Assembly (NCBI GenBank): GCA_016186945.1 | Contig: JACPKR010000035.1 | Coordinates: 1-58,391, forward strand | Origin: Deltaproteobacteria bacterium | Lineage (GTDB): Bacteria > Bdellovibrionota_B > Oligoflexia > Oligoflexales > Bog-1112 | DNA: 58,391 nucleotides | Direction of reading: 5' to 3' | Part shown: positions 1-58,391 of the stretch, in pieces | How positions within the stretch are numbered: the first letter of the stretch is position 1 | Layout of the letters: each line of letters begins with the position of its first letter | Notes under the pieces: generated by a model | Told to the model about the DNA's origin: nothing | What the model saw: the letters and a program-made list of their open reading frames with translations, nothing else | Databases searched by the model: none | Translations under genes and position numbers: made by a program

Positions 1-43
1 GGATCCGCTCCCACTGGTCGTCACGCAGTCCATAGCGCCTCAT
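1..43 (-). CDS. IS5-family transposase, N-terminal fragment (runs off window)
   Basis: Reading leftwards from the ATG at 43-41 gives MRRYGLRDDQWERI before the window ends. This matches the conserved N-terminus of IS5-type (IS427/IS1031 group) transposases as I recall it. A GGAG Shine-Dalgarno sequence lies 8 bases upstream. Only 14 residues are visible, so the family call rests on the N-terminal signature alone. The insertion sequence's terminal repeat should lie somewhere between 44 and about 110, but I cannot delimit it. Confidence 0.6.
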   Translation of the reverse strand, partial: MRRYGLRDDQWERI

Positions 44-111
44 GAGGAAACTCCAAATTTTGGATAAGTTCCCCAGATTTTACATTGTTAAATTGAATTT
101 GACGACACGCC

Positions 112-152
112 CTAGTATTTGGGAAAAAGAATTTGTGGAGAGGACCTTTTTT
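112..152. repeat. Repeat B fragment (outer arm only)
   Basis: CTAGTATTTGGGAAAAAG and the following GTGGAGAGGACC segment match the end of the full-length repeat B copy at 23471-23638. The copy is interrupted at 153 by repeat C, so only about 40 bases remain. Confidence 0.8.
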
Positions 153-153
153 G

Positions 154-244
154 CTCTGTCATCCCGCGGCTTGACCGCGGAATCCAACGGGGCAGCCTTC
201 CTCGAACAAGTTGGATCCCGCGGTCAAGCCGCGGGATGACAGAG
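154..244. repeat. Repeat C: long perfect hairpin, about 90 bp
   Basis: The left arm CTCTGTCATCCCGCGGCTTG (154-173) is mirrored exactly by the right arm ending in GATGACAGAG (244). Arms are over 30 bp, with a loop of roughly 25 bases. A second copy lies at 56361-56444. The translated forms (IPRLDRGIQ on one arm, DPAVKPRDD on the other) are typical of palindromic repeats abundant in Rickettsiales and other bacteria. Both copies in this window sit inside a broken repeat B. Confidence 0.9.
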
Positions 245-310
245 GGGAGGGGACGGTTCCCTCGCCCCCCCAAACCCCCCTCTCCCTTTCTGGCAACAAG
301 CGGCTTACGC
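245..310. repeat. Repeat A fragment
   Basis: It contains the conserved GACGGTTCCCTCGCCCCCCC / AAACCCCCCTCTCCC tract and ends in CAAGCGGCTTACGC, a decayed copy of the repeat A terminal inverted repeat. The hairpin module with GGAGGAA arms is missing. It adjoins repeat C directly, so three repeat families are stacked in about 200 bases downstream of the Lys-rich gene. Confidence 0.8.
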
Positions 311-315
311 TTTCC

Positions 316-816
316 TTATCTCCTTTTTTTTGCCTTTTTCTTTTTAGCCACTTTTTTTGTGGATTTTTTAGCTGTCTTTTTCTTAGCAGCTTTCTTTTTG
401 GTTTTCTTCTTAGTTTTCTTCGCTACCTTTTTCTTAGCAGCTTTCTTCTTAGCAGCTTTCTTCTTAGCAGCTTTCTTCTTAGCAGCTTTCTTCTTTGCCG
501 AGCTTGCAGCTTTCGCTACGGGGGCGGTGCGTGGTGAGCTGCGTTTCGCAACGTAGGTTGCAGGCTCTTCTTCTTTGTCGTAGTCGGCGTCCTCGTCGGC
601 GTCCTCGTCATCTCCCTCATCGAGGGCAGGATTCAATTTTTGGAAAATCTCGGTGTGTTCTTCCATTTGTTCGTACTCAGTATAGTCGGATTCTTCCTCA
701 TAAGGTTCAAACTTAGCATCTTCCGACATGTTATCGGTATCGTCGTCGTAGTTGTCCAGCTTGTTTTCAGATTCGTTATTGATTTTCATGTCTTCATCCA
801 TCATAAGTTTCCTCAT
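316..816 (-). CDS. Acidic/Lys-Ala-rich histone H1-like protein
   Basis: About 166 residues in two opposite halves. The N-terminal half is strongly acidic, with many Asp and Glu runs. The C-terminal half is almost only Lys and Ala, with at least five repeats of KKKAA followed by TKKK variants, ending KAKKRR. The tail resembles eukaryotic histone H1 tails and bacterial Hc/AlgP-like DNA-binding tails, so nucleoid binding is the likely role (inference). The acidic half might mask the tail or recruit partners. Starts at 816 (MRKLMMDE) or 804 (MMDEDMK) are both possible; each has AAGG- or AGGA-type Shine-Dalgarno bases upstream. The gene is divergent from proS, sharing a roughly 80-bp intergenic region. 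The A-rich codon repeats could expand or contract by slippage. Confidence 0.7.
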   Translation of the reverse strand: MRKLMMDEDMKINNESENKLDNYDDDTDNMSEDAKFEPYEEESDYTEYEQMEEHTEIFQKLNPALDEGDDEDADEDADYDKEEEPATYVAKRSSPRTAPVAKAASSAKKKAAKKKAAKKKAAKKKAAKKKVAKKTKKKTKKKAAKKKTAKKSTKKVAKKKKAKKRR

Positions 817-896
817 CGTCCTTAAGTTTATAGTGTCGCCCTTTTTTAAAATCCTTAACACGAAAAAAAATGAAAAAGAATAAAAAAGGACAAATC

Positions 897-2447
897 ATGG
901 AAAAATCGACCTCCTCAAGGGAACGGAAAACGGCAATTTCCCCCCTTCGTTCTGAGGATTATCCTGAATGGTATCAGCAGGTTATAAAAGCAAGTGACTT
1001 AGCTGAAAATTCCCCTGTAAGGGGTTGCATGGTGATCAAGCCTTGGGGGTATGCGATTTGGGAAAATATTCAAAGAGTGCTCGACAAAAGGTTTAAGGAG
1101 ACGGGGCATGTGAACGCCTACTTCCCACTTTTGATACCGCTTAGCTTTATGGAAAAGGAAGCTGAGCACGTGGAGGGTTTTGCGAAGGAATGTGCGGTTG
1201 TCACTCATCATCGTTTGCAGGCGGATTCCCAGGGCAAGCTGCGCCCCAGCGGCCAGCTTGAGGAACCTTATGTCATTCGTCCTACAAGCGAGACAATCAT
1301 TGGGCATTCGTATTCCAAGTGGATTCAGTCGTATCGGGATCTGCCCGTACTCATTAACCAGTGGGCGAACGTCATGCGCTGGGAGATGCGGACCCGACTA
1401 TTTCTGCGTACATCGGAGTTCCTCTGGCAGGAAGGTCACACTGCCCATGCGACGCAAGAGGAAGCTTGGGAGGAGACCTTACGGATGCTAGACGTCTACC
1501 GGGATTTCGCCAAGGATTGGCTAGCTGTTCCCACTGTTGCGGGGCGTAAGACGCCGGACGAACGATTTCCTGGTGCTGTCGAAACTTTGACCTTCGAAGC
1601 GATGATGCAGGACCGTAAAGCGCTTCAGTTCGGAACCTCTCACTTTCTCGGTCAGAATTTTGCGAAAGCGTTTGACATACAGTTCCTGGATCAAGACGGT
1701 GAAAGAAAGTATGTTTGGACGACGTCATGGGGGTCGACCACTCGATACATCGGAGGCTTGGTCATGACTCATAGTGATGACGACGGTCTGGTCCTTCCTC
1801 CTCGCATCGCTCCTCAACAGATAGTTATCATGCCTATTTTAAAGAAAGACAGCTCGGAAGTCCTTGAGTTTTGTGAAAGACTCAAGAAGGAGCTGGAAGC
1901 TCAGAACCTTCATGGCGAACCCGTGCGCGTGTTCATTGACAAGCGGGATATGACGGGTGGGGAAAAAGGTTGGGATCATGTGAAAAAGGGCGTTCCCATT
2001 CGGGTGGAAGTGGGGCCAAGAGATATCGCTAAGCAATCAGTGTTCGTAGGCCGCAGGGATCAGGGTGTGACAGACAAGCGCTCCCTGCCGGTCAGTGAGT
2101 TTGTAAAGACGATTGGTGGTACACTTTCTGAAATGCAGGCGGGTTTGTATGCCAAAGCTGAAGCATTCCTTAAGCAGAATTTGAGGCAGATAGACTCCCT
2201 AGACGAGTTCGAGGCCTTTTTCACACCGAAGGGAAAAGACGAAGAGCGCGAAATTTTCGGTGGTTTTGCTCTCACACACTGGAACGAAGCAGCAATAGGG
2301 CATCCGCTACTCAAAAAGCTGAAGGTCACGCCACGTTGTATTCCCCATACGAGGGAAGAATGGGGTGTCGGTATTGAAGAAAAGGGGCGCTGCCTGTTTA
2401 CAGGTAAGGACAGCAAGGTCAGAGTCATATTCGGACGGGCCTATTGA
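897..2447 (+). CDS. proS: Prolyl-tRNA synthetase, eukaryote/archaeal-like type
   Basis: Charges tRNA-Pro with proline in the cytoplasm. The class II core is complete: the region after the N-terminus (VIKPWGYAIWENIQ) forms motif 1, RTSEFLWQEGHTAH near residues 170-183 is motif 2, and the segment ending in HSDDDGLVLPPRIAP near 290-305 is motif 3. An anticodon-binding domain and a C-terminal zinc-type domain follow. The protein ends in GRAY, the C-terminal tyrosine typical of the eukaryote/archaeal ProRS group, and it lacks the bacterial editing insertion. The ATG at 897 is preferred over 870 because AAAAAGGAC sits just upstream. The next gene, pepQ, starts 14 bp beyond the stop, suggesting co-transcription. 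Confidence 0.93.
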   Translation: MEKSTSSRERKTAISPLRSEDYPEWYQQVIKASDLAENSPVRGCMVIKPWGYAIWENIQRVLDKRFKETGHVNAYFPLLIPLSFMEKEAEHVEGFAKECAVVTHHRLQADSQGKLRPSGQLEEPYVIRPTSETIIGHSYSKWIQSYRDLPVLINQWANVMRWEMRTRLFLRTSEFLWQEGHTAHATQEEAWEETLRMLDVYRDFAKDWLAVPTVAGRKTPDERFPGAVETLTFEAMMQDRKALQFGTSHFLGQNFAKAFDIQFLDQDGERKYVWTTSWGSTTRYIGGLVMTHSDDDGLVLPPRIAPQQIVIMPILKKDSSEVLEFCERLKKELEAQNLHGEPVRVFIDKRDMTGGEKGWDHVKKGVPIRVEVGPRDIAKQSVFVGRRDQGVTDKRSLPVSEFVKTIGGTLSEMQAGLYAKAEAFLKQNLRQIDSLDEFEAFFTPKGKDEEREIFGGFALTHWNEAAIGHPLLKKLKVTPRCIPHTREEWGVGIEEKGRCLFTGKDSKVRVIFGRAY

Positions 2448-2461
2448 AGCAAGGGGGCATC

Positions 2462-3784
2462 ATGTCAACTCTTTTCAAACAACATATTCGTCACCAGATC
2501 AAAAGGCTGGAGGAAATCCTCTCTGAGCATTCTCTTGATGGACTGGTGCTTGGTGCTGGCACACCGTTTGTTTACTTCCGCGATGATCAGGAGGCGCCCT
2601 TTCACCCCAACCCCTATTTTACTCACTGGTGTCCGGAACGTAGTCCGCATCACTTCCTCCATCTGAGGGCCGGGCAGAAACCGAAACTTGTGTTCTATAC
2701 TCCCAAGGATTATTGGTACGAGCAGCCCTCCGTCGAAGGAATAGATTGGGTGGACGAGTTCGAAGTGATTCAGACAGACAATTTGGAGGCCCGTTGGACA
2801 CTGCTGGGTGAAACGAAACGTCACGTTTTCATAGGCTCGGAAGAGAAGGAGGCTAAGGAGAAGGGTTTCGTCGCTAACGCCGACAAAGTTTTGGCCCACC
2901 TTGACTGGTTCCGCGCGGAAAAGACCTCTTACGAAATCGACTGTATCGAGAAAGCAAATGAAAATGCAGCCATCGGGCATAAAGCTGCTCGCAAGATGTT
3001 TAAAAAGGGAGCGAACGAGTTGGAAGTGCATCTTGCCTTTCTGGAAGCTGTGCAGTGCTCTGAATACGAATTGCCTTATCCCAGTATCGTGGGGATGAAT
3101 GAAAAAAGCGCAACGCTGCATTATCAGAAAAAACGCACAGGAGTTAAGAAAGCGGATGTCATGCTCATTGATTGCGGAGCAAGGGTGCGGGGATATGCTT
3201 CCGATATTACTCGAACTTACGTAAGGAAGAAGACCCCCCGAATTTTCAGGAATTTGCTGGGAACTATGGATGCCCTTCAGAAATCCCTGTGTAAACAAGT
3301 AAGGCCAGGGGTCTCCTATTTCGATTTGCAAGTCAAAACACATCGGGCCATTGCTGAGATCCTTTTGGATGCGGGCGTCTTGAAAGGGTGTGACGTTGAC
3401 TTGGCCTTTGAGAAAGAGTTGACAAACGTTTTCTACCCTCATGGTTTGGGTCACATGCTGGGCATTCAAGTTCATGACGTCGGTGGTTTTCAGAAGGACC
3501 ACACAGGCGCTGACGATGAGCAATCGCCGAAATTCCCCAAACTTCGCATGCGTCGGGCCTTACGAGTCAACGAAGTGGTCACCGTCGAACCAGGTTTGTA
3601 CTTCATGCCCTTACGATTGGAAGGTTTGAAGGGGGACGATGATTTACGCAAGTATGTTAAGTGGTCTCTGATTGACGAACTTGTTCCCCTGGGTGGTATT
3701 CGGATTGAGGACAACGTCGTTGTGACGAACAGCGGTTACCGGAACCTAACACGGCCGTATTTGAAAAGTGATTACTTGGTATAG
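2462..3784 (+). CDS. pepQ: Xaa-Pro dipeptidase (prolidase), M24 family
   Basis: Cleaves dipeptides with C-terminal proline; expected to be cytoplasmic and to use two metal ions. The 440-residue length matches enteric PepQ. The N-terminal creatinase-like domain contains the PepQ-like stretch KPKLVFYTPKDYWYEQP. All five M24 metal ligands are visible: two Asp in DCGARVRGYASD (about 236 and 247), His in YPHGLGHMLG (about 327), Glu in VEPGLYF (about 375), and Glu in GGIRIEDNVV (about 415). The ATG at 2462 follows AGGGGG; a TTG at 2444 overlapping the proS stop is less likely. It is probably expressed with proS, and both genes deal with proline. Its 3' end overlaps the convergent gene by 13 bp. Confidence 0.92.
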   Translation: MSTLFKQHIRHQIKRLEEILSEHSLDGLVLGAGTPFVYFRDDQEAPFHPNPYFTHWCPERSPHHFLHLRAGQKPKLVFYTPKDYWYEQPSVEGIDWVDEFEVIQTDNLEARWTLLGETKRHVFIGSEEKEAKEKGFVANADKVLAHLDWFRAEKTSYEIDCIEKANENAAIGHKAARKMFKKGANELEVHLAFLEAVQCSEYELPYPSIVGMNEKSATLHYQKKRTGVKKADVMLIDCGARVRGYASDITRTYVRKKTPRIFRNLLGTMDALQKSLCKQVRPGVSYFDLQVKTHRAIAEILLDAGVLKGCDVDLAFEKELTNVFYPHGLGHMLGIQVHDVGGFQKDHTGADDEQSPKFPKLRMRRALRVNEVVTVEPGLYFMPLRLEGLKGDDDLRKYVKWSLIDELVPLGGIRIEDNVVVTNSGYRNLTRPYLKSDYLV

Positions 3785-4374
3785 AAGCGTTCGTCCAGGG
3801 GGGGAGCAACGATGTCGACGGGACGACCAAAAATATCGCGGGAGATTTGGACATAACGCTCACGGAGGTAGGAAAAGTACCTTTTGTTAACGGCCACTTC
3901 GTCTAGGGCTTGTGCCAGGAGCCAGAGGGTTTTCATAGACTCAAAAAAACGCGCTCCTTTTTCTTCGTAAGAGACGGAAAAACTTGTCAGGTCCCTGTCG
4001 AGGGTGCGCATTTTCTGGTAGAAGCACCAGTGATAGACGAAAATGTCTTCCAAAACTTCCAGTGTAAATGCTTCTTTTGCGGCAAGCAGGGCGCGGTCGT
4101 TGTTGACGACTTCCGTCAGGTTGTGAATCCGCTCAAGGCAACGGTCAATATCTCCAGGGTGGGGTTGTTCCACCATAAGGAGAAGGCGTTCGGTGGACAA
4201 GGCGTCGGATGTTTCAGGATGGGACAGGTTGGGGGGATGAACGTCCACATCAAGTTTCCTGGAAAATGTATCTCGCACTGTTTCGTATCCCTTCTTTAAG
4301 GTGGTACAGTCAGCAAGAAAGGAACTCGCAATGAGAAGCAGACCCCAAAATCCTGTTTGTTTAATACCATCCAC
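3772..4374 (-). CDS. Putative lipoprotein, unknown function
   Basis: 200 residues beginning with a short charged segment and a hydrophobic stretch (FWGLLLIASSFLADC). This looks like a signal peptide ending in a weak lipobox with Cys near position 23. The remainder is mostly helical and polar with no motif I recognise. The ATG overlaps the end of the upstream gene (4361-5254) by 14 bp, so the two are probably translationally coupled and may act together at the cell envelope. The 3' end overlaps pepQ by 13 bp in convergent orientation. Confidence 0.6.
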   Translation of the reverse strand: MDGIKQTGFWGLLLIASSFLADCTTLKKGYETVRDTFSRKLDVDVHPPNLSHPETSDALSTERLLLMVEQPHPGDIDRCLERIHNLTEVVNNDRALLAAKEAFTLEVLEDIFVYHWCFYQKMRTLDRDLTSFSVSYEEKGARFFESMKTLWLLAQALDEVAVNKRYFSYLRERYVQISRDIFGRPVDIVAPPLDERFYTK

Positions 4375-5254
4375 TTACACCAACTCCTAGCCAAGCGAAA
4401 TGTTTTCCTTTCCCCTCTTGGACGCCTATATTCAGATTCACGCCCAGTGCTCCTAGGAATACGAAAAAGTAGGAAGCTTCCCCCCAAAGGCCGATTCCAT
4501 CGAGCTTGGGAGTTTTTGTTGTATTCAGATCATCCCCTGGCGCTTCACTTGTCGGGTCAATTTGTCCGATTCTTGATTGTAGAGCGATTCCGGCAAGGAG
4601 GCTCCACCCAGTTTCCCAGTAGCTGATGCTTCGCTCTTTAACCTCGTGGGCGGTGACCGCTTTCTTGCTCTCCTGTTCGATGACTTCCGTGTGTTTGCCG
4701 ACCTTTCCGAATCCGATGCTGGGTCCAAAGTAGAGAAAACTATAGCGACCTGGGGTACCGTCATAAACTCCCGATCCACTGAACGAGGCGAAGCGGAAAC
4801 CGTAATAAGTGTGTCGTGTGTAGATGTCTTTCTGCCCTTTCCAGGCGAACGATAGGTGTATACCGGGTTCTACCGTGTATTTTTCACGCTGACCGCTTGC
4901 GATGACGTAAGGAAGGGCGAGGGACGTTTGAATGTAAAACAGCTGGGGACGTTTCTTGGTGGCTTCTTCCGTGAATTGTTGGGCAAGGGGAGACGTGGGT
5001 CCGGTGGAGTGTTTTTCATCCTGCCATCGTTTTTCATGAAGCTTCTTCAGTCGTTCGAGGTCTTGCTCGCGATCTTTGCGTGTCGGTGTGGGGGGGATGA
5101 TCCGTTCGGGTGCGGGGGGAAGTTCGATCCCTGATCCTTCCCGTTCATCGGGCATTTCTTTCCCACCCTCCTCAGCAAGATCCGCCGTCTGTGCGAACAC
5201 ATGGGAGAAGGGGAGAGCAAGTATGAGAAACAAGACTAGGAAGATGCTACCCAT
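4361..5254 (-). CDS. Exported outer-membrane-like protein, unknown function
   Basis: 297 residues with a clear signal peptide (IFLVLFLILALPFSHVFAQ). A Pro/Glu-rich linker and a charged segment (about 50-85) follow. From about residue 100 the sequence alternates aromatic, glycine and hydrophobic residues and ends in VGVSGWY. This pattern and the terminal aromatic residue suggest a small outer-membrane beta-barrel (inference). No family was recognised. It is the first gene of a two-gene unit with the putative lipoprotein. Confidence 0.6.
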   Translation of the reverse strand: MGSIFLVLFLILALPFSHVFAQTADLAEEGGKEMPDEREGSGIELPPAPERIIPPTPTRKDREQDLERLKKLHEKRWQDEKHSTGPTSPLAQQFTEEATKKRPQLFYIQTSLALPYVIASGQREKYTVEPGIHLSFAWKGQKDIYTRHTYYGFRFASFSGSGVYDGTPGRYSFLYFGPSIGFGKVGKHTEVIEQESKKAVTAHEVKERSISYWETGWSLLAGIALQSRIGQIDPTSEAPGDDLNTTKTPKLDGIGLWGEASYFFVFLGALGVNLNIGVQEGKGKHFAWLGVGVSGWY

Positions 5255-5312
5255 TTTGCCGCCATCCTATCTCTCTTAGGATAATGAATAGTTAGCGAGA
5301 GAGCTTCTAGTG

Positions 5313-5503
5313 TAATGCGTAAGCCACTTGGGGGAAAAAGGGAGAGGGGGGTTTGGGGGGGCGAGTGAAGCGTCGCCTCCCCCAGGGGAATTCTTGTTGA
5401 AGGAACCAGCTGCGCAGTTTCCTCCAAACCACCTCCTTGTTGAAGGAACCAGCTGCGCAGTTTCCTCCAAACCACCTCCTTGCCCCAAGTAGCTTACGCA
5501 TTA
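5313..5503. repeat. Repeat A, full-length copy with internal 43-bp tandem duplication
   Basis: Terminal inverted repeats: TAATGCGTAAGCCACTTGGG at the left is mirrored by the segment ending CTTACGCATTA at the right. In between lie the G-rich tract, a GGGGGGGCGAGTGAAGCGTC hairpin half, and two exact tandem copies (5393-5435 and 5436-5478) of the module carrying the hairpin with CAGCTGCGCAG and ACCACCTCC. The 9-mer CTAGTGTAA occurs at both edges (5307-5315 and 5505-5513), a possible target duplication. The rest of the 5255-5555 gap shows no gene. Confidence 0.9.
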
Positions 5504-5555
5504 ACTAGTGTAACGAGTTGGGCTTTTTTGGAAAACCTGAACTTGGGATGCTGTT

Positions 5556-6704
5556 ATGTTAAAAATCAGAAAAATGAAGAAGATCGATCCTCAGGTCGAG
5601 GAATTCGAGGATCTGGATCTTGAGGAACAAGCTCCTTATGAGGCGTACAGTCGAAACATCGTTAGGACGCGATACCCCAATTTTTGGTTCGGCGCTTTTT
5701 TGCTCTCCTGTCTGTTTCTTAGTCTCGGGATGGGGACGTACTGGCTTTTGACTCGCAGTGGAGGAAGCAAGCTGCCCTCACAAGTTTATGTAGAGATGAA
5801 AGTTATAGATGAAACCGGTCATCCTATTGCGGGAGCAGATGTTTATTACAAAGGGAAGCGATTAGGCGTCACCGACTCGTTCGGTGAATGGCGGCGTTTT
5901 CTGAAAACCCGGCTCGGTGTGACGATCCCCTTGCAGGTTCGCAAGCAAACCGAACATGACCTCGTAACTGTGACAAAGAACATTGCTGTCCCCCTTAAGT
6001 TGGAGAAAAACGGCGAGGTTGAAATTCACACGAGCGTTCGTTTGTCTCGCCAAGCTCCTGCCGCGAGCACCAACTTTTCCAGCGGAGGTGACCGCACCGA
6101 GGAGCGGGAAACTTCCTCCGAACTCTCTGATGACCCGGGCAGCCCTATTACAGCCATTTCTTCGGTATGGTTTAAGGTTATACCCGCACATCAAAATCCG
6201 TTTGCCGTGAGTAGGGAGGCATGGCTGTCCCAAGAACTCATCCCAGCTCTCAACGAACTTGCTGAAAAAGAGTGGCGCCTAGATTCAAGCTCAACACAGA
6301 TCATCCTGCAACATATTGATCTGCCCACTCGCGCCTCATTTCCTGGTCTAGTTCGCATCGTAGGACGAGTACCTGGTGGGCACCCATTCGACATTCTAAG
6401 CAATTACAATGAAGACCCTTCCCGTTTAGCCCGCTCTCTCTTGCGATCCATTGAGTCCTCAGCGGAGGAGTCATCCATGTTTGAACTGGACATCTTTGGG
6501 TTGGACCCCCATGCCGGCGTGTATGTAGGTGGAAAGAAAGCGTCCCATCTCGCGAAACATAGATGGCGCTATCCAGGGATTTTGAACCAGCATAGTTACC
6601 TAACGATCGTGCAAAAACATTCAGTTGTCTTCCGTCAACTTGTTCAGACGACCAACGACCCATTTACCGTTACGGTATCTCGGGACAAATTGGCGCGCAG
6701 GTAG
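5556..6704 (+). CDS. Single-pass membrane protein with carboxypeptidase-regulatory-like domain
   Basis: 382 residues. An acidic cytoplasmic N-terminus (about 1-40) is followed by one membrane helix (about 45-66, LLSCLFLSLGMGTYWLLT). The next domain (VIDETGHPIAGADVYYKGKRLGVTDSFGEW) has the hallmark pattern of CarboxypepD_reg/PEGA-like beta-sandwiches. A Ser/Thr/Glu-rich linker and a C-terminal domain of unknown type follow. Topology suggests a periplasmic or surface-exposed region. The last 84 bp overlap the convergent gene ending at 6621. Function unknown. Confidence 0.65.
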   Translation: MLKIRKMKKIDPQVEEFEDLDLEEQAPYEAYSRNIVRTRYPNFWFGAFLLSCLFLSLGMGTYWLLTRSGGSKLPSQVYVEMKVIDETGHPIAGADVYYKGKRLGVTDSFGEWRRFLKTRLGVTIPLQVRKQTEHDLVTVTKNIAVPLKLEKNGEVEIHTSVRLSRQAPAASTNFSSGGDRTEERETSSELSDDPGSPITAISSVWFKVIPAHQNPFAVSREAWLSQELIPALNELAEKEWRLDSSSTQIILQHIDLPTRASFPGLVRIVGRVPGGHPFDILSNYNEDPSRLARSLLRSIESSAEESSMFELDIFGLDPHAGVYVGGKKASHLAKHRWRYPGILNQHSYLTIVQKHSVVFRQLVQTTNDPFTVTVSRDKLARR

Positions 6705-7682
6705 TTTCCTCGTGACGAGAACAAGTCCCCCCGCCGCTCCTATGCCCAACACGATAGGTTCCAGCCAGACAAGAACCGCAAAAGGTGCATGGGGTACCCA
6801 TGACCCTCTATAAAAAAGGAAAACTCCTCCCACCCAAAGCAGTAGGGAACCAATAACGACTGCTTGGAAATGTAGAAAATTATCGTCCTTCGCAAAGGCA
6901 CGAACCGCTAACCAAACAATGATCGACAAACTCAACAGGTAATGCAGATCAAGGAATCTGGTCTGAGAAAAATAAAATGGGGGCCTTTCCCATTCTGTTA
7001 CGGAAGGAAAGGCGGCAAAAAACCAAAGGGCTACAAAGGCAATAGTGCCCGTTAGCACCATCCAACTGTAGCGTTTCGCTATCGCGGAGTGTTTTAACCA
7101 GGTCGTGTATGTAACATCGAGCGTTCGGAATACACTTCCCGTATGAAATTCGGCGGTTGTTTTAAATCCTCTGCCATTGACCAGAAGCGTAAATAGAGGA
7201 AAAAGCAAGCCAAGGACAATAAAGGCCGGCTGCAAGGTCGCTCCTAAAAGCAGACAGAACCAAGAGAGAAAAAGCGAGAAAGGCGACGCTGTTTTCATAT
7301 GATGAGCCAAGCAACAGAACCACGCACTCGCCACGAGCGACATCGTAAGGTCGAGGGAATACCAACTCACGCGAACCATAATCGCGCCCCTGCTCATCAG
7401 AACAGTGCCCGAAAAGAGGGCGACTAACCACGATCCCGTCAAGAAACGCACAAGAAGCATGGTAAAGAAAAGAGTAAGAACAACCATTCCCACATTCCAG
7501 GAAATCCAAGTCTCTGCCCGCAGGAAGGAAGACCAAGGCAGCCCAGGGGGGAGAAACCCATGATACTTCAAGGTATCGTGACGAATTTGCATCCATGTCA
7601 TGCGACTTAAAATCATGAAAAGAAAAATCAGCCCAGTGAACAAGCGCAAATTCTTCCGAAAGTAGGGAGTTTTCAAACGCAT
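6621..7682 (-). CDS. Polytopic membrane protein, unknown function
   Basis: About 353 residues with many hydrophobic segments (roughly nine predicted helices), for example FTGLIFLFMILS, VVLTLFFTMLLVRFLTG and FIVLGLLFPLFTLLV. The aromatic-rich loops and overall layout resemble membrane glycosyltransferases of the PMT/DUF2029 kind, but no catalytic signature is certain. The start is ambiguous. ATG at 7682 (MRLKTPYF) gives a normal N-terminus; the frame stays open to 7769, where the codons come from repeat B (MWRVPFLKKSS). The 3' end overlaps the convergent gene by 84 bp. Confidence 0.65.
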   Translation of the reverse strand: MRLKTPYFRKNLRLFTGLIFLFMILSRMTWMQIRHDTLKYHGFLPPGLPWSSFLRAETWISWNVGMVVLTLFFTMLLVRFLTGSWLVALFSGTVLMSRGAIMVRVSWYSLDLTMSLVASAWFCCLAHHMKTASPFSLFLSWFCLLLGATLQPAFIVLGLLFPLFTLLVNGRGFKTTAEFHTGSVFRTLDVTYTTWLKHSAIAKRYSWMVLTGTIAFVALWFFAAFPSVTEWERPPFYFSQTRFLDLHYLLSLSIIVWLAVRAFAKDDNFLHFQAVVIGSLLLWVGGVFLFYRGSWVPHAPFAVLVWLEPIVLGIGAAGGLVLVTRKLPARQFVPRYRNGKWVVGRLNKLTEDN

Positions 7683-7701
7683 CGGGAATAACCTTGCATT
7701 C

Positions 7702-7786
7702 CAATATCTAAAGTTTTTTGGGGGGAGGCGTGGAGGGGAACTTTTTTTCAAAAAAGGTACTCTCCACAAATTCTTTTTCCCAAATT
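7702..7786. repeat. Repeat B, truncated copy
   Basis: This carries the second half of repeat B: TATCTAAAGTTTTTTGGGGG, then the GGAGGGGAAC...CTCTCC hairpin, and CACAAATTCTTTTTCCC. The first hairpin is missing. The copy abuts the start of the minus-strand membrane gene and extends its open frame by up to 29 codons. Confidence 0.85.
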
Positions 7787-7928
7787 ATATATATCGTTTG
7801 ATCAGCCTTCGTTGACACTTCTAACCATATTTAATATAGAAATATAACACCTTGAGACAAAATATTAAGCAAAGCATTTGATTGAATGCGGAAGTGGGTG
7901 GTTCCAGCATGAACGGGGAGTGATAAGC

Positions 7929-8375
7929 ATGGCATCCGTTGAATTGAGACCGGGCGATACCCTTAATATTGTATGGACGTCGGTGCAAGACACCCCGTTG
8001 GGGGTTAAAGAGGTCGAGTCAAGTTTTGCCTTCAGTTATGAAGACCTCCTTCTGCGTTTAAAAACAAAAGGGAGGATGGGAAAATCACGCCGATCGGGGA
8101 CAGATGGGGCTCGTTTCAGTCGTGTGGTGGCACTTTCAACAAATGCATTGCGCAAAGGCAAGTGGTCGACAGGCGCAGAAATTGAGCGTACGGAAGTGTT
8201 TGTCAAGCTTATGCACCGCTTTAATAACCTCATACCGTCCGAATATTCTAATATCACGGATAATGCAAAAAATTCCCTTCTTGACCTTTACAGAAGCGAA
8301 GGCATTCTTAAGAAAAACCAGAAAACGGAATTAAAGGGTGCCATTGAAGCGATTGGCATCCTGGTTTCTGAGTAA
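7929..8375 (+). CDS. Hypothetical protein, cytoplasmic
   Basis: 148 residues from the ATG at 7929, which has GGGGAG upstream; the frame is open back to 7878. Soluble, mixed charge, no signal peptide or membrane segment. The C-terminal half is Lys-rich and helical. I do not recognise a family. It lies 17 bp before the methylmalonyl-CoA epimerase gene and is likely co-transcribed with it. Confidence 0.6.
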   Translation: MASVELRPGDTLNIVWTSVQDTPLGVKEVESSFAFSYEDLLLRLKTKGRMGKSRRSGTDGARFSRVVALSTNALRKGKWSTGAEIERTEVFVKLMHRFNNLIPSEYSNITDNAKNSLLDLYRSEGILKKNQKTELKGAIEAIGILVSE

Positions 8376-8392
8376 AGCGGGAAGTTTTTCAG

Positions 8393-8824
8393 ATGAGCGA
8401 TGCGTTTAAAGTTCTCGGGGTCGAGCACGTTGGCCTTGCTCCCAAGGACGTCGAGGGTTTGCGGTCATTTTTCGAGACCGCTCTCATGCTTCCTCCTGAA
8501 GGTGAAGAACTGGTTCCTTCCCAGCAGACTCAAACTTACTTCTACCCCAGCGGCGGAGCTTACACACGGCTGGAAATTTTGGCACCTGCTGAAGGAAAAG
8601 GGCCGATCGCCAAATTCCTCGCAAGTCGCGGGGGGGGGATTCACCACATTGCTTTGGAAGTTGACAATCTGGCGAACGCCCTCGCTTGCCTCAAAGCAAA
8701 AGGCATCCAACTCATAGATGAGAAAGCCAGGAAGGGAGCGCATGGATCCAAGGTGGCCTTCATCCACCCTCATGCAAGCGGAGGTATTCTGATTGAACTC
8801 GTGGAGAAGAAGGACAGGCGATGA
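8393..8824 (+). CDS. mce: Methylmalonyl-CoA epimerase
   Basis: Interconverts (R)- and (S)-methylmalonyl-CoA, a step of propionyl-CoA use. The 143-residue length and vicinal-oxygen-chelate fold pattern fit. GVEHVGLAPKD near residue 9 carries the first metal His, IHHIALEVDN near 82-91 carries the second, and GILIELVE near the end carries the metal Glu. A run of nine G (near 8629) encodes part of the ASRGGGIHH loop. Branched-chain amino acid catabolism would feed this step, consistent with the leucine dehydrogenase gene nearby at 12617. The gene overlaps the next by ATGA. Confidence 0.88.
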   Translation: MSDAFKVLGVEHVGLAPKDVEGLRSFFETALMLPPEGEELVPSQQTQTYFYPSGGAYTRLEILAPAEGKGPIAKFLASRGGGIHHIALEVDNLANALACLKAKGIQLIDEKARKGAHGSKVAFIHPHASGGILIELVEKKDRR

Positions 8825-10569
8825 AGATGGGCAGCATTTTGCGTGTATGTATCGCCACGATTCTTTTCTTCGCTCTCAGCGAATATCTTTTGCGCGCATT
8901 AGAAACGAAACGGCGAGCTTTTCTCAAACAGACCGTCATCTATGAAACGATGTTTGCACAACTGAGTGCCCGTCTTTCCAGCCAGGCGCAGGAACTTTTT
9001 GAAGATCGGGTTCTTCAGTCCCATCTTAAGTCAAAACTGCATCACTCGGTAAAGAAGCTACTCGAAGCCGAGCTTCGACAAGAGAGTTTTGATCAGGTTG
9101 CCGTGTTTGACGACGCTTGCCAACTCGTTGCGCAAGCAGCATCGGGGAATGTGCCGACCCCTTCTTGTGAAATTGGCTCCACAGGCGGATGGGGTCGCTC
9201 CCCAATGAAGGAGGGGGCGTTTCTATTCCTGCGAAAGGGTTTCTTACTGGATGATGCTACATACTACATGTCCATGGGCAAAGTTATTCCCGCTCACCCG
9301 AATGATTCGCTTGTTTCGTTTCCGTCTTTCTTAAGAGATCGTCTTCGCTCCCCTCGTCCGATCCGCAATCCTTTGCTGCCTATTCTATTCGTATGGGCAT
9401 GTTTTGCGATTTTCGCGCTTTACCAATTGAGAAAACGTGAGAGGAAGGAAAAGGAACAAAACGAGAGTTTCCTCCAGTGGTGTCGTGAACGAGGTGCCCC
9501 TAACGCATCGGGACATCTGCGGGAAGCCCAAGCCCTACTGCGTTCTCAATTCGAGCATTCCGCCGCTCAAATGCACGCCTTGGAAATCGCGCTAGATGAG
9601 ACTCAGAAGAAACTCGGTCGCGCCCAGCAGAAATTGGAGACAACGGAACTACAACTAAGCGAGGTTCTCCCTGCTGCCGGACTTGCCCAGCAAATCACCG
9701 AGACCGGCGCGTATGTACATAAGATGATCGTGTCGTTCACGGACCTTACCCAGGAGCTTGACGAAATTCTGGACCAGGGAATTTTGCCTGCTACACATGA
9801 GATGAACGAACTTGTGCAGAGCTGGCAGAAAGGGATAGCAAGGAAAGGACCTCGCGATTTCTTTCGCTTTCTAAGAGAGACGCAAGGGCGAACAGGAAAA
9901 CCCTTGTTGGAAGAAGACTTGGAGAAAGTCCTTCGGAATAACGCAAGTTTGCGAGAGGCAACCTTGCAAGCCTTACTGCGTTCCCGCTCCCTTCGCAGGA
10001 AGGAAGCAGAGGCGGGAGGAATCCTGCTTGTCTGGGCTAAACTTGCGGGCGCTCTCCTCGGCAACTCTCAACCTGCTACGTGGGAACAGGTAGCCGAGTG
10101 GGCATTGACCCTGCTGGGAGCTGGGAGAAAGGAGCTTCTGAAACTTCACAGTCAGCTTCCCGCGGATTTGTATGTGCCTGATCTTCCCCTTGCGACAGTT
10201 TTGTCAGGGATTTACCATCTGTTCGCCGCTCTACGGAAAGGTTTGAAAGAGCCATGTTCTCCTCTTACCTTTCAGCTCCATATGAGGGAAAGGCACAATG
10301 AGAAACTGATAGCCATGTCGCTTGTCGCCGATGATGGAAGTACTCTAAAAAGCATTCCCGATGAGGAAGAACTTAAGCTTGCCGTGCAGCATCTAGCTCC
10401 CTGGGGGATGAGTTGTCAGTCGATTGCGCGACCGGAAGGAGGAAGCTACGTCATCCTGCGTTTGGGGGTGGAAGCTCATGCAGAGACTCGTGGCGCTGAT
10501 TCTGCGCAGTCTGTCGGTTTTTCAACCAGATCCGCAATACGTGAACCGCACTCGGAGTTACCCCGCTGA
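8821..10569 (+). CDS. Membrane protein resembling a degenerate sensor histidine kinase
   Basis: 582 residues. There are two membrane segments, near 6-26 and 187-203 ([19 protein letters not shown]), bracketing a roughly 160-residue periplasmic domain with a PTPSCE cysteine. A long Gln/Glu/Lys-rich coiled coil spans about 205-280. The C-terminal part contains [21 protein letters not shown] and, at its end, [11 protein letters not shown]. Order and spacing recall the N-box and final strand of HATPase_c domains. However, the canonical Asn and the glycine boxes are absent, so catalysis is doubtful (inference). Starts by ATGA overlap with mce. The last 119 bp overlap the 3' end of mnmG. Confidence 0.55.
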
Positions 10570-12349
10570 TGCGTGAAGCCTGACCGACGTTTTGCGGCTG
10601 AAAGTGTCTAAGCTTCTGTATGACTTCGTTGCTCAGCCCTTTAATCGTTTCGTAGTGAATGCTGCTGGGAATGCGAATCTTATCCAGAAACTCCATTCCC
10701 TTGATCGTGTGCAGTTCTCGTGCGATGTAACCTTCGTATTTCAGTTCTATAGCCAGGCGTCTTCTCAGATCGGAAGGCAGGTCGGGCAGTACACTCAAAT
10801 CGTCACAAGTCGTTTCAGGTCGCTTGAGATATTGGGCGATCTTGACGGCTCCTCCCTCTTTTTCTTTCTCAGGGCATTTTAAATGTTCTGGTTTGAGTGT
10901 GGTTTCTCGTACAAAGCGCAGCCCCTCCTCCAGAAGTTTCTGTCGCTGAGTAAATCTTTGCCAATCGTCATCATTGACGAGTCCGACATGGCGACCCAGG
11001 GGGCTAAGGCGCATGTCAGCATTATCTTCGCGCAGAAAAAGGCGATGTTCAGCGCGGGAAGTGAACATGCGGTAGGGTTCACTCGTTCCTTTCGTGATGA
11101 GGTCGTCGATGAGTACCCCAATATAAGCTTGTGAGCGAGAGAGAACCAGTGAGTCCCGCCCCAGGGCCGAGCAGGCTGCGTTGATGCCCGCAATGAGTCC
11201 CTGAGCTGCCGCTTCTTCATAACCGGTCGTACCGTTGATCTGCCCCGCGAGGTAGAGACAATCGACTTTCTTTGTTTCCAGTGTTGCTTTCAGTTCCGTC
11301 GGATCTACGAAGTCATATTCGATTGCATAACCCGGTCTAATGATTTCCGCGTTTTCCAGACCACGGATCGTGTGCAGAAAGTCCAGTTGTGCCCTGAGTG
11401 GAAGCGAAGTGGAAATCCCATTCGGATAAACCTCGCAAGTGTCATAACCGTGCGGTTCGAGGAAAATCTGGTGCCCGGTGCGGTCAGGGAATTTCACAAC
11501 CTTGTCCTCGATCGACGGGCAGTAACGAGGCCCTACCCCCTTGATTTGCCCACTGTAAAGAGGAGATTCCGACAAATAGCTGCGGATAACTTCGTGAGTT
11601 TGTTCGTTCGTATGAGTGATGTAGCACGGGATCAGTTTCTGCCGGATAGTTTCCGTTGAAAAACTGAAAGGAATCATAGCATCGTCGGAGTCCTGTCTCT
11701 CCAGTATGGAAAAATCAATAGTCCTTGCATCCAGTCGGGGAGTGGTCCCTGTTTTTAGGCGCCCTGTTCGAAAACCCATGGTTCGGATGAATTCCGCAAG
11801 TTCGATGGAGGGAGAATCACCTGCTCTTCCCGCCGGGCTTGTTTCCTTCCCGATGTGGATAAGACCGTTGAGAAAGGTTCCCGTCGTGAGGATAATTTTT
11901 TTCGCCTGGAAAGTGCCGAACCACTTGGTGACTATGCCCGTGACCGACGTCACGTTTCCTTTGTCGACACAGAGACCGACGACAAGATCTTGTCGGATTG
12001 AGAGGCCTGGCGTTTTTTCCAGTGTGCGCTTCATGTAGCCACTGTAGAGCGTCATGTCCGCTTGCGCGCGCGAGGACCAAATGGCCGGTCCCTTTTTTCG
12101 GTTGAGGATGCGAAACTGAATGCCGGTGGCGTCGATAGCCTTAGCCATTTCCCCACCGAGAGCGTCGATCTCCTTAACAAGATGCCCTTTCGCCGTACCC
12201 CCAATAGCGGGGTTGCAACTCATGGCAGCGATTCGATCCACAGACTGGGTCACAAGAAGCGTTCGCGCACCCATACGTGCCGACGCTAATGCCGCCTCGC
12301 AACCGGCGTGACCGCCACCAACAACAATGATGTCAAAAGTTGAATTCAT
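10451..12349 (-). CDS. mnmG: tRNA uridine 5-carboxymethylaminomethyl modification enzyme MnmG (GidA)
   Basis: FAD enzyme that with MnmE modifies U34 of several tRNAs. The dinucleotide-binding motif is [14 protein letters not shown] (9-22), followed by the GidA signatures [20 protein letters not shown] and [17 protein letters not shown]. The second conserved region is [18 protein letters not shown]. The 632-residue length is usual, with about 15-20 extra C-terminal residues past the normal end; these coincide with the 119-bp convergent overlap. No mnmE is present in the window. Confidence 0.95.
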
Positions 12350-12407
12350 GAGGAGAAGGAACTAGCAAATTTTATTAAAATAAACAATGATGTTTGCCCT
12401 AGATCAG

Positions 12408-12551
12408 TAATGGGTAAGCCACTTGGGGCAAATAGGGAGAGGGGGGTTTGGGGGGGCGAGGGAACCGTCGCGCCCCCAAGGGATTTCTTGGAGGAACCAG
12501 CTGCGCAGTTTCCTCCAAACCACCTCCTTGCCCCAAGTGGCTTACGCATTA
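12408..12551. repeat. Repeat A, full-length copy with flanking 9-bp direct repeat
   Basis: The left end TAATGGGTAAGCCACTTGGG is mirrored by GGCTTACGCATTA at the right. The interior holds the G-rich tract, a GAGGGAACCGTCGCGCCCCC segment and the GGAGGAA...TTCCTCC hairpin followed by ACCACCTCCTTGCC. CCTAGATCA is present on both flanks (12398-12406 and 12552-12560), the clearest sign in the window that this is a mobile MITE-like unit. It lies between mnmG and bcd. Confidence 0.92.
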
Positions 12552-12616
12552 CCTAGATCAAGGGATTCGCCATCTTATCCTCAGTTTTTCCCATATTTGA
12601 AGAAAGGGGTAGATAC

Positions 12617-13753
12617 ATGGGTGCCATAGAACTGATTTCTGTGATGGGTCATGAACAAGTGATGTACTGCCGTCACAAGGAGACAGACTTAAAAGCAATC
12701 GTAGCCATACATGATACGACCCTTGGACCCGCCCTGGGAGGATGCCGATTTTGGAACTATCGGGATGAACACGAGGCATTGATGGATGTCCTTCGTTTAT
12801 CCCGTGGGATGACGTTTAAGGCGGCGATTGCTGGCTTGCACCTGGGAGGAGGAAAGGCCGTCATCATCGGAGACCCCGCGCGACTGAAGTCGGAGCGCTT
12901 TTTCCGAGCCTTTGGCCGTTTCGTAAATAGCATGAGTGGACGCTATATCACTGCGGAAGATGTGAACGTACGCGTTGAGGATATGAACCAGGTGGCGAAG
13001 GAAACACGTTATGTTGTAGGCATTTCCAGTCGTCCAGGAGGATCGGGAGACCCCTCTCCTGTCACTGCACTTGGTGTGTACCACGGAATCAAGGCGTCGA
13101 TCGCATACAAAGACAAGCGAACGTCCCTGAATGGTTTGACTGTGGCAGTGCAAGGCTGTGGCTCCGTGGGCCGTAATCTGTGCAAACTTCTCTATAATGA
13201 TGGGGCCAAGCTAGTTGTCAGTGACATCAATCGAACCTCTACCGATCTGGTCGCAAAGGAATATCGAGCGAAGGTGGTCGATGTGAACGACGTTCATAAA
13301 GTCGAAGCCGATGTATACTCCCCCTGTGCCCTGGGAGCTATCCTCAACGAGCGGACCATTCCCGAACTTCGTGCTCCTATCGTAGCAGGAGCTGCCAATA
13401 ACCAGTTGGCGAACGAAACAAACGACGGACGACGTCTCCTAGACCGAGGCATTCTTTATGCACCGGACTATGTCATTAACGCAGGCGGACTCATCAACGT
13501 CTCGCATGAGTTAAGCGGTTATAGCGCCGAACTGGCGAAGAATGATGCGAAGAGGATTTACGACACAATGTTCCGCGTCTATGAACTTGCTGAAAAAGCT
13601 AAGATCCCCACAAGTGAAGCTTCTGACGAACTCGCCTTGAAACGCATCAACGAGGTAAAAACCATACATGCGAGTAAAGGGAAGGAATTCCTCAACTCGT
13701 TCGACAATCAAGACTGGATCAAGTCAGACATCAAAAATCGAAAAATAGCCTAG
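12617..13753 (+). CDS. bcd: Leucine dehydrogenase (Glu/Leu/Phe/Val family)
   Basis: NAD-dependent oxidative deamination of branched-chain amino acids to 2-oxo acids. Active-site residues line up with the known Leu dehydrogenase numbering: Lys68 (TFKAAIAG), Lys80 (LGGGKAVI) and Asp115 (TAEDVN). The Rossmann motif GCGSVG is at 180-185. Length (378 residues) is in the family range, with about 15 extra C-terminal residues. The ATG has AAAGGGG seven bases upstream. The gene stands alone between two repeat A copies. With mce it suggests use of Val/Ile carbon through propionyl-CoA. Confidence 0.9.
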   Translation: MGAIELISVMGHEQVMYCRHKETDLKAIVAIHDTTLGPALGGCRFWNYRDEHEALMDVLRLSRGMTFKAAIAGLHLGGGKAVIIGDPARLKSERFFRAFGRFVNSMSGRYITAEDVNVRVEDMNQVAKETRYVVGISSRPGGSGDPSPVTALGVYHGIKASIAYKDKRTSLNGLTVAVQGCGSVGRNLCKLLYNDGAKLVVSDINRTSTDLVAKEYRAKVVDVNDVHKVEADVYSPCALGAILNERTIPELRAPIVAGAANNQLANETNDGRRLLDRGILYAPDYVINAGGLINVSHELSGYSAELAKNDAKRIYDTMFRVYELAEKAKIPTSEASDELALKRINEVKTIHASKGKEFLNSFDNQDWIKSDIKNRKIA

Positions 13754-13762
13754 CATCAATGG

Positions 13763-13852
13763 TAATGCGTAAGCCACTTGGGGCAAAATCATGGGGGAGG
13801 CGACGCTTCACTCGCCCCCCCAAACCCCCCTCTCCCTTTTTGCCCCAAGTAC
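13763..13852. repeat. Repeat A, short copy lacking the hairpin module
   Basis: The left end is an intact TAATGCGTAAGCCACTTGGG. The interior has only the GACGCTTCACTCGCCCCCCC tract, and the right end stops at TGCCCCAAGTACC without the outer GGCTTACGCATTA. It starts 9 bp after the bcd stop codon. Confidence 0.88.
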
Positions 13853-13923
13853 CAAGTAGACCTTGCTGTTTTTAGAATTACCAAGTTATATCATTGTGTT
13901 AAAGAAAATCATGGAGGGGCGTC

Positions 13924-15039
13924 ATGGGTAAGGAAGTTATTGATTCTGCTGTGCCAAAACTCTTGCCAGCATATTACTACTGTGAGGACACCGTTTTCCA
14001 ACAGGAGCGGGAACGGATTTTAAAGGACGCGTGGCAATTTGTTGCCCGAGCAGACCAGCTAGCATCACCTGGCGATTTCGTGACCACACGTTTGAATGAA
14101 ATTCCTGTCTTAATCGTGCGTGACAAGGACAAAGCAAAAGCCTTCGTCAATGTTTGCCCCCACCGGGGCGCGGAGATTATCTTAAAAGAAGAGGGTAAGG
14201 CACAGGTTCTTATGTGCCATTATCACGGGTGGACCTGGAAACTGGACGGTACCCTGTTCCGTGCCCCTTCCACAAAAGACGATGCAATGTTTCATCCTAG
14301 CTGCTTTGGACTTCAAGAACTTCCTTTGGAGCAACTCGGTCCCTTCTATTTCACGTCGGTCGGCTGCCCCATGCCCTGGAGCAAGCTTCTGGGTGAGCTT
14401 CCTGACATATTGAAGGAACGAGCTTGTGACTTAAGCAAACTGAAGTATGTCGGCAAACAGTCTTACGATATGAACTGCAATTGGAAGATTGTGGTGGAGA
14501 ATTTCCTGGAGTGTTACCACTGTCCTATTTCACACCCAAGTTTCTGTGACGTTATCAACCTGCGAGATTACACGGTCACACCGTACCGTTACTTTTCCAC
14601 CCAGAAAGGGCCAGCGAAGCAAGAGGTGGAACTTCCGCACGAAAATGCACGCTACGGAATCTACAATTTCCTATGGCCCTTCTTCATGGTGAACATTTAC
14701 CCGGGTAAGGACAACGCATCGACGAACATCATCCGTCCCTTATCGCCCACACGGACCTTGGTTACCTATGAGTTCTTTGTCCATCCAGAAATGGAAGCGA
14801 AGCAGACTGAAGAAATTGTCGGGCTTATCCATCAGGTCCAACTTGAGGACGTGACCATCTGTGAATCAGTGCAAAGGGGACTGGCCTCTGGGAGATACCC
14901 AGGGGGGCGTTTAGTTATGTCCAAGGAAAATGGCATCCGACATTTCCAGAGTTTGGTAAATGAATTCCTTGGCAGCCCAAGTTCCCTTCCGAACACACGG
15001 AGTGAGCGAGCGCTTCAGTCGCATGTGGGAGTCTGTTGA
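13924..15039 (+). CDS. Rieske [2Fe-2S] mononuclear-iron oxygenase, large subunit
   Basis: 371 residues with the full two-site layout. The Rieske cluster ligands are Cys78, His80 (CPHRG), Cys98 and His101 (CHYHGW). The mononuclear iron ligands are His199, His204 (ECYHCPISH) and Asp309 (LEDVTICE). The single-subunit form and PISHPSF context resemble oxygenases acting on quaternary amines (choline or glycine betaine/carnitine type) as well as aromatic-ring hydroxylases; the substrate cannot be told from sequence. No reductase or small-subunit gene is adjacent. The start ATG has GGAGGGG just upstream. It ends 12 bp before the convergent sigma-like gene. Confidence 0.85.
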   Translation: MGKEVIDSAVPKLLPAYYYCEDTVFQQERERILKDAWQFVARADQLASPGDFVTTRLNEIPVLIVRDKDKAKAFVNVCPHRGAEIILKEEGKAQVLMCHYHGWTWKLDGTLFRAPSTKDDAMFHPSCFGLQELPLEQLGPFYFTSVGCPMPWSKLLGELPDILKERACDLSKLKYVGKQSYDMNCNWKIVVENFLECYHCPISHPSFCDVINLRDYTVTPYRYFSTQKGPAKQEVELPHENARYGIYNFLWPFFMVNIYPGKDNASTNIIRPLSPTRTLVTYEFFVHPEMEAKQTEEIVGLIHQVQLEDVTICESVQRGLASGRYPGGRLVMSKENGIRHFQSLVNEFLGSPSSLPNTRSERALQSHVGVC

Positions 15040-15051
15040 AACGCAGGCGTG

Positions 15052-16170
15052 TCACGGTGAAGCTGCGGCTAAGCCTGCGAGATCGGGAGCGCTGAGATGT
15101 CCGGCCAACATGGATAAGGTGTTTTCGTCATGCTGCCAGACGATCAGATTGATCTTTTGTGAACCATACGCCCGGTAGCTGAGCGTGCCGGACTGTCCCG
15201 CCTCTGAGGGGGGGACTTGGTCCATGCGACCCGCAAAGGTGAAGTGAAAAACGTTTTCCTTCCGTTGAGGTTCAACAAATTGAACCACAGCAACTTTTGC
15301 CACCTCATAGTCGATAATCGACGCTCCTCTCAGTTCCCAAGCAGCGCCAAGTTGCAGCAAGAAGGGTTTGAAGTTTAATCCCGGGTACTGTTCCAGGTAC
15401 TGTCGAAGCTCCTCTTCATCGGAGCTGGGCAGTAGCAGTCTGGCCCCCGTTTGTCCACTTTCAAAATGCAGGGCTTCCCACGCCAAAGATTGCACGGGGT
15501 CAAATCCAATCTTCTCAGTGTGAAAGTAGGAATAAAAAACTCCGAAAATGACGACGATTATGAAAGACAGGATCATCCAACGTCGGCTTTGAGCTTTGAA
15601 TCCTTCCTGTCGCGTTAACTCCTCGATCTTCAAGACTTCCAGATTTTTCTGAATCTCTTCGGTGCTGATTTTCAGGCGCAGTTCTCGTGTTTCCTCATTG
15701 CTTAATTCCATTTCATACAAGCCTTGCAAAATCCCGGTCTCTTTACGGGCCAAAACCTCGTTTTTCTCTCTCGCACGAGTGAGCGCTTTCTGAAACTCCT
15801 CCACTCCTAAACCCTGAAGCTTGGCGGCCTTGTCTGCGGGAAGATCGAAAAGGTCGGCGAAACCAAGGGCTGCGCGCTCCTTCAGTTCCAGAGACCCTGC
15901 GCTCGCGGCAAAGGGCGTCGCATCTACAGAGGGGTGCTGCTTTTGTTCCTGAAACGCTTTCCAGCACGCTCCTGCAAGAAACACGGGCAAGTTGTCCGAC
16001 CTAAGCCGATCAAGGTTATCTACGACACGTTCAAACGTTTCGTTGGCGCATTCGAAGGCAGCCTTGCGGTTGAGGAGGAAAAGATAGGCCAAGCGTAGAA
16101 CCTCGTTCCCGCGAGGCCAAATTTCATCAATATAGAAGGTGATTTGCTGGCCCTTGGTCCCCTGCTTCAT
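15052..16170 (-). CDS. Single-chain ECF sigma-like / anti-sigma-like membrane protein
   Basis: 372 residues in three parts. Residues 13-78 (RLAYLFLLNRKAAFECANET, then FERVVDNLDRLR) follow the helical pattern of ECF sigma region 2. Residues 93-136 (LELKERAALGFADLFDLPAD through LTRAREK) follow region 4, including the terminal RAREK. A cytoplasmic helical linker leads to one membrane helix (198-215, WMILSFIIVVIFGVFYSYF). The C-terminal periplasmic domain (about 245-372) has the layout of transmembrane anti-sigma factors: ELRQYLEQYPGLNF, LRGASIIDYEVAKVAVVQF, INLIVWQHDENTLSMLAGHL and DLAGLA. ATG at 16170 follows GGGAGAGG. Both assignments are pattern-based (inference), and the sigma half is divergent. 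Confidence 0.55.
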   Translation of the reverse strand: MKQGTKGQQITFYIDEIWPRGNEVLRLAYLFLLNRKAAFECANETFERVVDNLDRLRSDNLPVFLAGACWKAFQEQKQHPSVDATPFAASAGSLELKERAALGFADLFDLPADKAAKLQGLGVEEFQKALTRAREKNEVLARKETGILQGLYEMELSNEETRELRLKISTEEIQKNLEVLKIEELTRQEGFKAQSRRWMILSFIIVVIFGVFYSYFHTEKIGFDPVQSLAWEALHFESGQTGARLLLPSSDEEELRQYLEQYPGLNFKPFLLQLGAAWELRGASIIDYEVAKVAVVQFVEPQRKENVFHFTFAGRMDQVPPSEAGQSGTLSYRAYGSQKINLIVWQHDENTLSMLAGHLSAPDLAGLAAASP

Positions 16171-16197
16171 GATCGCCTCTCCCTTATAGTTTAAGAG

Positions 16198-16344
16198 AAT
16201 CAATTTGGGGAAAAACTTTTTGAAAAAAGTTCTTTCCCCAAGCCCCTTTTCAAAAACTTTAATATCTAAAGTTTTTTGGGGGGAGGCGTGGAGGGGAACT
16301 TTTTTTCAAAAAAGGGCCTCTCCACAAATTCTTTTTCCAAAATA
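16198..16344. repeat. Repeat B, near full-length copy
   Basis: Three hairpins follow each other: GGGGAAAAACTTTTTG...CTTTCCCC, CCCCTTTTCAAAAACTTT...AAAGTTTTTTGGGG, and GGAGGGGAAC...CTCTCC. It separates the divergent sigma-like gene and kdsB. The kdsB frame stays open through the repeat back to 16205, giving the peptide NFLKKVLSPSPFSKTLISK. Confidence 0.93.
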
Positions 16345-16399
16345 CAATAACATTATATCATGGCCTTCCTTCTTCATTTCATGGGAGACTGATTTGGTA

Positions 16400-17161
16400 A
16401 TGGTTCAAAAAGACATTAATTGGCGGGATTGGCTCTTAATTGTACCGGCACGCCTGGAAGCCAGGCGCCTTCCCCGCAAACCGCTGGCAGATCTTTGTGG
16501 CAAACCGCTCGTCGTCCGAGTCTTCGAAAACCTTTTACCTTTGACGGAGCGTGGCGCAACCGTCCAAGTCGCAACAGATAGCGAAGATATTTACAAGGTT
16601 TGTAAGAGCGAAAACGTTCCCGTCGTCATGACGTCGCCCCATCATGTGAGCGGTACCGACCGCTGTTTTGAGGCAAGCCGCTCGTCCTCGCACCCCTTCA
16701 TCATGAACGTCCAAGGGGATCAACCCTTCCTGGATCTGAAGAGTTTGGAAAACCTGGCCTCAGCCCTTCAGTCTTACAAAAAAGATGCAATAGCTACGCT
16801 CATCCACCCTTCGAAAGATCGCGACGCTTGGAGGAATCCCAACTGTGTCAAGGTTGTGAAGGATCGTTTCGATAAGGCTCTTTATTTTTCCCGCGCAACT
16901 GTTCCTTATCATAGGGAAGGGACGGAGGAAGATTCGGTGTTTTTTCATCATATTGGCATCTATGCGTTCACTCGCACAAGCCTTGCCCAATTCTGCCAGT
17001 GGGAGCCAAGTCATTTAGAGAAAATAGAACGTCTCGAGCAGCTGCGCGCTTTGGAAAACGGGATGCCAATCATCCTTGCTCATGCATTGTCTGAGACGGT
17101 AGGGATTGACACCGAAGCCGACCTGCAAAAGGCGTGTGAAATTTGGCGAAGGACACATTGA
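16400..17161 (+). CDS. kdsB: 3-deoxy-manno-octulosonate cytidylyltransferase
   Basis: Activates KDO as CMP-KDO for lipopolysaccharide inner-core synthesis, so the cell has KDO-containing LPS. The N-terminal nucleotide-binding motif is IVPARLEARRLPRKPLADL, followed by ATDSEDI, MTSPHHVSGTDR and NVQGDQPFL, all KdsB hallmarks. Length is 253 residues. Start: ATG at 16400 or the in-frame TTG at 16394, which is better spaced from GGGAG at 16383. The frame is open further upstream only because repeat B is open. The stop overlaps the start of the next gene. Confidence 0.92.
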   Translation: MVQKDINWRDWLLIVPARLEARRLPRKPLADLCGKPLVVRVFENLLPLTERGATVQVATDSEDIYKVCKSENVPVVMTSPHHVSGTDRCFEASRSSSHPFIMNVQGDQPFLDLKSLENLASALQSYKKDAIATLIHPSKDRDAWRNPNCVKVVKDRFDKALYFSRATVPYHREGTEEDSVFFHHIGIYAFTRTSLAQFCQWEPSHLEKIERLEQLRALENGMPIILAHALSETVGIDTEADLQKACEIWRRTH

Positions 17162-20118
17162 CGTTTCGACTGATCACCTGTTTGACACTGTTTGCCTGTT
17201 TCGCAGAGACCAGTGTTGCCCTCCCCCTTAGTTTCGGCATCAGTCAGGGGGACCTGTCTTACGACGAACTTTCCTCAGATGATTTTCATATCTATCACGA
17301 CAAGCGCGTTCCACACGAAGCTGCGATGGCTCTGGAAGCGCTGAGTGCCGCAAAGTCGCCATTCGAAGTATGGTTCGATGAAAAACGAACACGACCCATG
17401 CCTGTCATCATGTCAGCTGTCACGTCTGGCGCGTCGTTTGCCAACCTGATCACAGATGCTATGGAGCTTCAAACTTTGGGCCGGGGACCCAGGGACCTGT
17501 TCTGGCATGAGTATGTACACATGAGTATGTATCTGCATCTGAGAAACTTCTTCGGACCTGCAGGGATCGTCATTCACATCCCCTGGATGCCAGCCTGGTT
17601 TATCGAGGGACTTGCGGAAGCCCTTTCCGTCTCCCTCGGTTCTCACGTGACAGCTAGCATTGAACGCTACCAGGCGTTGTCAGGCGATTGGCCGACTTAT
17701 GATCGACTTCACAGCCTTTATACGGAGAGGAATTTCTTCACACGCGGTTACGCCAGCTCGGGAGCCTTTGTCACCTGGCTATTAAGAAAGGGCTATGAAA
17801 ACTCACCCGATTTTTTGCCCCAACTCTTGCGCCGTTTCTACACTTACACTTTGCCACACTATTATCCGTTGTCTATGACACCGGTTACCGACTTCCTCCC
17901 TTTTGATGAGGCGTTGCGAGATTTCTTGGGAAGAACGGGGCGAGAGCTTTACCAGGACTATAAAAAAGAGAGACAAGAATATTGGCAAGAACAGAACGCT
18001 TCCCCCCTTGAGCCGACACCAGAGTTTTACAAAAATCCGGAAACGATTCTGGTGAGCACGCTCACTTCCCAAGGTAATGACGCGGTTGCTTTTGCCCCCG
18101 ATTCAGGGGAATGGACGGAGCTTAAGCTGCACTTCGACAAGCAAGGGTGGTGGGACCAAGGGACGGAAACCAAACAGCGTCTCTCCATCGACCGACTGAC
18201 GAGCTTACTCTCATTGAAGGGTTCTCTGAAGCTTGCCGTTCAGAGTCTGAAACATATGAAGAACGGAACCCCCCAACATCACCTCGTTCTGCTTAGAGAA
18301 AAGGAGGGAGCGTTAGCGATAGAACAAACGCTCGTGAAACGCTCCGGGCGGTTCACAGGGGTTTGGGAAACTTCGACTCACCTGGTATGGAGCGAGTTTG
18401 AAACCGAGATTAGCCGCCTTTGCATGATTGACAAGACGTTTCTTGGACAACCTGTAATCGATCAGAACGTGAAATGCCCGGCGTCCGTAACGCTTCCCCA
18501 GTCTCTCAAGGTTTTGGGGACCGAGACGGAAGAAACCCAAGGTGCTCTTCTCACCACAAAAGTTTGGTACAGCATCGAGGAGCAGACACTAACGGGGGAT
18601 AGGCACGATCTCTGGGTTTGGGATCTCAATACGAACGAGTCACGACCGGTCAAGTTCCTGGAGGGAGGTAACCCCGAGTTCATGTTTTCAGCTGGTCCTG
18701 AGCGATGGCTGTTGGTGGGCGAACGAAGTCAACAGGTTTTACGACGTGTCGCGTCTGACGGAACTTGCCTGGCCGTTGCCGTCCTTCCTGACCTCGTGAT
18801 GAACGGAACCGGACTCGCGGATGGGTCTCTTGTGTTGGTTTTGTGGCGCGGATCTGAGGAGCACCTCAGAAAAATTGACCCGCGTTTAATGCCCCAGAAA
18901 GCATGCGCGAAAGCTTGGGAGCATAGCTCACCTCTGCTCCTTGCGATGAATGCAGGTGGGATCTTTCCTCTGTCAAAGGCGCTACAGTTGAATGAGGAGA
19001 AAGGCGTAGAACGCCCGTTTAACACGGAATCAACGCGCAAAGCGGCACGCAGACGCTCCCCTGCTTCTTGGCGTCCTCGTCCGGTACTTGCGTTTCCATG
19101 GGTTGGTGCCGATGATGCGTTGGGTTACCAACTCGGGATGGTGACGATCCCTCTTATGGATCACATGCAAAACGAGACACTTTTCGCTTCGCTTCTGGTT
19201 GGGGTACGAAGTCGTTATCCCAACACGTATGTAACCTTGGTGTCTGACAGATTCTGGCCACGTCTCAGCCTGTCAGCGTTTAGGCGCCAAGTCTGGAACG
19301 GTCGATTTCTCCTTGTCGACTCGGAGACGATCGAATCGTCCTACATTGATGAGAAGGGGGTGCGCGCCTCGGCAAATCTTGATGTCCACTTTTCCGATGC
19401 TCTGCTAGCAATAAACGGGGGCGTCCTCGTTGCAAGAAAGGATCAATACATCGGCCCCCCTCTCGTAATAGAAGGCACATTAGTCGAGCCGTTTCTGTCT
19501 GCCACCCTTTCCGCCGGCTTTGGAAAATGGGTGTGGGACCTCAACTTAAACGGAAAAATTGCCTCACCAGCTATGAACAGAGACTTCGATTATAACGTAG
19601 TGGGCGCATCAACGTCCTGGACTCGTTCGCTACCTTTTTTTACGTCGCAAATGTCCCTAAGTTTGGAGGGACAACGAACACGGGGGCGTGCCGAAAAGAC
19701 TCCTTTGCTTAAGCAGATGTATATTCCGCTTAAGACGTTCATCCCCGGAAGTGGGGGAGGTTACAACAAAAACAGTTTTCCAGTATATGGCAAGGGTTCT
19801 CTCTTTAGCGTTCGTTTCGGAGACTCTCAGGGAAGAGGCACGCTTAATTGGAATTTTCCACTGATCAAGGATGTGGACAAACTTATATGGATTGTCTACC
19901 TCGAGGAGCTACGCTTTTCCTCCTTTCTCAACTATGGAGGCGTTTGGAACCAGGGGAATTTCAATCCCGACAAGCATCTGCTCCTTGCTCATGGTCATAA
20001 TGTCGACTTGCTCTTGGAAAACAAGGGCGTTCGTTTGAACTTCGGTTTCGGAGTAGGGCAGGTTAAGGCCGAGCCATTTCAACTCTTCTTCAACGCCGGT
20101 TTCAATGCATTTTTTTAG
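17158..20118 (+). CDS. Large exported gluzincin metalloprotease with predicted C-terminal outer-membrane barrel
   Basis: 986 residues from a TTG at 17158 that overlaps the kdsB stop; AAGGA lies 4 bases upstream, and an in-frame TTG at 17143 is the alternative. Signal peptide: LITCLTLFACFAETSVALP. The zinc site HEYVH is at 117-121, and the third ligand Glu about 150 lies in WFIEGLAEA, the peptidase-MA/gluzincin arrangement. The middle (about 290-640) has repeated Trp/Asp-rich beta strands suggestive of a propeller. The last 350 residues alternate polar and hydrophobic positions and end in FNAFF, as barrels do. Predicted to be an outer-membrane-anchored protease (inference). Confidence 0.7.
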   Translation: MTFRLITCLTLFACFAETSVALPLSFGISQGDLSYDELSSDDFHIYHDKRVPHEAAMALEALSAAKSPFEVWFDEKRTRPMPVIMSAVTSGASFANLITDAMELQTLGRGPRDLFWHEYVHMSMYLHLRNFFGPAGIVIHIPWMPAWFIEGLAEALSVSLGSHVTASIERYQALSGDWPTYDRLHSLYTERNFFTRGYASSGAFVTWLLRKGYENSPDFLPQLLRRFYTYTLPHYYPLSMTPVTDFLPFDEALRDFLGRTGRELYQDYKKERQEYWQEQNASPLEPTPEFYKNPETILVSTLTSQGNDAVAFAPDSGEWTELKLHFDKQGWWDQGTETKQRLSIDRLTSLLSLKGSLKLAVQSLKHMKNGTPQHHLVLLREKEGALAIEQTLVKRSGRFTGVWETSTHLVWSEFETEISRLCMIDKTFLGQPVIDQNVKCPASVTLPQSLKVLGTETEETQGALLTTKVWYSIEEQTLTGDRHDLWVWDLNTNESRPVKFLEGGNPEFMFSAGPERWLLVGERSQQVLRRVASDGTCLAVAVLPDLVMNGTGLADGSLVLVLWRGSEEHLRKIDPRLMPQKACAKAWEHSSPLLLAMNAGGIFPLSKALQLNEEKGVERPFNTESTRKAARRRSPASWRPRPVLAFPWVGADDALGYQLGMVTIPLMDHMQNETLFASLLVGVRSRYPNTYVTLVSDRFWPRLSLSAFRRQVWNGRFLLVDSETIESSYIDEKGVRASANLDVHFSDALLAINGGVLVARKDQYIGPPLVIEGTLVEPFLSATLSAGFGKWVWDLNLNGKIASPAMNRDFDYNVVGASTSWTRSLPFFTSQMSLSLEGQRTRGRAEKTPLLKQMYIPLKTFIPGSGGGYNKNSFPVYGKGSLFSVRFGDSQGRGTLNWNFPLIKDVDKLIWIVYLEELRFSSFLNYGGVWNQGNFNPDKHLLLAHGHNVDLLLENKGVRLNFGFGVGQVKAEPFQLFFNAGFNAFF

Positions 20119-20160
20119 GGTTTTATTCCCCGATGAACTGAACGAAACTTTACAGCCAGA

Positions 20161-20211
20161 GCAACTTACGGGTTACTTTCCTCCCAACCACATCCTTGCC
20201 GCAAGCGGGTT
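20161..20211. repeat. Repeat A, decayed fragment
   Basis: CAACTTACGGGTTACTTTCC, followed by TCCCAACCACATCCTTGCCG and CAAGCGGGTT, corresponds to the inner anti-SD-like segment and a damaged terminal repeat. It lies between the metalloprotease and aroC. Confidence 0.65.
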
Positions 20212-20248
20212 GTTGCAAACAATCGACTGGGCGTTTACAAATTAGACC

Positions 20249-21322
20249 ATGCTAAACACATTCGGACATCTTTTTCGCATCACAACCTTTGGGGAGTCCC
20301 ACGGGCCCGCCTTGGGGGCGGTTATTGATGGATGCCCGGCGGGAGTGAAAATTTCCCTGGAACGCATCCAAGAATTTGTCGACCGCCGTCGACCAGGACA
20401 AAGCCCTCTGACCACTCAGAGGAAAGAAAACGATCAAGTTGAGTGTTTATCCGGGCTGGAAGATGGGGTCACGCTGGGAAGCCCCATAGCGTTATTGATT
20501 CGCAATCACGATGCGCGACCGAAGGATTACGATAGCTTCTCACGGGTCTATCGACCTTCGCATGCTGACTTTACAGTCGAGAAAAAGTTCGGAATTCGTT
20601 CCCAGAGCGGTGGGGGCCGGCTTAGCGCAAGAGAAACAGTTGCCCGTGTGGCAGCTGCCGGGGTCGCGCAGCAAGTGCTCGAAGCTTTTGTGCCGGACCT
20701 TAAGGTCAGCGCGTTTATCTCTTCCGTTCACCAGGAGATGGGGGTTTTTGGGGGGGGTGGGGGAAACGCCTGCACAGAGGGGGGCCAAGGAGGCACTCAT
20801 CCACAAAAGATGGAGACGTGCATCCTCGATGCGAAAGAGCGCGGGGATACGGTCGGTGGAACCATTACTTGCAAAGTAGTGGGGTGTCCCGTGGGCCTGG
20901 GTGAGCCGCTCTTTGGGAAATTGCACGCCGAGCTTGCCCGCGCCTTGATGAGTATCCCCGCGGCGCGAGGTTTTGAGATAGGTTTGGGTTTTGCAGCCAG
21001 CAAGATGTTTGGATCGGAACATAACGACCCCTTCGTTTCGGAGGGGGGAAAGATTCGCACGAAGACCAACCATTCAGGTGGCATTCAGGGAGGTATTTCC
21101 AACGGCGAAGACATTCATCTGTGCGTCGCCTTCAAGCCACCCTCTACCATTTTTCAAGAACAAGCTTCAGTGGATAGAGAGGGAAACTCCGTTGCGTTCA
21201 AGCCCCATGCAGGACGTCACGACCCCTGCGTCTTGCCCCGCGCCGTTCCGATTGTGGAGGCTATGGTTATTCTCGTTCTGGTTGACCATTTGTTGATGAT
21301 GAAAAGCAGAAGGATCGAGTAG
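20249..21322 (+). CDS. aroC: Chorismate synthase
   Basis: Final shikimate-pathway step, EPSP to chorismate, using reduced FMN. Family signatures are all present: GHLFRITTFGESHGPALGAV at the N-terminus, RPGQSPLTTQRKE, RPSHADFTVEKKFGIR with GGGRLSARET, and the C-terminal GRHDPCVLPRAVPIVEAM. Length is 357 residues. A Gly-rich loop around residues 165-185 is encoded by long G runs (20743-20765) that could be slippage-prone. Chorismate feeds aromatic amino acids and the futalosine route, whose gene mqnA is 3.7 kb downstream. No clear Shine-Dalgarno is visible before the ATG. Confidence 0.95.
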   Translation: MLNTFGHLFRITTFGESHGPALGAVIDGCPAGVKISLERIQEFVDRRRPGQSPLTTQRKENDQVECLSGLEDGVTLGSPIALLIRNHDARPKDYDSFSRVYRPSHADFTVEKKFGIRSQSGGGRLSARETVARVAAAGVAQQVLEAFVPDLKVSAFISSVHQEMGVFGGGGGNACTEGGQGGTHPQKMETCILDAKERGDTVGGTITCKVVGCPVGLGEPLFGKLHAELARALMSIPAARGFEIGLGFAASKMFGSEHNDPFVSEGGKIRTKTNHSGGIQGGISNGEDIHLCVAFKPPSTIFQEQASVDREGNSVAFKPHAGRHDPCVLPRAVPIVEAMVILVLVDHLLMMKSRRIE

Positions 21323-21345
21323 ATGAATCAAAGACATGAGGCCCT

Positions 21346-22818
21346 ATGTTTTCTACAGTGTTCAAGATAATCAATTTGGGGACAAACTTTTTGAAAAAAG
21401 TTATTTCCCCAACCCCCTTTTCAAAAACTTCAGTATCTAAAGTTTTTTGGGGGGATGTTTGGATCTTCGGCGCGGTAGCATGCCGGCTGATCGGCGCGAT
21501 GGCGCAGGTGTTTCACCCGCTGGTGCCGCCCCATATCTGGCGCCAGTCGAGCACGCTCGGCGTAGCGATGCGCTACTGGCTCCGCTGGACGGTGGAAAAA
21601 GGCGCGCACCCATGGCTTCCTGCCGTGCTCGAGAGCGGTGACACGCAGGGCATCATGCCCATGGAGTTTCCGCTGCTGAACGTGTTTGCAGCGCCAGCCT
21701 TCGCCTTGGGCCCACGGTGGGGAATGATGGCAGCACAGGGCATGCTCCTCGCGCTCGTCGTGGGCCTGGTGCTTGCAAACCTGCGTGCTTGGCGCGACAA
21801 GTGCTTCGGCGCGTTTCCTGCAGGGCGAGTGATTCTGTTTGCGGGCATTTTCTCCTTCGCTGCGCCGTTTGCGTTCCGCTATATTTCCGATTTCTGCGCG
21901 ATGCAGGTCGTGCTCCTCGGCTGCGCTGCTCTGTGGAATGAACGTGAGAATGCGACTCTAACCAAGCTTGCAGGCTGTGCTGCCGTAGCTCTCGGGGTTT
22001 TGCTCAAGCCCACAGCTGTGATCGCCCTTGCTGTGCTGCTCCTACACCCGCGCCCGATTCGGGCTGTGCTGCGCAACGTGCTCCCGCTCGCTGTTGCGCT
22101 TGCTCTCGGGCTTGCGTACTACACGCGCGGGATGGTCTACATTGGGCAATTCCGGGAGCTTGAGCCCTTGTTCGCTGTGCAGTTCCGGGAGCCTTGGCAA
22201 GCAATCCTGCAATTCGCTGGTGATCCTGTGCAGCTCTTGCAGCTCATTAACTTCAACGCATTCTTCCCTTACGGCCTCGTGCTCGTCATTCTGGCAACCG
22301 TATGTCCGTTGGCGCCCGGGGTGCGTCGTGATCTCGTCCCCCTCGCTCTGCTCCTCGCTCTGCAGGTCCTCACCATCGGAGTTCTCGACGGCATTCACGC
22401 GTTCCAGCACACGTACTATTTCCTCAGCTGTGCGCCGATCGCAGCATGCATCTACCTCCTGCTCTGGGAACATACCCGCGTGCGTTTTTTCAAAGTGCTG
22501 TTCGCTGCCCTCTTGATTGTGCGCACTCTCGAGCTTGCCGGACAGGACGCTCGCGGGTGGTGGGACGACAACACCGCATTTACGCTCTTCGCAGAATGCG
22601 AAGCGTTGCGGGAACAGCAAGCGCAGCTACCATGGGGGCAAGGACAGGTGTTCCGTGCTAGCGTCGAGGATTACCCGCTCCTCGGCCTCTGCTTCGGCGA
22701 ACGCCAAGGGTCAGAGATCGCACCCTATGGCTTCTTTTACAAACAAGGCCCCTTGCCTCCTGGCTGCCAACCCCTCGCAAGCAGTCAACACCTCGTCCTC
22801 GCAACTTGCACACCCTGA
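21346..22818 (+). CDS. GC-rich polytopic glycosyltransferase-like membrane protein; N-terminus encoded by repeat B
   Basis: 490 residues. The first about 37 come from repeat B (VFKIINLGTNFLKKVISPTP). The rest is a multispan protein with about ten hydrophobic segments. HIWRQSSTLGVAMRYWLRW resembles the first periplasmic motif (WRQxDT) of membrane GT-C glycosyltransferases of the PMT/ArnT kind. GC content and CGC/GCG/CTC codon use are visibly higher than in all neighbours, and the boundary is sharp at about 21455. This suggests acquisition from a GC-rich donor (inference). The gene's native start has been lost or replaced by the repeat; MAQVFHPLV (about 21499) is an alternative start. Confidence 0.7.
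   Translation: MFSTVFKIINLGTNFLKKVISPTPFSKTSVSKVFWGDVWIFGAVACRLIGAMAQVFHPLVPPHIWRQSSTLGVAMRYWLRWTVEKGAHPWLPAVLESGDTQGIMPMEFPLLNVFAAPAFALGPRWGMMAAQGMLLALVVGLVLANLRAWRDKCFGAFPAGRVILFAGIFSFAAPFAFRYISDFCAMQVVLLGCAALWNERENATLTKLAGCAAVALGVLLKPTAVIALAVLLLHPRPIRAVLRNVLPLAVALALGLAYYTRGMVYIGQFRELEPLFAVQFREPWQAILQFAGDPVQLLQLINFNAFFPYGLVLVILATVCPLAPGVRRDLVPLALLLALQVLTIGVLDGIHAFQHTYYFLSCAPIAACIYLLLWEHTRVRFFKVLFAALLIVRTLELAGQDARGWWDDNTAFTLFAECEALREQQAQLPWGQGQVFRASVEDYPLLGLCFGERQGSEIAPYGFFYKQGPLPPGCQPLASSQHLVLATCTP
21352..21455. repeat. Repeat B, 5' two-thirds, fused to the GC-rich gene
   Basis: It begins TCTACAGTGTTCAAGATAAT, the outer end seen also at 56317. It contains the first two hairpins and stops abruptly at TTTTTTGGGGGGAT, where GC-rich coding DNA begins. 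Confidence 0.9.
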
Positions 22819-22835
22819 CACGTTTAGGTTAGGCA

Positions 22836-23402
22836 TCACTCGCGCGATGGTTTAAGCAAACCTTTCTCGCTCCCTATCCACTGAACGGGTTTATCCCAAT
22901 CGTCCAGTGGTAACTCATCCACAATAAATTCATCAAATGCGACCGCTATTGAGACGACTTGGGGGTATTTGGCAAGGTAGATGTCGTAGTATCCTTTTCC
23001 AAAACCTAGGCGGATACCTTTCTTATCGACGGCCAAGCAGGGAATGACAACAACCGTTCGTTCATCAGGAACCATTTTCGGGGCACGTCGCGGGCTAGGT
23101 TCCGGGATTCCCCACTTGTTCGTTTTCAATACGTCATTTCTCTTCCATCGGTGAAATTCCATTTCCTTGTCTGACAAAACGACGGGAAGGCCGAGCGGAA
23201 GGCGTTCGAATAAAATTTCTGCGAGGAATTCCAAGCGAGGTTCATTTTTAATTGATTTGAACAGACAAACCTGAGAAGTCGCCTGCTCCAGGATGAAGCC
23301 AAGAAGATGCTCACAGATTTGCAAACTTCCTTGAGAAACACGCTGAGGGTTAAGCTGTGTTCGTTTTGTCAGGAAAGAACTCCGCATCGCTGATTTGTCC
23401 AT
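22836..23402 (-). CDS. fau: 5-formyltetrahydrofolate cyclo-ligase
   Basis: Recycles 5-formyl-THF to 5,10-methenyl-THF with ATP. 188 residues from ATG 23402, which has GGGGGAG upstream. The frame is open further to 23555 but passes into repeat B (KFFGGRCGGELFFKK), which is unlikely to be native. The family signature LGFGKGYYDIYLA is present, as is MRSSFLTKRTQL near the N-terminus. It is convergent with the GC-rich membrane gene, 17 bp between stops. Confidence 0.9.
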   Translation of the reverse strand: MDKSAMRSSFLTKRTQLNPQRVSQGSLQICEHLLGFILEQATSQVCLFKSIKNEPRLEFLAEILFERLPLGLPVVLSDKEMEFHRWKRNDVLKTNKWGIPEPSPRRAPKMVPDERTVVVIPCLAVDKKGIRLGFGKGYYDIYLAKYPQVVSIAVAFDEFIVDELPLDDWDKPVQWIGSEKGLLKPSRE

Positions 23403-23470
23403 AACGGAATCTCCCCCTGCCTTGAAGCGACAACAAAATTGAACGAACGATTTATCTAATGCGCTCAAAT

Positions 23471-23638
23471 CTATAGTATTTGGGAAAAAGAATTTGTGGA
23501 GAGGACCTTTTTTGAAAAAAAGTTCCCCTCCACACCTCCCCCCAAAAAACTTCAAATACTGAAGTTTTTGAAAAGGGGCTTGGGGAAATAACTTTTTTCA
23601 AAAAGTTTGTCCCCAAATTGATTATCTTGAACACTATA
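23471..23638. repeat. Repeat B, best full-length copy
   Basis: 168 bp bounded by CTATAGTATTTGGG on the left and, on the right, the inverted ATAGTGTTCAAGATAATC. The ends therefore share a short inverted repeat, CTATAGT. Three successive perfect or near-perfect hairpins fill the element. It sits in the divergent interval between fau and hemL and leaves only about 35 bp for the hemL promoter and RBS. Confidence 0.93.
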
Positions 23639-23672
23639 TTCGGAATTTGCCAAAGATCTTTGGAGATATCTT

Positions 23673-24974
23673 ATGGATCGAATGCGATCAAAAACCCTAT
23701 ATGAACGTTCTCTCACCCTCATGCCAGGGGGAGTTAATTCTCCCGCCCGTTCTTTTAAGTCGGTCGAGACATTTCCTTCCTTTATCGAGCGTGCTTATGG
23801 GTCGCGATTGTGGGATGTCGATGGAAACGAATACATCGACTATGTGGGATCCTGGGGGCCAGCCATTGTTGGCCATGCCCATGAGAAAGTGGTCGCCGCG
23901 ATTCATGAGGCAGCCATGAAGGGGATTAGCTTCGGCGCTGCTACTGAGGGTGAAAATAAGTTTGCGGAGCTAGTCTTATCGGCTTTTCCAGCCATGGATC
24001 GCATCCGTCTTGTTTCCACGGGGACGGAAGCATGCATGACTGCACTTCGTCTAGCCCGAGCTTGCACGAGTCGCGATAAATTCATAAAGTTCAGTGGTAA
24101 CTATCACGGGCATTCCGATTTTTTCCTCAGTTCCGCAGGCTCCGGCCTTGCTACTTTGGGGATTCCCGCCTGCAAGGGAGTGCCCAAAAGTGTTGCGGAA
24201 ACAGCCTTGACAGTTCCCTTCAACGACACATCGGCTGTAAAGGAAGCGTTCCGCCGTAATCGCGGGGAGATCGCGGCCGTTTTTGTAGAGCCTTTTGTTG
24301 GCAATGCCGGATTCATCCGTCCTGGCGAGGGCTTCTTGGAGACTTTGCGTGAAATCTGCTCCGAGGAAGGCAGTCTCTTGGTCTTCGATGAGGTCATCAC
24401 GGGCTTTCGAGTGGCTTGGGGGGGGGCCCAGGCGATGCTCGGGATTGAGCCGGACCTGACGACGCTGGGGAAAGTGATCGGAGGTGGCCTTCCCCTGGCC
24501 GCCTTGGGGGGGAAGCTTGAATTTATGAATCATCTCGCCCCCATAGGGCAAGTTTATCAGGCAGGGACCTTGTCCGGTAACCCGCTGGCGGTGGCCTGTG
24601 GCCTGCGTACACTCTCGATCTTGGCAGAGGAGGGAAGCTATGATAGTCTCAGCCGAAATATGAAACGGTTAATCCAAGGTATTCAGAAACTGGCCTTAGC
24701 GCACAAACTTCCCCTTCAGGTGGATGGTGAAGGTGGACTTTTCGGCCTATTCTTTTCAAACACTCCCGTTCATTGCTTCGAGCAGGCGAAAGCTTGCGAT
24801 CAAAACCGTTTCCTGAGATTTTTCCACGCTGTCTTGAAGCGAGGTCTTTACTGGGCACCTTCCGCATTTGAAGCAGGTTTTCTCTCTCTCGCTCACAGTG
24901 ATAACGATATTCTCGAGACCTTGCGCATTGTTGATGCGGCATTTCAGGAAATTAAAGCAGAGGCCATCTTGTGA
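23673..24974 (+). CDS. hemL: Glutamate-1-semialdehyde 2,1-aminomutase
   Basis: PLP enzyme making 5-aminolevulinate from glutamate-1-semialdehyde, the C5 route of haem synthesis. Signatures: LMPGGVNSPARSF near the N-terminus, STGTEACMTALRLAR, SSAGSGLATLGIPACKGVP, and the PLP lysine in TTLGKVIGGGLP (about residue 267). Length (433) is typical. The ATG has GGAG at suitable distance. The stop overlaps the next start (GTGA), so hemL and mqnA are translationally coupled. hemL argues against an ALA-synthase lineage such as classical Alphaproteobacteria. Confidence 0.94.
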   Translation: MDRMRSKTLYERSLTLMPGGVNSPARSFKSVETFPSFIERAYGSRLWDVDGNEYIDYVGSWGPAIVGHAHEKVVAAIHEAAMKGISFGAATEGENKFAELVLSAFPAMDRIRLVSTGTEACMTALRLARACTSRDKFIKFSGNYHGHSDFFLSSAGSGLATLGIPACKGVPKSVAETALTVPFNDTSAVKEAFRRNRGEIAAVFVEPFVGNAGFIRPGEGFLETLREICSEEGSLLVFDEVITGFRVAWGGAQAMLGIEPDLTTLGKVIGGGLPLAALGGKLEFMNHLAPIGQVYQAGTLSGNPLAVACGLRTLSILAEEGSYDSLSRNMKRLIQGIQKLALAHKLPLQVDGEGGLFGLFFSNTPVHCFEQAKACDQNRFLRFFHAVLKRGLYWAPSAFEAGFLSLAHSDNDILETLRIVDAAFQEIKAEAIL

Positions 24975-25957
24975 ATACAGTGAATAAGATAACATCGTTG
25001 AAAATCGGGATGATCCCCTACTGGAACCTTTTGCCCTTTCGGCATGAACTGTCCTTCAATCGGGGCATGTCGATAGAACTTAAAACCGGCCATCCTACGG
25101 CAGTAAACAAATGGTTAAGCGAGGGCGCAATCCATCTCGCTCCCTCTTCGAGTATTTGTCTCAACATGCCAGGTTTCGAAATGTCTCTACCCATGGGGGT
25201 TGCCAGTGACGGTGCCGTGAAAAGCGTATTCCTGGGCCTGCATACCGAGCATTTGCCTTTGCTTCCCATTCTTGAGGAACGCGAAAAAGTCGTACGAGAC
25301 ATATTCCTACAAGCACAATCCTCACAGCAGTTCGATGCCAGGCAAGTGTCGCAAATAGCTTGGGAAGCCGTTAAAAGTCTCCCGAGTTTCCCGATCACAG
25401 AATGTCCCTCGATCGTTCTTCCCCCCGCCTCCGCCAGTAGCGTTGGACTTGCAAAATTTCTCTACAACATCTGGTTTGGCTGCGAAGCTTACAAATTCAT
25501 GGCCGGTCGTAATTTTGCGAAATTATATAACGACAAAAAGCCTATAGAGCTTGTGATCGGTGACGAAGCTCTGATTAAAAGGCCTCGATTTGCCAAGATT
25601 CTCGATCTTGGTGAATTCTGGAAAGACCTGACAGGTTTACCCTTTGTCTATGCTGTATGGCAGAGTAAGGGACTCTGCCTCAATGGATGGCGAAAAAAAA
25701 TACTTGAAGTGGGTGAGCTTGCCGAGCAGAAAATGCACCTCGATGCGTCCGACTATCTTCCGAGCTTGGAGCCAAAGGACGAGAGCGGCAATTCCATTAG
25801 CCTCTCAGAATATTGGAAAGGTATAAAATACAAGCTGGGACCCGAAGAATTTCGGGGCTTACTCGCCTTCCTGTGCCTGTCACGCAAAATTTCTGACCGT
25901 CCCCTAGACCATGAAATTGCTGTTAAGCTACTTCGCTGGCAAGACCTGACCTTGTAG
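24971..25957 (+). CDS. mqnA: Chorismate dehydratase MqnA (futalosine menaquinone pathway)
   Basis: Converts chorismate to 3-enolpyruvylbenzoate, the first step of the futalosine route to menaquinone. Family features: IGMIPYWNLLPF near residue 12, VIGDEALIKRPRFAKILDLG and FWKDLTGLPFVYAVWQSKG in the second half. Length is 328 residues, slightly longer than usual because of a central insertion. It starts with GTG overlapping the hemL stop. Some residues differ from standard MqnA, so a related periplasmic-binding-like MqnA/MqnD family member remains possible. Confidence 0.78.
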   Translation: MNTVNKITSLKIGMIPYWNLLPFRHELSFNRGMSIELKTGHPTAVNKWLSEGAIHLAPSSSICLNMPGFEMSLPMGVASDGAVKSVFLGLHTEHLPLLPILEEREKVVRDIFLQAQSSQQFDARQVSQIAWEAVKSLPSFPITECPSIVLPPASASSVGLAKFLYNIWFGCEAYKFMAGRNFAKLYNDKKPIELVIGDEALIKRPRFAKILDLGEFWKDLTGLPFVYAVWQSKGLCLNGWRKKILEVGELAEQKMHLDASDYLPSLEPKDESGNSISLSEYWKGIKYKLGPEEFRGLLAFLCLSRKISDRPLDHEIAVKLLRWQDLTL

Positions 25958-25961
25958 GCTT

Positions 25962-26067
25962 CCTTGGAGGAACCAGCTGCGCAGTTTCCTCCAAACCACC
26001 TCCTTGCTGCAAGCGGCTTCCTAGGAGGAATTAGCTGCGCGTTTTCTCCAAACCACCTCCTTGCTAC
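25962..26067. repeat. Repeat A hairpin module, two decayed tandem copies
   Basis: The first copy is TTGGAGGAACCAGCTGCGCA, then GTTTCCTCC, AAACCACCTCCTTGC and TGCAAGCGGCTTCC. The second is AGGAGGAATTAGCTGCGCGT, then TTTCTCC and AAACCACCTCCTTGC. They lie directly between mqnA and the outer-membrane-factor gene, whose ATG is only 11 bp after the second copy. Confidence 0.85.
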
Positions 26068-26077
26068 AATACATGTG

Positions 26078-27310
26078 ATGAAATCCATAGTCATTCTGCT
26101 AAGTGCCTTCCTGTCCACGGCTCTGTCTGCCATTACTTTAAGACAGGCCTATGAACGCGCATTGGAAACCAGAAGCGGACTAGCCAATAAGAAAATAGAC
26201 GAAAATATAGCCCTTTTGCAAAAGTCCCAGACGCTAAGTGCCTTCTATCCAAATTTCGAATTGTCATCGGTGAATCAATGGAGAGATCAAGCCAGCAGTT
26301 CAGCGTTTGAAAGACAGTTCAGTACAGCCCATCAACACACCGCACGTCTGACGATGCGCCAGATGCTCTTCCACGGTGGAGCGGAATACGAAGCTCTAAA
26401 AATTGCGGGGCTGGAGATTGAAGCTCGACGCCTGGAGCAGCAAGAGATCGAACTGGAAATCTATGACACGGTTGCCAACTCTTTTTTCGCAATTTTGGCA
26501 CTGGAGGCAGATGCCAAGAACTTAGAAGATCAGGTCGGAACTTTAGAGCAGCGCAATTTTATCCTTAAGCAAAGGGTGAAGCTCGGGCGTAACAAAGCAT
26601 CCGATTTGACCGCTGCACTTAGCCAAGCTGCCAAGCTCAAGTCAGAACTACCCACCTTACGCAGCAAGATAGAAGGAGAGAAGCAAAATTTTCTTTGGCT
26701 CATAGGGTCCGATCGTGTGGAAAGGTTAGAAGATGAAGTGCGGTCGTGGACTGCCGCTGATGATATCAGCATGGATGTCGATAGAGTCCCTGCGATCCGA
26801 GCGAGGAAAAAGCTGTCGGAAATTCAAGACAGACGTATCAGCATGGCTCGGTCTGAATTTCTGCCCAACGTGGACCTCAGTGCAAGTTACTATGTCGATC
26901 GAACGGGAACGCCCTCTGACTCACGGTGGGATGCAGCGTTGAACGCCACTTGGCTACTTTTCAGTGGGGATACGACCAGAAGCGAAATTCGCATTCAAGT
27001 GCTGGAACGCAACAAACTTGAAAATGAAATCGCTGATCTGAGCCGACAAATTCAATTGAGGTTTGAGGTTCAAAAAGAGCAGTTAAGGCTTTATCAAGTG
27101 TCTATGGGGGAATTAGAAACCGCTCTCACCTTTGCGAAAAAAACTTACGAGGAGCAGCAGAGGGACTTTGAGTTCGGTCTCGTGTCGAATCTTGACGTGC
27201 TTCGAGCCTTAGATGACTTACTGTTCGCACGAAGAAGTTACGACCTTGAAAAGATAAATGGCCGACTGCTCTGGTTTCGGCTTCACACCATGGCGGGTAT
27301 GCTCCCATGA
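26078..27310 (+). CDS. TolC-like outer membrane efflux protein
   Basis: About 410 residues. Signal peptide MKSIVILLSAFLSTALSA, then the OMF pattern: ITLRQAYERALETRSGLANK at the N-terminus, long alpha-helical segments, LEDQVGTLEQRNFILKQRV, and a second related repeat in the C-terminal half ending FGLVSNLDVLRALDDLLFAR. It forms the exit duct for the RND pump encoded next, whose start overlaps it (ATGA). The visible upstream sequence is the repeat A anti-SD-like segment, and no normal Shine-Dalgarno is seen. The frame is open upstream through the repeats to 25964, but a signal peptide start at 26078 is more sensible. Confidence 0.88.
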   Translation: MKSIVILLSAFLSTALSAITLRQAYERALETRSGLANKKIDENIALLQKSQTLSAFYPNFELSSVNQWRDQASSSAFERQFSTAHQHTARLTMRQMLFHGGAEYEALKIAGLEIEARRLEQQEIELEIYDTVANSFFAILALEADAKNLEDQVGTLEQRNFILKQRVKLGRNKASDLTAALSQAAKLKSELPTLRSKIEGEKQNFLWLIGSDRVERLEDEVRSWTAADDISMDVDRVPAIRARKKLSEIQDRRISMARSEFLPNVDLSASYYVDRTGTPSDSRWDAALNATWLLFSGDTTRSEIRIQVLERNKLENEIADLSRQIQLRFEVQKEQLRLYQVSMGELETALTFAKKTYEEQQRDFEFGLVSNLDVLRALDDLLFARRSYDLEKINGRLLWFRLHTMAGMLP

Positions 27311-30300
27311 TTTTATCAGACTTTTCCATAAGTCGTCCAGTCTTCGCATGGATTCTCATGTTTGGTCTGATTTTCTTCGGTGCGCTTTCGTTTAGAAAAA
27401 TGGGCGTGAATGAAAATCCAGACGTCGAGTTTCCCACAATTACCGTTAGCTATACCTACGTAGGGGCGACCCCGGAAGTCATTGAAAAGGATGTCGTTGA
27501 ACCAGTCGAAGGGGTCCTGGTTGCGATGCAGGGGATTCGCAACATCTCATCAACGTCCGATCGGGGTAGTGCAAGGATTTCGCTGGAGTTTGAACTTGAT
27601 AAAGACATCGACTTCGCACTTCAGGAAGTTAACACGCTTCTCAGTCGTGCTCAGCGCGTACTACCGAACAGCGTAGAAGCCCCTGTCGCAACGAAATTAA
27701 ACATCAACGACCGTCCGATCATGTACCTGGCCTTGAGTTCTCAATCGCTTCCCCTGCGTGAGCTGATGCTCCTTTTCCGGGATCGCATCCGTGACCGCCT
27801 GTCAACGATCGACGGCGTTGCCGATGTCCAAGCGTTCGGTTACCACGAGCCGGTCCTGCGCATTGACATCGACGCGAAGAAACTTACAAGCCTTCAACTT
27901 ACCGCAAGTGATGTTGTGAACAGCATTCAGAGGGAACATAGCGAGCTTCCCGCTGGTAAATTCGAATACGACAGCTCGGAAGAGCTTATCAGAGTCATGG
28001 GAGAAGCATCCAAAATTTCCGATTTTGAAACTATGGTGATTGGCAGACGAGGAGGTGCTCCGAATTTCAAAACCACCCGTCTTCGGGACGTCGCGAAAAT
28101 AACGGAGGGCCTAGAAAATATCCGCAGGATCTCCCGGGTGAATGGAGTCTTGTCTCTGGGAGTCGCTGTTCAAAAACAGAGGGGTGTCAATGCAGTTACG
28201 ACAGCGGACCGTGTGAAAGAACGACTCGCTGAAATTAACAAAACTCTTCCGCCTGACACTTCCCTTATGGTGAACCTTGATACGACAAAATTTATTCGCG
28301 AGAGTATCGGTGAGCTTCTCTTCACCCTTCTGTTGTCAGCCATCCTTACATCGTTGATCTGCTGGCTTTTCATCGGCTCCTGGTCCTCAGCCGTCAATAT
28401 ACTCTTGGCAATCCCGACCTCGGTAATCGGGACCTTTATTTTTATTCACCAGTTTGGTTTTACCTTGAACACTTTTTCCCTTCTGGCCCTAGCCCTGTCC
28501 ATCGGGATTATAGTGGACGACGCCATTGTGATGTTGGAAAACATAACGCGTTACATGCAGAAGGGATTCGACCGTGTCAATGCATCGTTCAAAGGAGCGC
28601 GAGAGGTTACGTTCGTCGTCATTGCAACAACGGTCGCGCTTGTCGCGATTTTCATCCCCATTGCTTTTATGGAAGGAATCGAGGGGCGCTTTTTCTTTGA
28701 GTTTGTTGTAACGATTGCCATCGCCGTATCTCTATCGTCAGTTGAGGCGCTCACGCTTGCGCCGATGCGGTGTTCACAGTTCTTGAATATTACTGAGCGC
28801 AGTTCCTTCGTGGGAAAAGCGCTCGATCGAACCATTAATAGAACACGGACCTTATACGGCATTCTCCTGAATTGGTGCCTGGATCACCGTTGGACTGTGG
28901 TTTGCGGATCAGTGCTCCTTTTTGCTGCTTCTCTCCTGTCTTTCCGAATTCTACCCACCGAGTTGATCCCCCAGCAGGATCAGGGTTCCCTGTTCCTGAC
29001 GTTTCAGGCACCGGCAGGCTCTTCCCTGAGCTATACAGAAGCAAAGGTTGCCGAGTTTGAAAAGATTGCATTAGCGCACCCTGGGGTTGAGCGTGTTTTT
29101 ACGGCGATAGGGGGATTCGGAGAAGGCGGCCAGAGCAATAGAGGAAATGGTTTCATCATGCTGAAGGAAAGGGATCAGAGGACACAGGATCAATTCGATA
29201 TTGCCTCTGACTTACGAAAAGCGGTGCTGAATATTGAAGGTCTTCGTGTCTTCGTACGGGATTCCACAGGCGGACAACTTGCGGGCCGGCGCGGAAGCCC
29301 CATCGAATTCACCCTGAACGGTCCCGATCCTCAGGAACAAAGGCGTTTGTATCTTGAATTCAAGAAGAGGATGGACACAGACACGGACATCGTGGATACG
29401 AGGTCGGACGATGTGGAAACGCTTCCTGAAGTCCACATTATCCCCGATAGAGAAAGAGCTGCACAACGAGGTGTAGAAATCTTGGAGATTGCCCAAACGA
29501 TCAACACAATGTTTGGAGGCTCTCGTGTCAGTCAATACACGAGCGGGGGACGACGCTTTGACATCGTAGCTCAGTTGGGGGAAAAGGACAGGGATGAAAT
29601 GGCAGATGTGGAGCCTATACTGATCAGAAACAATCGAGGGGAGCTTCTTCCTCTGAAAGAACTGGTGAGATTCGAAAAGCGGGACGGTCCCCAGATCATC
29701 TTTCGTGAGGACCGACAGCGAGGTCTGCGGGTGGACGCATCAGTTGCCAAAGGTGTAAAGGTCGGAGAGATAACATCAAGGGTAGAGGGTTGGGCTAAGG
29801 AAATTTTGCCACCCCACTATTTCATCAAATTCTCTACAACGCCTCAGGAACGTTTATGGGAAACTGTCTTGATCATGCTCCTGGGTCTGATCGTTTCTTA
29901 CATGATTTTGTCGTCACAGTTCAATTCCTTCATTGATCCACTGCTTGTTTTCCTTGCCATTCCATTTGGTCTGACGGGATCCATTTTTGCTCTGTTGCTG
30001 GGAGGGCAGAGCCTTAACCTCTACAGCATGATCGGCATTTTGTTGACGATGGGGATAGTCAAGAAAAACTCTATCCTTCTTGTGGAATTTGCCAACCAGC
30101 TCCGAGATCGAGGGCGCGATATAAGGAGCGCACTCAGCGAGGCGTCCTCTATCCGTCTGCGTCCCATCTTGATGACCAATTTCGCAACCATTGCAGCGGC
30201 CATTCCTCCCGCGCTGGCCTTGGGACCGGGTGCAGAAACAAGAATTCCCATGGCTCTGACCGTCATCGGGGGGGTGACCCTGTCCGTTCTGTTTACACTT

Positions 30301-30366
30301 TTTGTTGTGCCCTGCACCTATAGTCTGGTAGCACCCAAGAGGATTAAGGTACTTGAGGAACACTAG
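27307..30366 (+). CDS. RND-family efflux pump (AcrB/MexB/HAE1 type)
   Basis: 1019 residues, the length of proton-driven HAE1 transporters of the inner membrane. The N-terminus MILSDFSISRPVFAWILMFG is characteristic. Proton-relay acids lie in GIIVDDAIVMLEN (about 403-404, equivalent to AcrB D407/D408) and the lysine in MGIVKKNSILLVEFA (about 919). Two large periplasmic loops and 12 membrane segments are in the usual places. It starts within the stop of the TolC-like gene. A membrane-fusion adaptor gene, normally adjacent, is absent from the window. Confidence 0.93.
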   Translation: MILSDFSISRPVFAWILMFGLIFFGALSFRKMGVNENPDVEFPTITVSYTYVGATPEVIEKDVVEPVEGVLVAMQGIRNISSTSDRGSARISLEFELDKDIDFALQEVNTLLSRAQRVLPNSVEAPVATKLNINDRPIMYLALSSQSLPLRELMLLFRDRIRDRLSTIDGVADVQAFGYHEPVLRIDIDAKKLTSLQLTASDVVNSIQREHSELPAGKFEYDSSEELIRVMGEASKISDFETMVIGRRGGAPNFKTTRLRDVAKITEGLENIRRISRVNGVLSLGVAVQKQRGVNAVTTADRVKERLAEINKTLPPDTSLMVNLDTTKFIRESIGELLFTLLLSAILTSLICWLFIGSWSSAVNILLAIPTSVIGTFIFIHQFGFTLNTFSLLALALSIGIIVDDAIVMLENITRYMQKGFDRVNASFKGAREVTFVVIATTVALVAIFIPIAFMEGIEGRFFFEFVVTIAIAVSLSSVEALTLAPMRCSQFLNITERSSFVGKALDRTINRTRTLYGILLNWCLDHRWTVVCGSVLLFAASLLSFRILPTELIPQQDQGSLFLTFQAPAGSSLSYTEAKVAEFEKIALAHPGVERVFTAIGGFGEGGQSNRGNGFIMLKERDQRTQDQFDIASDLRKAVLNIEGLRVFVRDSTGGQLAGRRGSPIEFTLNGPDPQEQRRLYLEFKKRMDTDTDIVDTRSDDVETLPEVHIIPDRERAAQRGVEILEIAQTINTMFGGSRVSQYTSGGRRFDIVAQLGEKDRDEMADVEPILIRNNRGELLPLKELVRFEKRDGPQIIFREDRQRGLRVDASVAKGVKVGEITSRVEGWAKEILPPHYFIKFSTTPQERLWETVLIMLLGLIVSYMILSSQFNSFIDPLLVFLAIPFGLTGSIFALLLGGQSLNLYSMIGILLTMGIVKKNSILLVEFANQLRDRGRDIRSALSEASSIRLRPILMTNFATIAAAIPPALALGPGAETRIPMALTVIGGVTLSVLFTLFVVPCTYSLVAPKRIKVLEEH

Positions 30367-30485
30367 CCACTAGGGGCAATAGCAAGGAAGGGAGTTTGAG
30401 GGAAAACTTCGCAGATGGTTTCCCTCAGGGTAATTCTTGGAGGAACCAGCTGCGTAGTTTCCTCCAAACCACCTCCTTGCCCCGA
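30367..30485. repeat. Repeat A variant with a different first half
   Basis: The outer part CCACTAGGGGCAATAGCAAG, then AAGGGAGTTTGAGGGAAAAC and GATGGTTTCCCTCAGGGTAA, replaces the usual G-rich tract. The second half is the standard GGAGGAACCAGCTGCGTAG hairpin with AAACCACCTCCTTGCCCC. It begins right at the RND gene's stop. Confidence 0.8.
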
Positions 30486-30495
30486 GAGGAAGCTC

Positions 30496-31680
30496 ATGCG
30501 CATCATTCACACCCCTCTTGATGAGGCTCTTGCCTCTTTTCGCGAGCCTGGTTTCCTGGAACCTGTCAGCGCGGAGGTGTGCATACATTTGGCAAGCTTG
30601 GCAGCTTATGCCGGCGCGGGCTGGGTACACCTAAATCCGCTCGTCGGAGCGGTCGCCGTCGATAGTGAGCATCGCTTTCTTGCTTCCGCTGCTCATCTTG
30701 CATTCGGAAACCACCATGCTGAAAAGAACCTGGTCGACAAAATCCGGCAAAAAGGCATGGGTGCTTCTCTCAAAGGTGGGACGATTTATGTCACACTCGA
30801 ACCGTGCTGCCATTACGGAAAAACTCCTCCCTGCACAGAACTTCTTATCTCCCTTGGGTTAAAGAGAATTGTGTATGGAATGATTGATCCTAACCCCGTT
30901 GTGAATGGAAAGGGCATTCGACTGTTAGAGGCGCAAGGAATTAGCTGTGAGACCTCTCCACAATTTGCAGAGCTAAGTGCCCCCCTCTTGGAACTCTATC
31001 GTTGGAACCTTGAGCAGAAGACCCCTTTCGTAGCGATGAAAGCGGCTTCTACCCTGAACGGTATCGCCTGTAGGGAGGGTGACAAGCGAATGTGGTTAAC
31101 ATCAGAACGTGCCCGCGACTATGGCCACTGGTTGCGCCAATATTACCAGGCCATCCTCGTAGGGGCTAACACCGTGATCGCCGATAACCCGACACTCAAT
31201 ATGCGGCATCCGCGGTTAAAGGGACGAACCCCTCTGCGGATCGTCCTCGATAGGCGAGGAGACGTTTTTCATACGCGATCCATGGATGAACTCAATCTTC
31301 TGAAAGGAGAACCTGAGCGCGTACTGTTCGCTTGCGGCAGTCGTTTCTGGAAAAGTGAGAAAGGGCAGAGCACTCGCCATAACTTGGAAAAGCGAGGCGT
31401 TCAGACTATCGCGCTAAGGGACGTCAATCGACTGCAGAATCTTCTTGAAGAACTCCGCGCGCGTGACGTGGCCAGTATTTTATTGGAAGGTGGTCCGAAA
31501 ATTTGGGGGGCCTTCCTTTCACAGAAACTTGTGAATAAGGTCCATTTGTTCATGGCACCGAGTCTCTTTGCTTCGCGGGGAGGGATGAATGTAATGTCCC
31601 ATGCAAACGAAGATCTTGCTTTGAAGGATCAGAGTTTGATCCTCCTTGCGGACGATTTTCTTATGGAAGGCCGTTTATGA
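30496..31680 (+). CDS. ribD: Riboflavin biosynthesis bifunctional deaminase/reductase
   Basis: Deaminates then reduces the pyrimidine intermediate of riboflavin synthesis. The N-terminal zinc deaminase domain has HHAEKN (His73/Glu75) and PCCHYGKTPPC (103-113). The C-terminal reductase domain has FVAMKAASTLNGIA, ILVGANTVIADNPTL and ILLEGGPKIWGAF. Length 394. The WVHLNPLVGAVAV stretch replaces the usual TxPNPxVG. ATG at 30496 follows GAGAGGA, only 10 bp after repeat A; upstream in-frame codons are repeat DNA. No other rib gene is next to it. It overlaps the next gene (ATGATG). Confidence 0.92.
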   Translation: MRIIHTPLDEALASFREPGFLEPVSAEVCIHLASLAAYAGAGWVHLNPLVGAVAVDSEHRFLASAAHLAFGNHHAEKNLVDKIRQKGMGASLKGGTIYVTLEPCCHYGKTPPCTELLISLGLKRIVYGMIDPNPVVNGKGIRLLEAQGISCETSPQFAELSAPLLELYRWNLEQKTPFVAMKAASTLNGIACREGDKRMWLTSERARDYGHWLRQYYQAILVGANTVIADNPTLNMRHPRLKGRTPLRIVLDRRGDVFHTRSMDELNLLKGEPERVLFACGSRFWKSEKGQSTRHNLEKRGVQTIALRDVNRLQNLLEELRARDVASILLEGGPKIWGAFLSQKLVNKVHLFMAPSLFASRGGMNVMSHANEDLALKDQSLILLADDFLMEGRL

Positions 31681-32102
31681 TGGAAAAAACTCGTCCTACG
31701 TTTGAAGAGATCTACCTGCAACTGGCACAAACGATGGCCAAGCGGTCAACATGCAGCCGGCTTCAGGTGGGCACCGTGATTACAAGTGTGGATTTTCGCA
31801 AGGTTCTTGCCGTTGGATACAACGGCAATGCGACGGGCCTCCCCAACTGCTGTGATCGAGAAGAACCGGGCAATTGCGGTTGTCTGCATTCCGAGGAAAA
31901 TGCGGTCATCAATTGCGATAGTCCGCGGAGTGTTCCTAAGTATGTGTTTGTCACTCACCATCCTTGTGTAGCTTGTGCGAAGAGATTGATTAACCTTGGG
32001 TACGTGAAAAAGGTATTTTATGGGGAAGCTTACAGAACGTCGAACGCATCGGATTTGTTTGAGCGGGTGGGGATCGAGTTGATTAAACTGACCCCATCGT
32101 AG
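31677..32102 (+). CDS. Deoxycytidylate (dCMP) deaminase family, ComEB-like
   Basis: 141 residues of the zinc cytidine/deoxycytidylate deaminase fold: RSTCSRLQVGTVI, the zinc His/catalytic Glu in LHSEENAV (about 70-72), and the two Cys in HHPCVACAKRLI (about 96-99). Extra cysteines in NCCDREEPGNCGCLH fit the second zinc site of dCMP deaminases. Product dUMP would feed dTMP synthesis. It overlaps the ribD stop, with ATG at 31677 or 31680. Confidence 0.85.
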   Translation: MMEKTRPTFEEIYLQLAQTMAKRSTCSRLQVGTVITSVDFRKVLAVGYNGNATGLPNCCDREEPGNCGCLHSEENAVINCDSPRSVPKYVFVTHHPCVACAKRLINLGYVKKVFYGEAYRTSNASDLFERVGIELIKLTPS

Positions 32103-32104
32103 GA

Positions 32105-32141
32105 AGGGGAGCGCCTGGGGCGAGTGAAGCGTTGCCCCTTG
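32105..32141. repeat. Repeat A fragment forming a terminator-like hairpin
   Basis: GGGGCGAGTGAAGCGTTGCC plus the following CC forms a GGGGC/GCCCC hairpin. It lies between two convergent genes and could act as a bidirectional terminator, although no U-run follows. Confidence 0.5.
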
Positions 32142-32143
32142 CA

Positions 32144-33037
32144 CTAAACAATCTGGTCCATGTACTTACGGCTAAGTTGAATTGCGTAATTGTATCCTGC
32201 GGGAGCTTCGTTGAAGATTTCATGCCTGGTTTGTGGCATTTCGATATAAGTCACTTTCGCTCTACTTTTTCGCTGGGCTTTATCCACCCATTGTCGGATG
32301 GCAACCGGGTCGACCAGGCGTTCGTCGTCGCCTACGAGGATTTTCGTGCGCGTCTCCAACTGTGCAAGATTGGACGGCTGGTTAACGAAATCAATAGCGT
32401 CAAGCGTTGACGCAATCCATCCAAAGGTGATTCCCTCTATCTGGTAGGGGCTTTGATATCGGGCTTCAAAACGCTCCTGAGAGTACGTGAAGAGGTTGTT
32501 TTCGAATTTTTTCTTCGCCATGTTTTTTTGAAAATAGGCCTTGTTCATGCCTAGCTTGGCTGCTGTTTTTGCCATTATCCTGGCGACACTGGGTGGGATT
32601 GGGTTTTTGACTCCCAGAAGGGGAGCGCTTATCACAAGTTTGCGAGGTTTGATGTATCCCTTCATGGTTGCGTAGAGGGAGATAAGTCCACCCATCGAGT
32701 GAGCAATCGCCATGTACGGTTTGTCCTCGACGATTTTACTCACAAGTTCCCCAGCGTCGCTTGCCAGTTCTTCGTAGGTGGTGATATGAAGGCGCGGTAG
32801 ACCCTCGGATTCTCCTTGTCCGCGATGGTCCCAGGTGAGAAAGCCCCATTCCTCATTTTTCAGTAGATCGGAAGGGAGGTAATGGTATTTTTCGATATAC
32901 TCTCCATGTCCGTTTAGAAACACAAGGAAGCGTTTTACCGCCTGCGGATGTTTCGCATAGATTCCGTAGCGAATGGTTATACCGTCTTTTGTTTTCAGTC
33001 TGTCGATCTTCCAGGGTGCGTTTAGATGTTGAGCCAT
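32144..33037 (-). CDS. Alpha/beta hydrolase, monoacylglycerol-lipase-like (serine aminopeptidase S33)
   Basis: 297 residues. The nucleophile elbow AHSMGG (Ser about 114), the acid in VGDDERLVDP and the His in QTRHEIFNE form the triad. The oxyanion region is FLNGHGEYIEKY, followed by WDHRGQGESEG, both typical of the MGLL-like lysophospholipase family. Its start overlaps the end of the glycerophosphodiesterase gene by 16 bp. The two may act in sequence on lysophospholipids: acyl removal, then cleavage of glycerophosphodiesters. No signal peptide. Confidence 0.85.
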   Translation of the reverse strand: MAQHLNAPWKIDRLKTKDGITIRYGIYAKHPQAVKRFLVFLNGHGEYIEKYHYLPSDLLKNEEWGFLTWDHRGQGESEGLPRLHITTYEELASDAGELVSKIVEDKPYMAIAHSMGGLISLYATMKGYIKPRKLVISAPLLGVKNPIPPSVARIMAKTAAKLGMNKAYFQKNMAKKKFENNLFTYSQERFEARYQSPYQIEGITFGWIASTLDAIDFVNQPSNLAQLETRTKILVGDDERLVDPVAIRQWVDKAQRKSRAKVTYIEMPQTRHEIFNEAPAGYNYAIQLSRKYMDQIV

Positions 33038-33759
33038 TGTCGTAATTCCCTTGGGCGGTTAGTGCATAAGCCGTCGATTGCCAACTCCCTTAGATAAGAC
33101 CACAAATTCATCTCCTTGTGTAATTGAAAATCATCAATCGCCTTGGGCACCCAGGGAAAAACTTCCCACCCACGATGTTTCGCCTGGTCCATGAACGCGG
33201 GGGTGATGAGGTCATGGCGCGGGTAGATGATATTGGTTCGACATTCCCTGAGAGCGATTTGGGGGCTGTTGAAAGAGACCGGACTGACAAAGTGGTCGAA
33301 GGGACTCCACGTGTATCCGCGCCGAAGGTGGGGGTAATCATGTTTGAGATAGAGAATGGGTTGGGGATGAAAGGATGCCAGGGTCACCTTCTCCTTGTAT
33401 TTCACGTTTTGCACGATTTCAGCGACATGTTTTGCCAGGGCTAAGCTTGGCCCCTTCAGTTCAACAACAAAAGCGACTTGGGGAAGGAAGTCATTGAGAA
33501 CGTTTTCCAGCAAGGGGATCGCTTCGCCATTCTTCAGCTTAAGCGTGGTGAGTTCTTGCGAACTTAGCTGGGAGATTTTGCCCGATATGCCTACCGAGTA
33601 GGCAAGGCTTTCATCGTGCAGGACGAAGACTTTTCCATCCTTGCTCAGACGGGCATCAAGTTCTATGGAGTCAGAACCGCCTTCGATAGCTTTTTCATAG
33701 GCAGACCGACTGTTTTCCAACGCTTCGCGGTTTGCGCCTCGGTGGGCAATGACCAACAT
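33022..33759 (-). CDS. Glycerophosphodiester phosphodiesterase
   Basis: 245 residues of the GDPD TIM-barrel. IAHRGANREALENS (4-17) carries the catalytic His, IELDARLSKDGKVFVLHDE (37-55) carries the metal Glu/Asp and second His, and VVELKGPS carries the third acidic ligand. No signal peptide, so a cytoplasmic (UgpQ-like) enzyme releasing glycerol-3-phosphate is likely. It is the upstream partner of the hydrolase gene. The start ATG has GGAGGCATCCC within 14 bases upstream. Confidence 0.88.
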   Translation of the reverse strand: MLVIAHRGANREALENSRSAYEKAIEGGSDSIELDARLSKDGKVFVLHDESLAYSVGISGKISQLSSQELTTLKLKNGEAIPLLENVLNDFLPQVAFVVELKGPSLALAKHVAEIVQNVKYKEKVTLASFHPQPILYLKHDYPHLRRGYTWSPFDHFVSPVSFNSPQIALRECRTNIIYPRHDLITPAFMDQAKHRGWEVFPWVPKAIDDFQLHKEMNLWSYLRELAIDGLCTNRPRELRQWLNI

Positions 33760-33820
33760 GGGATGCCTCCGGTGTTATAATAGTTGAAAACCCATTCATT
33801 TGTTCTGAAAGGAGCCGCTC

Positions 33821-34483
33821 ATGTTCCCTAACACGCTCAAAGGCAAGAGCCTAAAGTATTTTATTTTAATCTTTCTCATGTTGCCGATAAATCTTTTCGC
33901 CGACCCCAAGACGTTCCTTGTTACTGTGCCACTTCTGACCCTTGGTCGCGACGGTTCATTTCGAGGTGAGTACAACCTCTTCCAGAAGGGGACGGTGGCC
34001 TTGGAGTGGACAGAGTGGGGAGGAAATGGTAAAGGCGAAGAACTAACGGAGACAGAGCGCAAAGAGGCCCCGGAAAGCTCGCTTAAGACCGACGGACGCG
34101 AGCTGGGCTTGATGTTTGGCCGCTATGGTGATCCTCTCAAGATGGCAGGATTCCATTGGGGGTTAGGGGCTGGATTTAGAAGTCTCGACGCGTTCTGGCG
34201 CAAAGCGCCGGAAAATGAGGCTGGGGAAAAAATGACGCTATACGATCTGCGGGTAGCCGGGGCAACTGTGACGGGTCGTGTGGGCTATCGTTTTGTGGGG
34301 GAAGATCTGGGGTTTGCCATAGGTTCCTTTCTCAGTGTCAAGCATTTCCAGAACAAGGTTAGCGACAAAAAGAGCGAGGATACTGCGAACGCTGTGCCTA
34401 TCGTTCAGAGTGACCGACTGGCATTGCAACGACGTTTAATGAGTTCACTACGAATAGGGATTGAGGTTGGTTGGGCCTTCTAA
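33821..34483 (+). CDS. Exported small outer-membrane-like protein
   Basis: 220 residues. Signal peptide: YFILIFLMLPINLFADP. The mature part has Gly/aromatic alternation and ends IGIEVGWAF, the terminal Phe and strand pattern of outer-membrane barrels. A TATAAT at 33776-33781 in the short gap from the divergent GDPD gene could be its -10 box (weak). AAAGGAG precedes the ATG. The 3' end reaches 8 bp before the next gene's start. No family recognised. Confidence 0.6.
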   Translation: MFPNTLKGKSLKYFILIFLMLPINLFADPKTFLVTVPLLTLGRDGSFRGEYNLFQKGTVALEWTEWGGNGKGEELTETERKEAPESSLKTDGRELGLMFGRYGDPLKMAGFHWGLGAGFRSLDAFWRKAPENEAGEKMTLYDLRVAGATVTGRVGYRFVGEDLGFAIGSFLSVKHFQNKVSDKKSEDTANAVPIVQSDRLALQRRLMSSLRIGIEVGWAF

Positions 34484-34490
34484 GAAACCA

Positions 34491-35585
34491 ATGAGAATTG
34501 CTATAGATTGTCGTATGGTACGGCCCCATACGATGCATGGGATTGCCCGCTATGTGCATCAGTTAGTCGAATGGTTTTCTCGTTTTGACACGCCTCATCA
34601 ATTTTTTCCTCTAGTTCAGGAAGACAGTCCCTTTCTAGAGCGGTCATGGCCGAGTCACGTTCATTGTACAGTGCTGCAATCTCCCTGGATCAGTTTTCGC
34701 GAGCAGTGGAATTTGCCACGCCTACTGAAAGCTTTGAACATCGATCTTTTTCATGCTCCTTCTTTTGTCGCCCCCCTCTTTTGCCCTTGCAAGATGATCA
34801 TGACGATACACGATTTGAACCACATAGTGCTTCCGCAGTACTACACGCCTCTTCATCAGTTCTATTACAGCACCGTGGTCAATCGTTCTATCAAGAGGAG
34901 TGAATTTCTCCTGACGGTCTCTGAGTTTTCCAAGAATGAAATCGTGTCAAAATTGAGGGTGGTCCCGGAAAAAATTCAGGTGACTTACAACGGCGTATCT
35001 GAGCTTTATAAACCCATCCAAAATAAGGACTGGTTGCAGTATGTGAGAGAACTCTATGAGTTACCGGCTAAATTTCTCTTTTGTCTAGCTAACAATAAAC
35101 CACACAAGAATGTGCAACAACTTGTGCGGGCGTATGCGTACTCGAAAATTGAGATCCCCCTCGTTTTGGCTGGGCCTGCGAACGCTGATCTAATCAGGTT
35201 AGCGGACTATTATGGGAAAAAGCATCAGCTATTTTTTGTGAGATTTATAGAAGAGGAACACTTGCCAGCGGTTTATTCGCTTTGTCATCTTTTCATTTAC
35301 CCGTCGAGCTATGAGGGCTTTGGTCTGCCGCCGTTGGAAGCTCTAGCCTGCGGGGCACCGGTCGTTGTTGCGAACTCTTCAAGTCTGCCGGAGGTGGTGC
35401 AGGACAACGCCATGTTTATGAACCCGTTCGATATGCGGGAAATCGCTGCGACCCTTCAATTTGCACTGGGTCAAATAGAGACTGGAAATCGGTTCAAGGA
35501 AAAAGGAATTCTGCACGCCCGAAAATTTTCTTGGAAGACAATGGCCGAGAATACGCTTAAAGTTTACGAACGTTGCGTCGAGTGA
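34491..35585 (+). CDS. Glycosyltransferase family 4
   Basis: 364 residues from ATG 34491 (MRIAIDCRMVRPHTMHGIAR), preferred over an upstream in-frame ATG at 34461 that lies in the previous gene. GT-B fold: the N-terminal domain contains FHAPSFVAP and MTIHDLNHI. The nucleotide-sugar domain has LANNKPHKNVQQLVRAY and the EX7E-type segment YPSSYEGFGLPPLEALACGA. It transfers a sugar from an NDP donor at the cytoplasmic face, probably for LPS or another glycan. It is followed 4 bp later by a paralogue. Confidence 0.88.
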   Translation: MRIAIDCRMVRPHTMHGIARYVHQLVEWFSRFDTPHQFFPLVQEDSPFLERSWPSHVHCTVLQSPWISFREQWNLPRLLKALNIDLFHAPSFVAPLFCPCKMIMTIHDLNHIVLPQYYTPLHQFYYSTVVNRSIKRSEFLLTVSEFSKNEIVSKLRVVPEKIQVTYNGVSELYKPIQNKDWLQYVRELYELPAKFLFCLANNKPHKNVQQLVRAYAYSKIEIPLVLAGPANADLIRLADYYGKKHQLFFVRFIEEEHLPAVYSLCHLFIYPSSYEGFGLPPLEALACGAPVVVANSSSLPEVVQDNAMFMNPFDMREIAATLQFALGQIETGNRFKEKGILHARKFSWKTMAENTLKVYERCVE

Positions 35586-35589
35586 AGGA

Positions 35590-36753
35590 ATGGGGAGCGC
35601 TTTGCGTATTGGAATTAATGGCCGTTTTCTTTTAGCAAAACAAACTGGCGTCCAACGTGCAGCCTACAATATGGTGGCGACCTTGGTGAAGGTCGATCGC
35701 GACAACGAGTACTTCCTCTTTACAGGTCCTCAGGAGTTGGGAAAAGACGAGTGGAAGCATCCCAACGTAACCGTAATCCCGGCGAACATAAGACGCGACA
35801 AAACGCTGCACAACATGATTTGGGAGCAGGTCACTTTACCCCGTTTAGCGCGCCAACATCGGGTGGATATCCTCCATTCCCCTGCGAACATGGCCCCCCT
35901 CTTCTACAAGGGAAAATCGATCGTCCATATTCACGACCTTTGCTTTGTCGTGAATCCCCAGTGGTATTCCTACCTCTTTCGCACCTGGTATAAATTCGTG
36001 ATCCCTCGCCTAGCAAGGAAAGCGACACGTGTGGTGACGAATAGCAATAATTCCCGCAACGACCTCTTGCTCTTTTGCAAGTTGCCGATCGAACGTGTGT
36101 CACTGGTTTACTGGGCGGTGGACAATTCCTTCCACCAGGAGATAGATCTTGCATCTGCTTTGACACGGCAGCGTAAGGACTACATCCTTTACGTCGGGTC
36201 TTTGGAGCCAAGGAAGAATATACGGATTCTGGTGGAAGCCTTTGAGCTTCTGAGAAAGAAAAACCCGGATTTAAAAACCAAGCTTGTTCTCATCGGGGGT
36301 GAAAGCCCACTTTTTGCATCTGTGAGCCTTACCATCAAGGAATATAAGGACGACATCATCCTCAAAGGTTTTGTGAATGAACACACCCTGCGAGAGTATT
36401 ACCGCAACGCCGAACTGGTGGTTTACCCCAGTCTGTACGAAGGATTTGGTCTGCCACCCCTGGAAGCAATGGCTAGCGGGACTCCCGTTGTGACATCTAT
36501 CACGTCGTCCATCCCGGAGGTTGTAGGGACAGCTGCCTTAACTGTCGATCCAAGCAACGTGGTAGACCTGAGCCGTGCGATTGGATCCGTTCTGCGGGAC
36601 CAGGAATTACGTAATAAATTGATAGTAAAAGGTTTTAAACAGGTTCGGCATTTCAACTGGAAACATGTCGCCCGTTCCATCCTCATGACTTACCATCATG
36701 TTTATTCCGGGCGAAACATTTCCTTGGAAGCATGGATGGATGGTAATGCGTAA
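35590..36753 (+). CDS. Glycosyltransferase family 4 (paralogue); stop codon supplied by repeat A
   Basis: 387 residues, same family as the previous gene: RIGINGRFLLAKQTGVQRAA, VHIHDLCFVVNPQWYS, YVGSLEPRKNIRILVEAFEL and YPSLYEGFGLPPLEAMASGT. ATG at 35590 or TTG at 35602, which has GGGGAG at ideal spacing, may be the start. The C-terminus SLEAWMDGNA ends on GGTAATGCGTAA, which is the terminal inverted repeat of repeat A, so insertion has set the stop. The two genes probably build one oligosaccharide. Confidence 0.88.
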   Translation: MGSALRIGINGRFLLAKQTGVQRAAYNMVATLVKVDRDNEYFLFTGPQELGKDEWKHPNVTVIPANIRRDKTLHNMIWEQVTLPRLARQHRVDILHSPANMAPLFYKGKSIVHIHDLCFVVNPQWYSYLFRTWYKFVIPRLARKATRVVTNSNNSRNDLLLFCKLPIERVSLVYWAVDNSFHQEIDLASALTRQRKDYILYVGSLEPRKNIRILVEAFELLRKKNPDLKTKLVLIGGESPLFASVSLTIKEYKDDIILKGFVNEHTLREYYRNAELVVYPSLYEGFGLPPLEAMASGTPVVTSITSSIPEVVGTAALTVDPSNVVDLSRAIGSVLRDQELRNKLIVKGFKQVRHFNWKHVARSILMTYHHVYSGRNISLEAWMDGNA

Positions 36754-36882
36754 GCCACTTGTGGCAAGGAGGTGGTTTGGAGGAAACTGCGCAGCTGGTT
36801 CCTCCAAGAAATCCCTTGGGGGAGCGACGGTTCCCTCGCCCCCCCAAACCCCCCTCTCCCTATTTGCCTTGCCCCTAGCAAC
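36744..36882. repeat. Repeat A with internal part inverted
   Basis: The terminal TAATGCGTAAGCCACTTGTG is in the usual direction, but the interior runs the other way: GGCAAGGAGGTGGTTTGGAG, then the hairpin CTGCGCAGCTGG, then GACGGTTCCCTCGCCCCCCC and AAACCCCCCTCTCCC. In this orientation the repeat displays AAGGAGGTGG, a perfect Shine-Dalgarno. It lies 100 bp upstream of rplM. Confidence 0.9.
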
Positions 36883-36916
36883 TTGACCTGACAGGGGAAT
36901 CGAGCTATAGTTCGCG

Positions 36917-36937
36917 ATTCAAGAATGAGTTCCATAG
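36917..36937 (+). promoter_or_regulatory. Motif shared by the rplM and porin upstream regions
   Basis: ATTCAAGAATGAGTTCCATA here, 48 bp before rplM, recurs as ATTCAAGAATAAGTTCCGTA at 39735-39754, 47 bp before the porin start. About 18 of 20 bases are identical and the distance to the start codon is nearly the same. It may be a promoter or regulator site; the type is unknown. Confidence 0.35.
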
Positions 36938-36984
36938 AAAACGCTTAGAAAATAACAGCATAGCGACTTTTCCGGAGAAATTGG

Positions 36985-37431
36985 ATGAAAACTGCAAGTG
37001 TCAAAGCGTCAGATATTACGAAGCAGTGGGTCGTAGTCGACGCGGCGGGAAAAACCATGGGGCGTCTGGCCTCACAAATTGCCTACGTACTCCGTGGCAA
37101 ACATAAACCTAGCTTTGTGCCTCATCTTGATTGCGGCGATAATGTCATCGTGACAAACGCGAAGGATATCAATCTAACGGGACGAAAGTGGGAACAAAAA
37201 TCCTACTACAGCTACTCGGGCTATATTGGTGGTATCAAAGAAGCATCTGCCGCGCTTGTGCGAGAAAAGAAACCTGAGCGTTTGATCGAGGCCGCTGTGC
37301 AAGGCATGCTTCCCAAAAACAAATTGGGTCGTCAGATCATGTACAACCTGAAAATTTACGCTGACGATAAACATCCTCACGATGCACAAAAACCTTCGCC
37401 CATGAAGCCGCGAACTTTTGAAGGAGAATAG
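36985..37431 (+). CDS. rplM: Ribosomal protein uL13
   Basis: 148 residues. The large-subunit protein is recognisable from VVVDAAGKTMGRLASQIAYV, then LRGKHKPSFVPHLDCGDNVI, SYYSYSGYIGGIKE and AVQGMLPKNKLGRQ. GGAG lies 7 bases before the ATG. It forms the standard rplM-rpsI pair, but the normal short gap is widened to 371 bp by the RNA element that begins right at the TAG stop. Confidence 0.96.
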   Translation: MKTASVKASDITKQWVVVDAAGKTMGRLASQIAYVLRGKHKPSFVPHLDCGDNVIVTNAKDINLTGRKWEQKSYYSYSGYIGGIKEASAALVREKKPERLIEAAVQGMLPKNKLGRQIMYNLKIYADDKHPHDAQKPSPMKPRTFEGE

Positions 37432-37790
37432 TCAACTACCCGCCCCTAAAGGGGCAGGCTTGTAAGGGCCTCACGTTGACCAGACTCAGTTCGCGCAAGC
37501 GAACTACGTTAGGAGCGAATACATAGGTACCTTGGGATGCCGACCCAGTCCCAAGCTCTACGGCAAGTGGTTAAACAGGTGTAAGGGGTTTAGGCTAGTG
37601 CTGCTTGCATACAAACCGCTCCATAACATTGTCGAGGGTAACTTTACCCGCATTAAGCGGAGTAGACGGGAAACCGTCAGGGGGTAACCCCACGGAAAGT
37701 GCTCGCTTCGGTGGGCGCTTTCCTCCCCTCCCTTCGTCTCCGCCTCAAGGCTCGACTCAGGAAGGGGTATCCAGCAGTTAACTAACACGA
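37432..37790 (+). ncRNA. HEARO-like (IscB omega-RNA-type) structured RNA element, no nuclease gene
   Basis: Starts TCAACTACCCGCCCCTAAAG, an IS200/IS605-type end hairpin (GCCCC TAAA GGGGC, 37442-37455). Further paired elements: AGTTCGC-gcaa-GCGAACT (37488-37505), CTTGGGA...TCCCAAG (37531-37555), GGGTA...TACCC (about 37635-37648), GACGG-gaaa-CCGTC (37665-37678), GGGGGTAACCCC (37680-37691) and GGAAAGTGC...GCGCTTTCC (37694-37722). The linear order and the single-stranded segments (such as AGGAGCGAATACATAGG and TTTAGGCTAGTGCTGC) match what I recall of HEARO RNAs found upstream of iscB. No reading frame for IscB or TnpB is present. If functional, the 5' guide would come from the end of rplM. Confidence 0.68.
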
Positions 37791-37802
37791 AAGGTTTTTA
37801 GG

Positions 37803-38204
37803 ATGAACATGGCTCTTAAATATTTACAGTCTGTAGTTGGAAAACGAAAAACCGCTATAGCCCGAGCCTACATAAAAAAAGGTACCGGTAAGATCAGTAT
37901 CAACAACCGTAGCCTTGAATCTTACTATATCCGACCCATCTCACGCATGATGATCATGCAACCCCTTGAGTTAACCGACAACGTTGGGAAATTCGACATC
38001 AATGTCAATGTCCGAGGCGGAGGCCTATCTGGACAGGCAGGCGCTATCAGACATGCCATCTCCCGTGCCCTCTCGCGCATGGATGAAGGACATCATAAAG
38101 TGTTGAAGAAGGCAGGACTTTTGACTAGAGATGCTCGTAAGAAAGAGCGTAAGCTTCCTGGTCAGCCTGGTGCTCGTAAGCGCTACCAGTTCTCCAAACG
38201 TTAA
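37803..38204 (+). CDS. rpsI: Ribosomal protein uS9
   Basis: 133 residues: [20 protein letters not shown] at the N-terminus and the invariant C-terminal [15 protein letters not shown]. Start ATG 37803 follows GAAAGG; a second ATG is two codons later. The gene follows rplM across the inserted RNA element and must rely on read-through or on a promoter within it. Its stop overlaps the convergent gene by 4 bp. Confidence 0.96.
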
Positions 38205-38944
38205 TCATCGTCGTCAACTCGGGGACGAAACAAACGGAGCAGGATCGAAGAGGGACGTCGTCGTTTTTTCTGAGCGACTATTTTGTCTCGTCTTTGTCGC
38301 TCCGTTTTTCTTTGCCTTAAGAGAAGATAATTGAGTGTCGTGCGATCATGTTCTCCACGTTTACTTTCCCACCAGGATTCCTTCCAAATACAAATTACCT
38401 TTTGAGGAAGCAGAGGGGAGCTTGTAGGCAGAGCCAAGGGATCACAATCAATCGGTGTAACCTGCGTTTTCGTTTGTCCCCACTCCAACAACTCAAGGTG
38501 CCGCATCGTCTTGGGTCGATTTACGCACAAGTAGATGATGTCAGCCCCACCGCAAATAAAAATTGCTGAGACGAGTAGGGAAAACGCTTCCATCATCGTT
38601 CCATCAAACACACTTTCGTCCGATAAAAAGATATGCAGGAATTGAGTATCAAAGTGGTTGGGATAGTCGTGCAGTTCTGCAAGGGCCAGGGCGGCATTTT
38701 CTTCCGTACTCAAGAGCCAATTGGCAGCTACCGACGGAGGATGCTTTCCTTTGCGTACAAAACTGGGAGTTCGGAAAAAGTTCGTGTGCGTAGAGAGTTT
38801 GAATTCACAGGCCTTTGCGAAACATTCGTCCTCCCAAGCATCTGGTAAAAGCCAGCGAAACTTCTGGGTCGTAATCGTGGAATAGATTGAATCTCGCCGT
38901 TTGATGTTATGATAAAGTCTGGTATGAGAAAAAGACTTTCGCAT
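38201..38944 (-). CDS. Hypothetical protein with basic C-terminal tail
   Basis: About 247 residues from ATG 38944 ([10 protein letters not shown]). The frame is open to 39220 but the upstream part is repeat B-encoded (NFLKKVISPSPFSKTSISK), so it is probably not native. Aromatic and His-rich N-terminal half, then a hydrophobic stretch ([20 protein letters not shown]). The C-terminus is Arg/Lys-rich and ends VDDDD. I recognise no family. Convergent with rpsI. Confidence 0.45.
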
Positions 38945-39030
38945 CGCGTCGACTGGGCCTCTTACAACAAAACACAGTTTACTGATTTTAGTGTAGCATA
39001 TAATTAAGAGAGACTTTTCCCGACACAGAT

Positions 39031-39180
39031 AGTCTTTGGGAAAAAGAATTTGTGGAGAGGACCTTTTTTGAAAAAAAGTTCCCCTCCACGCCTCCCCCCA
39101 AAAAACTTTAGATATTGAAGTTTTTGAAAAGGGGCTTGGGGAAATAACTTTTTTCAAAAAGTTTTTCCCAAAATTGATTA
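39031..39180. repeat. Repeat B, near full-length, at the bactofilin start
   Basis: TTTGGGAAAAAGAATTTGTG through to CCCAAAATTGATTA, with all three hairpins. It separates the divergent hypothetical gene and the bactofilin gene, and its last bases provide the only start codon available to the latter. Confidence 0.92.
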
Positions 39181-39626
39181 GAGGTGCTTCTTCCAGTGAA
39201 TCGGCCGTAACCATCCTCACCCCAGGTTGTCACTTCAGTGGGAAACTCTACTGCAAGGGATCAAGCAGAATAGGAGGAAGAATCGAAGGGGAGCTTGTCT
39301 CCGAAGGTTTTCTTATTATTGAAGAAGAAGCTGTTATTCAAGCAGATGTCAAAGCAGACGAAGCCATTATCCAAGGCAAAGTCAAAGGATGTCTGGAAGC
39401 AAAAGTGAGGGTCGAACTTGCCGAGACAGCTCATTTCGAAGGCGACCTGATCACTCCGTCTCTCATTGTTAATGAAGGTGCCCGCTTTGATGGACGCTCC
39501 ACCATGCGGCCCAAAGAGGAAAAGGTAGACATTCGCCTCCCCGCGGGTGTCGAGGATCTTCGTAAGAAGGCAAATCAAAGAACGAAGGATATCACCCCAC
39601 TTCCCGAAGTTTCAGTTACACAATAA
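39174..39626 (+). CDS. Bactofilin (DUF583/PF04519)
   Basis: About 150 residues. The core TPGCHFSGKLYCKGSSRIGG and the repeated short right-handed beta-helix turns (GRIEGELVSEG, VKADEAIIQGKVKG, AHFEGDLITPSLIVNEGARF DG) define a bactofilin, a polymer-forming cytoskeletal protein used in shape, chemosensory or envelope tasks. The only in-frame start is TTG 39174, which is inside repeat B and has no Shine-Dalgarno. The frame is open upstream across the repeat, so the native start and promoter seem to have been replaced. Confidence 0.85.
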   Translation: MIRGASSSESAVTILTPGCHFSGKLYCKGSSRIGGRIEGELVSEGFLIIEEEAVIQADVKADEAIIQGKVKGCLEAKVRVELAETAHFEGDLITPSLIVNEGARFDGRSTMRPKEEKVDIRLPAGVEDLRKKANQRTKDITPLPEVSVTQ

Positions 39627-39629
39627 CTT

Positions 39630-39684
39630 CTTGGAGGAACCAGCTGCGCAGTTTCCTCCAAACCACCTCCTTGCCCTAAGTTGG
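39630..39684. repeat. Repeat A hairpin module, partial
   Basis: TTGGAGGAACCAGCTGCGCA, GTTTCCTCC, AAACCACCTCCTTGCCC and a decayed AAGTTGGC end. It begins just after the bactofilin stop codon. Confidence 0.85.
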
Positions 39685-39801
39685 CAAAGATAGTTTTGCT
39701 TTTTTGATGAATCTAAGTAAAATGAAAATAGAAAATTCAAGAATAAGTTCCGTAAGGTAGTGTTTGAACATTTCCTTTTTTCAATTTTTAGGGAGTTTAG
39801 T

Positions 39802-40854
39802 ATGAGAATTCTTCGTTACGTTACCCCGGTCTTATTTGTCTCAAGTCCTCTGTTTGCAGCGGGCATGGAAAAGAGTGGTGAAGGGGCCCATGTCGGGGCC
39901 TCACTCCGTGCCGAACTTCAATACGATAACGGTGAAGGAAATAAGGTCGAAGGCACCGACGCTTCAGTAACTCAACAACAAGGGGTTCGTGCCAATCTCC
40001 TCCTCAGCGGGGATGTGAATGACAAAGTAAGCTATAAGGCTGAGTACATGTTCATCCCTGACACTTACTGTTTGGGTACAAATGTGAAATGGGCTGCCGC
40101 AACATTTAAACCCGTCGACATGTTTTCCGTGAGACTTGGGTGCCAGAAAGTGCGTGAAGGTGGGTGGGATGCCTACAACTACATTGACACAACCTCAATC
40201 CGAGGAAAGATCGACTACTCAGGTCTGAACACAGGCAACAAGAATGTGCCTCATGCCCTTTACACGCCCGCCATCGAACTTGGCTTTCACATGTTTGGCG
40301 ACCTGACCCTTCAGATCGTTGATGACGTTCAATACGTGGGCGGGTGGAATCAGAAAGCAAAACAGACAGTCAACTTGGAATGGCGTGGTGATTTTGCAGG
40401 TATAAAACCAGTCGTGCAATACGGCCTGTATGATGCAGAAAAATCATGGCATATGGACGTTGGTCTGATGGCTGAAATTGAAAATCTGGGCCTTACTGTT
40501 GACTACGGGATGATCACTGATTCGAACAAGGTTGCAAAAAAAGAAGACAAGCTCAATCGCTTCTCCCTTGAGCTGAACTACATGGTCGCTCATTTCAAAC
40601 CTTTTGTTTACTACACAATGTTTGAAGAGCAACAAGATACACCCGATGTTAAAACCAATACTGGTGCAGTTCAAGCACTTGGCTTTGACGACAATGGCTC
40701 TCTTATCAGCTTTGGTTCAAGTTTCCACCATTTCGGTGATAACTATGCACCTTACCTTGCTGTTGATATTGCTAGCGGCAAATTCAAAGAAGGCACAGAT
40801 GAGAAGACCAAAAATAACCTGATGCTAAGGGTAGGCGTTACAGCTCAACTGTAA
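39802..40854 (+). CDS. Outer-membrane porin
   Basis: 350 residues. Signal peptide MRILRYVTPVLFVSSPLFAA; GGGAG upstream of ATG 39802. The mature part has about 16 amphipathic strands with Gly/Asp turns: FKPVDMFSVRLGCQKVREGG, ADVQ-like segments, LGLTVDYGMI. The last strand, NNLMLRVGVTAQL, forms the insertion signal. Resembles phosphate-selective/Oprp-like porins in layout. It has its own promoter region containing the motif at 39735. Lower GC and AT-rich codons suggest high expression. Confidence 0.75.
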   Translation: MRILRYVTPVLFVSSPLFAAGMEKSGEGAHVGASLRAELQYDNGEGNKVEGTDASVTQQQGVRANLLLSGDVNDKVSYKAEYMFIPDTYCLGTNVKWAAATFKPVDMFSVRLGCQKVREGGWDAYNYIDTTSIRGKIDYSGLNTGNKNVPHALYTPAIELGFHMFGDLTLQIVDDVQYVGGWNQKAKQTVNLEWRGDFAGIKPVVQYGLYDAEKSWHMDVGLMAEIENLGLTVDYGMITDSNKVAKKEDKLNRFSLELNYMVAHFKPFVYYTMFEEQQDTPDVKTNTGAVQALGFDDNGSLISFGSSFHHFGDNYAPYLAVDIASGKFKEGTDEKTKNNLMLRVGVTAQL

Positions 40855-40876
40855 TCGCATGTGGAAGGAACCGGCA

Positions 40877-42418
40877 TTATGGTTCCTCTCCCTCTCCCGC
40901 AAACAGGCGAACAGCCTGAATAGCGCGTTGCCAGCCTTGTTTCTGTTTTTCCACCATACTAGCTAGTGCCTGCGAAGGTTGAAAACGCTCCTCAATGGGT
41001 AGCGAGCCGTGCAGCTCTTCCACATTCCCGTAACGCCCCACACCCAACCCGGCAAATAATGCCGCACCGAGGGAGGTTGTTTCCAAACTGTGGGGGCGTT
41101 CCACGGGTAGTCGGGCGAATTGGGCTTGCAGGTTGAGCAGTAAGTTGTTTGCCGCGGCCCCTCCGTCCACCCTAAGTAGGCTCAAGTCTCTGCCCATGTC
41201 GTTCTTCATGCTGGCGAGAAGGTCGCAGACCTGAAACGCGACTCCTTCTAAAGTGGCGCGTACGAGTTGCGCTTTACTAGTCCCTCTTGTAAGACCGAAA
41301 AAAGCACCTCGGGCGAGCGGGTCCCACCACGGCGCTCCCAACCCCGCAAGCGCGGGGACGAAGTATATGTCGGGGGCAGCTTGAACTTCGTTCGCCAGTG
41401 CTGCGCTATCCGCCACATTCCCCAGAAAACCCAAGTTATCCCGGATAAACTGAAAAGCCGCCCCAGCAATAAAAGCTGAACCTTCTAAAGCGTAAGTGCG
41501 CGTTCCCTTCACCTGCCAGGCGACGGTTGTAAGAAGCCCGTGGTCAGAGGCAAGAGGCTTGTCTCCCAAATTCAAAAGAAGGAAAGCTCCGGTTCCGTAA
41601 GTGCACTTTGCCTCCCCTATCTTGAAACACCTTTGCCCAGCCAACGCTGCTTGTTGGTCTCCTAAAACCCCTGCAATAGGTATCCCGTCGGGTAGGAAGC
41701 CCAGACCTTTCGTTTCCCCAAACGATCCGTAGGAATCTTTCACCTCGGGCAGTGCGTCAGCCGAACTTAGGCCCATCATCTTGAGCAGGTCTTTGTCCCA
41801 GGCGCCTGTATGAATGTTGTAAAGCAGGGTGCGGGAAGCATTGCTGGCTTCTGTCACATGAGAGGCACCGTGGGTGAGCTTGCTCATAAGAAAGGTGTCG
41901 ATCGTTCCAAGAAGGGCTGCACCATCGTTGATCTTGCGTGCAAGGTCCTCCCGGTTCTCCATGAGCCATTTGATCTTTGTGCCAGTGAAATAGGGGTCGA
42001 GGAAAAGTCCTGTCTGCTTTCGTATGCCTTCCTCCGCTCCGTCCTTTTTCAGCCGCTGGCAGAGGGAGGCGCTTCGCCTGCATTGCCAGACTATAGCCCG
42101 CGTCAGGGGAGCCAAGGTCTTGCGATCATAGACGCAGAGTGTTTCCCGCTGGTTGGTGATTCCCAGGGCGACAATCGCATGGCGACGAAATTCAGGGCTG
42201 TGCTCTTCCGCCTGCACACAAGCCTCCCCACAGGCACGCACGACGGAATGCCAAATTTCGTCCAAGTCATGTTCCACCCACCCTGCTTGCGGATAGTGCT
42301 GGGGGAATTCCACCGTCGAGCGACCGACAATATTAGGGTCCTTGTCAGAAACATCCACCAGAAGGGCAGTGGTTCCCGTCGTTCCTTGATCAATCGCTAA
42401 GATGAAGGTAGATTTCAT
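40877..42418 (-). CDS. glpK: Glycerol kinase
   Basis: 513 residues. Phosphorylates glycerol to glycerol-3-phosphate. Signatures: LAIDQGTTGTTALLVDV (N-terminal phosphate loop), LGITNQRETLCVYDRKT, TGLFLDPYFTGTKIKWLM, LGDQQAALAGQRCFK and the C-terminal LRVDGGAAANNLLLNLQAQF. Start at 42418 with AAAGGACG upstream, preferred to the in-frame codon at 42475. It is divergent from fmt with 27 bp between start codons, so promoters must overlap the coding starts. It links to the phospholipid-degrading genes at 32-34 kb. Confidence 0.95.
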   Translation of the reverse strand: MKSTFILAIDQGTTGTTALLVDVSDKDPNIVGRSTVEFPQHYPQAGWVEHDLDEIWHSVVRACGEACVQAEEHSPEFRRHAIVALGITNQRETLCVYDRKTLAPLTRAIVWQCRRSASLCQRLKKDGAEEGIRKQTGLFLDPYFTGTKIKWLMENREDLARKINDGAALLGTIDTFLMSKLTHGASHVTEASNASRTLLYNIHTGAWDKDLLKMMGLSSADALPEVKDSYGSFGETKGLGFLPDGIPIAGVLGDQQAALAGQRCFKIGEAKCTYGTGAFLLLNLGDKPLASDHGLLTTVAWQVKGTRTYALEGSAFIAGAAFQFIRDNLGFLGNVADSAALANEVQAAPDIYFVPALAGLGAPWWDPLARGAFFGLTRGTSKAQLVRATLEGVAFQVCDLLASMKNDMGRDLSLLRVDGGAAANNLLLNLQAQFARLPVERPHSLETTSLGAALFAGLGVGRYGNVEELHGSLPIEERFQPSQALASMVEKQKQGWQRAIQAVRLFAGEGEEP

Positions 42419-42445
42419 GGTTCGTCCTTTCTTGTCGGAGACACA

Positions 42446-43402
42446 ATGCGCATCATCTACATGGGATCGCCTCAAGCTTCCATTCTTCCTCTGGAATTTC
42501 TATTACGCAACGATAAGCGACGGCATGAAGTGGTCGCGGTGGTCAGCCAAGCTGCTAAGGAAGTCGGCCGTGGGCGCCACCCTTTGGACCCCCCGCTTGC
42601 TGCTTATGCGAAGGAAAAGAGCCTGCTGACTTTCCAGCCACAGAAGGCACGGGAACCGGAATTTCTTGAGAGCATAAGCAAACTCGCTCCCGACATCATC
42701 ATCACATGCGCGTACGGACAAATTTTAACTGATGCCTTTCTTGCCATTCCCAAAAGGGCGACGATCAATATTCACCCCTCCCTCCTCCCCCAATATCGGG
42801 GCGCAACACCAGTGCAAAGCGCTTTGCTGGATGGTTCGGAAGAAACGGGCGTCACGATCCTCTTTACGGTAAAAGCACTCGATGCTGGGAATATCATCGT
42901 GCAGAAAACGTTTCCCATCCTGCATGGGGAAACAGCGGGAGAACTTACACGCAGACTCTTCGCGTTGTCATGCCCGCTGCTGGAGGAAGCGTTGAAGACA
43001 CTGGAAGACAAGGCTTTCATTGGCCGCCCCCAGGATGAAAGGAACGTGACACTATGCAGGAAGATTCAAAAGGAAGACGGAGAAATCAATTGGCAAGGGA
43101 CCAAGAAGACGATAGAGAACCGTTTCAGAGCCTATCACCCTTGGCCCGGTTCTTTCACCTTTCTGGGGACAAAGCGAATCATCGTCCCATTGATGTCCAT
43201 CAGTGACAAAACCGGGGGAGAAGAACCCGGACGCCTGGATTTCTCAAAGACGGAAAAAGCCCTCTTCGTAGCGTGTGCGGATGGATGGATGAGGGTTCAC
43301 GAGCTAAAGCCGGAAGGTGCGCGAGCACTTGCGGCAGTGGAGTTCTGGAACGGGTTAAGAACGGGAGACCGAGCGGGGAAGATGGGAAGAATGAAAGATT
43401 AA
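42446..43402 (+). CDS. fmt: Methionyl-tRNA formyltransferase
   Basis: 318 residues. Formylates Met-tRNAi for initiation. MRIIYMGSPQASILPLEFLL at the N-terminus, DIIITCAYGQIL, and the catalytic Asn-x-His in INIHPSLLPQYRGATPVQ, then VTILFTVKALDAGNIIVQ (catalytic Asp). The usual partner def is not next to it. It is followed 15 bp later by a small unknown gene and then an exported protein, probably one transcript. Confidence 0.94.
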   Translation: MRIIYMGSPQASILPLEFLLRNDKRRHEVVAVVSQAAKEVGRGRHPLDPPLAAYAKEKSLLTFQPQKAREPEFLESISKLAPDIIITCAYGQILTDAFLAIPKRATINIHPSLLPQYRGATPVQSALLDGSEETGVTILFTVKALDAGNIIVQKTFPILHGETAGELTRRLFALSCPLLEEALKTLEDKAFIGRPQDERNVTLCRKIQKEDGEINWQGTKKTIENRFRAYHPWPGSFTFLGTKRIIVPLMSISDKTGGEEPGRLDFSKTEKALFVACADGWMRVHELKPEGARALAAVEFWNGLRTGDRAGKMGRMKD

Positions 43403-43417
43403 CAGGAGCAAAGTGCG

Positions 43418-43687
43418 ATGACCTTAAATGAAAACAACTATGCAAGTTCTTACCTAAGCTTTGGTCAGCGTCAGGCCGGGGTGAGCCTGGTCTTTTCTCC
43501 CGAAGAGCAGAAGTTTTTTTATAATGCGTATTGCGTTGAAGCGAAACTGTTGAAAGAATTATTCTCAGTGGAATATGAATTTTTGGAAGATGCTCTCGAA
43601 ACCATAAACCAGGAATTTGGTCAGTGGGAACTTGTCGAGTTCGAGGCAAAGAAAAAGACTTGCGGGGATTGCGCAGCCAAACGCTAA
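43418..43687 (+). CDS. Small acidic protein with C-terminal CxxC
   Basis: 89 residues, AGGAG well placed before ATG. Aromatic and Glu-rich helical core (EEQKFFYNAYCVEAKLLKEL) and a Lys-rich end with TCGDCAAKR. The CGDC pair might bind metal or be redox-active (inference). No recognised family. Its last 64 bp overlap the next gene in another frame. Confidence 0.6.
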   Translation: MTLNENNYASSYLSFGQRQAGVSLVFSPEEQKFFYNAYCVEAKLLKELFSVEYEFLEDALETINQEFGQWELVEFEAKKKTCGDCAAKR

Positions 43688-44679
43688 TTCTCTCGTTGAT
43701 AATGGTATGCTTTCCATGGAATTCGAAGGCGGAGACGTCCCAACAGGCAACTTGCCTCCCCCTGCAGCCCTCCGGTCTTTCGGAAGGATTTCCGCAGCTC
43801 GAAGAGCTTAACCATCTTGTGTCAACCCTAACAGAAGCGGTGCGGATGGGGCACGCCAAGAGCATTGCCGACCGTTTCCATCCTCGGCTTAAGATCAGTC
43901 AAGCATCTGTCCAAGACATTCTCACAAAACTTTCTTACTCACTAAAAGGCCCACTCGAAGTTTCGATTTACCGCCTATGGTCGTTGGAATCTCCTGAGGA
44001 ACGCTCTCTCCTCGTCCCTTGCGCTGACGGTGAGATTTCCATCTACACGCACTATGGTTATTCGCAGCATTATGCTCTTATCTTGCAAATTTTGGGGCAA
44101 AAGGAATTAGGGAGGATTTTCACAACTATAGTGCCGCAGAGATCGACTTGGGCACTTGGCTCCTTCCACTACCAGACATGGACGCACAACGGGAAGTCCT
44201 GGAAAGAACTGTGGGAGGAAGGCCAGGAACATTTTAAGCGGAAAGATGCTCTGATGGCCTATCTAAAGGTCGACTGGGCTAAGAAGTTCCTGCTTCCTAA
44301 TCCGTACTTCTCCTACGAAGCCTTTGAGCAAGTGCAGATGTTCCAGAACTCGATGCTTCCCCAAACCTTGTGGGAAAAGCAGGTGAAAACATTACTGCCA
44401 CAGTGGAAGGTCCGCTATCTGGGAACCCTCCTTGCAGAGGAAGACTTGGGGCTTGTTCTCAGGCTGGAAGCTCATGCGGAACTGAATTCATACGAGATGC
44501 GCGTGGAATGTGGGAAGGTTTGGACAGCGCTCCGATCCCGTCCGGAACTCCGTCAACTAGGAGGACTGAGGTGTGGCTTTCTCTTAAACCGAGAGGACGG
44601 CACGGCTGACGGCTCTATGGGCAGTTTGTATATAAAGGAGGGTTCAACAGAAGGCAAAGGCGGTCTTCCTAATGGGTAA
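43624..44679 (+). CDS. Exported protein, unknown function
   Basis: Frame open from GTG 43624; alternative TTG starts at 43660 and 43669 better suit a signal peptide (LRSQTLILSLIMVCFPWNSKA). The mature part, about 300 residues, is polar with conserved-looking aromatic clusters (SIYTHYGYSQHYALILQI, TWALGSFHYQTWTHNG). No recognised domain. It overlaps the small gene by 64 bp and the convergent ATPase gene by 11 bp. The start is uncertain. Confidence 0.55.
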   Translation: MGTCRVRGKEKDLRGLRSQTLILSLIMVCFPWNSKAETSQQATCLPLQPSGLSEGFPQLEELNHLVSTLTEAVRMGHAKSIADRFHPRLKISQASVQDILTKLSYSLKGPLEVSIYRLWSLESPEERSLLVPCADGEISIYTHYGYSQHYALILQILGQKELGRIFTTIVPQRSTWALGSFHYQTWTHNGKSWKELWEEGQEHFKRKDALMAYLKVDWAKKFLLPNPYFSYEAFEQVQMFQNSMLPQTLWEKQVKTLLPQWKVRYLGTLLAEEDLGLVLRLEAHAELNSYEMRVECGKVWTALRSRPELRQLGGLRCGFLLNREDGTADGSMGSLYIKEGSTEGKGGLPNG

Positions 44680-45838
44680 GGATTTCTCTGAGACTCAAGT
44701 CGGGATCGAGACGCTTGAGAAAATCTGAGAGAGGTAAGCAAAGGATGCCATTCATCACCAGAGGCGTTGGCCCTCGGAAGAGAAGAAGAGACTGGGTGAG
44801 CGGAAAGTCTTCCTGAAAAGAATGTAAACTACGTAAGTCTTTTTTATGGACTTGACGAGCATTTTTGACTTCGATCGCGAAAAGCCCGTCATCGCCATAA
44901 ACAATGAAATCTACTTCATTGCCCGACTGTGTTCGCCAGAAATACAGCTCGTTTTTTGTGGAACGATAGGCAAGGTAGGCATGAAGGCATTGAAACACAA
45001 GTGTTTCAGTGGCCGCACCATGGATTTCCTCCGGACGATCAAGAGGTCCTGTGGGGCGGATGGACCTGTATACACCGACATCGAAGAAATAGAATTTGCT
45101 GTGCTTAATGAGTTTTCGTTTTGATTTTTTGCTGAAAACGGGCACTTGCTCGGCGAGGAGCAAATCCTCTAACACTTCAACAAAACCTGCGATCGTTTTC
45201 CTTTCTACTTCACATTCGCGACTGACCTCAGCAAGGTTGAGCAGGCTTGCTTGGGAAAAACTGACGGCCGTTAGGAATCGTGAGAAACTGTCCAGACGGC
45301 GGACCAGTCCCTCATTTTGCACTTCCTCCTTGAGATAGACTCCCAAGTAGGCATTGAGAGTCTCCCGGCGATTCGAACTGAACCATATGAGAGGGACCAG
45401 TCCAAATTCCAATGCTTCCTCCAAGGAAAACTGCTCGGAGATTTCACACGGTAGAAAGGGATATAGTCTGCGGACAATCGCACGACCGGCTAATAGATTG
45501 ACCCCTACCCGCTTGAGCTTTCTAGCACTCGACCCTGTCAGAACGAATTGTTTGTCGCCATATCGCTCCATGTACTGGTGAACGATGTCAAGAAGGGTTG
45601 GAACTCTCTGCACTTCGTCAATTAAGATTGTTTTCTTCCTGCTCGCTCGTATGAGTTCCATCAGCCGCTCTGGATTTGCTGTCAGGCTTCGCAGAAGAAG
45701 GGGGTCCAGCATGTCAAATAGCAGGGAGTCTCTGTAGTTTTCCATAAGCCAGGTCGATTTTCCGGTCCCCCTTGGGCCGAAGAGAAAAAAGCTTTGCTCA
45801 CTGACACTTAGTTTTCTGTCGACAACGATTTTTTGCAT
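44669..45838 (-). CDS. AAA ATPase with DUF4143 (PD-(D/E)XK-like C-terminus)
   Basis: 389 residues. Walker A GPRGTGKST (21-29), Walker B TILIDEVQRVP (about 70-80), sensor LTGSSARKLKR, and a DUF4143 C-terminal part with FWRTQSGNEVDFIV ... FAIEVKNAR, the spacing of a PD-(D/E)XK fold. These ATPases are very widespread and often occur as lone, mobile-looking genes. Role not established. An imperfect inverted repeat lies 17 bp upstream of the start codon. Confidence 0.85.
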   Translation of the reverse strand: MQKIVVDRKLSVSEQSFFLFGPRGTGKSTWLMENYRDSLLFDMLDPLLLRSLTANPERLMELIRASRKKTILIDEVQRVPTLLDIVHQYMERYGDKQFVLTGSSARKLKRVGVNLLAGRAIVRRLYPFLPCEISEQFSLEEALEFGLVPLIWFSSNRRETLNAYLGVYLKEEVQNEGLVRRLDSFSRFLTAVSFSQASLLNLAEVSRECEVERKTIAGFVEVLEDLLLAEQVPVFSKKSKRKLIKHSKFYFFDVGVYRSIRPTGPLDRPEEIHGAATETLVFQCLHAYLAYRSTKNELYFWRTQSGNEVDFIVYGDDGLFAIEVKNARQVHKKDLRSLHSFQEDFPLTQSLLLFRGPTPLVMNGILCLPLSDFLKRLDPDLSLREILTH

Positions 45839-45854
45839 TCTAATTCCGTTTTTA

Positions 45855-45888
45855 GTCTAAAATAGGAAAGATAGTTCCATTTTAGGTC
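45855..45888. promoter_or_regulatory. Imperfect inverted repeat upstream of the DUF4143 ATPase, possible operator
   Basis: GTCTAAAATAGGAA (45855-45868), six-base spacer, TTCCATTTTAGGTC (45875-45888); the arms pair except for one offset. It lies 17-50 bp before the ATG on the minus strand, where an operator or core promoter would sit. No repressor is known. Confidence 0.4.
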
Positions 45889-45927
45889 AAAAAAAGGAAA
45901 GACGCAAGAGCGAAAGGGCCGACATTG

Positions 45928-46064
45928 TAATGCGTAAGCCACTGGGGCAAATAGGGAGAGGGGGGTTTGGGGGGGCGAGTGAAGCGTCGCCTCCCCCGGA
46001 TTTCTTGGAGGAACCAGCTGCGCAGTTTCCTCCAAACCACCTCCTTGCCAACAGCGGTGGCTTA
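45928..46064. repeat. Repeat A, full-length copy with decayed right end
   Basis: The left TAATGCGTAAGCCACTGGGG is intact. The interior has the G-rich tract, GCGAGTGAAGCGTCGCC and the GGAGGAACC hairpin with AAACCACCTCCTTGCC. The right end is CAGCGGTGGCTTA, which provides the TAA stop of the minus-strand TPR gene. Confidence 0.9.
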
Positions 46065-48431
46065 GTGACCCCAGAACTTTTCCACATCGGGGATATCGGG
46101 GTTGAGGCGCAGGCGGGAGAGTTTGGCTTCAGGATATTCGGGGGCGGCTTTCTCGGAAAGGAGGGTCCACAGTTTCGTGGCACCATCGGTGTTTCCCAGT
46201 TCGTTTAGCGTTTCCGCAGCGGCCCAGATGCGTTCCACAACGATTTTGTCGAGGGGCCATTCTGTGCGTTTCAACCACTGTTCAGCGTATTTGTCTCGAA
46301 ACGATTGTCCGATCTTCACTTCGATATCGAGGAAGTTATAGGCGCAATTCTTATCTTCCTGAAGAAGCTGAGTCGCATTGATATCGAGGAAGTCTTGCAG
46401 TTTCCCAAGTTCCGACACGTCCTTGCTTTCCTGTGCCGCGTAACGTTTGGACAAAGCGATATAAAGCAGTGAGCATCTCAGGTCATGTTTCTCCTCGGAC
46501 CACTTTTGGATTTGTGCTGTCATCCAGGTCAGGTGATGGCTGGCTAGAGGTGTGCGCAAGATGCGATGGATCATTGAGTCTGTCTTTTCGATGTAGGGGA
46601 GTTCGGCTTTTTCTTTATTCCACTTTTTTTCCAATTCTCTGCTTTTTGTCGCCCACTGTTTTTTTTGTGTCTCCTGGTGCATTTCTGTCACGAAGACGGT
46701 TTCGTAAAGCCTGTCTTCGTAGTCTTTGATGCGGAAGGCAGATGCGAATGGTTCCGCTTTATTGGTTTGAAGGGTGTCGATATAGGCTTTGAAAAGGCCA
46801 GAGGCTTGAAAGGGTGTTACTGTGGGGAAGAGGTCATCTTTCTTCTTTTCATAGAACTGGATTGCTTTATATATGTCTCCCTTTTTCAAATATTCGTCGA
46901 GGTAGGATGTGTTTACTTCCTTAACGGGTTCGAGGAACGTCTTGAGGAATTGAGACTGGGGAAATTTGTTTGCAAACTCGCTCACTCTGGCAACCATCTG
47001 AGGTGTTTTTTCTCGGATGGCAAACGACTGTACTTCGCAGGCCCACGCGATTTCTCGTATCACGCGTGGGTTGTCCTCTGACTTTGCCAGGCTCAGGACT
47101 TCGCGGGAATGCTTTATGTTTTGTCCCTGGTACTGCGGGAGGTCGAGGCAGGTGAGACGTACTTGAGCGATCTGTGCGGCCTCCGTCTTGGGGAAGTCAT
47201 GGAGGACCTTGAAGTATTGGGTTCTTCCGTCTGCCAAAAGTTTAGCAGCGAGGGCTTCTTTTTTGTCCTCCTTTGCTTTCTGCATTTGGGCAAGGAAGGT
47301 GTCCGCGATGCGAAGATTCGCCCACGATGCGTATTTGCCGAAGTAATCGCTTCCTCCTTCGAGTCCTGCAAGTTCACGGAGTCCGTACCAGAATGCTACT
47401 CGCGCTTCAGTCAGTTTTCCTAACCAGAAAAAGCTTTCTCCTCGAAGAATGGTGCTGACGGGGTCTTTGCGTCCTATCAAGCGATTCACGGCTGCACTGA
47501 GTCCGTACATGTCTTCCGAAAGTAGGTAGTTGTTGAGGTCAAAGAAGATGTCCCCCATACGGGCGAAGGCTTTCGCCACATCCTGGGGAATGGGATCCTG
47601 TCGGACTGCGGTATCGAGTTCCTGCACGGCTTGCAGGTAGCTGTGGTTGCGGATCCAGGTTTCTGCGATCAGACGTCGGAAGGGGAAGCGGAAGTCCGTG
47701 CGTCCCGTCTCCAGGAGGAAGTTCAACCCCTCTTCCGCCATTGCGTGTGCACCGGCAAAACGTTTGTAACGGTAGTAGATGGCAGCAAGGGTGTAGAGAG
47801 CTTTGGGGGTAACGAGTTCCATCAGGGGATCACGGACTGTTTTTTTTGTCACCATCGCCCAACTGAGGAAGGTTGCGGCGTTAGAGTATGTAAAGCGTAC
47901 GTCAAACTCGTCCCAGTTGCCATGAAAACGTTTCCTCAAAATTTCAGCAAGCCGCATGAACGAGAGGCCGATGAAGTAATCAGTCCGTCTGTGGAACTCG
48001 TACTCTGTTCCAAAGCGTGCTCGCGCTGTAAGCCATGTTTTTCTTGCTTCTTCATAGTCTCCTTGGGTGAAGAGAACGCGCCCGCGGTTCAGATGCTCGA
48101 TCACACGTTCAGAACCGGGGGTCGACGGCATTTCCTCACCGTCCCCGAGAGTGAAGTCTGGGGAAAATTCTGCCATGGGGGCATGGAATGGGTATTTCCA
48201 GAAGAGCAAAGTTGAAATTTCCCTTTCCGGAGGATGTTGGGAGAAGTCTGCAATGATGGTGTAGGACTTGATGATTTCTTTAAAGCTAGCGTCCTCGAGC
48301 TTCTTTTCCTGGGCAAATGAGGGGAGGGTATAAAAAGCAGAGGAAAAAAGTATTGCGAATACACCTGATACATAAGTTCCTCCCGCCTGGGATCCGGCAA
48401 TGGCATTACTTATGGGCGAGCGAATTCGCAT
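46062..48431 (-). CDS. Exported TPR-rich protein, part of the mot cluster
   Basis: 789 residues from ATG 48431, one base after the motB stop; an in-frame TTG at 48440 is the alternative. N-terminal signal-like segment (VSGVFAILFSSAFYTLPSFA), then many helical-pair repeats with TPR-like spacing, e.g. RVLFTQGDYEEARKTWLTAR, TLAAIYYRYKRFAGAHAMAE, ESFFWLGKLTEARVAFWYGL, LNELGNTDGATKLWTLLSEK. It probably works as a periplasmic scaffold, possibly for the stator or another envelope complex (inference from operon position). The stop lies in repeat A. Confidence 0.7.
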   Translation of the reverse strand: MRIRSPISNAIAGSQAGGTYVSGVFAILFSSAFYTLPSFAQEKKLEDASFKEIIKSYTIIADFSQHPPEREISTLLFWKYPFHAPMAEFSPDFTLGDGEEMPSTPGSERVIEHLNRGRVLFTQGDYEEARKTWLTARARFGTEYEFHRRTDYFIGLSFMRLAEILRKRFHGNWDEFDVRFTYSNAATFLSWAMVTKKTVRDPLMELVTPKALYTLAAIYYRYKRFAGAHAMAEEGLNFLLETGRTDFRFPFRRLIAETWIRNHSYLQAVQELDTAVRQDPIPQDVAKAFARMGDIFFDLNNYLLSEDMYGLSAAVNRLIGRKDPVSTILRGESFFWLGKLTEARVAFWYGLRELAGLEGGSDYFGKYASWANLRIADTFLAQMQKAKEDKKEALAAKLLADGRTQYFKVLHDFPKTEAAQIAQVRLTCLDLPQYQGQNIKHSREVLSLAKSEDNPRVIREIAWACEVQSFAIREKTPQMVARVSEFANKFPQSQFLKTFLEPVKEVNTSYLDEYLKKGDIYKAIQFYEKKKDDLFPTVTPFQASGLFKAYIDTLQTNKAEPFASAFRIKDYEDRLYETVFVTEMHQETQKKQWATKSRELEKKWNKEKAELPYIEKTDSMIHRILRTPLASHHLTWMTAQIQKWSEEKHDLRCSLLYIALSKRYAAQESKDVSELGKLQDFLDINATQLLQEDKNCAYNFLDIEVKIGQSFRDKYAEQWLKRTEWPLDKIVVERIWAAAETLNELGNTDGATKLWTLLSEKAAPEYPEAKLSRLRLNPDIPDVEKFWGH

Positions 48432-48432
48432 T

Positions 48433-49224
48433 TTACTCAAACTCGATATGAATTTCCACGCGTCGGTTCAGCGCTCGGCCTTCTTCCGTCGCGTTGTGTG
48501 CAACGGGTTTAAGGTCAGCGTACCCTACGGCAGACAAGAGGGTCTGAGGAAAGTCATGTTTGCGGACCATGTAACGCAGGATACCTGTGGCACGGAGGGT
48601 CGAAATTTCCCAGTTCGACATGGGCCCTTTTGCAGGGAGTGAGTCGGTATGCCCTTCGATGGTGACGGCTCTGCCCAGCTCCTTGAGCAGGCTTATGACT
48701 TTGTCCAGGTCACCTAGTGCTTCACGCCGGACCGTTGTCAAGCCGGAATCGAAGAAATGGCGTGCCAGCAAGCTAAGCTTGAAACCCTTCGCCGTTCGTT
48801 CCACGGAAACGACACGCTCGAATCCTTTCTCCTCCGGTTCTCGGATTTTCCCTGGCCCGTAGAGACGTTCTTCCAACTTGAATTTGAAGCGAGAAAGCTC
48901 TTCCTCGATGACGTGAACTCTTTGTCGCTCCGATGGATATTTGGAAATCAGAGGAGGCCGGATCTGATCTCCCTTAAAATGTTCGAAAACTCCCAGTCCC
49001 TGTTCTGCGGGGCCAATGCGTCGGTCTATGGGGATATCTTCCAGGGGGGTGCTGAAACTTTCCTGCAAGGAACCTGCTGCACTTTTCACCTGCGGCTCGC
49101 CTCCCCCTTCCTTCAAGGCATAGAGGGTTACGAATACGGCGAAGAGCAGCGTGAGCATGTCGGCATAACTCACCAGCCACCGCTCGTGGTTTTCAAACTC
49201 AGGACATTTCTTTTTCTTTGACAA
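48433..49224 (-). CDS. motB: Flagellar stator protein MotB (OmpA-like)
   Basis: 263 residues. One N-terminal membrane helix, VSYADMLTLLFAVFVTLYAL, containing the essential proton-accepting Asp (residue 22). A periplasmic linker and a C-terminal OmpA-type peptidoglycan-binding domain follow: VTIEGHTDSLPAKGPMSNWE, LSAVGYADLKPVAHNATEEG, RALNRRVEIHIEF. Anchors the stator to the cell wall. The start is TTG 49224, three bases after the motA stop. Confidence 0.9.
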   Translation of the reverse strand: MSKKKKCPEFENHERWLVSYADMLTLLFAVFVTLYALKEGGGEPQVKSAAGSLQESFSTPLEDIPIDRRIGPAEQGLGVFEHFKGDQIRPPLISKYPSERQRVHVIEEELSRFKFKLEERLYGPGKIREPEEKGFERVVSVERTAKGFKLSLLARHFFDSGLTTVRREALGDLDKVISLLKELGRAVTIEGHTDSLPAKGPMSNWEISTLRATGILRYMVRKHDFPQTLLSAVGYADLKPVAHNATEEGRALNRRVEIHIEFE

Positions 49225-49227
49225 TGT

Positions 49228-49983
49228 TTATTCTTCTGCTTTTTCCCCGAGGAAGATAGAAAGTTTTTCTTGAATTACCTTGGGATTCAACCCTGACAGA
49301 ATACCTTCTACACCGATGATCACCATCTCACGTGCCATCGAGTCAAGATGTGCCTTGCGTTTGATCTTCTTACCCATGGGAATGAAGAGAATATTCGCAA
49401 ACCCCACACCGTACAACGTTGCGGTAAACGCGACAGCAATACCGGGGCCGATCAACTCGGGTTTGTCAAGGTTTTCCATCACGTGAATAAGACCCAACAC
49501 AGCACCCAAAATTCCAATCGTCGGAGCAAAAGCTCCACAGTCTTCCCAGAAATGGACGCTGACCTCTTCCTCTTCCAGACTTATGCTCTGGGCGGTCTCA
49601 AGCGTTTCACGGATGATGTTTGGATCCGTGCCATCCACTGCCAGGCGAATGGCTGTGGCAAGAGGCTCGTACGAGATCGACTCACGTTTTTTCTCCAGGG
49701 CCAGGATGGATTCCTTTCTCGCCGTCTGAGCCAGGTCTATGATGTCCGCGGAAATTTGCCGAGGATCCGTAGAAGGATTCTTCAGCCAGGTACCAATCGC
49801 TTTGAGAGCAGCGATAACGTCAGGAAGCGGATAGGCAACACAAATCGAACCTGACATCCCTCCTATCACAATCATGAACGCAGTGATCTGCAGAACACTG
49901 GAAAGGTGTCCCCCCTCCAGAAGCAATCCTGCGAGGATGGCTCCTATACCTAGTACCGGGCCTAATAGACTCGTTAAATCCAT
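49228..49983 (-). CDS. motA: Flagellar stator protein MotA
   Basis: 251 residues with four membrane segments: VLGIGAILAGLLLEGG, VLQITAFMIVIGGMSGSICV, APTIGILGAVLGLIHVMENL and IAVAFTATLYGVGFANILFI, and the cytoplasmic loop between helices 2 and 3. The layout matches MotA/PomA, with Pro and Glu residues in the motor region. Together with MotB it makes the ion channel driving rotation. flbD precedes it. Confidence 0.9.
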   Translation of the reverse strand: MDLTSLLGPVLGIGAILAGLLLEGGHLSSVLQITAFMIVIGGMSGSICVAYPLPDVIAALKAIGTWLKNPSTDPRQISADIIDLAQTARKESILALEKKRESISYEPLATAIRLAVDGTDPNIIRETLETAQSISLEEEEVSVHFWEDCGAFAPTIGILGAVLGLIHVMENLDKPELIGPGIAVAFTATLYGVGFANILFIPMGKKIKRKAHLDSMAREMVIIGVEGILSGLNPKVIQEKLSIFLGEKAEE

Positions 49984-50025
49984 AATGTGTCACCTATGTG
50001 AAAGGTGGATGTCGATGTCTGGCGG

Positions 50026-50220
50026 TTACTTCTGAGCTTCTTTAATGATCTTCGACTTCAGCTCAATGACAAGTTTCATAATCGCATCGACTGACTCTTT
50101 GACTATGATCGAGTCACCGTTGAGAAAAAAAACTAGGGTGTCAGGCATGGTCTCAATATACTTGATGGCTTCCAAGCTTACGGCAACGGGGCTGTTGTCC
50201 AGTTTGGTCAGTAGTATCAA
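50026..50220 (-). CDS. flbD: FlbD family flagellar protein
   Basis: 64 residues: MILLTKLDNSPVAVSLEAIK with the following YIETMPDTLVFFLNGDSIIV and a Lys-rich C-terminus. This is the small FlbD/YlzI-type protein usually found just ahead of motA-motB in Spirochaetes, Firmicutes and delta-type proteobacteria. It heads the cluster flbD-motA-motB-TPR. It is distinct from the Caulobacter regulator of the same name. The divergent interval to prfB is 195 bp. Confidence 0.82.
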   Translation of the reverse strand: MILLTKLDNSPVAVSLEAIKYIETMPDTLVFFLNGDSIIVKESVDAIMKLVIELKSKIIKEAQK

Positions 50221-50316
50221 CGGTGTTGACCCTTTTTTATCGCTCGGGGACTGTAGTATTCTCTCTTATATTATGGTACGGTGCAGCACTCAGACTGTCA
50301 ATCGGAGGGGTCTTGC

Positions 50317-50400
50317 AAGGGATTTCTTGGAGGAACCAGCTGCGCAGTTTCCTCCAAACCACCTCCTTGCCTCAAGTTTCCTCCCAACCACCTCCTTGCC
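50317..50400. repeat. Repeat A hairpin module plus extra anti-SD-like copy in the prfB leader
   Basis: AAGGGATTTCTTGGAGGAAC, CAGCTGCGCAG, TTTCCTCC, AAACCACCTCCTTGCC, then a second truncated TTTCCTCCCAACCACCTCCT. It lies 16 bp upstream of the prfB start codon, within its 5' leader. Confidence 0.88.
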
Positions 50401-50415
50401 AAGAGAAAGGCTGTT

Positions 50416-51514
50416 ATGGATTTGGAAAGCTTAGTTGGTGAAAACAAGGAAATACTCAAAAAACTGAATCGAGTCCGGAGTTTTCTTTGACGTCCCTGGG
50501 AAGCAAAAAGCCCTAGGCGAGATCGGAGACCGCATCAGCGGCGACCCTCATTTTTGGGATAACCCGCAAGCGTCTGCCTCGATCCTTCAGGAAAAGAAAT
50601 CCTTAGAGTCCATATTAGGCAGAATGAGCAAGTTGGAGCAGTTACAGTCGGACCTAGAGGCTGCGCTGGAGTTGGCCAAAGACGAGCAAAGCTTCCTTCA
50701 GGAGGCAGAGAAAGCAGTCGGGCAACTCAACAGCGAATTGCGTGCTCTTGAAATCGAAGCTCTGTTGACCGAGCCTACCGATGGCGCGTCGGCCCTTCTT
50801 ACCATCAATGCGGGAGCGGGAGGAACCGAGTCCTGCGATTGGGTTTCCATGCTTCTCCGCATGTATTTGCGATTCTGTGAACGCAGAGGCTGGCAGTCAG
50901 AAATCCACGATATCCAGGAAGGTGACGAGGCAGGGATCAAAAGCGTAACGTTTGAAGTCAGTGGTGAAAACGCCTACGGACTGCTCAAATCCGAAAGCGG
51001 TGTCCATCGCCTCGTGCGTATCAGCCCTTTCGACTCAAACGCAAGGCGGCACACAAGTTTTGCGTCAGTGTTTGTGGCCCCTGTCGTGGAAGACGAGATC
51101 GAAATCGTCATCAACCCCGCTGAATTGCGTGTCGATACCTACCGAGCGAGTGGTGCAGGAGGACAACACGTCAACCGTACCGATTCTGCCGTGCGCATCA
51201 CCCACCTTCCTTCGGGAGTCGTTGTGCAATGCCAAAGCCAACGCTCTCAACACCAGAATCGTGATACCGCTATGAAAATGTTGCGCACTAAACTTTATGA
51301 AAGAGAACTCGCAGAGCGACAGAAACACAAGGACGTGCTTGAAGCACAAAAAGCTGACATCAAATTCGGTAGCCAAATTCGCAGTTACGTTCTCCATCCT
51401 TATAAACTTGTCAAAGACCACCGCACAGACCGAGAAGATCACGAACCCGACGCTGTTCTCGACGGCAAACTCATCGGCTTCATCGAAGACTACCTTGCAA
51501 GTAAGTTGAAATAG
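50416..51514 (+). CDS. prfB: Peptide chain release factor 2, with programmed +1 frameshift
   Basis: Releases peptides at UGA and UAA. The first 24 codons from ATG 50416 end at an in-frame TGA (50488-50490) in the context GGAG TTTT CTT TGA C. The coding frame continues at +1 from GAC 50489. The joined protein is 365 residues, identical to the standard RF2 length. The SPF tripeptide anticodon is at 203-205 and the GGQ motif is at 248-250 (GAGGQHVNRT). AGAAAGG precedes the ATG. The repeat A module sits in its leader. Confidence 0.95.
50476..50491 (+). promoter_or_regulatory. prfB programmed frameshift site
   Basis: GGAG (50477-50480) acts as the internal Shine-Dalgarno, followed by TTTT and the slippery CTT TGA C (50485-50491). 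Low RF2 makes the ribosome pause at UGA and shift +1 from CUU to UUU, an autoregulatory loop established for bacterial prfB. The SD-like element is slightly weaker than the usual AGGGGG. Confidence 0.93.
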
Positions 51515-51631
51515 CGCGCCCCTCCCTTTTTGGCACCAAATGCGGTATGCTGAATCTAAGGATGCCCACCAAAAAACCATAAGATTTTAAGTATTCACCT
51601 CATCAACGATGGGGCGCAAAAGAGGGATTCT

Positions 51632-53695
51632 ATGGATTCGGAGAAAATTTTTTCGTTCGTAAACAAGAGTGATTTTCAAAAGAACTACAGGGACTTGTCC
51701 TGGGAAGGCACCTTCAAGCAGTACGTCGACATGGTCTTGGAAAGTCCTCAGATTGCGCAGACTGCTTTTCAACGTTTGTACGAGATGATTGCCTCCTATG
51801 GGTATGACACCTACACGGAGTATAAGAAGAAAATCACTAGGTGGAAGTTCTTCGATGACCCGGTTGACGGTGGTGCAGACGCTGTTTACGGCCTTGACGT
51901 GCATTTGATGAAGCTCGTGAATATTATCAAGGCCGGCGCCTATCAGTACGGTCCGGAAAAACGAGTCATCCTCTTGCATGGCCCTGTCGGGTCAGCCAAG
52001 TCCACCATCGTCCGTCTGATGAAAAAGGGACTGGAGCGGTTTTCCCAAACGTCTCAAGGTGCCCTTTACTCATTCAAGTGGATCAATCTGAAGGACATTT
52101 TAAATATGGAGGATGTCCTCCCTTGCCCCATGCATGAGGAGCCACTTCATCTCATCCCGCTCGAACATCGCATGCCCGTTCTTTCCGAACTCAACAAGAA
52201 CCGTCATCAGGACCAAAACATTTACATAGAGGGCGAACTCTGCCCACCCTGTCGTTACATTTTCAAAAGGCTGCTCGAACACTATTCCGGTGACTGGGCA
52301 GAACTTACCAGGAAACATATTGCCGTGCGCCGCGTCACACTTTCCGAACGCGACAGGATCGGAATTGGAACCTTTCAACCCAAGGATGAGAAGAACCAGG
52401 ATTCCACCGAACTTACGGGGGATATCAACTACCGGAAAATTGCCATTTACGGATCCGACTCTGACCCACGCGCCTTCAACTTTGATGGTGAGTTCAACAT
52501 TGCCAACCGTGGGGTGATTGAATTTATTGAAGTGTTGAAGCTGGACGTAGCCTTTCTCTACGACCTTCTGACGGCAAGTCAGGAGCACAAGATAAAGCCG
52601 AAGAAGTTTGCCCAGACCGACATCGACCTTGTCATTATTGGACACACCAACGAGCCAGAGTATCGCAAGCTTCAAAACAACGAGTATATGGAAGCCTTAC
52701 GCGACAGGACCGTGAAGATTGATGTGCCTTACATCACAAGACTTTCTCAGGAGGTCAAAATCTATCAGAAAGGCTTCAACTCTCGTACTGTGCCCAACAT
52801 CCACCTTGCCCCCCACATGCTTGAAATGGCCTCGATGTGGGCGGTCCTAACGCGACTTGAGGAACCAAAGAAGGCTAACCTTACTCTCATGCAAAAGCTG
52901 AAGCTATACAACGGTAAGACATCTCAACATTTCACCGAAGACAACATCAAGGAACTGCGCAAAGAAGCGAAACGTGAAGGGATGGCAGGTATCAGTCCTC
53001 GTTATATCCAGGACAAAATTTCAAACGCCCTCATTATCGACAAGGGAGGGGGCTGTATCAATCCATTCATCGTACTGAATGAATTGGGGGGTGGGCTTAA
53101 AGGCCATTCGCTAATTACCGACGAGGAAACACGCAAGCGCTACCATGAACTTCTGGGAGAGGTGAAAAAGGAGTACGAAGACATCGTGAAGCACGAAGTG
53201 CAGCGCGCTATCTCAGCGGACGAAAGTGCAATTGAAAAGCTCTGTGGAAACTATATCGACAACGTCAAAGCTTACATTCAAAAAGAAAAGATCAGAAATC
53301 CTTACACAGGTGCAGAAGATGAACCCGATGAGCGGCTGATGCGTTCCATAGAAGAGAAGATTGAAATTGCGGACAACCGCAAAGAAGATTTCCGACGGGA
53401 AATCATGAATTACATTGGAGCACTTGCGCTGGAAGGAAAGTCGTTCGATTTCCGCATGAACGAAAGACTTCACAAGGCGCTTGAATTGAAATTATTCGAA
53501 GATCAGAAGGACACGATCAAACTAACCACCCTCGTTTCAAAAGTCGTTGATAAGGAAACTCAGGCAAAGATTGACATTGTGAAAGACCGGCTCATTAAGA
53601 ACTACGGCTATTGCGATATCTGCGCGAGCGATGCATTAAGTTTCGTAGCCAGCATCTTTGCCCGAGGTGATGCAACCAAGAATGAGAGAAAATAG
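51632..53695 (+). CDS. prkA: Serine protein kinase PrkA (YeaG), AAA-type
   Basis: 687 residues. Walker [19 protein letters not shown] at about 117, the cysteines of [14 protein letters not shown], and ATPase-domain segments DFL-like and [20 protein letters not shown], then [20 protein letters not shown]. The C-terminal kinase-like part has [15 protein letters not shown]. These kinases are linked to starvation or stationary-phase responses. It is the first gene of the conserved prkA-yeaH-spoVR triad. AAGAGGG precedes the ATG. The three genes follow with gaps of 11 and 1 bp. Confidence 0.93.
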
Positions 53696-53706
53696 AGGCT
53701 TGGCCT

Positions 53707-54807
53707 ATGGCGATGGAAGCCGATCTCAACCGTTTCCACAAAATCGTCCGGGGACGAATTAAAAAGGAATTAAGAAAATTCGTCGCCAACGGTGAATTGA
53801 TCGGGCGTCAGGGCAAGAAGACGATTGCCATTCCCATCCCAAGGATTGACTTACCTCGCTTCATATACGGCCAGTCGAAAGGCTCAGGCATAGGTGAGGG
53901 TGCTGGGGAACTTGGTGACGAAGTAAAGCCTGGGCAGGGAGCTGGAGAAGGTGGAGCCGGGGAACAAGCGGGTGACCATGCCCTGGAAGTGGATGTCACT
54001 CTTGAGGAACTAGCGGGGATTCTGGGCGACGAGCTTGAACTTCCTAACATCCTCGAAAAGGGGAAGAAAAACCTAGACAACCGTAACGTCAAGTACTCGG
54101 GCATTCTGAAGCAGGGACCCGAGTCGCTCAGTCACTTTCGCAGAACCTACCGGGAAGCCCTCAAGCGATCCATCGCAGCGGACGAGTACGACTTCGATAA
54201 CCCCCTCGTCGTCCCTGTAAAGGATGATAAACGCTACCGATCCTTCAAATTTGTCTACAAGCCGGTAGCTAACGCGCTCATCGTCTACATGATGGATGTA
54301 TCCGGATCAATGGGCGACGAACAGAAGGAGATTGTAAGACTTACAGCTTTCTGGCTCGACACCTGGCTTTCCAGTCAGTACAAGGACCTGGAAAAATGCT
54401 ACATCATCCACGACGCCACGGCAAAGGAAGTCACGCAAGATACCTTCTACCGAACGAAAGAGTCGGGGGGTACGCTCATCAGTTCAGCTTACAAACTTGC
54501 CAACGCCCTCATTGAGGAGCGTTACCCGGCAGGCCAGTGGAACATCTACCTCTTCCATTTCTCCGACGGCGACAACTGGTCGGGGAACGATACTTCGGAA
54601 TGCCTGAGTCTTCTTCAGAACAAACTCCTCCCGGCTGCCAATCTTTTCTGTTACGGGCAAGTCGAGTCACGTTACGGGTCGGGACAGTTCCTCAGAGACT
54701 TGCTGAAACACTTCGGTGAGAGCAACGAAAAAGTAAGCCTTGCTCAAATTAAGGACCGTGAAGCGATTGTAGATGGACTTAAGAAATTTCTAGGCAAAGG
54801 GAGGTAG
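53707..54807 (+). CDS. yeaH: YeaH/DUF444 family protein with VWA-like domain
   Basis: 366 residues. N-terminal basic segment ([16 protein letters not shown]), Gly/Glu-rich linker, then [20 protein letters not shown] and a VWA MIDAS motif in [15 protein letters not shown] (about 196-204). [14 protein letters not shown] carries the later MIDAS acid. Known to be co-expressed with PrkA and to work with it by an unresolved mechanism. 11 bp after prkA. Confidence 0.92.
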
Positions 54808-54808
54808 T

Positions 54809-56305
54809 GTGATTCGGGAAAAAAACGCTCTCCCTCTGGAATTGCAAAACATCATAGGTGAACTTGACGAAAAATCGAGAAGCGTGGGGCTTAACCCCTT
54901 CACGACCATTTTTGAACTGGTCGATTTCAAACAGCTCAATGAGATTGCGGCCTTCGGAGGTTTTCCCACCCGTTACCCTCATTGGCGGTGGGGGATGGAA
55001 TATGAGAAGCTTTCCAAATCCTACACCTATGGGTTGTCGGTAATTTATGAGATGGTGATCAACAACGACCCTTGCTACGCATACCTTCTGAGAGCCAATA
55101 GCCTTGTGGCTCAGAAAACTGTGATCGCGCATGTTTACGGACATAGTGATTTTTTCAAAAACAACTACTGGTTTTGTAAGTCGAATCGAAAAATGCTTAA
55201 CCAGATGGCGAATCACGCGTCAGTCGTTCGCAAACTTATTGATGAAGTCGGACAGGAGGAAGTTGAAAACTTTATCGACATCTGTCTCTCCTTGGAAAAT
55301 TTGATCGACATCCATTCCCCTTTCAAATCCAAGCCCAAGAAACTGACAGACGAGGAAAAGGAGCAGGCTAGCAAAAAACATGTGACGAAGATCGAGTCAA
55401 AACCTTACATGGATACGTACATTAACCCTCATGATTTTCTGGAAAAGCAAAAGCAGAAAATCATCGAACAGGCTGAAAAGATGCAATCCTTTCCTGAAGA
55501 ACCGACTCAGGATCTTTTGCAATTCCTCGGCGAATATGCTCCGTTGACAAGCTGGCAGCGACGGGTCCTGGCAATCATTCGGGATGAAGCCTATTACTAC
55601 GCTCCGCAAGCGCAGACGAAAATTCTCAACGAAGGTTGGGCAACCTACTGGCACAGCAAAATGATGACCTCCATCGCTCCGCTCGATGTATCCGAGATCA
55701 TCGACTACTGTGACCAGTATGCGGGGGTCGTGGCCAACCAGCCAGGTCATCTCAACCCATACCGGCTCGGGGTGGAACTGCTTCGGCATGTTGAAGAACG
55801 GTGGAATCGAGGAAAGTTCGGCAAGGAATACATGGAAATCGACGACCCCAAGGTTCGCCTTGAGTGGGGAAAAGACACGGGGCTGGGACTAAAGAAGCTC
55901 TTTGAAATTCGAACTCTTCACAACGACATAACGTTCATAGAAAATTTTCTGGATGAAGACTTCTGCCATAAATCAAAAATGTTCCTTTACGACTTCAACC
56001 CAAGAACGGGGAAATATGTCATTGCCAACCGAGATTTTTCCGAAGTCAAGCGAGTGATACTCAAACAGTTGACCAACATTGGAAATCCGATCATCAAAAT
56101 AGTAGACGGAAACTTCAAAAACAGAGGAGAACTCCTTCTCCATCATTACCATGATGGCGACGATTTGAAATATGACTATCTGTTGGAATGTTTGAAAAGC
56201 CTTTACAAACTTTGGACACGCCCTGTGCATATTGAAACCGTCGTGGAAAACGCAAAGAGGCGGGTGGCCTTTGATGGAAACACCCATTCTATTGAAAAGA
56301 TTTAG
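54809..56305 (+). CDS. spoVR: SpoVR family protein (YcgB)
   Basis: 498 residues starting at GTG 54809, one base after the yeaH stop. SpoVR signatures: GLNPFTTIFELVDFKQLNEI, GGFPTRYPHWRWGMEYEKLS, ILNEGWATYWHSKMM with the His-rich metal-like site, and HLNPYRLGVELLRHVEERWN. Third member of the prkA triad; in Bacillus the homologue affects spore cortex, but in non-sporulating bacteria its role is unknown. Confidence 0.94.
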   Translation: MIREKNALPLELQNIIGELDEKSRSVGLNPFTTIFELVDFKQLNEIAAFGGFPTRYPHWRWGMEYEKLSKSYTYGLSVIYEMVINNDPCYAYLLRANSLVAQKTVIAHVYGHSDFFKNNYWFCKSNRKMLNQMANHASVVRKLIDEVGQEEVENFIDICLSLENLIDIHSPFKSKPKKLTDEEKEQASKKHVTKIESKPYMDTYINPHDFLEKQKQKIIEQAEKMQSFPEEPTQDLLQFLGEYAPLTSWQRRVLAIIRDEAYYYAPQAQTKILNEGWATYWHSKMMTSIAPLDVSEIIDYCDQYAGVVANQPGHLNPYRLGVELLRHVEERWNRGKFGKEYMEIDDPKVRLEWGKDTGLGLKKLFEIRTLHNDITFIENFLDEDFCHKSKMFLYDFNPRTGKYVIANRDFSEVKRVILKQLTNIGNPIIKIVDGNFKNRGELLLHHYHDGDDLKYDYLLECLKSLYKLWTRPVHIETVVENAKRRVAFDGNTHSIEKI

Positions 56306-56308
56306 ACG

Positions 56309-58132
56309 ATGTCTACTATAGTGTTCAAGATAATCAATTTGGGAAAAAAATTCCTCGAGTCTGTCATCCCGCGGCTTGACCGCGGGATCCAACTCTTTCG
56401 AGGGAGGCTGCCGTTGGATCCCGCGGTCAAGCCGCGGGATGACAATGGAGGGGAACTTTTTTTCAAAGTAGCGGTCTGTCTCGCACTTTCTCCCTGTGTG
56501 TGGGGGCAGACCCCTTTGCGTCCTCAGGAAAGCTTCCCTAGCCTGACGACCCTGGGAATCCTTCCCCCCCAGTTAGACACATCGAGAGGAGATTCCGAAG
56601 GTCTGGACAATGCTTTCGAGGCCCTGAGCACAGCATTCTCCGCTGCTCTGCGAGAAAGTGGAAGGTTCTTTGTGCTGGACGATGAGTTGGTAGCATCCCA
56701 GTGGGATTCCCTGAGTGGGCGTACCCAACTCGTCGCTGATTACGAAATTTCTGCTTTCGCAAGCCTCCTCCTGGTGCCCACAGAAAACGCTGTAATGATC
56801 ATGGCCCGCCTACTCAGTCCGAATCTGGAAATTTACCTACAGGAACTCGACACGGTGGCCCGCTCCAGTCTTGCGACAGAGGACGTCGAGGAACTGGGCA
56901 CCCGAAGCCGACTTCTAGCCTTCCGTCTACTCAACCTGCTACCCATCGACGTCAGCGTCACCTCTGTGCAAGGGAAACACATTACCCTGTCCGGTGGGAC
57001 GAGTCAGTTCGTAAAGGTCGGGGATGAACTTAGAATCATACGTCCCACAATTAGGCGCATCCACCCCGCCACACACGCCTGGGTGGATTTCCACACCGAA
57101 CTTGTTGGCATCGCGAAAGTGATCGAAAGTGAAGAGACAAGTTCCGTGGCCGAGCTGACAAAACTGGTCCGTAAAAACGATATCCGCATAGGAGACGGAG
57201 TTAAGGTCTCAAAAGTTGTCAACCGGGCCCTTTTTCAGGATGAATCTCTTCCCGCTTTTGAAGATGAACTGGTCGACGAAGAGAAGGAGCCGGTCATCGT
57301 TGTCAAACCACGCCCGACACCGCCCGCTCTATCAAAAATAGAAGAGGACGAGAAACCTGCACCTCTTGCATCAAAAACTCCCGATGAGACGTCTGAGGAA
57401 AAAGAGGAAACGTCACTCCTAGACAGCGCTACCTCTACGATCACCTCGATGGGGGGGGCCGTACAGAAAGGGTTTGGGAAATATGTCGAGAAGCTCGCAA
57501 AGACGTTCTATCTCACCCTGAGCCAGGCTGGATGGAGTTTCGTCGGCACAGAATCTTCCGGAACCAAGGTGGTTTGGTATTTTCCGCTAAACCTCGTCGC
57601 GATGGATATCGACCAACATTTGTTTTCACATGTACATTATGGCTATGGGTTTAATCTCGGCGCAGGGAAAACAAGACCAGGTGGCGGATACTCAAGCTAC
57701 GATCTTCATGGGCGAGCCTACTGGGAAGACGAGTTCCCCCTTTTCGGACGCTATATCATGGGCCTGCACTTGGGTTATGCGTCGCTCAATGTTAAGAAGG
57801 AAGCCTTTGGTGGCATCAGTCACTTCAATACCAGTGTCATCCTTGGGATGAAAGGGGATCTGAAACCCATCTGGCTCCTGGAAGTCTTCGGGGAACTTCG
57901 TCTCACCCCTCTTCACATAGGAAGCATCACTTATACGGGAACTTCGAAGGGAATTGCTTCCGGCTTCGAATACGGAGTCGAACTTGGTTCCATGATCACT
58001 CCACCGGATCCGGAGGAATTGCAAGTCGGACTTTCCTTCTCCATCATCAACGCGAAATTCTCTGATGCAGACGGTCAAGCGGCCAAGCAGTCCAAATACG
58101 CATTCAACATTGTCATGCGCCGGCAGTATTGA
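56309..58132 (+). CDS. Exported protein with C-terminal barrel; N-terminus encoded by repeats B and C
   Basis: 607 residues beginning 3 bp after spoVR. The first 49 or so residues are read from repeat B (VFKIINLGKKFLES), repeat C (VIPRLDRGIQ, DPAVKPRDD) and repeat B again (GELFFK). Then comes a signal-like segment VAVCLALSPCVWGQ without an upstream ATG of its own, so native start and RBS seem lost. Residues about 75-300 resemble CsgG/FlgT-type lipoprotein-like domains (FEALSTAFSAALRESGRFFV, VKVGDELRIIRP, IRIGDGVKVSK). A Glu/Ser/Pro-rich linker leads to a C-terminal beta-barrel ending IVMRRQY. Location: outer membrane (inference). Confidence 0.6.
   Translation: MSTIVFKIINLGKKFLESVIPRLDRGIQLFRGRLPLDPAVKPRDDNGGELFFKVAVCLALSPCVWGQTPLRPQESFPSLTTLGILPPQLDTSRGDSEGLDNAFEALSTAFSAALRESGRFFVLDDELVASQWDSLSGRTQLVADYEISAFASLLLVPTENAVMIMARLLSPNLEIYLQELDTVARSSLATEDVEELGTRSRLLAFRLLNLLPIDVSVTSVQGKHITLSGGTSQFVKVGDELRIIRPTIRRIHPATHAWVDFHTELVGIAKVIESEETSSVAELTKLVRKNDIRIGDGVKVSKVVNRALFQDESLPAFEDELVDEEKEPVIVVKPRPTPPALSKIEEDEKPAPLASKTPDETSEEKEETSLLDSATSTITSMGGAVQKGFGKYVEKLAKTFYLTLSQAGWSFVGTESSGTKVVWYFPLNLVAMDIDQHLFSHVHYGYGFNLGAGKTRPGGGYSSYDLHGRAYWEDEFPLFGRYIMGLHLGYASLNVKKEAFGGISHFNTSVILGMKGDLKPIWLLEVFGELRLTPLHIGSITYTGTSKGIASGFEYGVELGSMITPPDPEELQVGLSFSIINAKFSDADGQAAKQSKYAFNIVMRRQY
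56317..56467. repeat. Nested repeats: repeat B interrupted by repeat C
   Basis: 56317-56359 is the outer end of B (ACTATAGTGTTCAAGATAAT and ATCAATTTGGG). 56361-56444 is repeat C with arms CTGTCATCCCGCGGCTTGAC and the exact inverse. 56447-56467 is the GGAGGGGAACTTTTTTTCAA portion of B. The middle of B is missing. The whole composite stays open in frame with the downstream exported protein. Confidence 0.9.
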
Positions 58133-58320
58133 GTGAACTACCACTTCCTAAAGGAAGAAGGCTTCCGGCTTATGCAGCCTTATTTTTTGACGCTTCATCG
58201 CCACGTGCGTAACGAGCATTTCTGCTATCACGTCTTATCTGCGGCTCCACCATGGCAATCGCACTTAAAACCGTTATGGCTGTAACCATTTAATATTGCA
58301 AAACAAATACCGCCGAAGGA
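58133..58320 (-). pseudogene. TnpB-type (IS200/IS605) right-end remnant with decayed tnpB tail
   Basis: On the minus strand the outer end reads AGGAAGTGGTAGTTCAC, with hairpin CTTCC-TAAA-GGAAG (58144-58157), the form of IS200/IS605 right ends and omega-RNA 3' ends. Inside it two frames together resemble the TnpB zinc-finger and RuvC-III tail: GFKCDCHGGAADK in one, then RRDSRNARYARGDEASKNK in another, separated by a frameshift and stops. A non-functional fragment, probably cut by the ISAs1-type element to the right. Confidence 0.45.
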
Positions 58321-58352
58321 TGATCTGAGTTCTAACTCAATTGGAGACTCAG

Positions 58353-58391
58353 ATGACTCAACTTAACAGTTCATTTTTGCAGTTTTTTGAT
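58353..58391 (+). CDS. ISAs1-family transposase, N-terminal fragment (runs off window)
   Basis: ATG 58353 with GGAG at 58343 opens MTQLNSSFLQFFD and continues past the window edge. This resembles the N-terminal FLEFF/FxxIPDPR segment of ISAs1 (H-repeat) transposases as I recall it. Only 13 residues can be read, so the call is tentative. A short inverted repeat CTGAGT...ACTCA lies just upstream (58325-58339). Confidence 0.45.
   Translation, partial: MTQLNSSFLQFFD

Follow-up and report, generated by a model that had tools for sequence, protein, structure and literature searches.

The genes for ribosomal proteins L13 (rplM; positions 36985–37431, + strand; Pfam PF00572, Ribosomal_L13, E = 4.6e-47) and S9 (rpsI; 37803–38204, +; PF00380, Ribosomal_S9, E = 1.7e-49) are neighbors in the window, which is the whole 58,391-nt stretch of DNA analyzed here, and a structured element lies between them. 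When the whole window was searched with Rfam covariance models, HEARO (RF02033), the omegaRNA of IscB, matched at 37431–37647 (+) with 143.9 bits against a gathering cut-off of 83 (E = 4.3e-30). The match covers the model end to end (1–211 of 211), and RF02033 is the sole Rfam family above threshold across the window. Thus, the scaffold exceeds the curated cut-off over the full model of HEARO/IscB omegaRNA, and the identity that a sequence-only reading had proposed, along with this very check, is clearly borne out.

Three hairpins, CCGCATTAAGCGG, GACGGGAAACCGTC and GGGGGTAACCCC, follow the Rfam model at 37648–37700 (+), as placed by folding and leader comparison. The first and third of them are similar to hairpins found just 5′ of iscB in iscB-bearing relatives. 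RNA of the interval 37432–37830 folds 4.3 sd more stably than its dinucleotide shuffles.

Some other structured RNA, such as a ribosomal-protein leader, a group II intron fragment or an RNase P fragment, could be suspected from weak sub-threshold matches past 37640 (rsmX with 21 bits and isrB with 17 bits) and from a 31-nt similarity to the genome's own apparent RNase P RNA. HEARO, however, stands 60 bits above its cut-off with all others far under theirs, and a non-HEARO structured RNA, already refuted by this covariance-model result, retains next to no probability. Incidentally, the RNase P similarity spans about 31 nt at 37672–37702 (against C65:29005–29037; 88% identity, E = 8.6e-4), and is possibly a chance resemblance. 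Blast against phage records gave no match to the element.

The element extends beyond the Rfam model at its right side, as revealed by other copies in the same genome. Its left end is common to those on contigs C43 and C65, and its right end, at 37761–37802 (+), is common to those on C24 and C25 (80% over 45 nt, E = 3.3e-4). In comparison with the latter two, the right-end sequence runs on to the last base before an ATGA at 37803. The whole inserted element is therefore 372 bp, 37431–37802 (+), slightly longer than the 37432–37790 read from the window alone, although the element does lie there.

When the flanks are joined, GGAGAATA meets ATGAACATGGC, and they align without a gap to the empty rplM-rpsI junction of a same-genus genome, G001. 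Over a longer stretch, the joined flanks ...TTTGAAGGAGAATA and ATGAACATGGCTC... correspond to ...AACGGAGAATAAGGTTCATGGC... at that empty junction. The insertion was thus exact, with neither duplication nor loss of the target. HEARO elements insert 5′ of ATGA or GTGA, and here both the same-genome copies and the G001 empty site set the boundaries at a 5′ end of GTCAAC and an ATGA on the 3′ side. None of the relatives searched has HEARO at rplM-rpsI, and their junctions are short.

Both reading frames remain intact despite the insertion. On the left, the stop codon TAG of rplM (37429–37431) consists of TA from the host and G from the element, so that the element begins exactly in the stop codon, where the initial reading had placed an IS200/IS605-type end. 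The stop codon of rplM before the insertion would, judging from the flanks, have been TAA, with its last A shared with ATGA. On the right, ATGA (37803–37806, +) is the expected target-adjacent motif by the boundary comparison of copies, and its ATG is in frame with the conserved S9 start, which alignment with relatives places 6 nt farther downstream, at 37809. S9 starts with ATGG in the relatives, and this start follows in frame after ATGAAC in this genome.

No nuclease gene accompanies the RNA. Only three open reading frames of at least 40 aa are present within the element (51, 58 and 76 aa), and no similarity to IscB was found in it, including 37648–37802, although an autonomous element carries iscB directly 3′ of its omegaRNA. 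The insert between rplM and rpsI is confirmed to be a HEARO element without iscB, a stand-alone copy as first described. We consider it very probable that this is a non-autonomous element of the IscB (HEARO) class, which has kept its omegaRNA and both ends, lacks iscB, and has been inserted exactly at ATGA between rplM and rpsI. Orphan omegaRNAs as such are already known.

Such an element could instead be a decayed relic, which lost iscB by deletion, is now inert, and is kept because it is harmless in place. This would agree with a single stand-alone copy being assembled, with an internally deleted iscB in a Geoalkalibacter plasmid copy described below, and with a 21-nt left-end remnant elsewhere in the genome, which shows that such elements decay. 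On the other hand, every HEARO helix is intact here, with the score of 143.9 bits being the second highest among Oligoflexia copies, and both element ends are complete. We hold the relic to be a serious possibility, but rather doubtful. The 21-nt remnant, GTCAACTACCCGCCCCTAAAG, lies at L008 1276–1296 (G000:C53) and matches the left end of the element exactly, with nothing else of the element around it, and is probably the relic of another copy.

The rplM-rpsI copy is the only full HEARO copy assembled in the genome. C43 and C65 each carry the left part of a HEARO element at their extreme end, and C24 and C25 likewise have the matching right ends at a terminus. An ETF-family gene lies just inside the end of C43 (etfB) and another just inside the start of C24 (etfA), and the etfB-etfA pair is therefore most likely split by one copy. 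The right end on C25 precedes a radical-SAM activase gene. Both C24 and C25 break inside the same coding sequence, whose last residues before the stop, YCRTVHSADGYSYVI, are similar to the C-termini of IscB, CRIVQRVDGYSYAMA in an Oligoflexus genome (G035) and HSADGYNY in G058. Break points that coincide in this way are typical of a two-copy repeat collapsed in assembly, and the body of iscB has therefore probably been lost in the gaps.

The iscB body is nowhere in the genome's own assembly by Pfam RRXRR and IscB alignment, which gave only a weak HNH-sized match on C15. Thus, the expectation of an IscB elsewhere in the genome is backed only indirectly, by two further copies with an IscB-like C-terminus at right-hand contig ends, but its main body is missing from the assembly. 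From these termini, a cognate IscB would be likely to act in trans. Genes of Y1_Tnp type occur on C40, C52 and C76, none of them linked to HEARO elements.

In IscB systems, the guide is the sequence of about 16 nt located 5′ of the scaffold, and an IscB of Allochromatium uses ATGA as its target motif. Positioned by this biology, the expected guide of the window element would be CTTTTGAAGGAGAATA at 37415–37430 (+), and it contains the native Shine-Dalgarno sequence (SD) of rpsI. That the end of rplM would serve as the guide, an early proposal, follows from the exact 5′ boundary and is strengthened by the 3′ ATGA and the gap-free alignment to the empty site. TnpB omegaRNA elements of IS200/IS605 share RNA-guided transposon maintenance with a target-adjacent motif, but their guide is 3′ of the RNA rather than 5′ as in the window element. 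IsrB, which is related to IscB, prefers NTGA as its target motif (PMC9581776).

We conceive the following course. A transcript running from rplM through the element to rpsI would give rise to an omegaRNA with the rplM 3′ end as its guide. IscB supplied from the other copies in the genome could bind this omegaRNA and cut chromosomes having an empty rplM/ATGA site, and by such cutting the insertion would be copied back and retained. The occupied site would be spared because ATGA no longer adjoins the guide sequence. The element would be tolerated because its first G completes the rplM stop codon and its right end falls just before the rpsI start.

The window element shares with HEARO RNA/IscB omegaRNA (RF02033) the full-length match, the 5′ GTCAAC end, the guide position beyond the left end and the ATGA at the right, but is followed by extra hairpins and a transposon right end instead of a downstream iscB. 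Stand-alone omegaRNAs working with IscB in trans are documented (Altae-Tran 2021, as cited in PMC9581776). Likewise, the window omegaRNA has no nuclease gene with it, and its genome contains related copies of iscB type; what differs is its place between two ribosomal-protein genes, and between SD and start, and that the iscB body is unassembled.

The insertion affects how rpsI can be expressed. Between rplM and rpsI, neither promoter-like nor terminator-like sites were found, so rpsI is presumably transcribed from upstream, through the RNA, which supports the suggestion that S9 is expressed across a structured RNA. What the sequence-only reading missed is that the insertion parts rpsI from its native SD, which has an SD energy of −8.8 kcal/mol and is now left of the element. 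For elements of the ATGA type, sites of this kind are usual. The right terminus of the element, AAAGGTTTTTAGG (37790–37802, +), contains a weak SD-like sequence (AAAGG/AGGA) with an anti-SD energy of −4.1/−4.7 kcal/mol. Because this is no stronger than random, being matched by 27–32% of random 20-mers from the window, restoration of translation by this copy is unproven.

A position within an essential operon, and the exchange of the native SD for a weaker one, would also be expected if the element were a domesticated regulator, its omegaRNA controlling S9 in cis, alone or with IscB, and uncoupling rpsI from rplM. We find this improbable, because the element is in no relative searched and so gives no sign of long conservation, and because sister copies with the same right end precede unrelated genes.

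Insertion of IscB-class elements at start codons was surveyed with 180 HEARO copies in 39 other genomes, in which right ends were placed by homology between copies. Genome searches at the class level and at the phylum level gave the same 58 genomes. ATGA-ending elements are present in Chromatiales, Oligoflexia and others, and Ktedonobacter has elements with other motifs. A clear boundary is seen in 68 Chromatiales copies, and in 44 of these an open reading frame of at least 100 aa starts exactly at the boundary ATGA, compared with 17.7% of 797 control ATGAs, although copies within one genome are related and the survey counts are not independent. Start codons were called mostly from open reading frame length; a handful of the proteins are also supported by Pfam, and two of the sites by annotation. 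Among the genes that follow ATGA-type copies are glyA, rph, surE, sat, glgP and fliL. As an exception, one plasmid copy in A. tepidum lies upstream of trfA and does not end at a start codon.

The left flanks were compared as well. Over 79 sites of the ATGA type, SDs are stronger in the 18 nt adjoining the element's left side than farther upstream (p = 1.9e-7), and this also holds for the iscB-less copies alone (p = 8.5e-7). In the Ktedonobacter control with other target motifs, the shift is smaller (p = 0.018) with no excess of strong SDs, and base composition may thus account for some of the signal in the flanks. Together, the open reading frames at ATGA and the SDs in the left flanks argue that most ATGA-type sites are true starts of translation, at which the native SD stays on the guide side. 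Start codons would be common as sites because an ATG is part of ATGA and because insertions within genes are eliminated, and the bias may come simply from these two factors.

Right ends vary in their SD. In Chromatiales elements with iscB, the right end is TCTCGCGCAAGACTG followed by ATGA, with an SD energy of about −2.7. In 24 iscB-less copies from five genomes, it is TCTCGCGGAGGAACTG followed by ATGA with small variants, and the median SD energy is −9.5. In other Oligoflexia elements, the right-end SD has an energy between −5.6 and −9.8. G099 has eight iscB-less elements with no right-end SD (−2.7), and these still precede open reading frames. Thus, a right-end SD stronger than chance is found in the iscB-less Chromatiales family (−9.5) and several Oligoflexia elements, and not in the window element. 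The frequency of start codons is no higher with SD-bearing elements than with SD-less ones, so the SD is not the cause of the site preference. A portable SD as a general property fails in Chromatiales elements with iscB, in the iscB-less G099 elements and in the window element, and this claim was narrowed. Some lineages appear to carry their own SD, and some relatives with GGAGG at the right end may restore translation.

Two plasmids offer examples at annotated genes. The HEARO element of Geoalkalibacter subterraneus pGSUB1 (L471 1920–2438), whose iscB is internally deleted, has its right end CTGGAGGTATTTTTC (GGAGG) followed by ATGA exactly at an annotated CDS start, and TTAGGAGG on the other side. 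In Allochromatium tepidum pAt1 (L474 1493–1538), a solo remnant of 46 bp, made up of two ends, a hairpin and GGAGGAACTG, is situated between traN and the next annotated CDS start. The TAG of traN is completed by the element's G, as in rplM.

From the survey, we tentatively suggest, with somewhat less than even confidence, that IscB elements of the ATGA type amount to start-codon transposons, which insert between SD and ATG with the native SD in the guide, and which in several lineages have acquired their own SD at the right end. An SD acquired in this manner would let insertion before essential genes be tolerated, and the pAt1 element would have shrunk to a 46-bp cassette of ends, hairpin and GGAGG. 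In the open papers searched, no description was found of start-codon insertion or of a right-end SD for IscB elements.

Also close in form are the iscB-less HEARO elements of Allochromatium and relatives, about 370–400 bp long with omegaRNA only. They are bounded by ATGA and often lie at a housekeeping gene's start codon (rph, surE, sat, glgP, fliL). They differ in having a strong SD, GGAGGAACTG followed by ATGA, and an extra covarying RNA domain, neither of which the window element has.

The locus clearly exemplifies an orphan guide RNA of IscB that is part of a ribosomal-protein transcript, and illustrates how an essential operon can receive such an element with both proteins unbroken. The survey suggests a reason for the persistence of IscB elements: by their target motif they come to lie at start codons and leave the coding sequence undivided, and at the junction some lineages carry a ribosome-binding site. 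This would be a testable connection of host translation with RNA-guided maintenance and with the choice of transposon targets.

Two further observations were made. In the iscB-less HEARO elements of Chromatiales and relatives (alignment A2; L218, L326, L338, L363 and others), the extra covarying domain lies 3′ of the scaffold, has two-sided changes in 6 of its 21 pairs, and is absent from Rfam and from relatives with iscB. Its covariance model found no match in the window or in Oligoflexia stand-alone copies, and a domain shared across phyla is therefore not claimed; a scan of viral contigs for its hairpin motif gave 100 short matches. Separately, a dispersed 29-nt palindromic repeat, GGAGGAAACTGCGCAGCTGGTTCCTCCAA, forms the core of a roughly 110-bp unit with nine copies in the window, at 36779 (+) and near 5397, 5440, 12488, 25964, 30437, 39631, 46005 and 50327 (−), and with more on other contigs.
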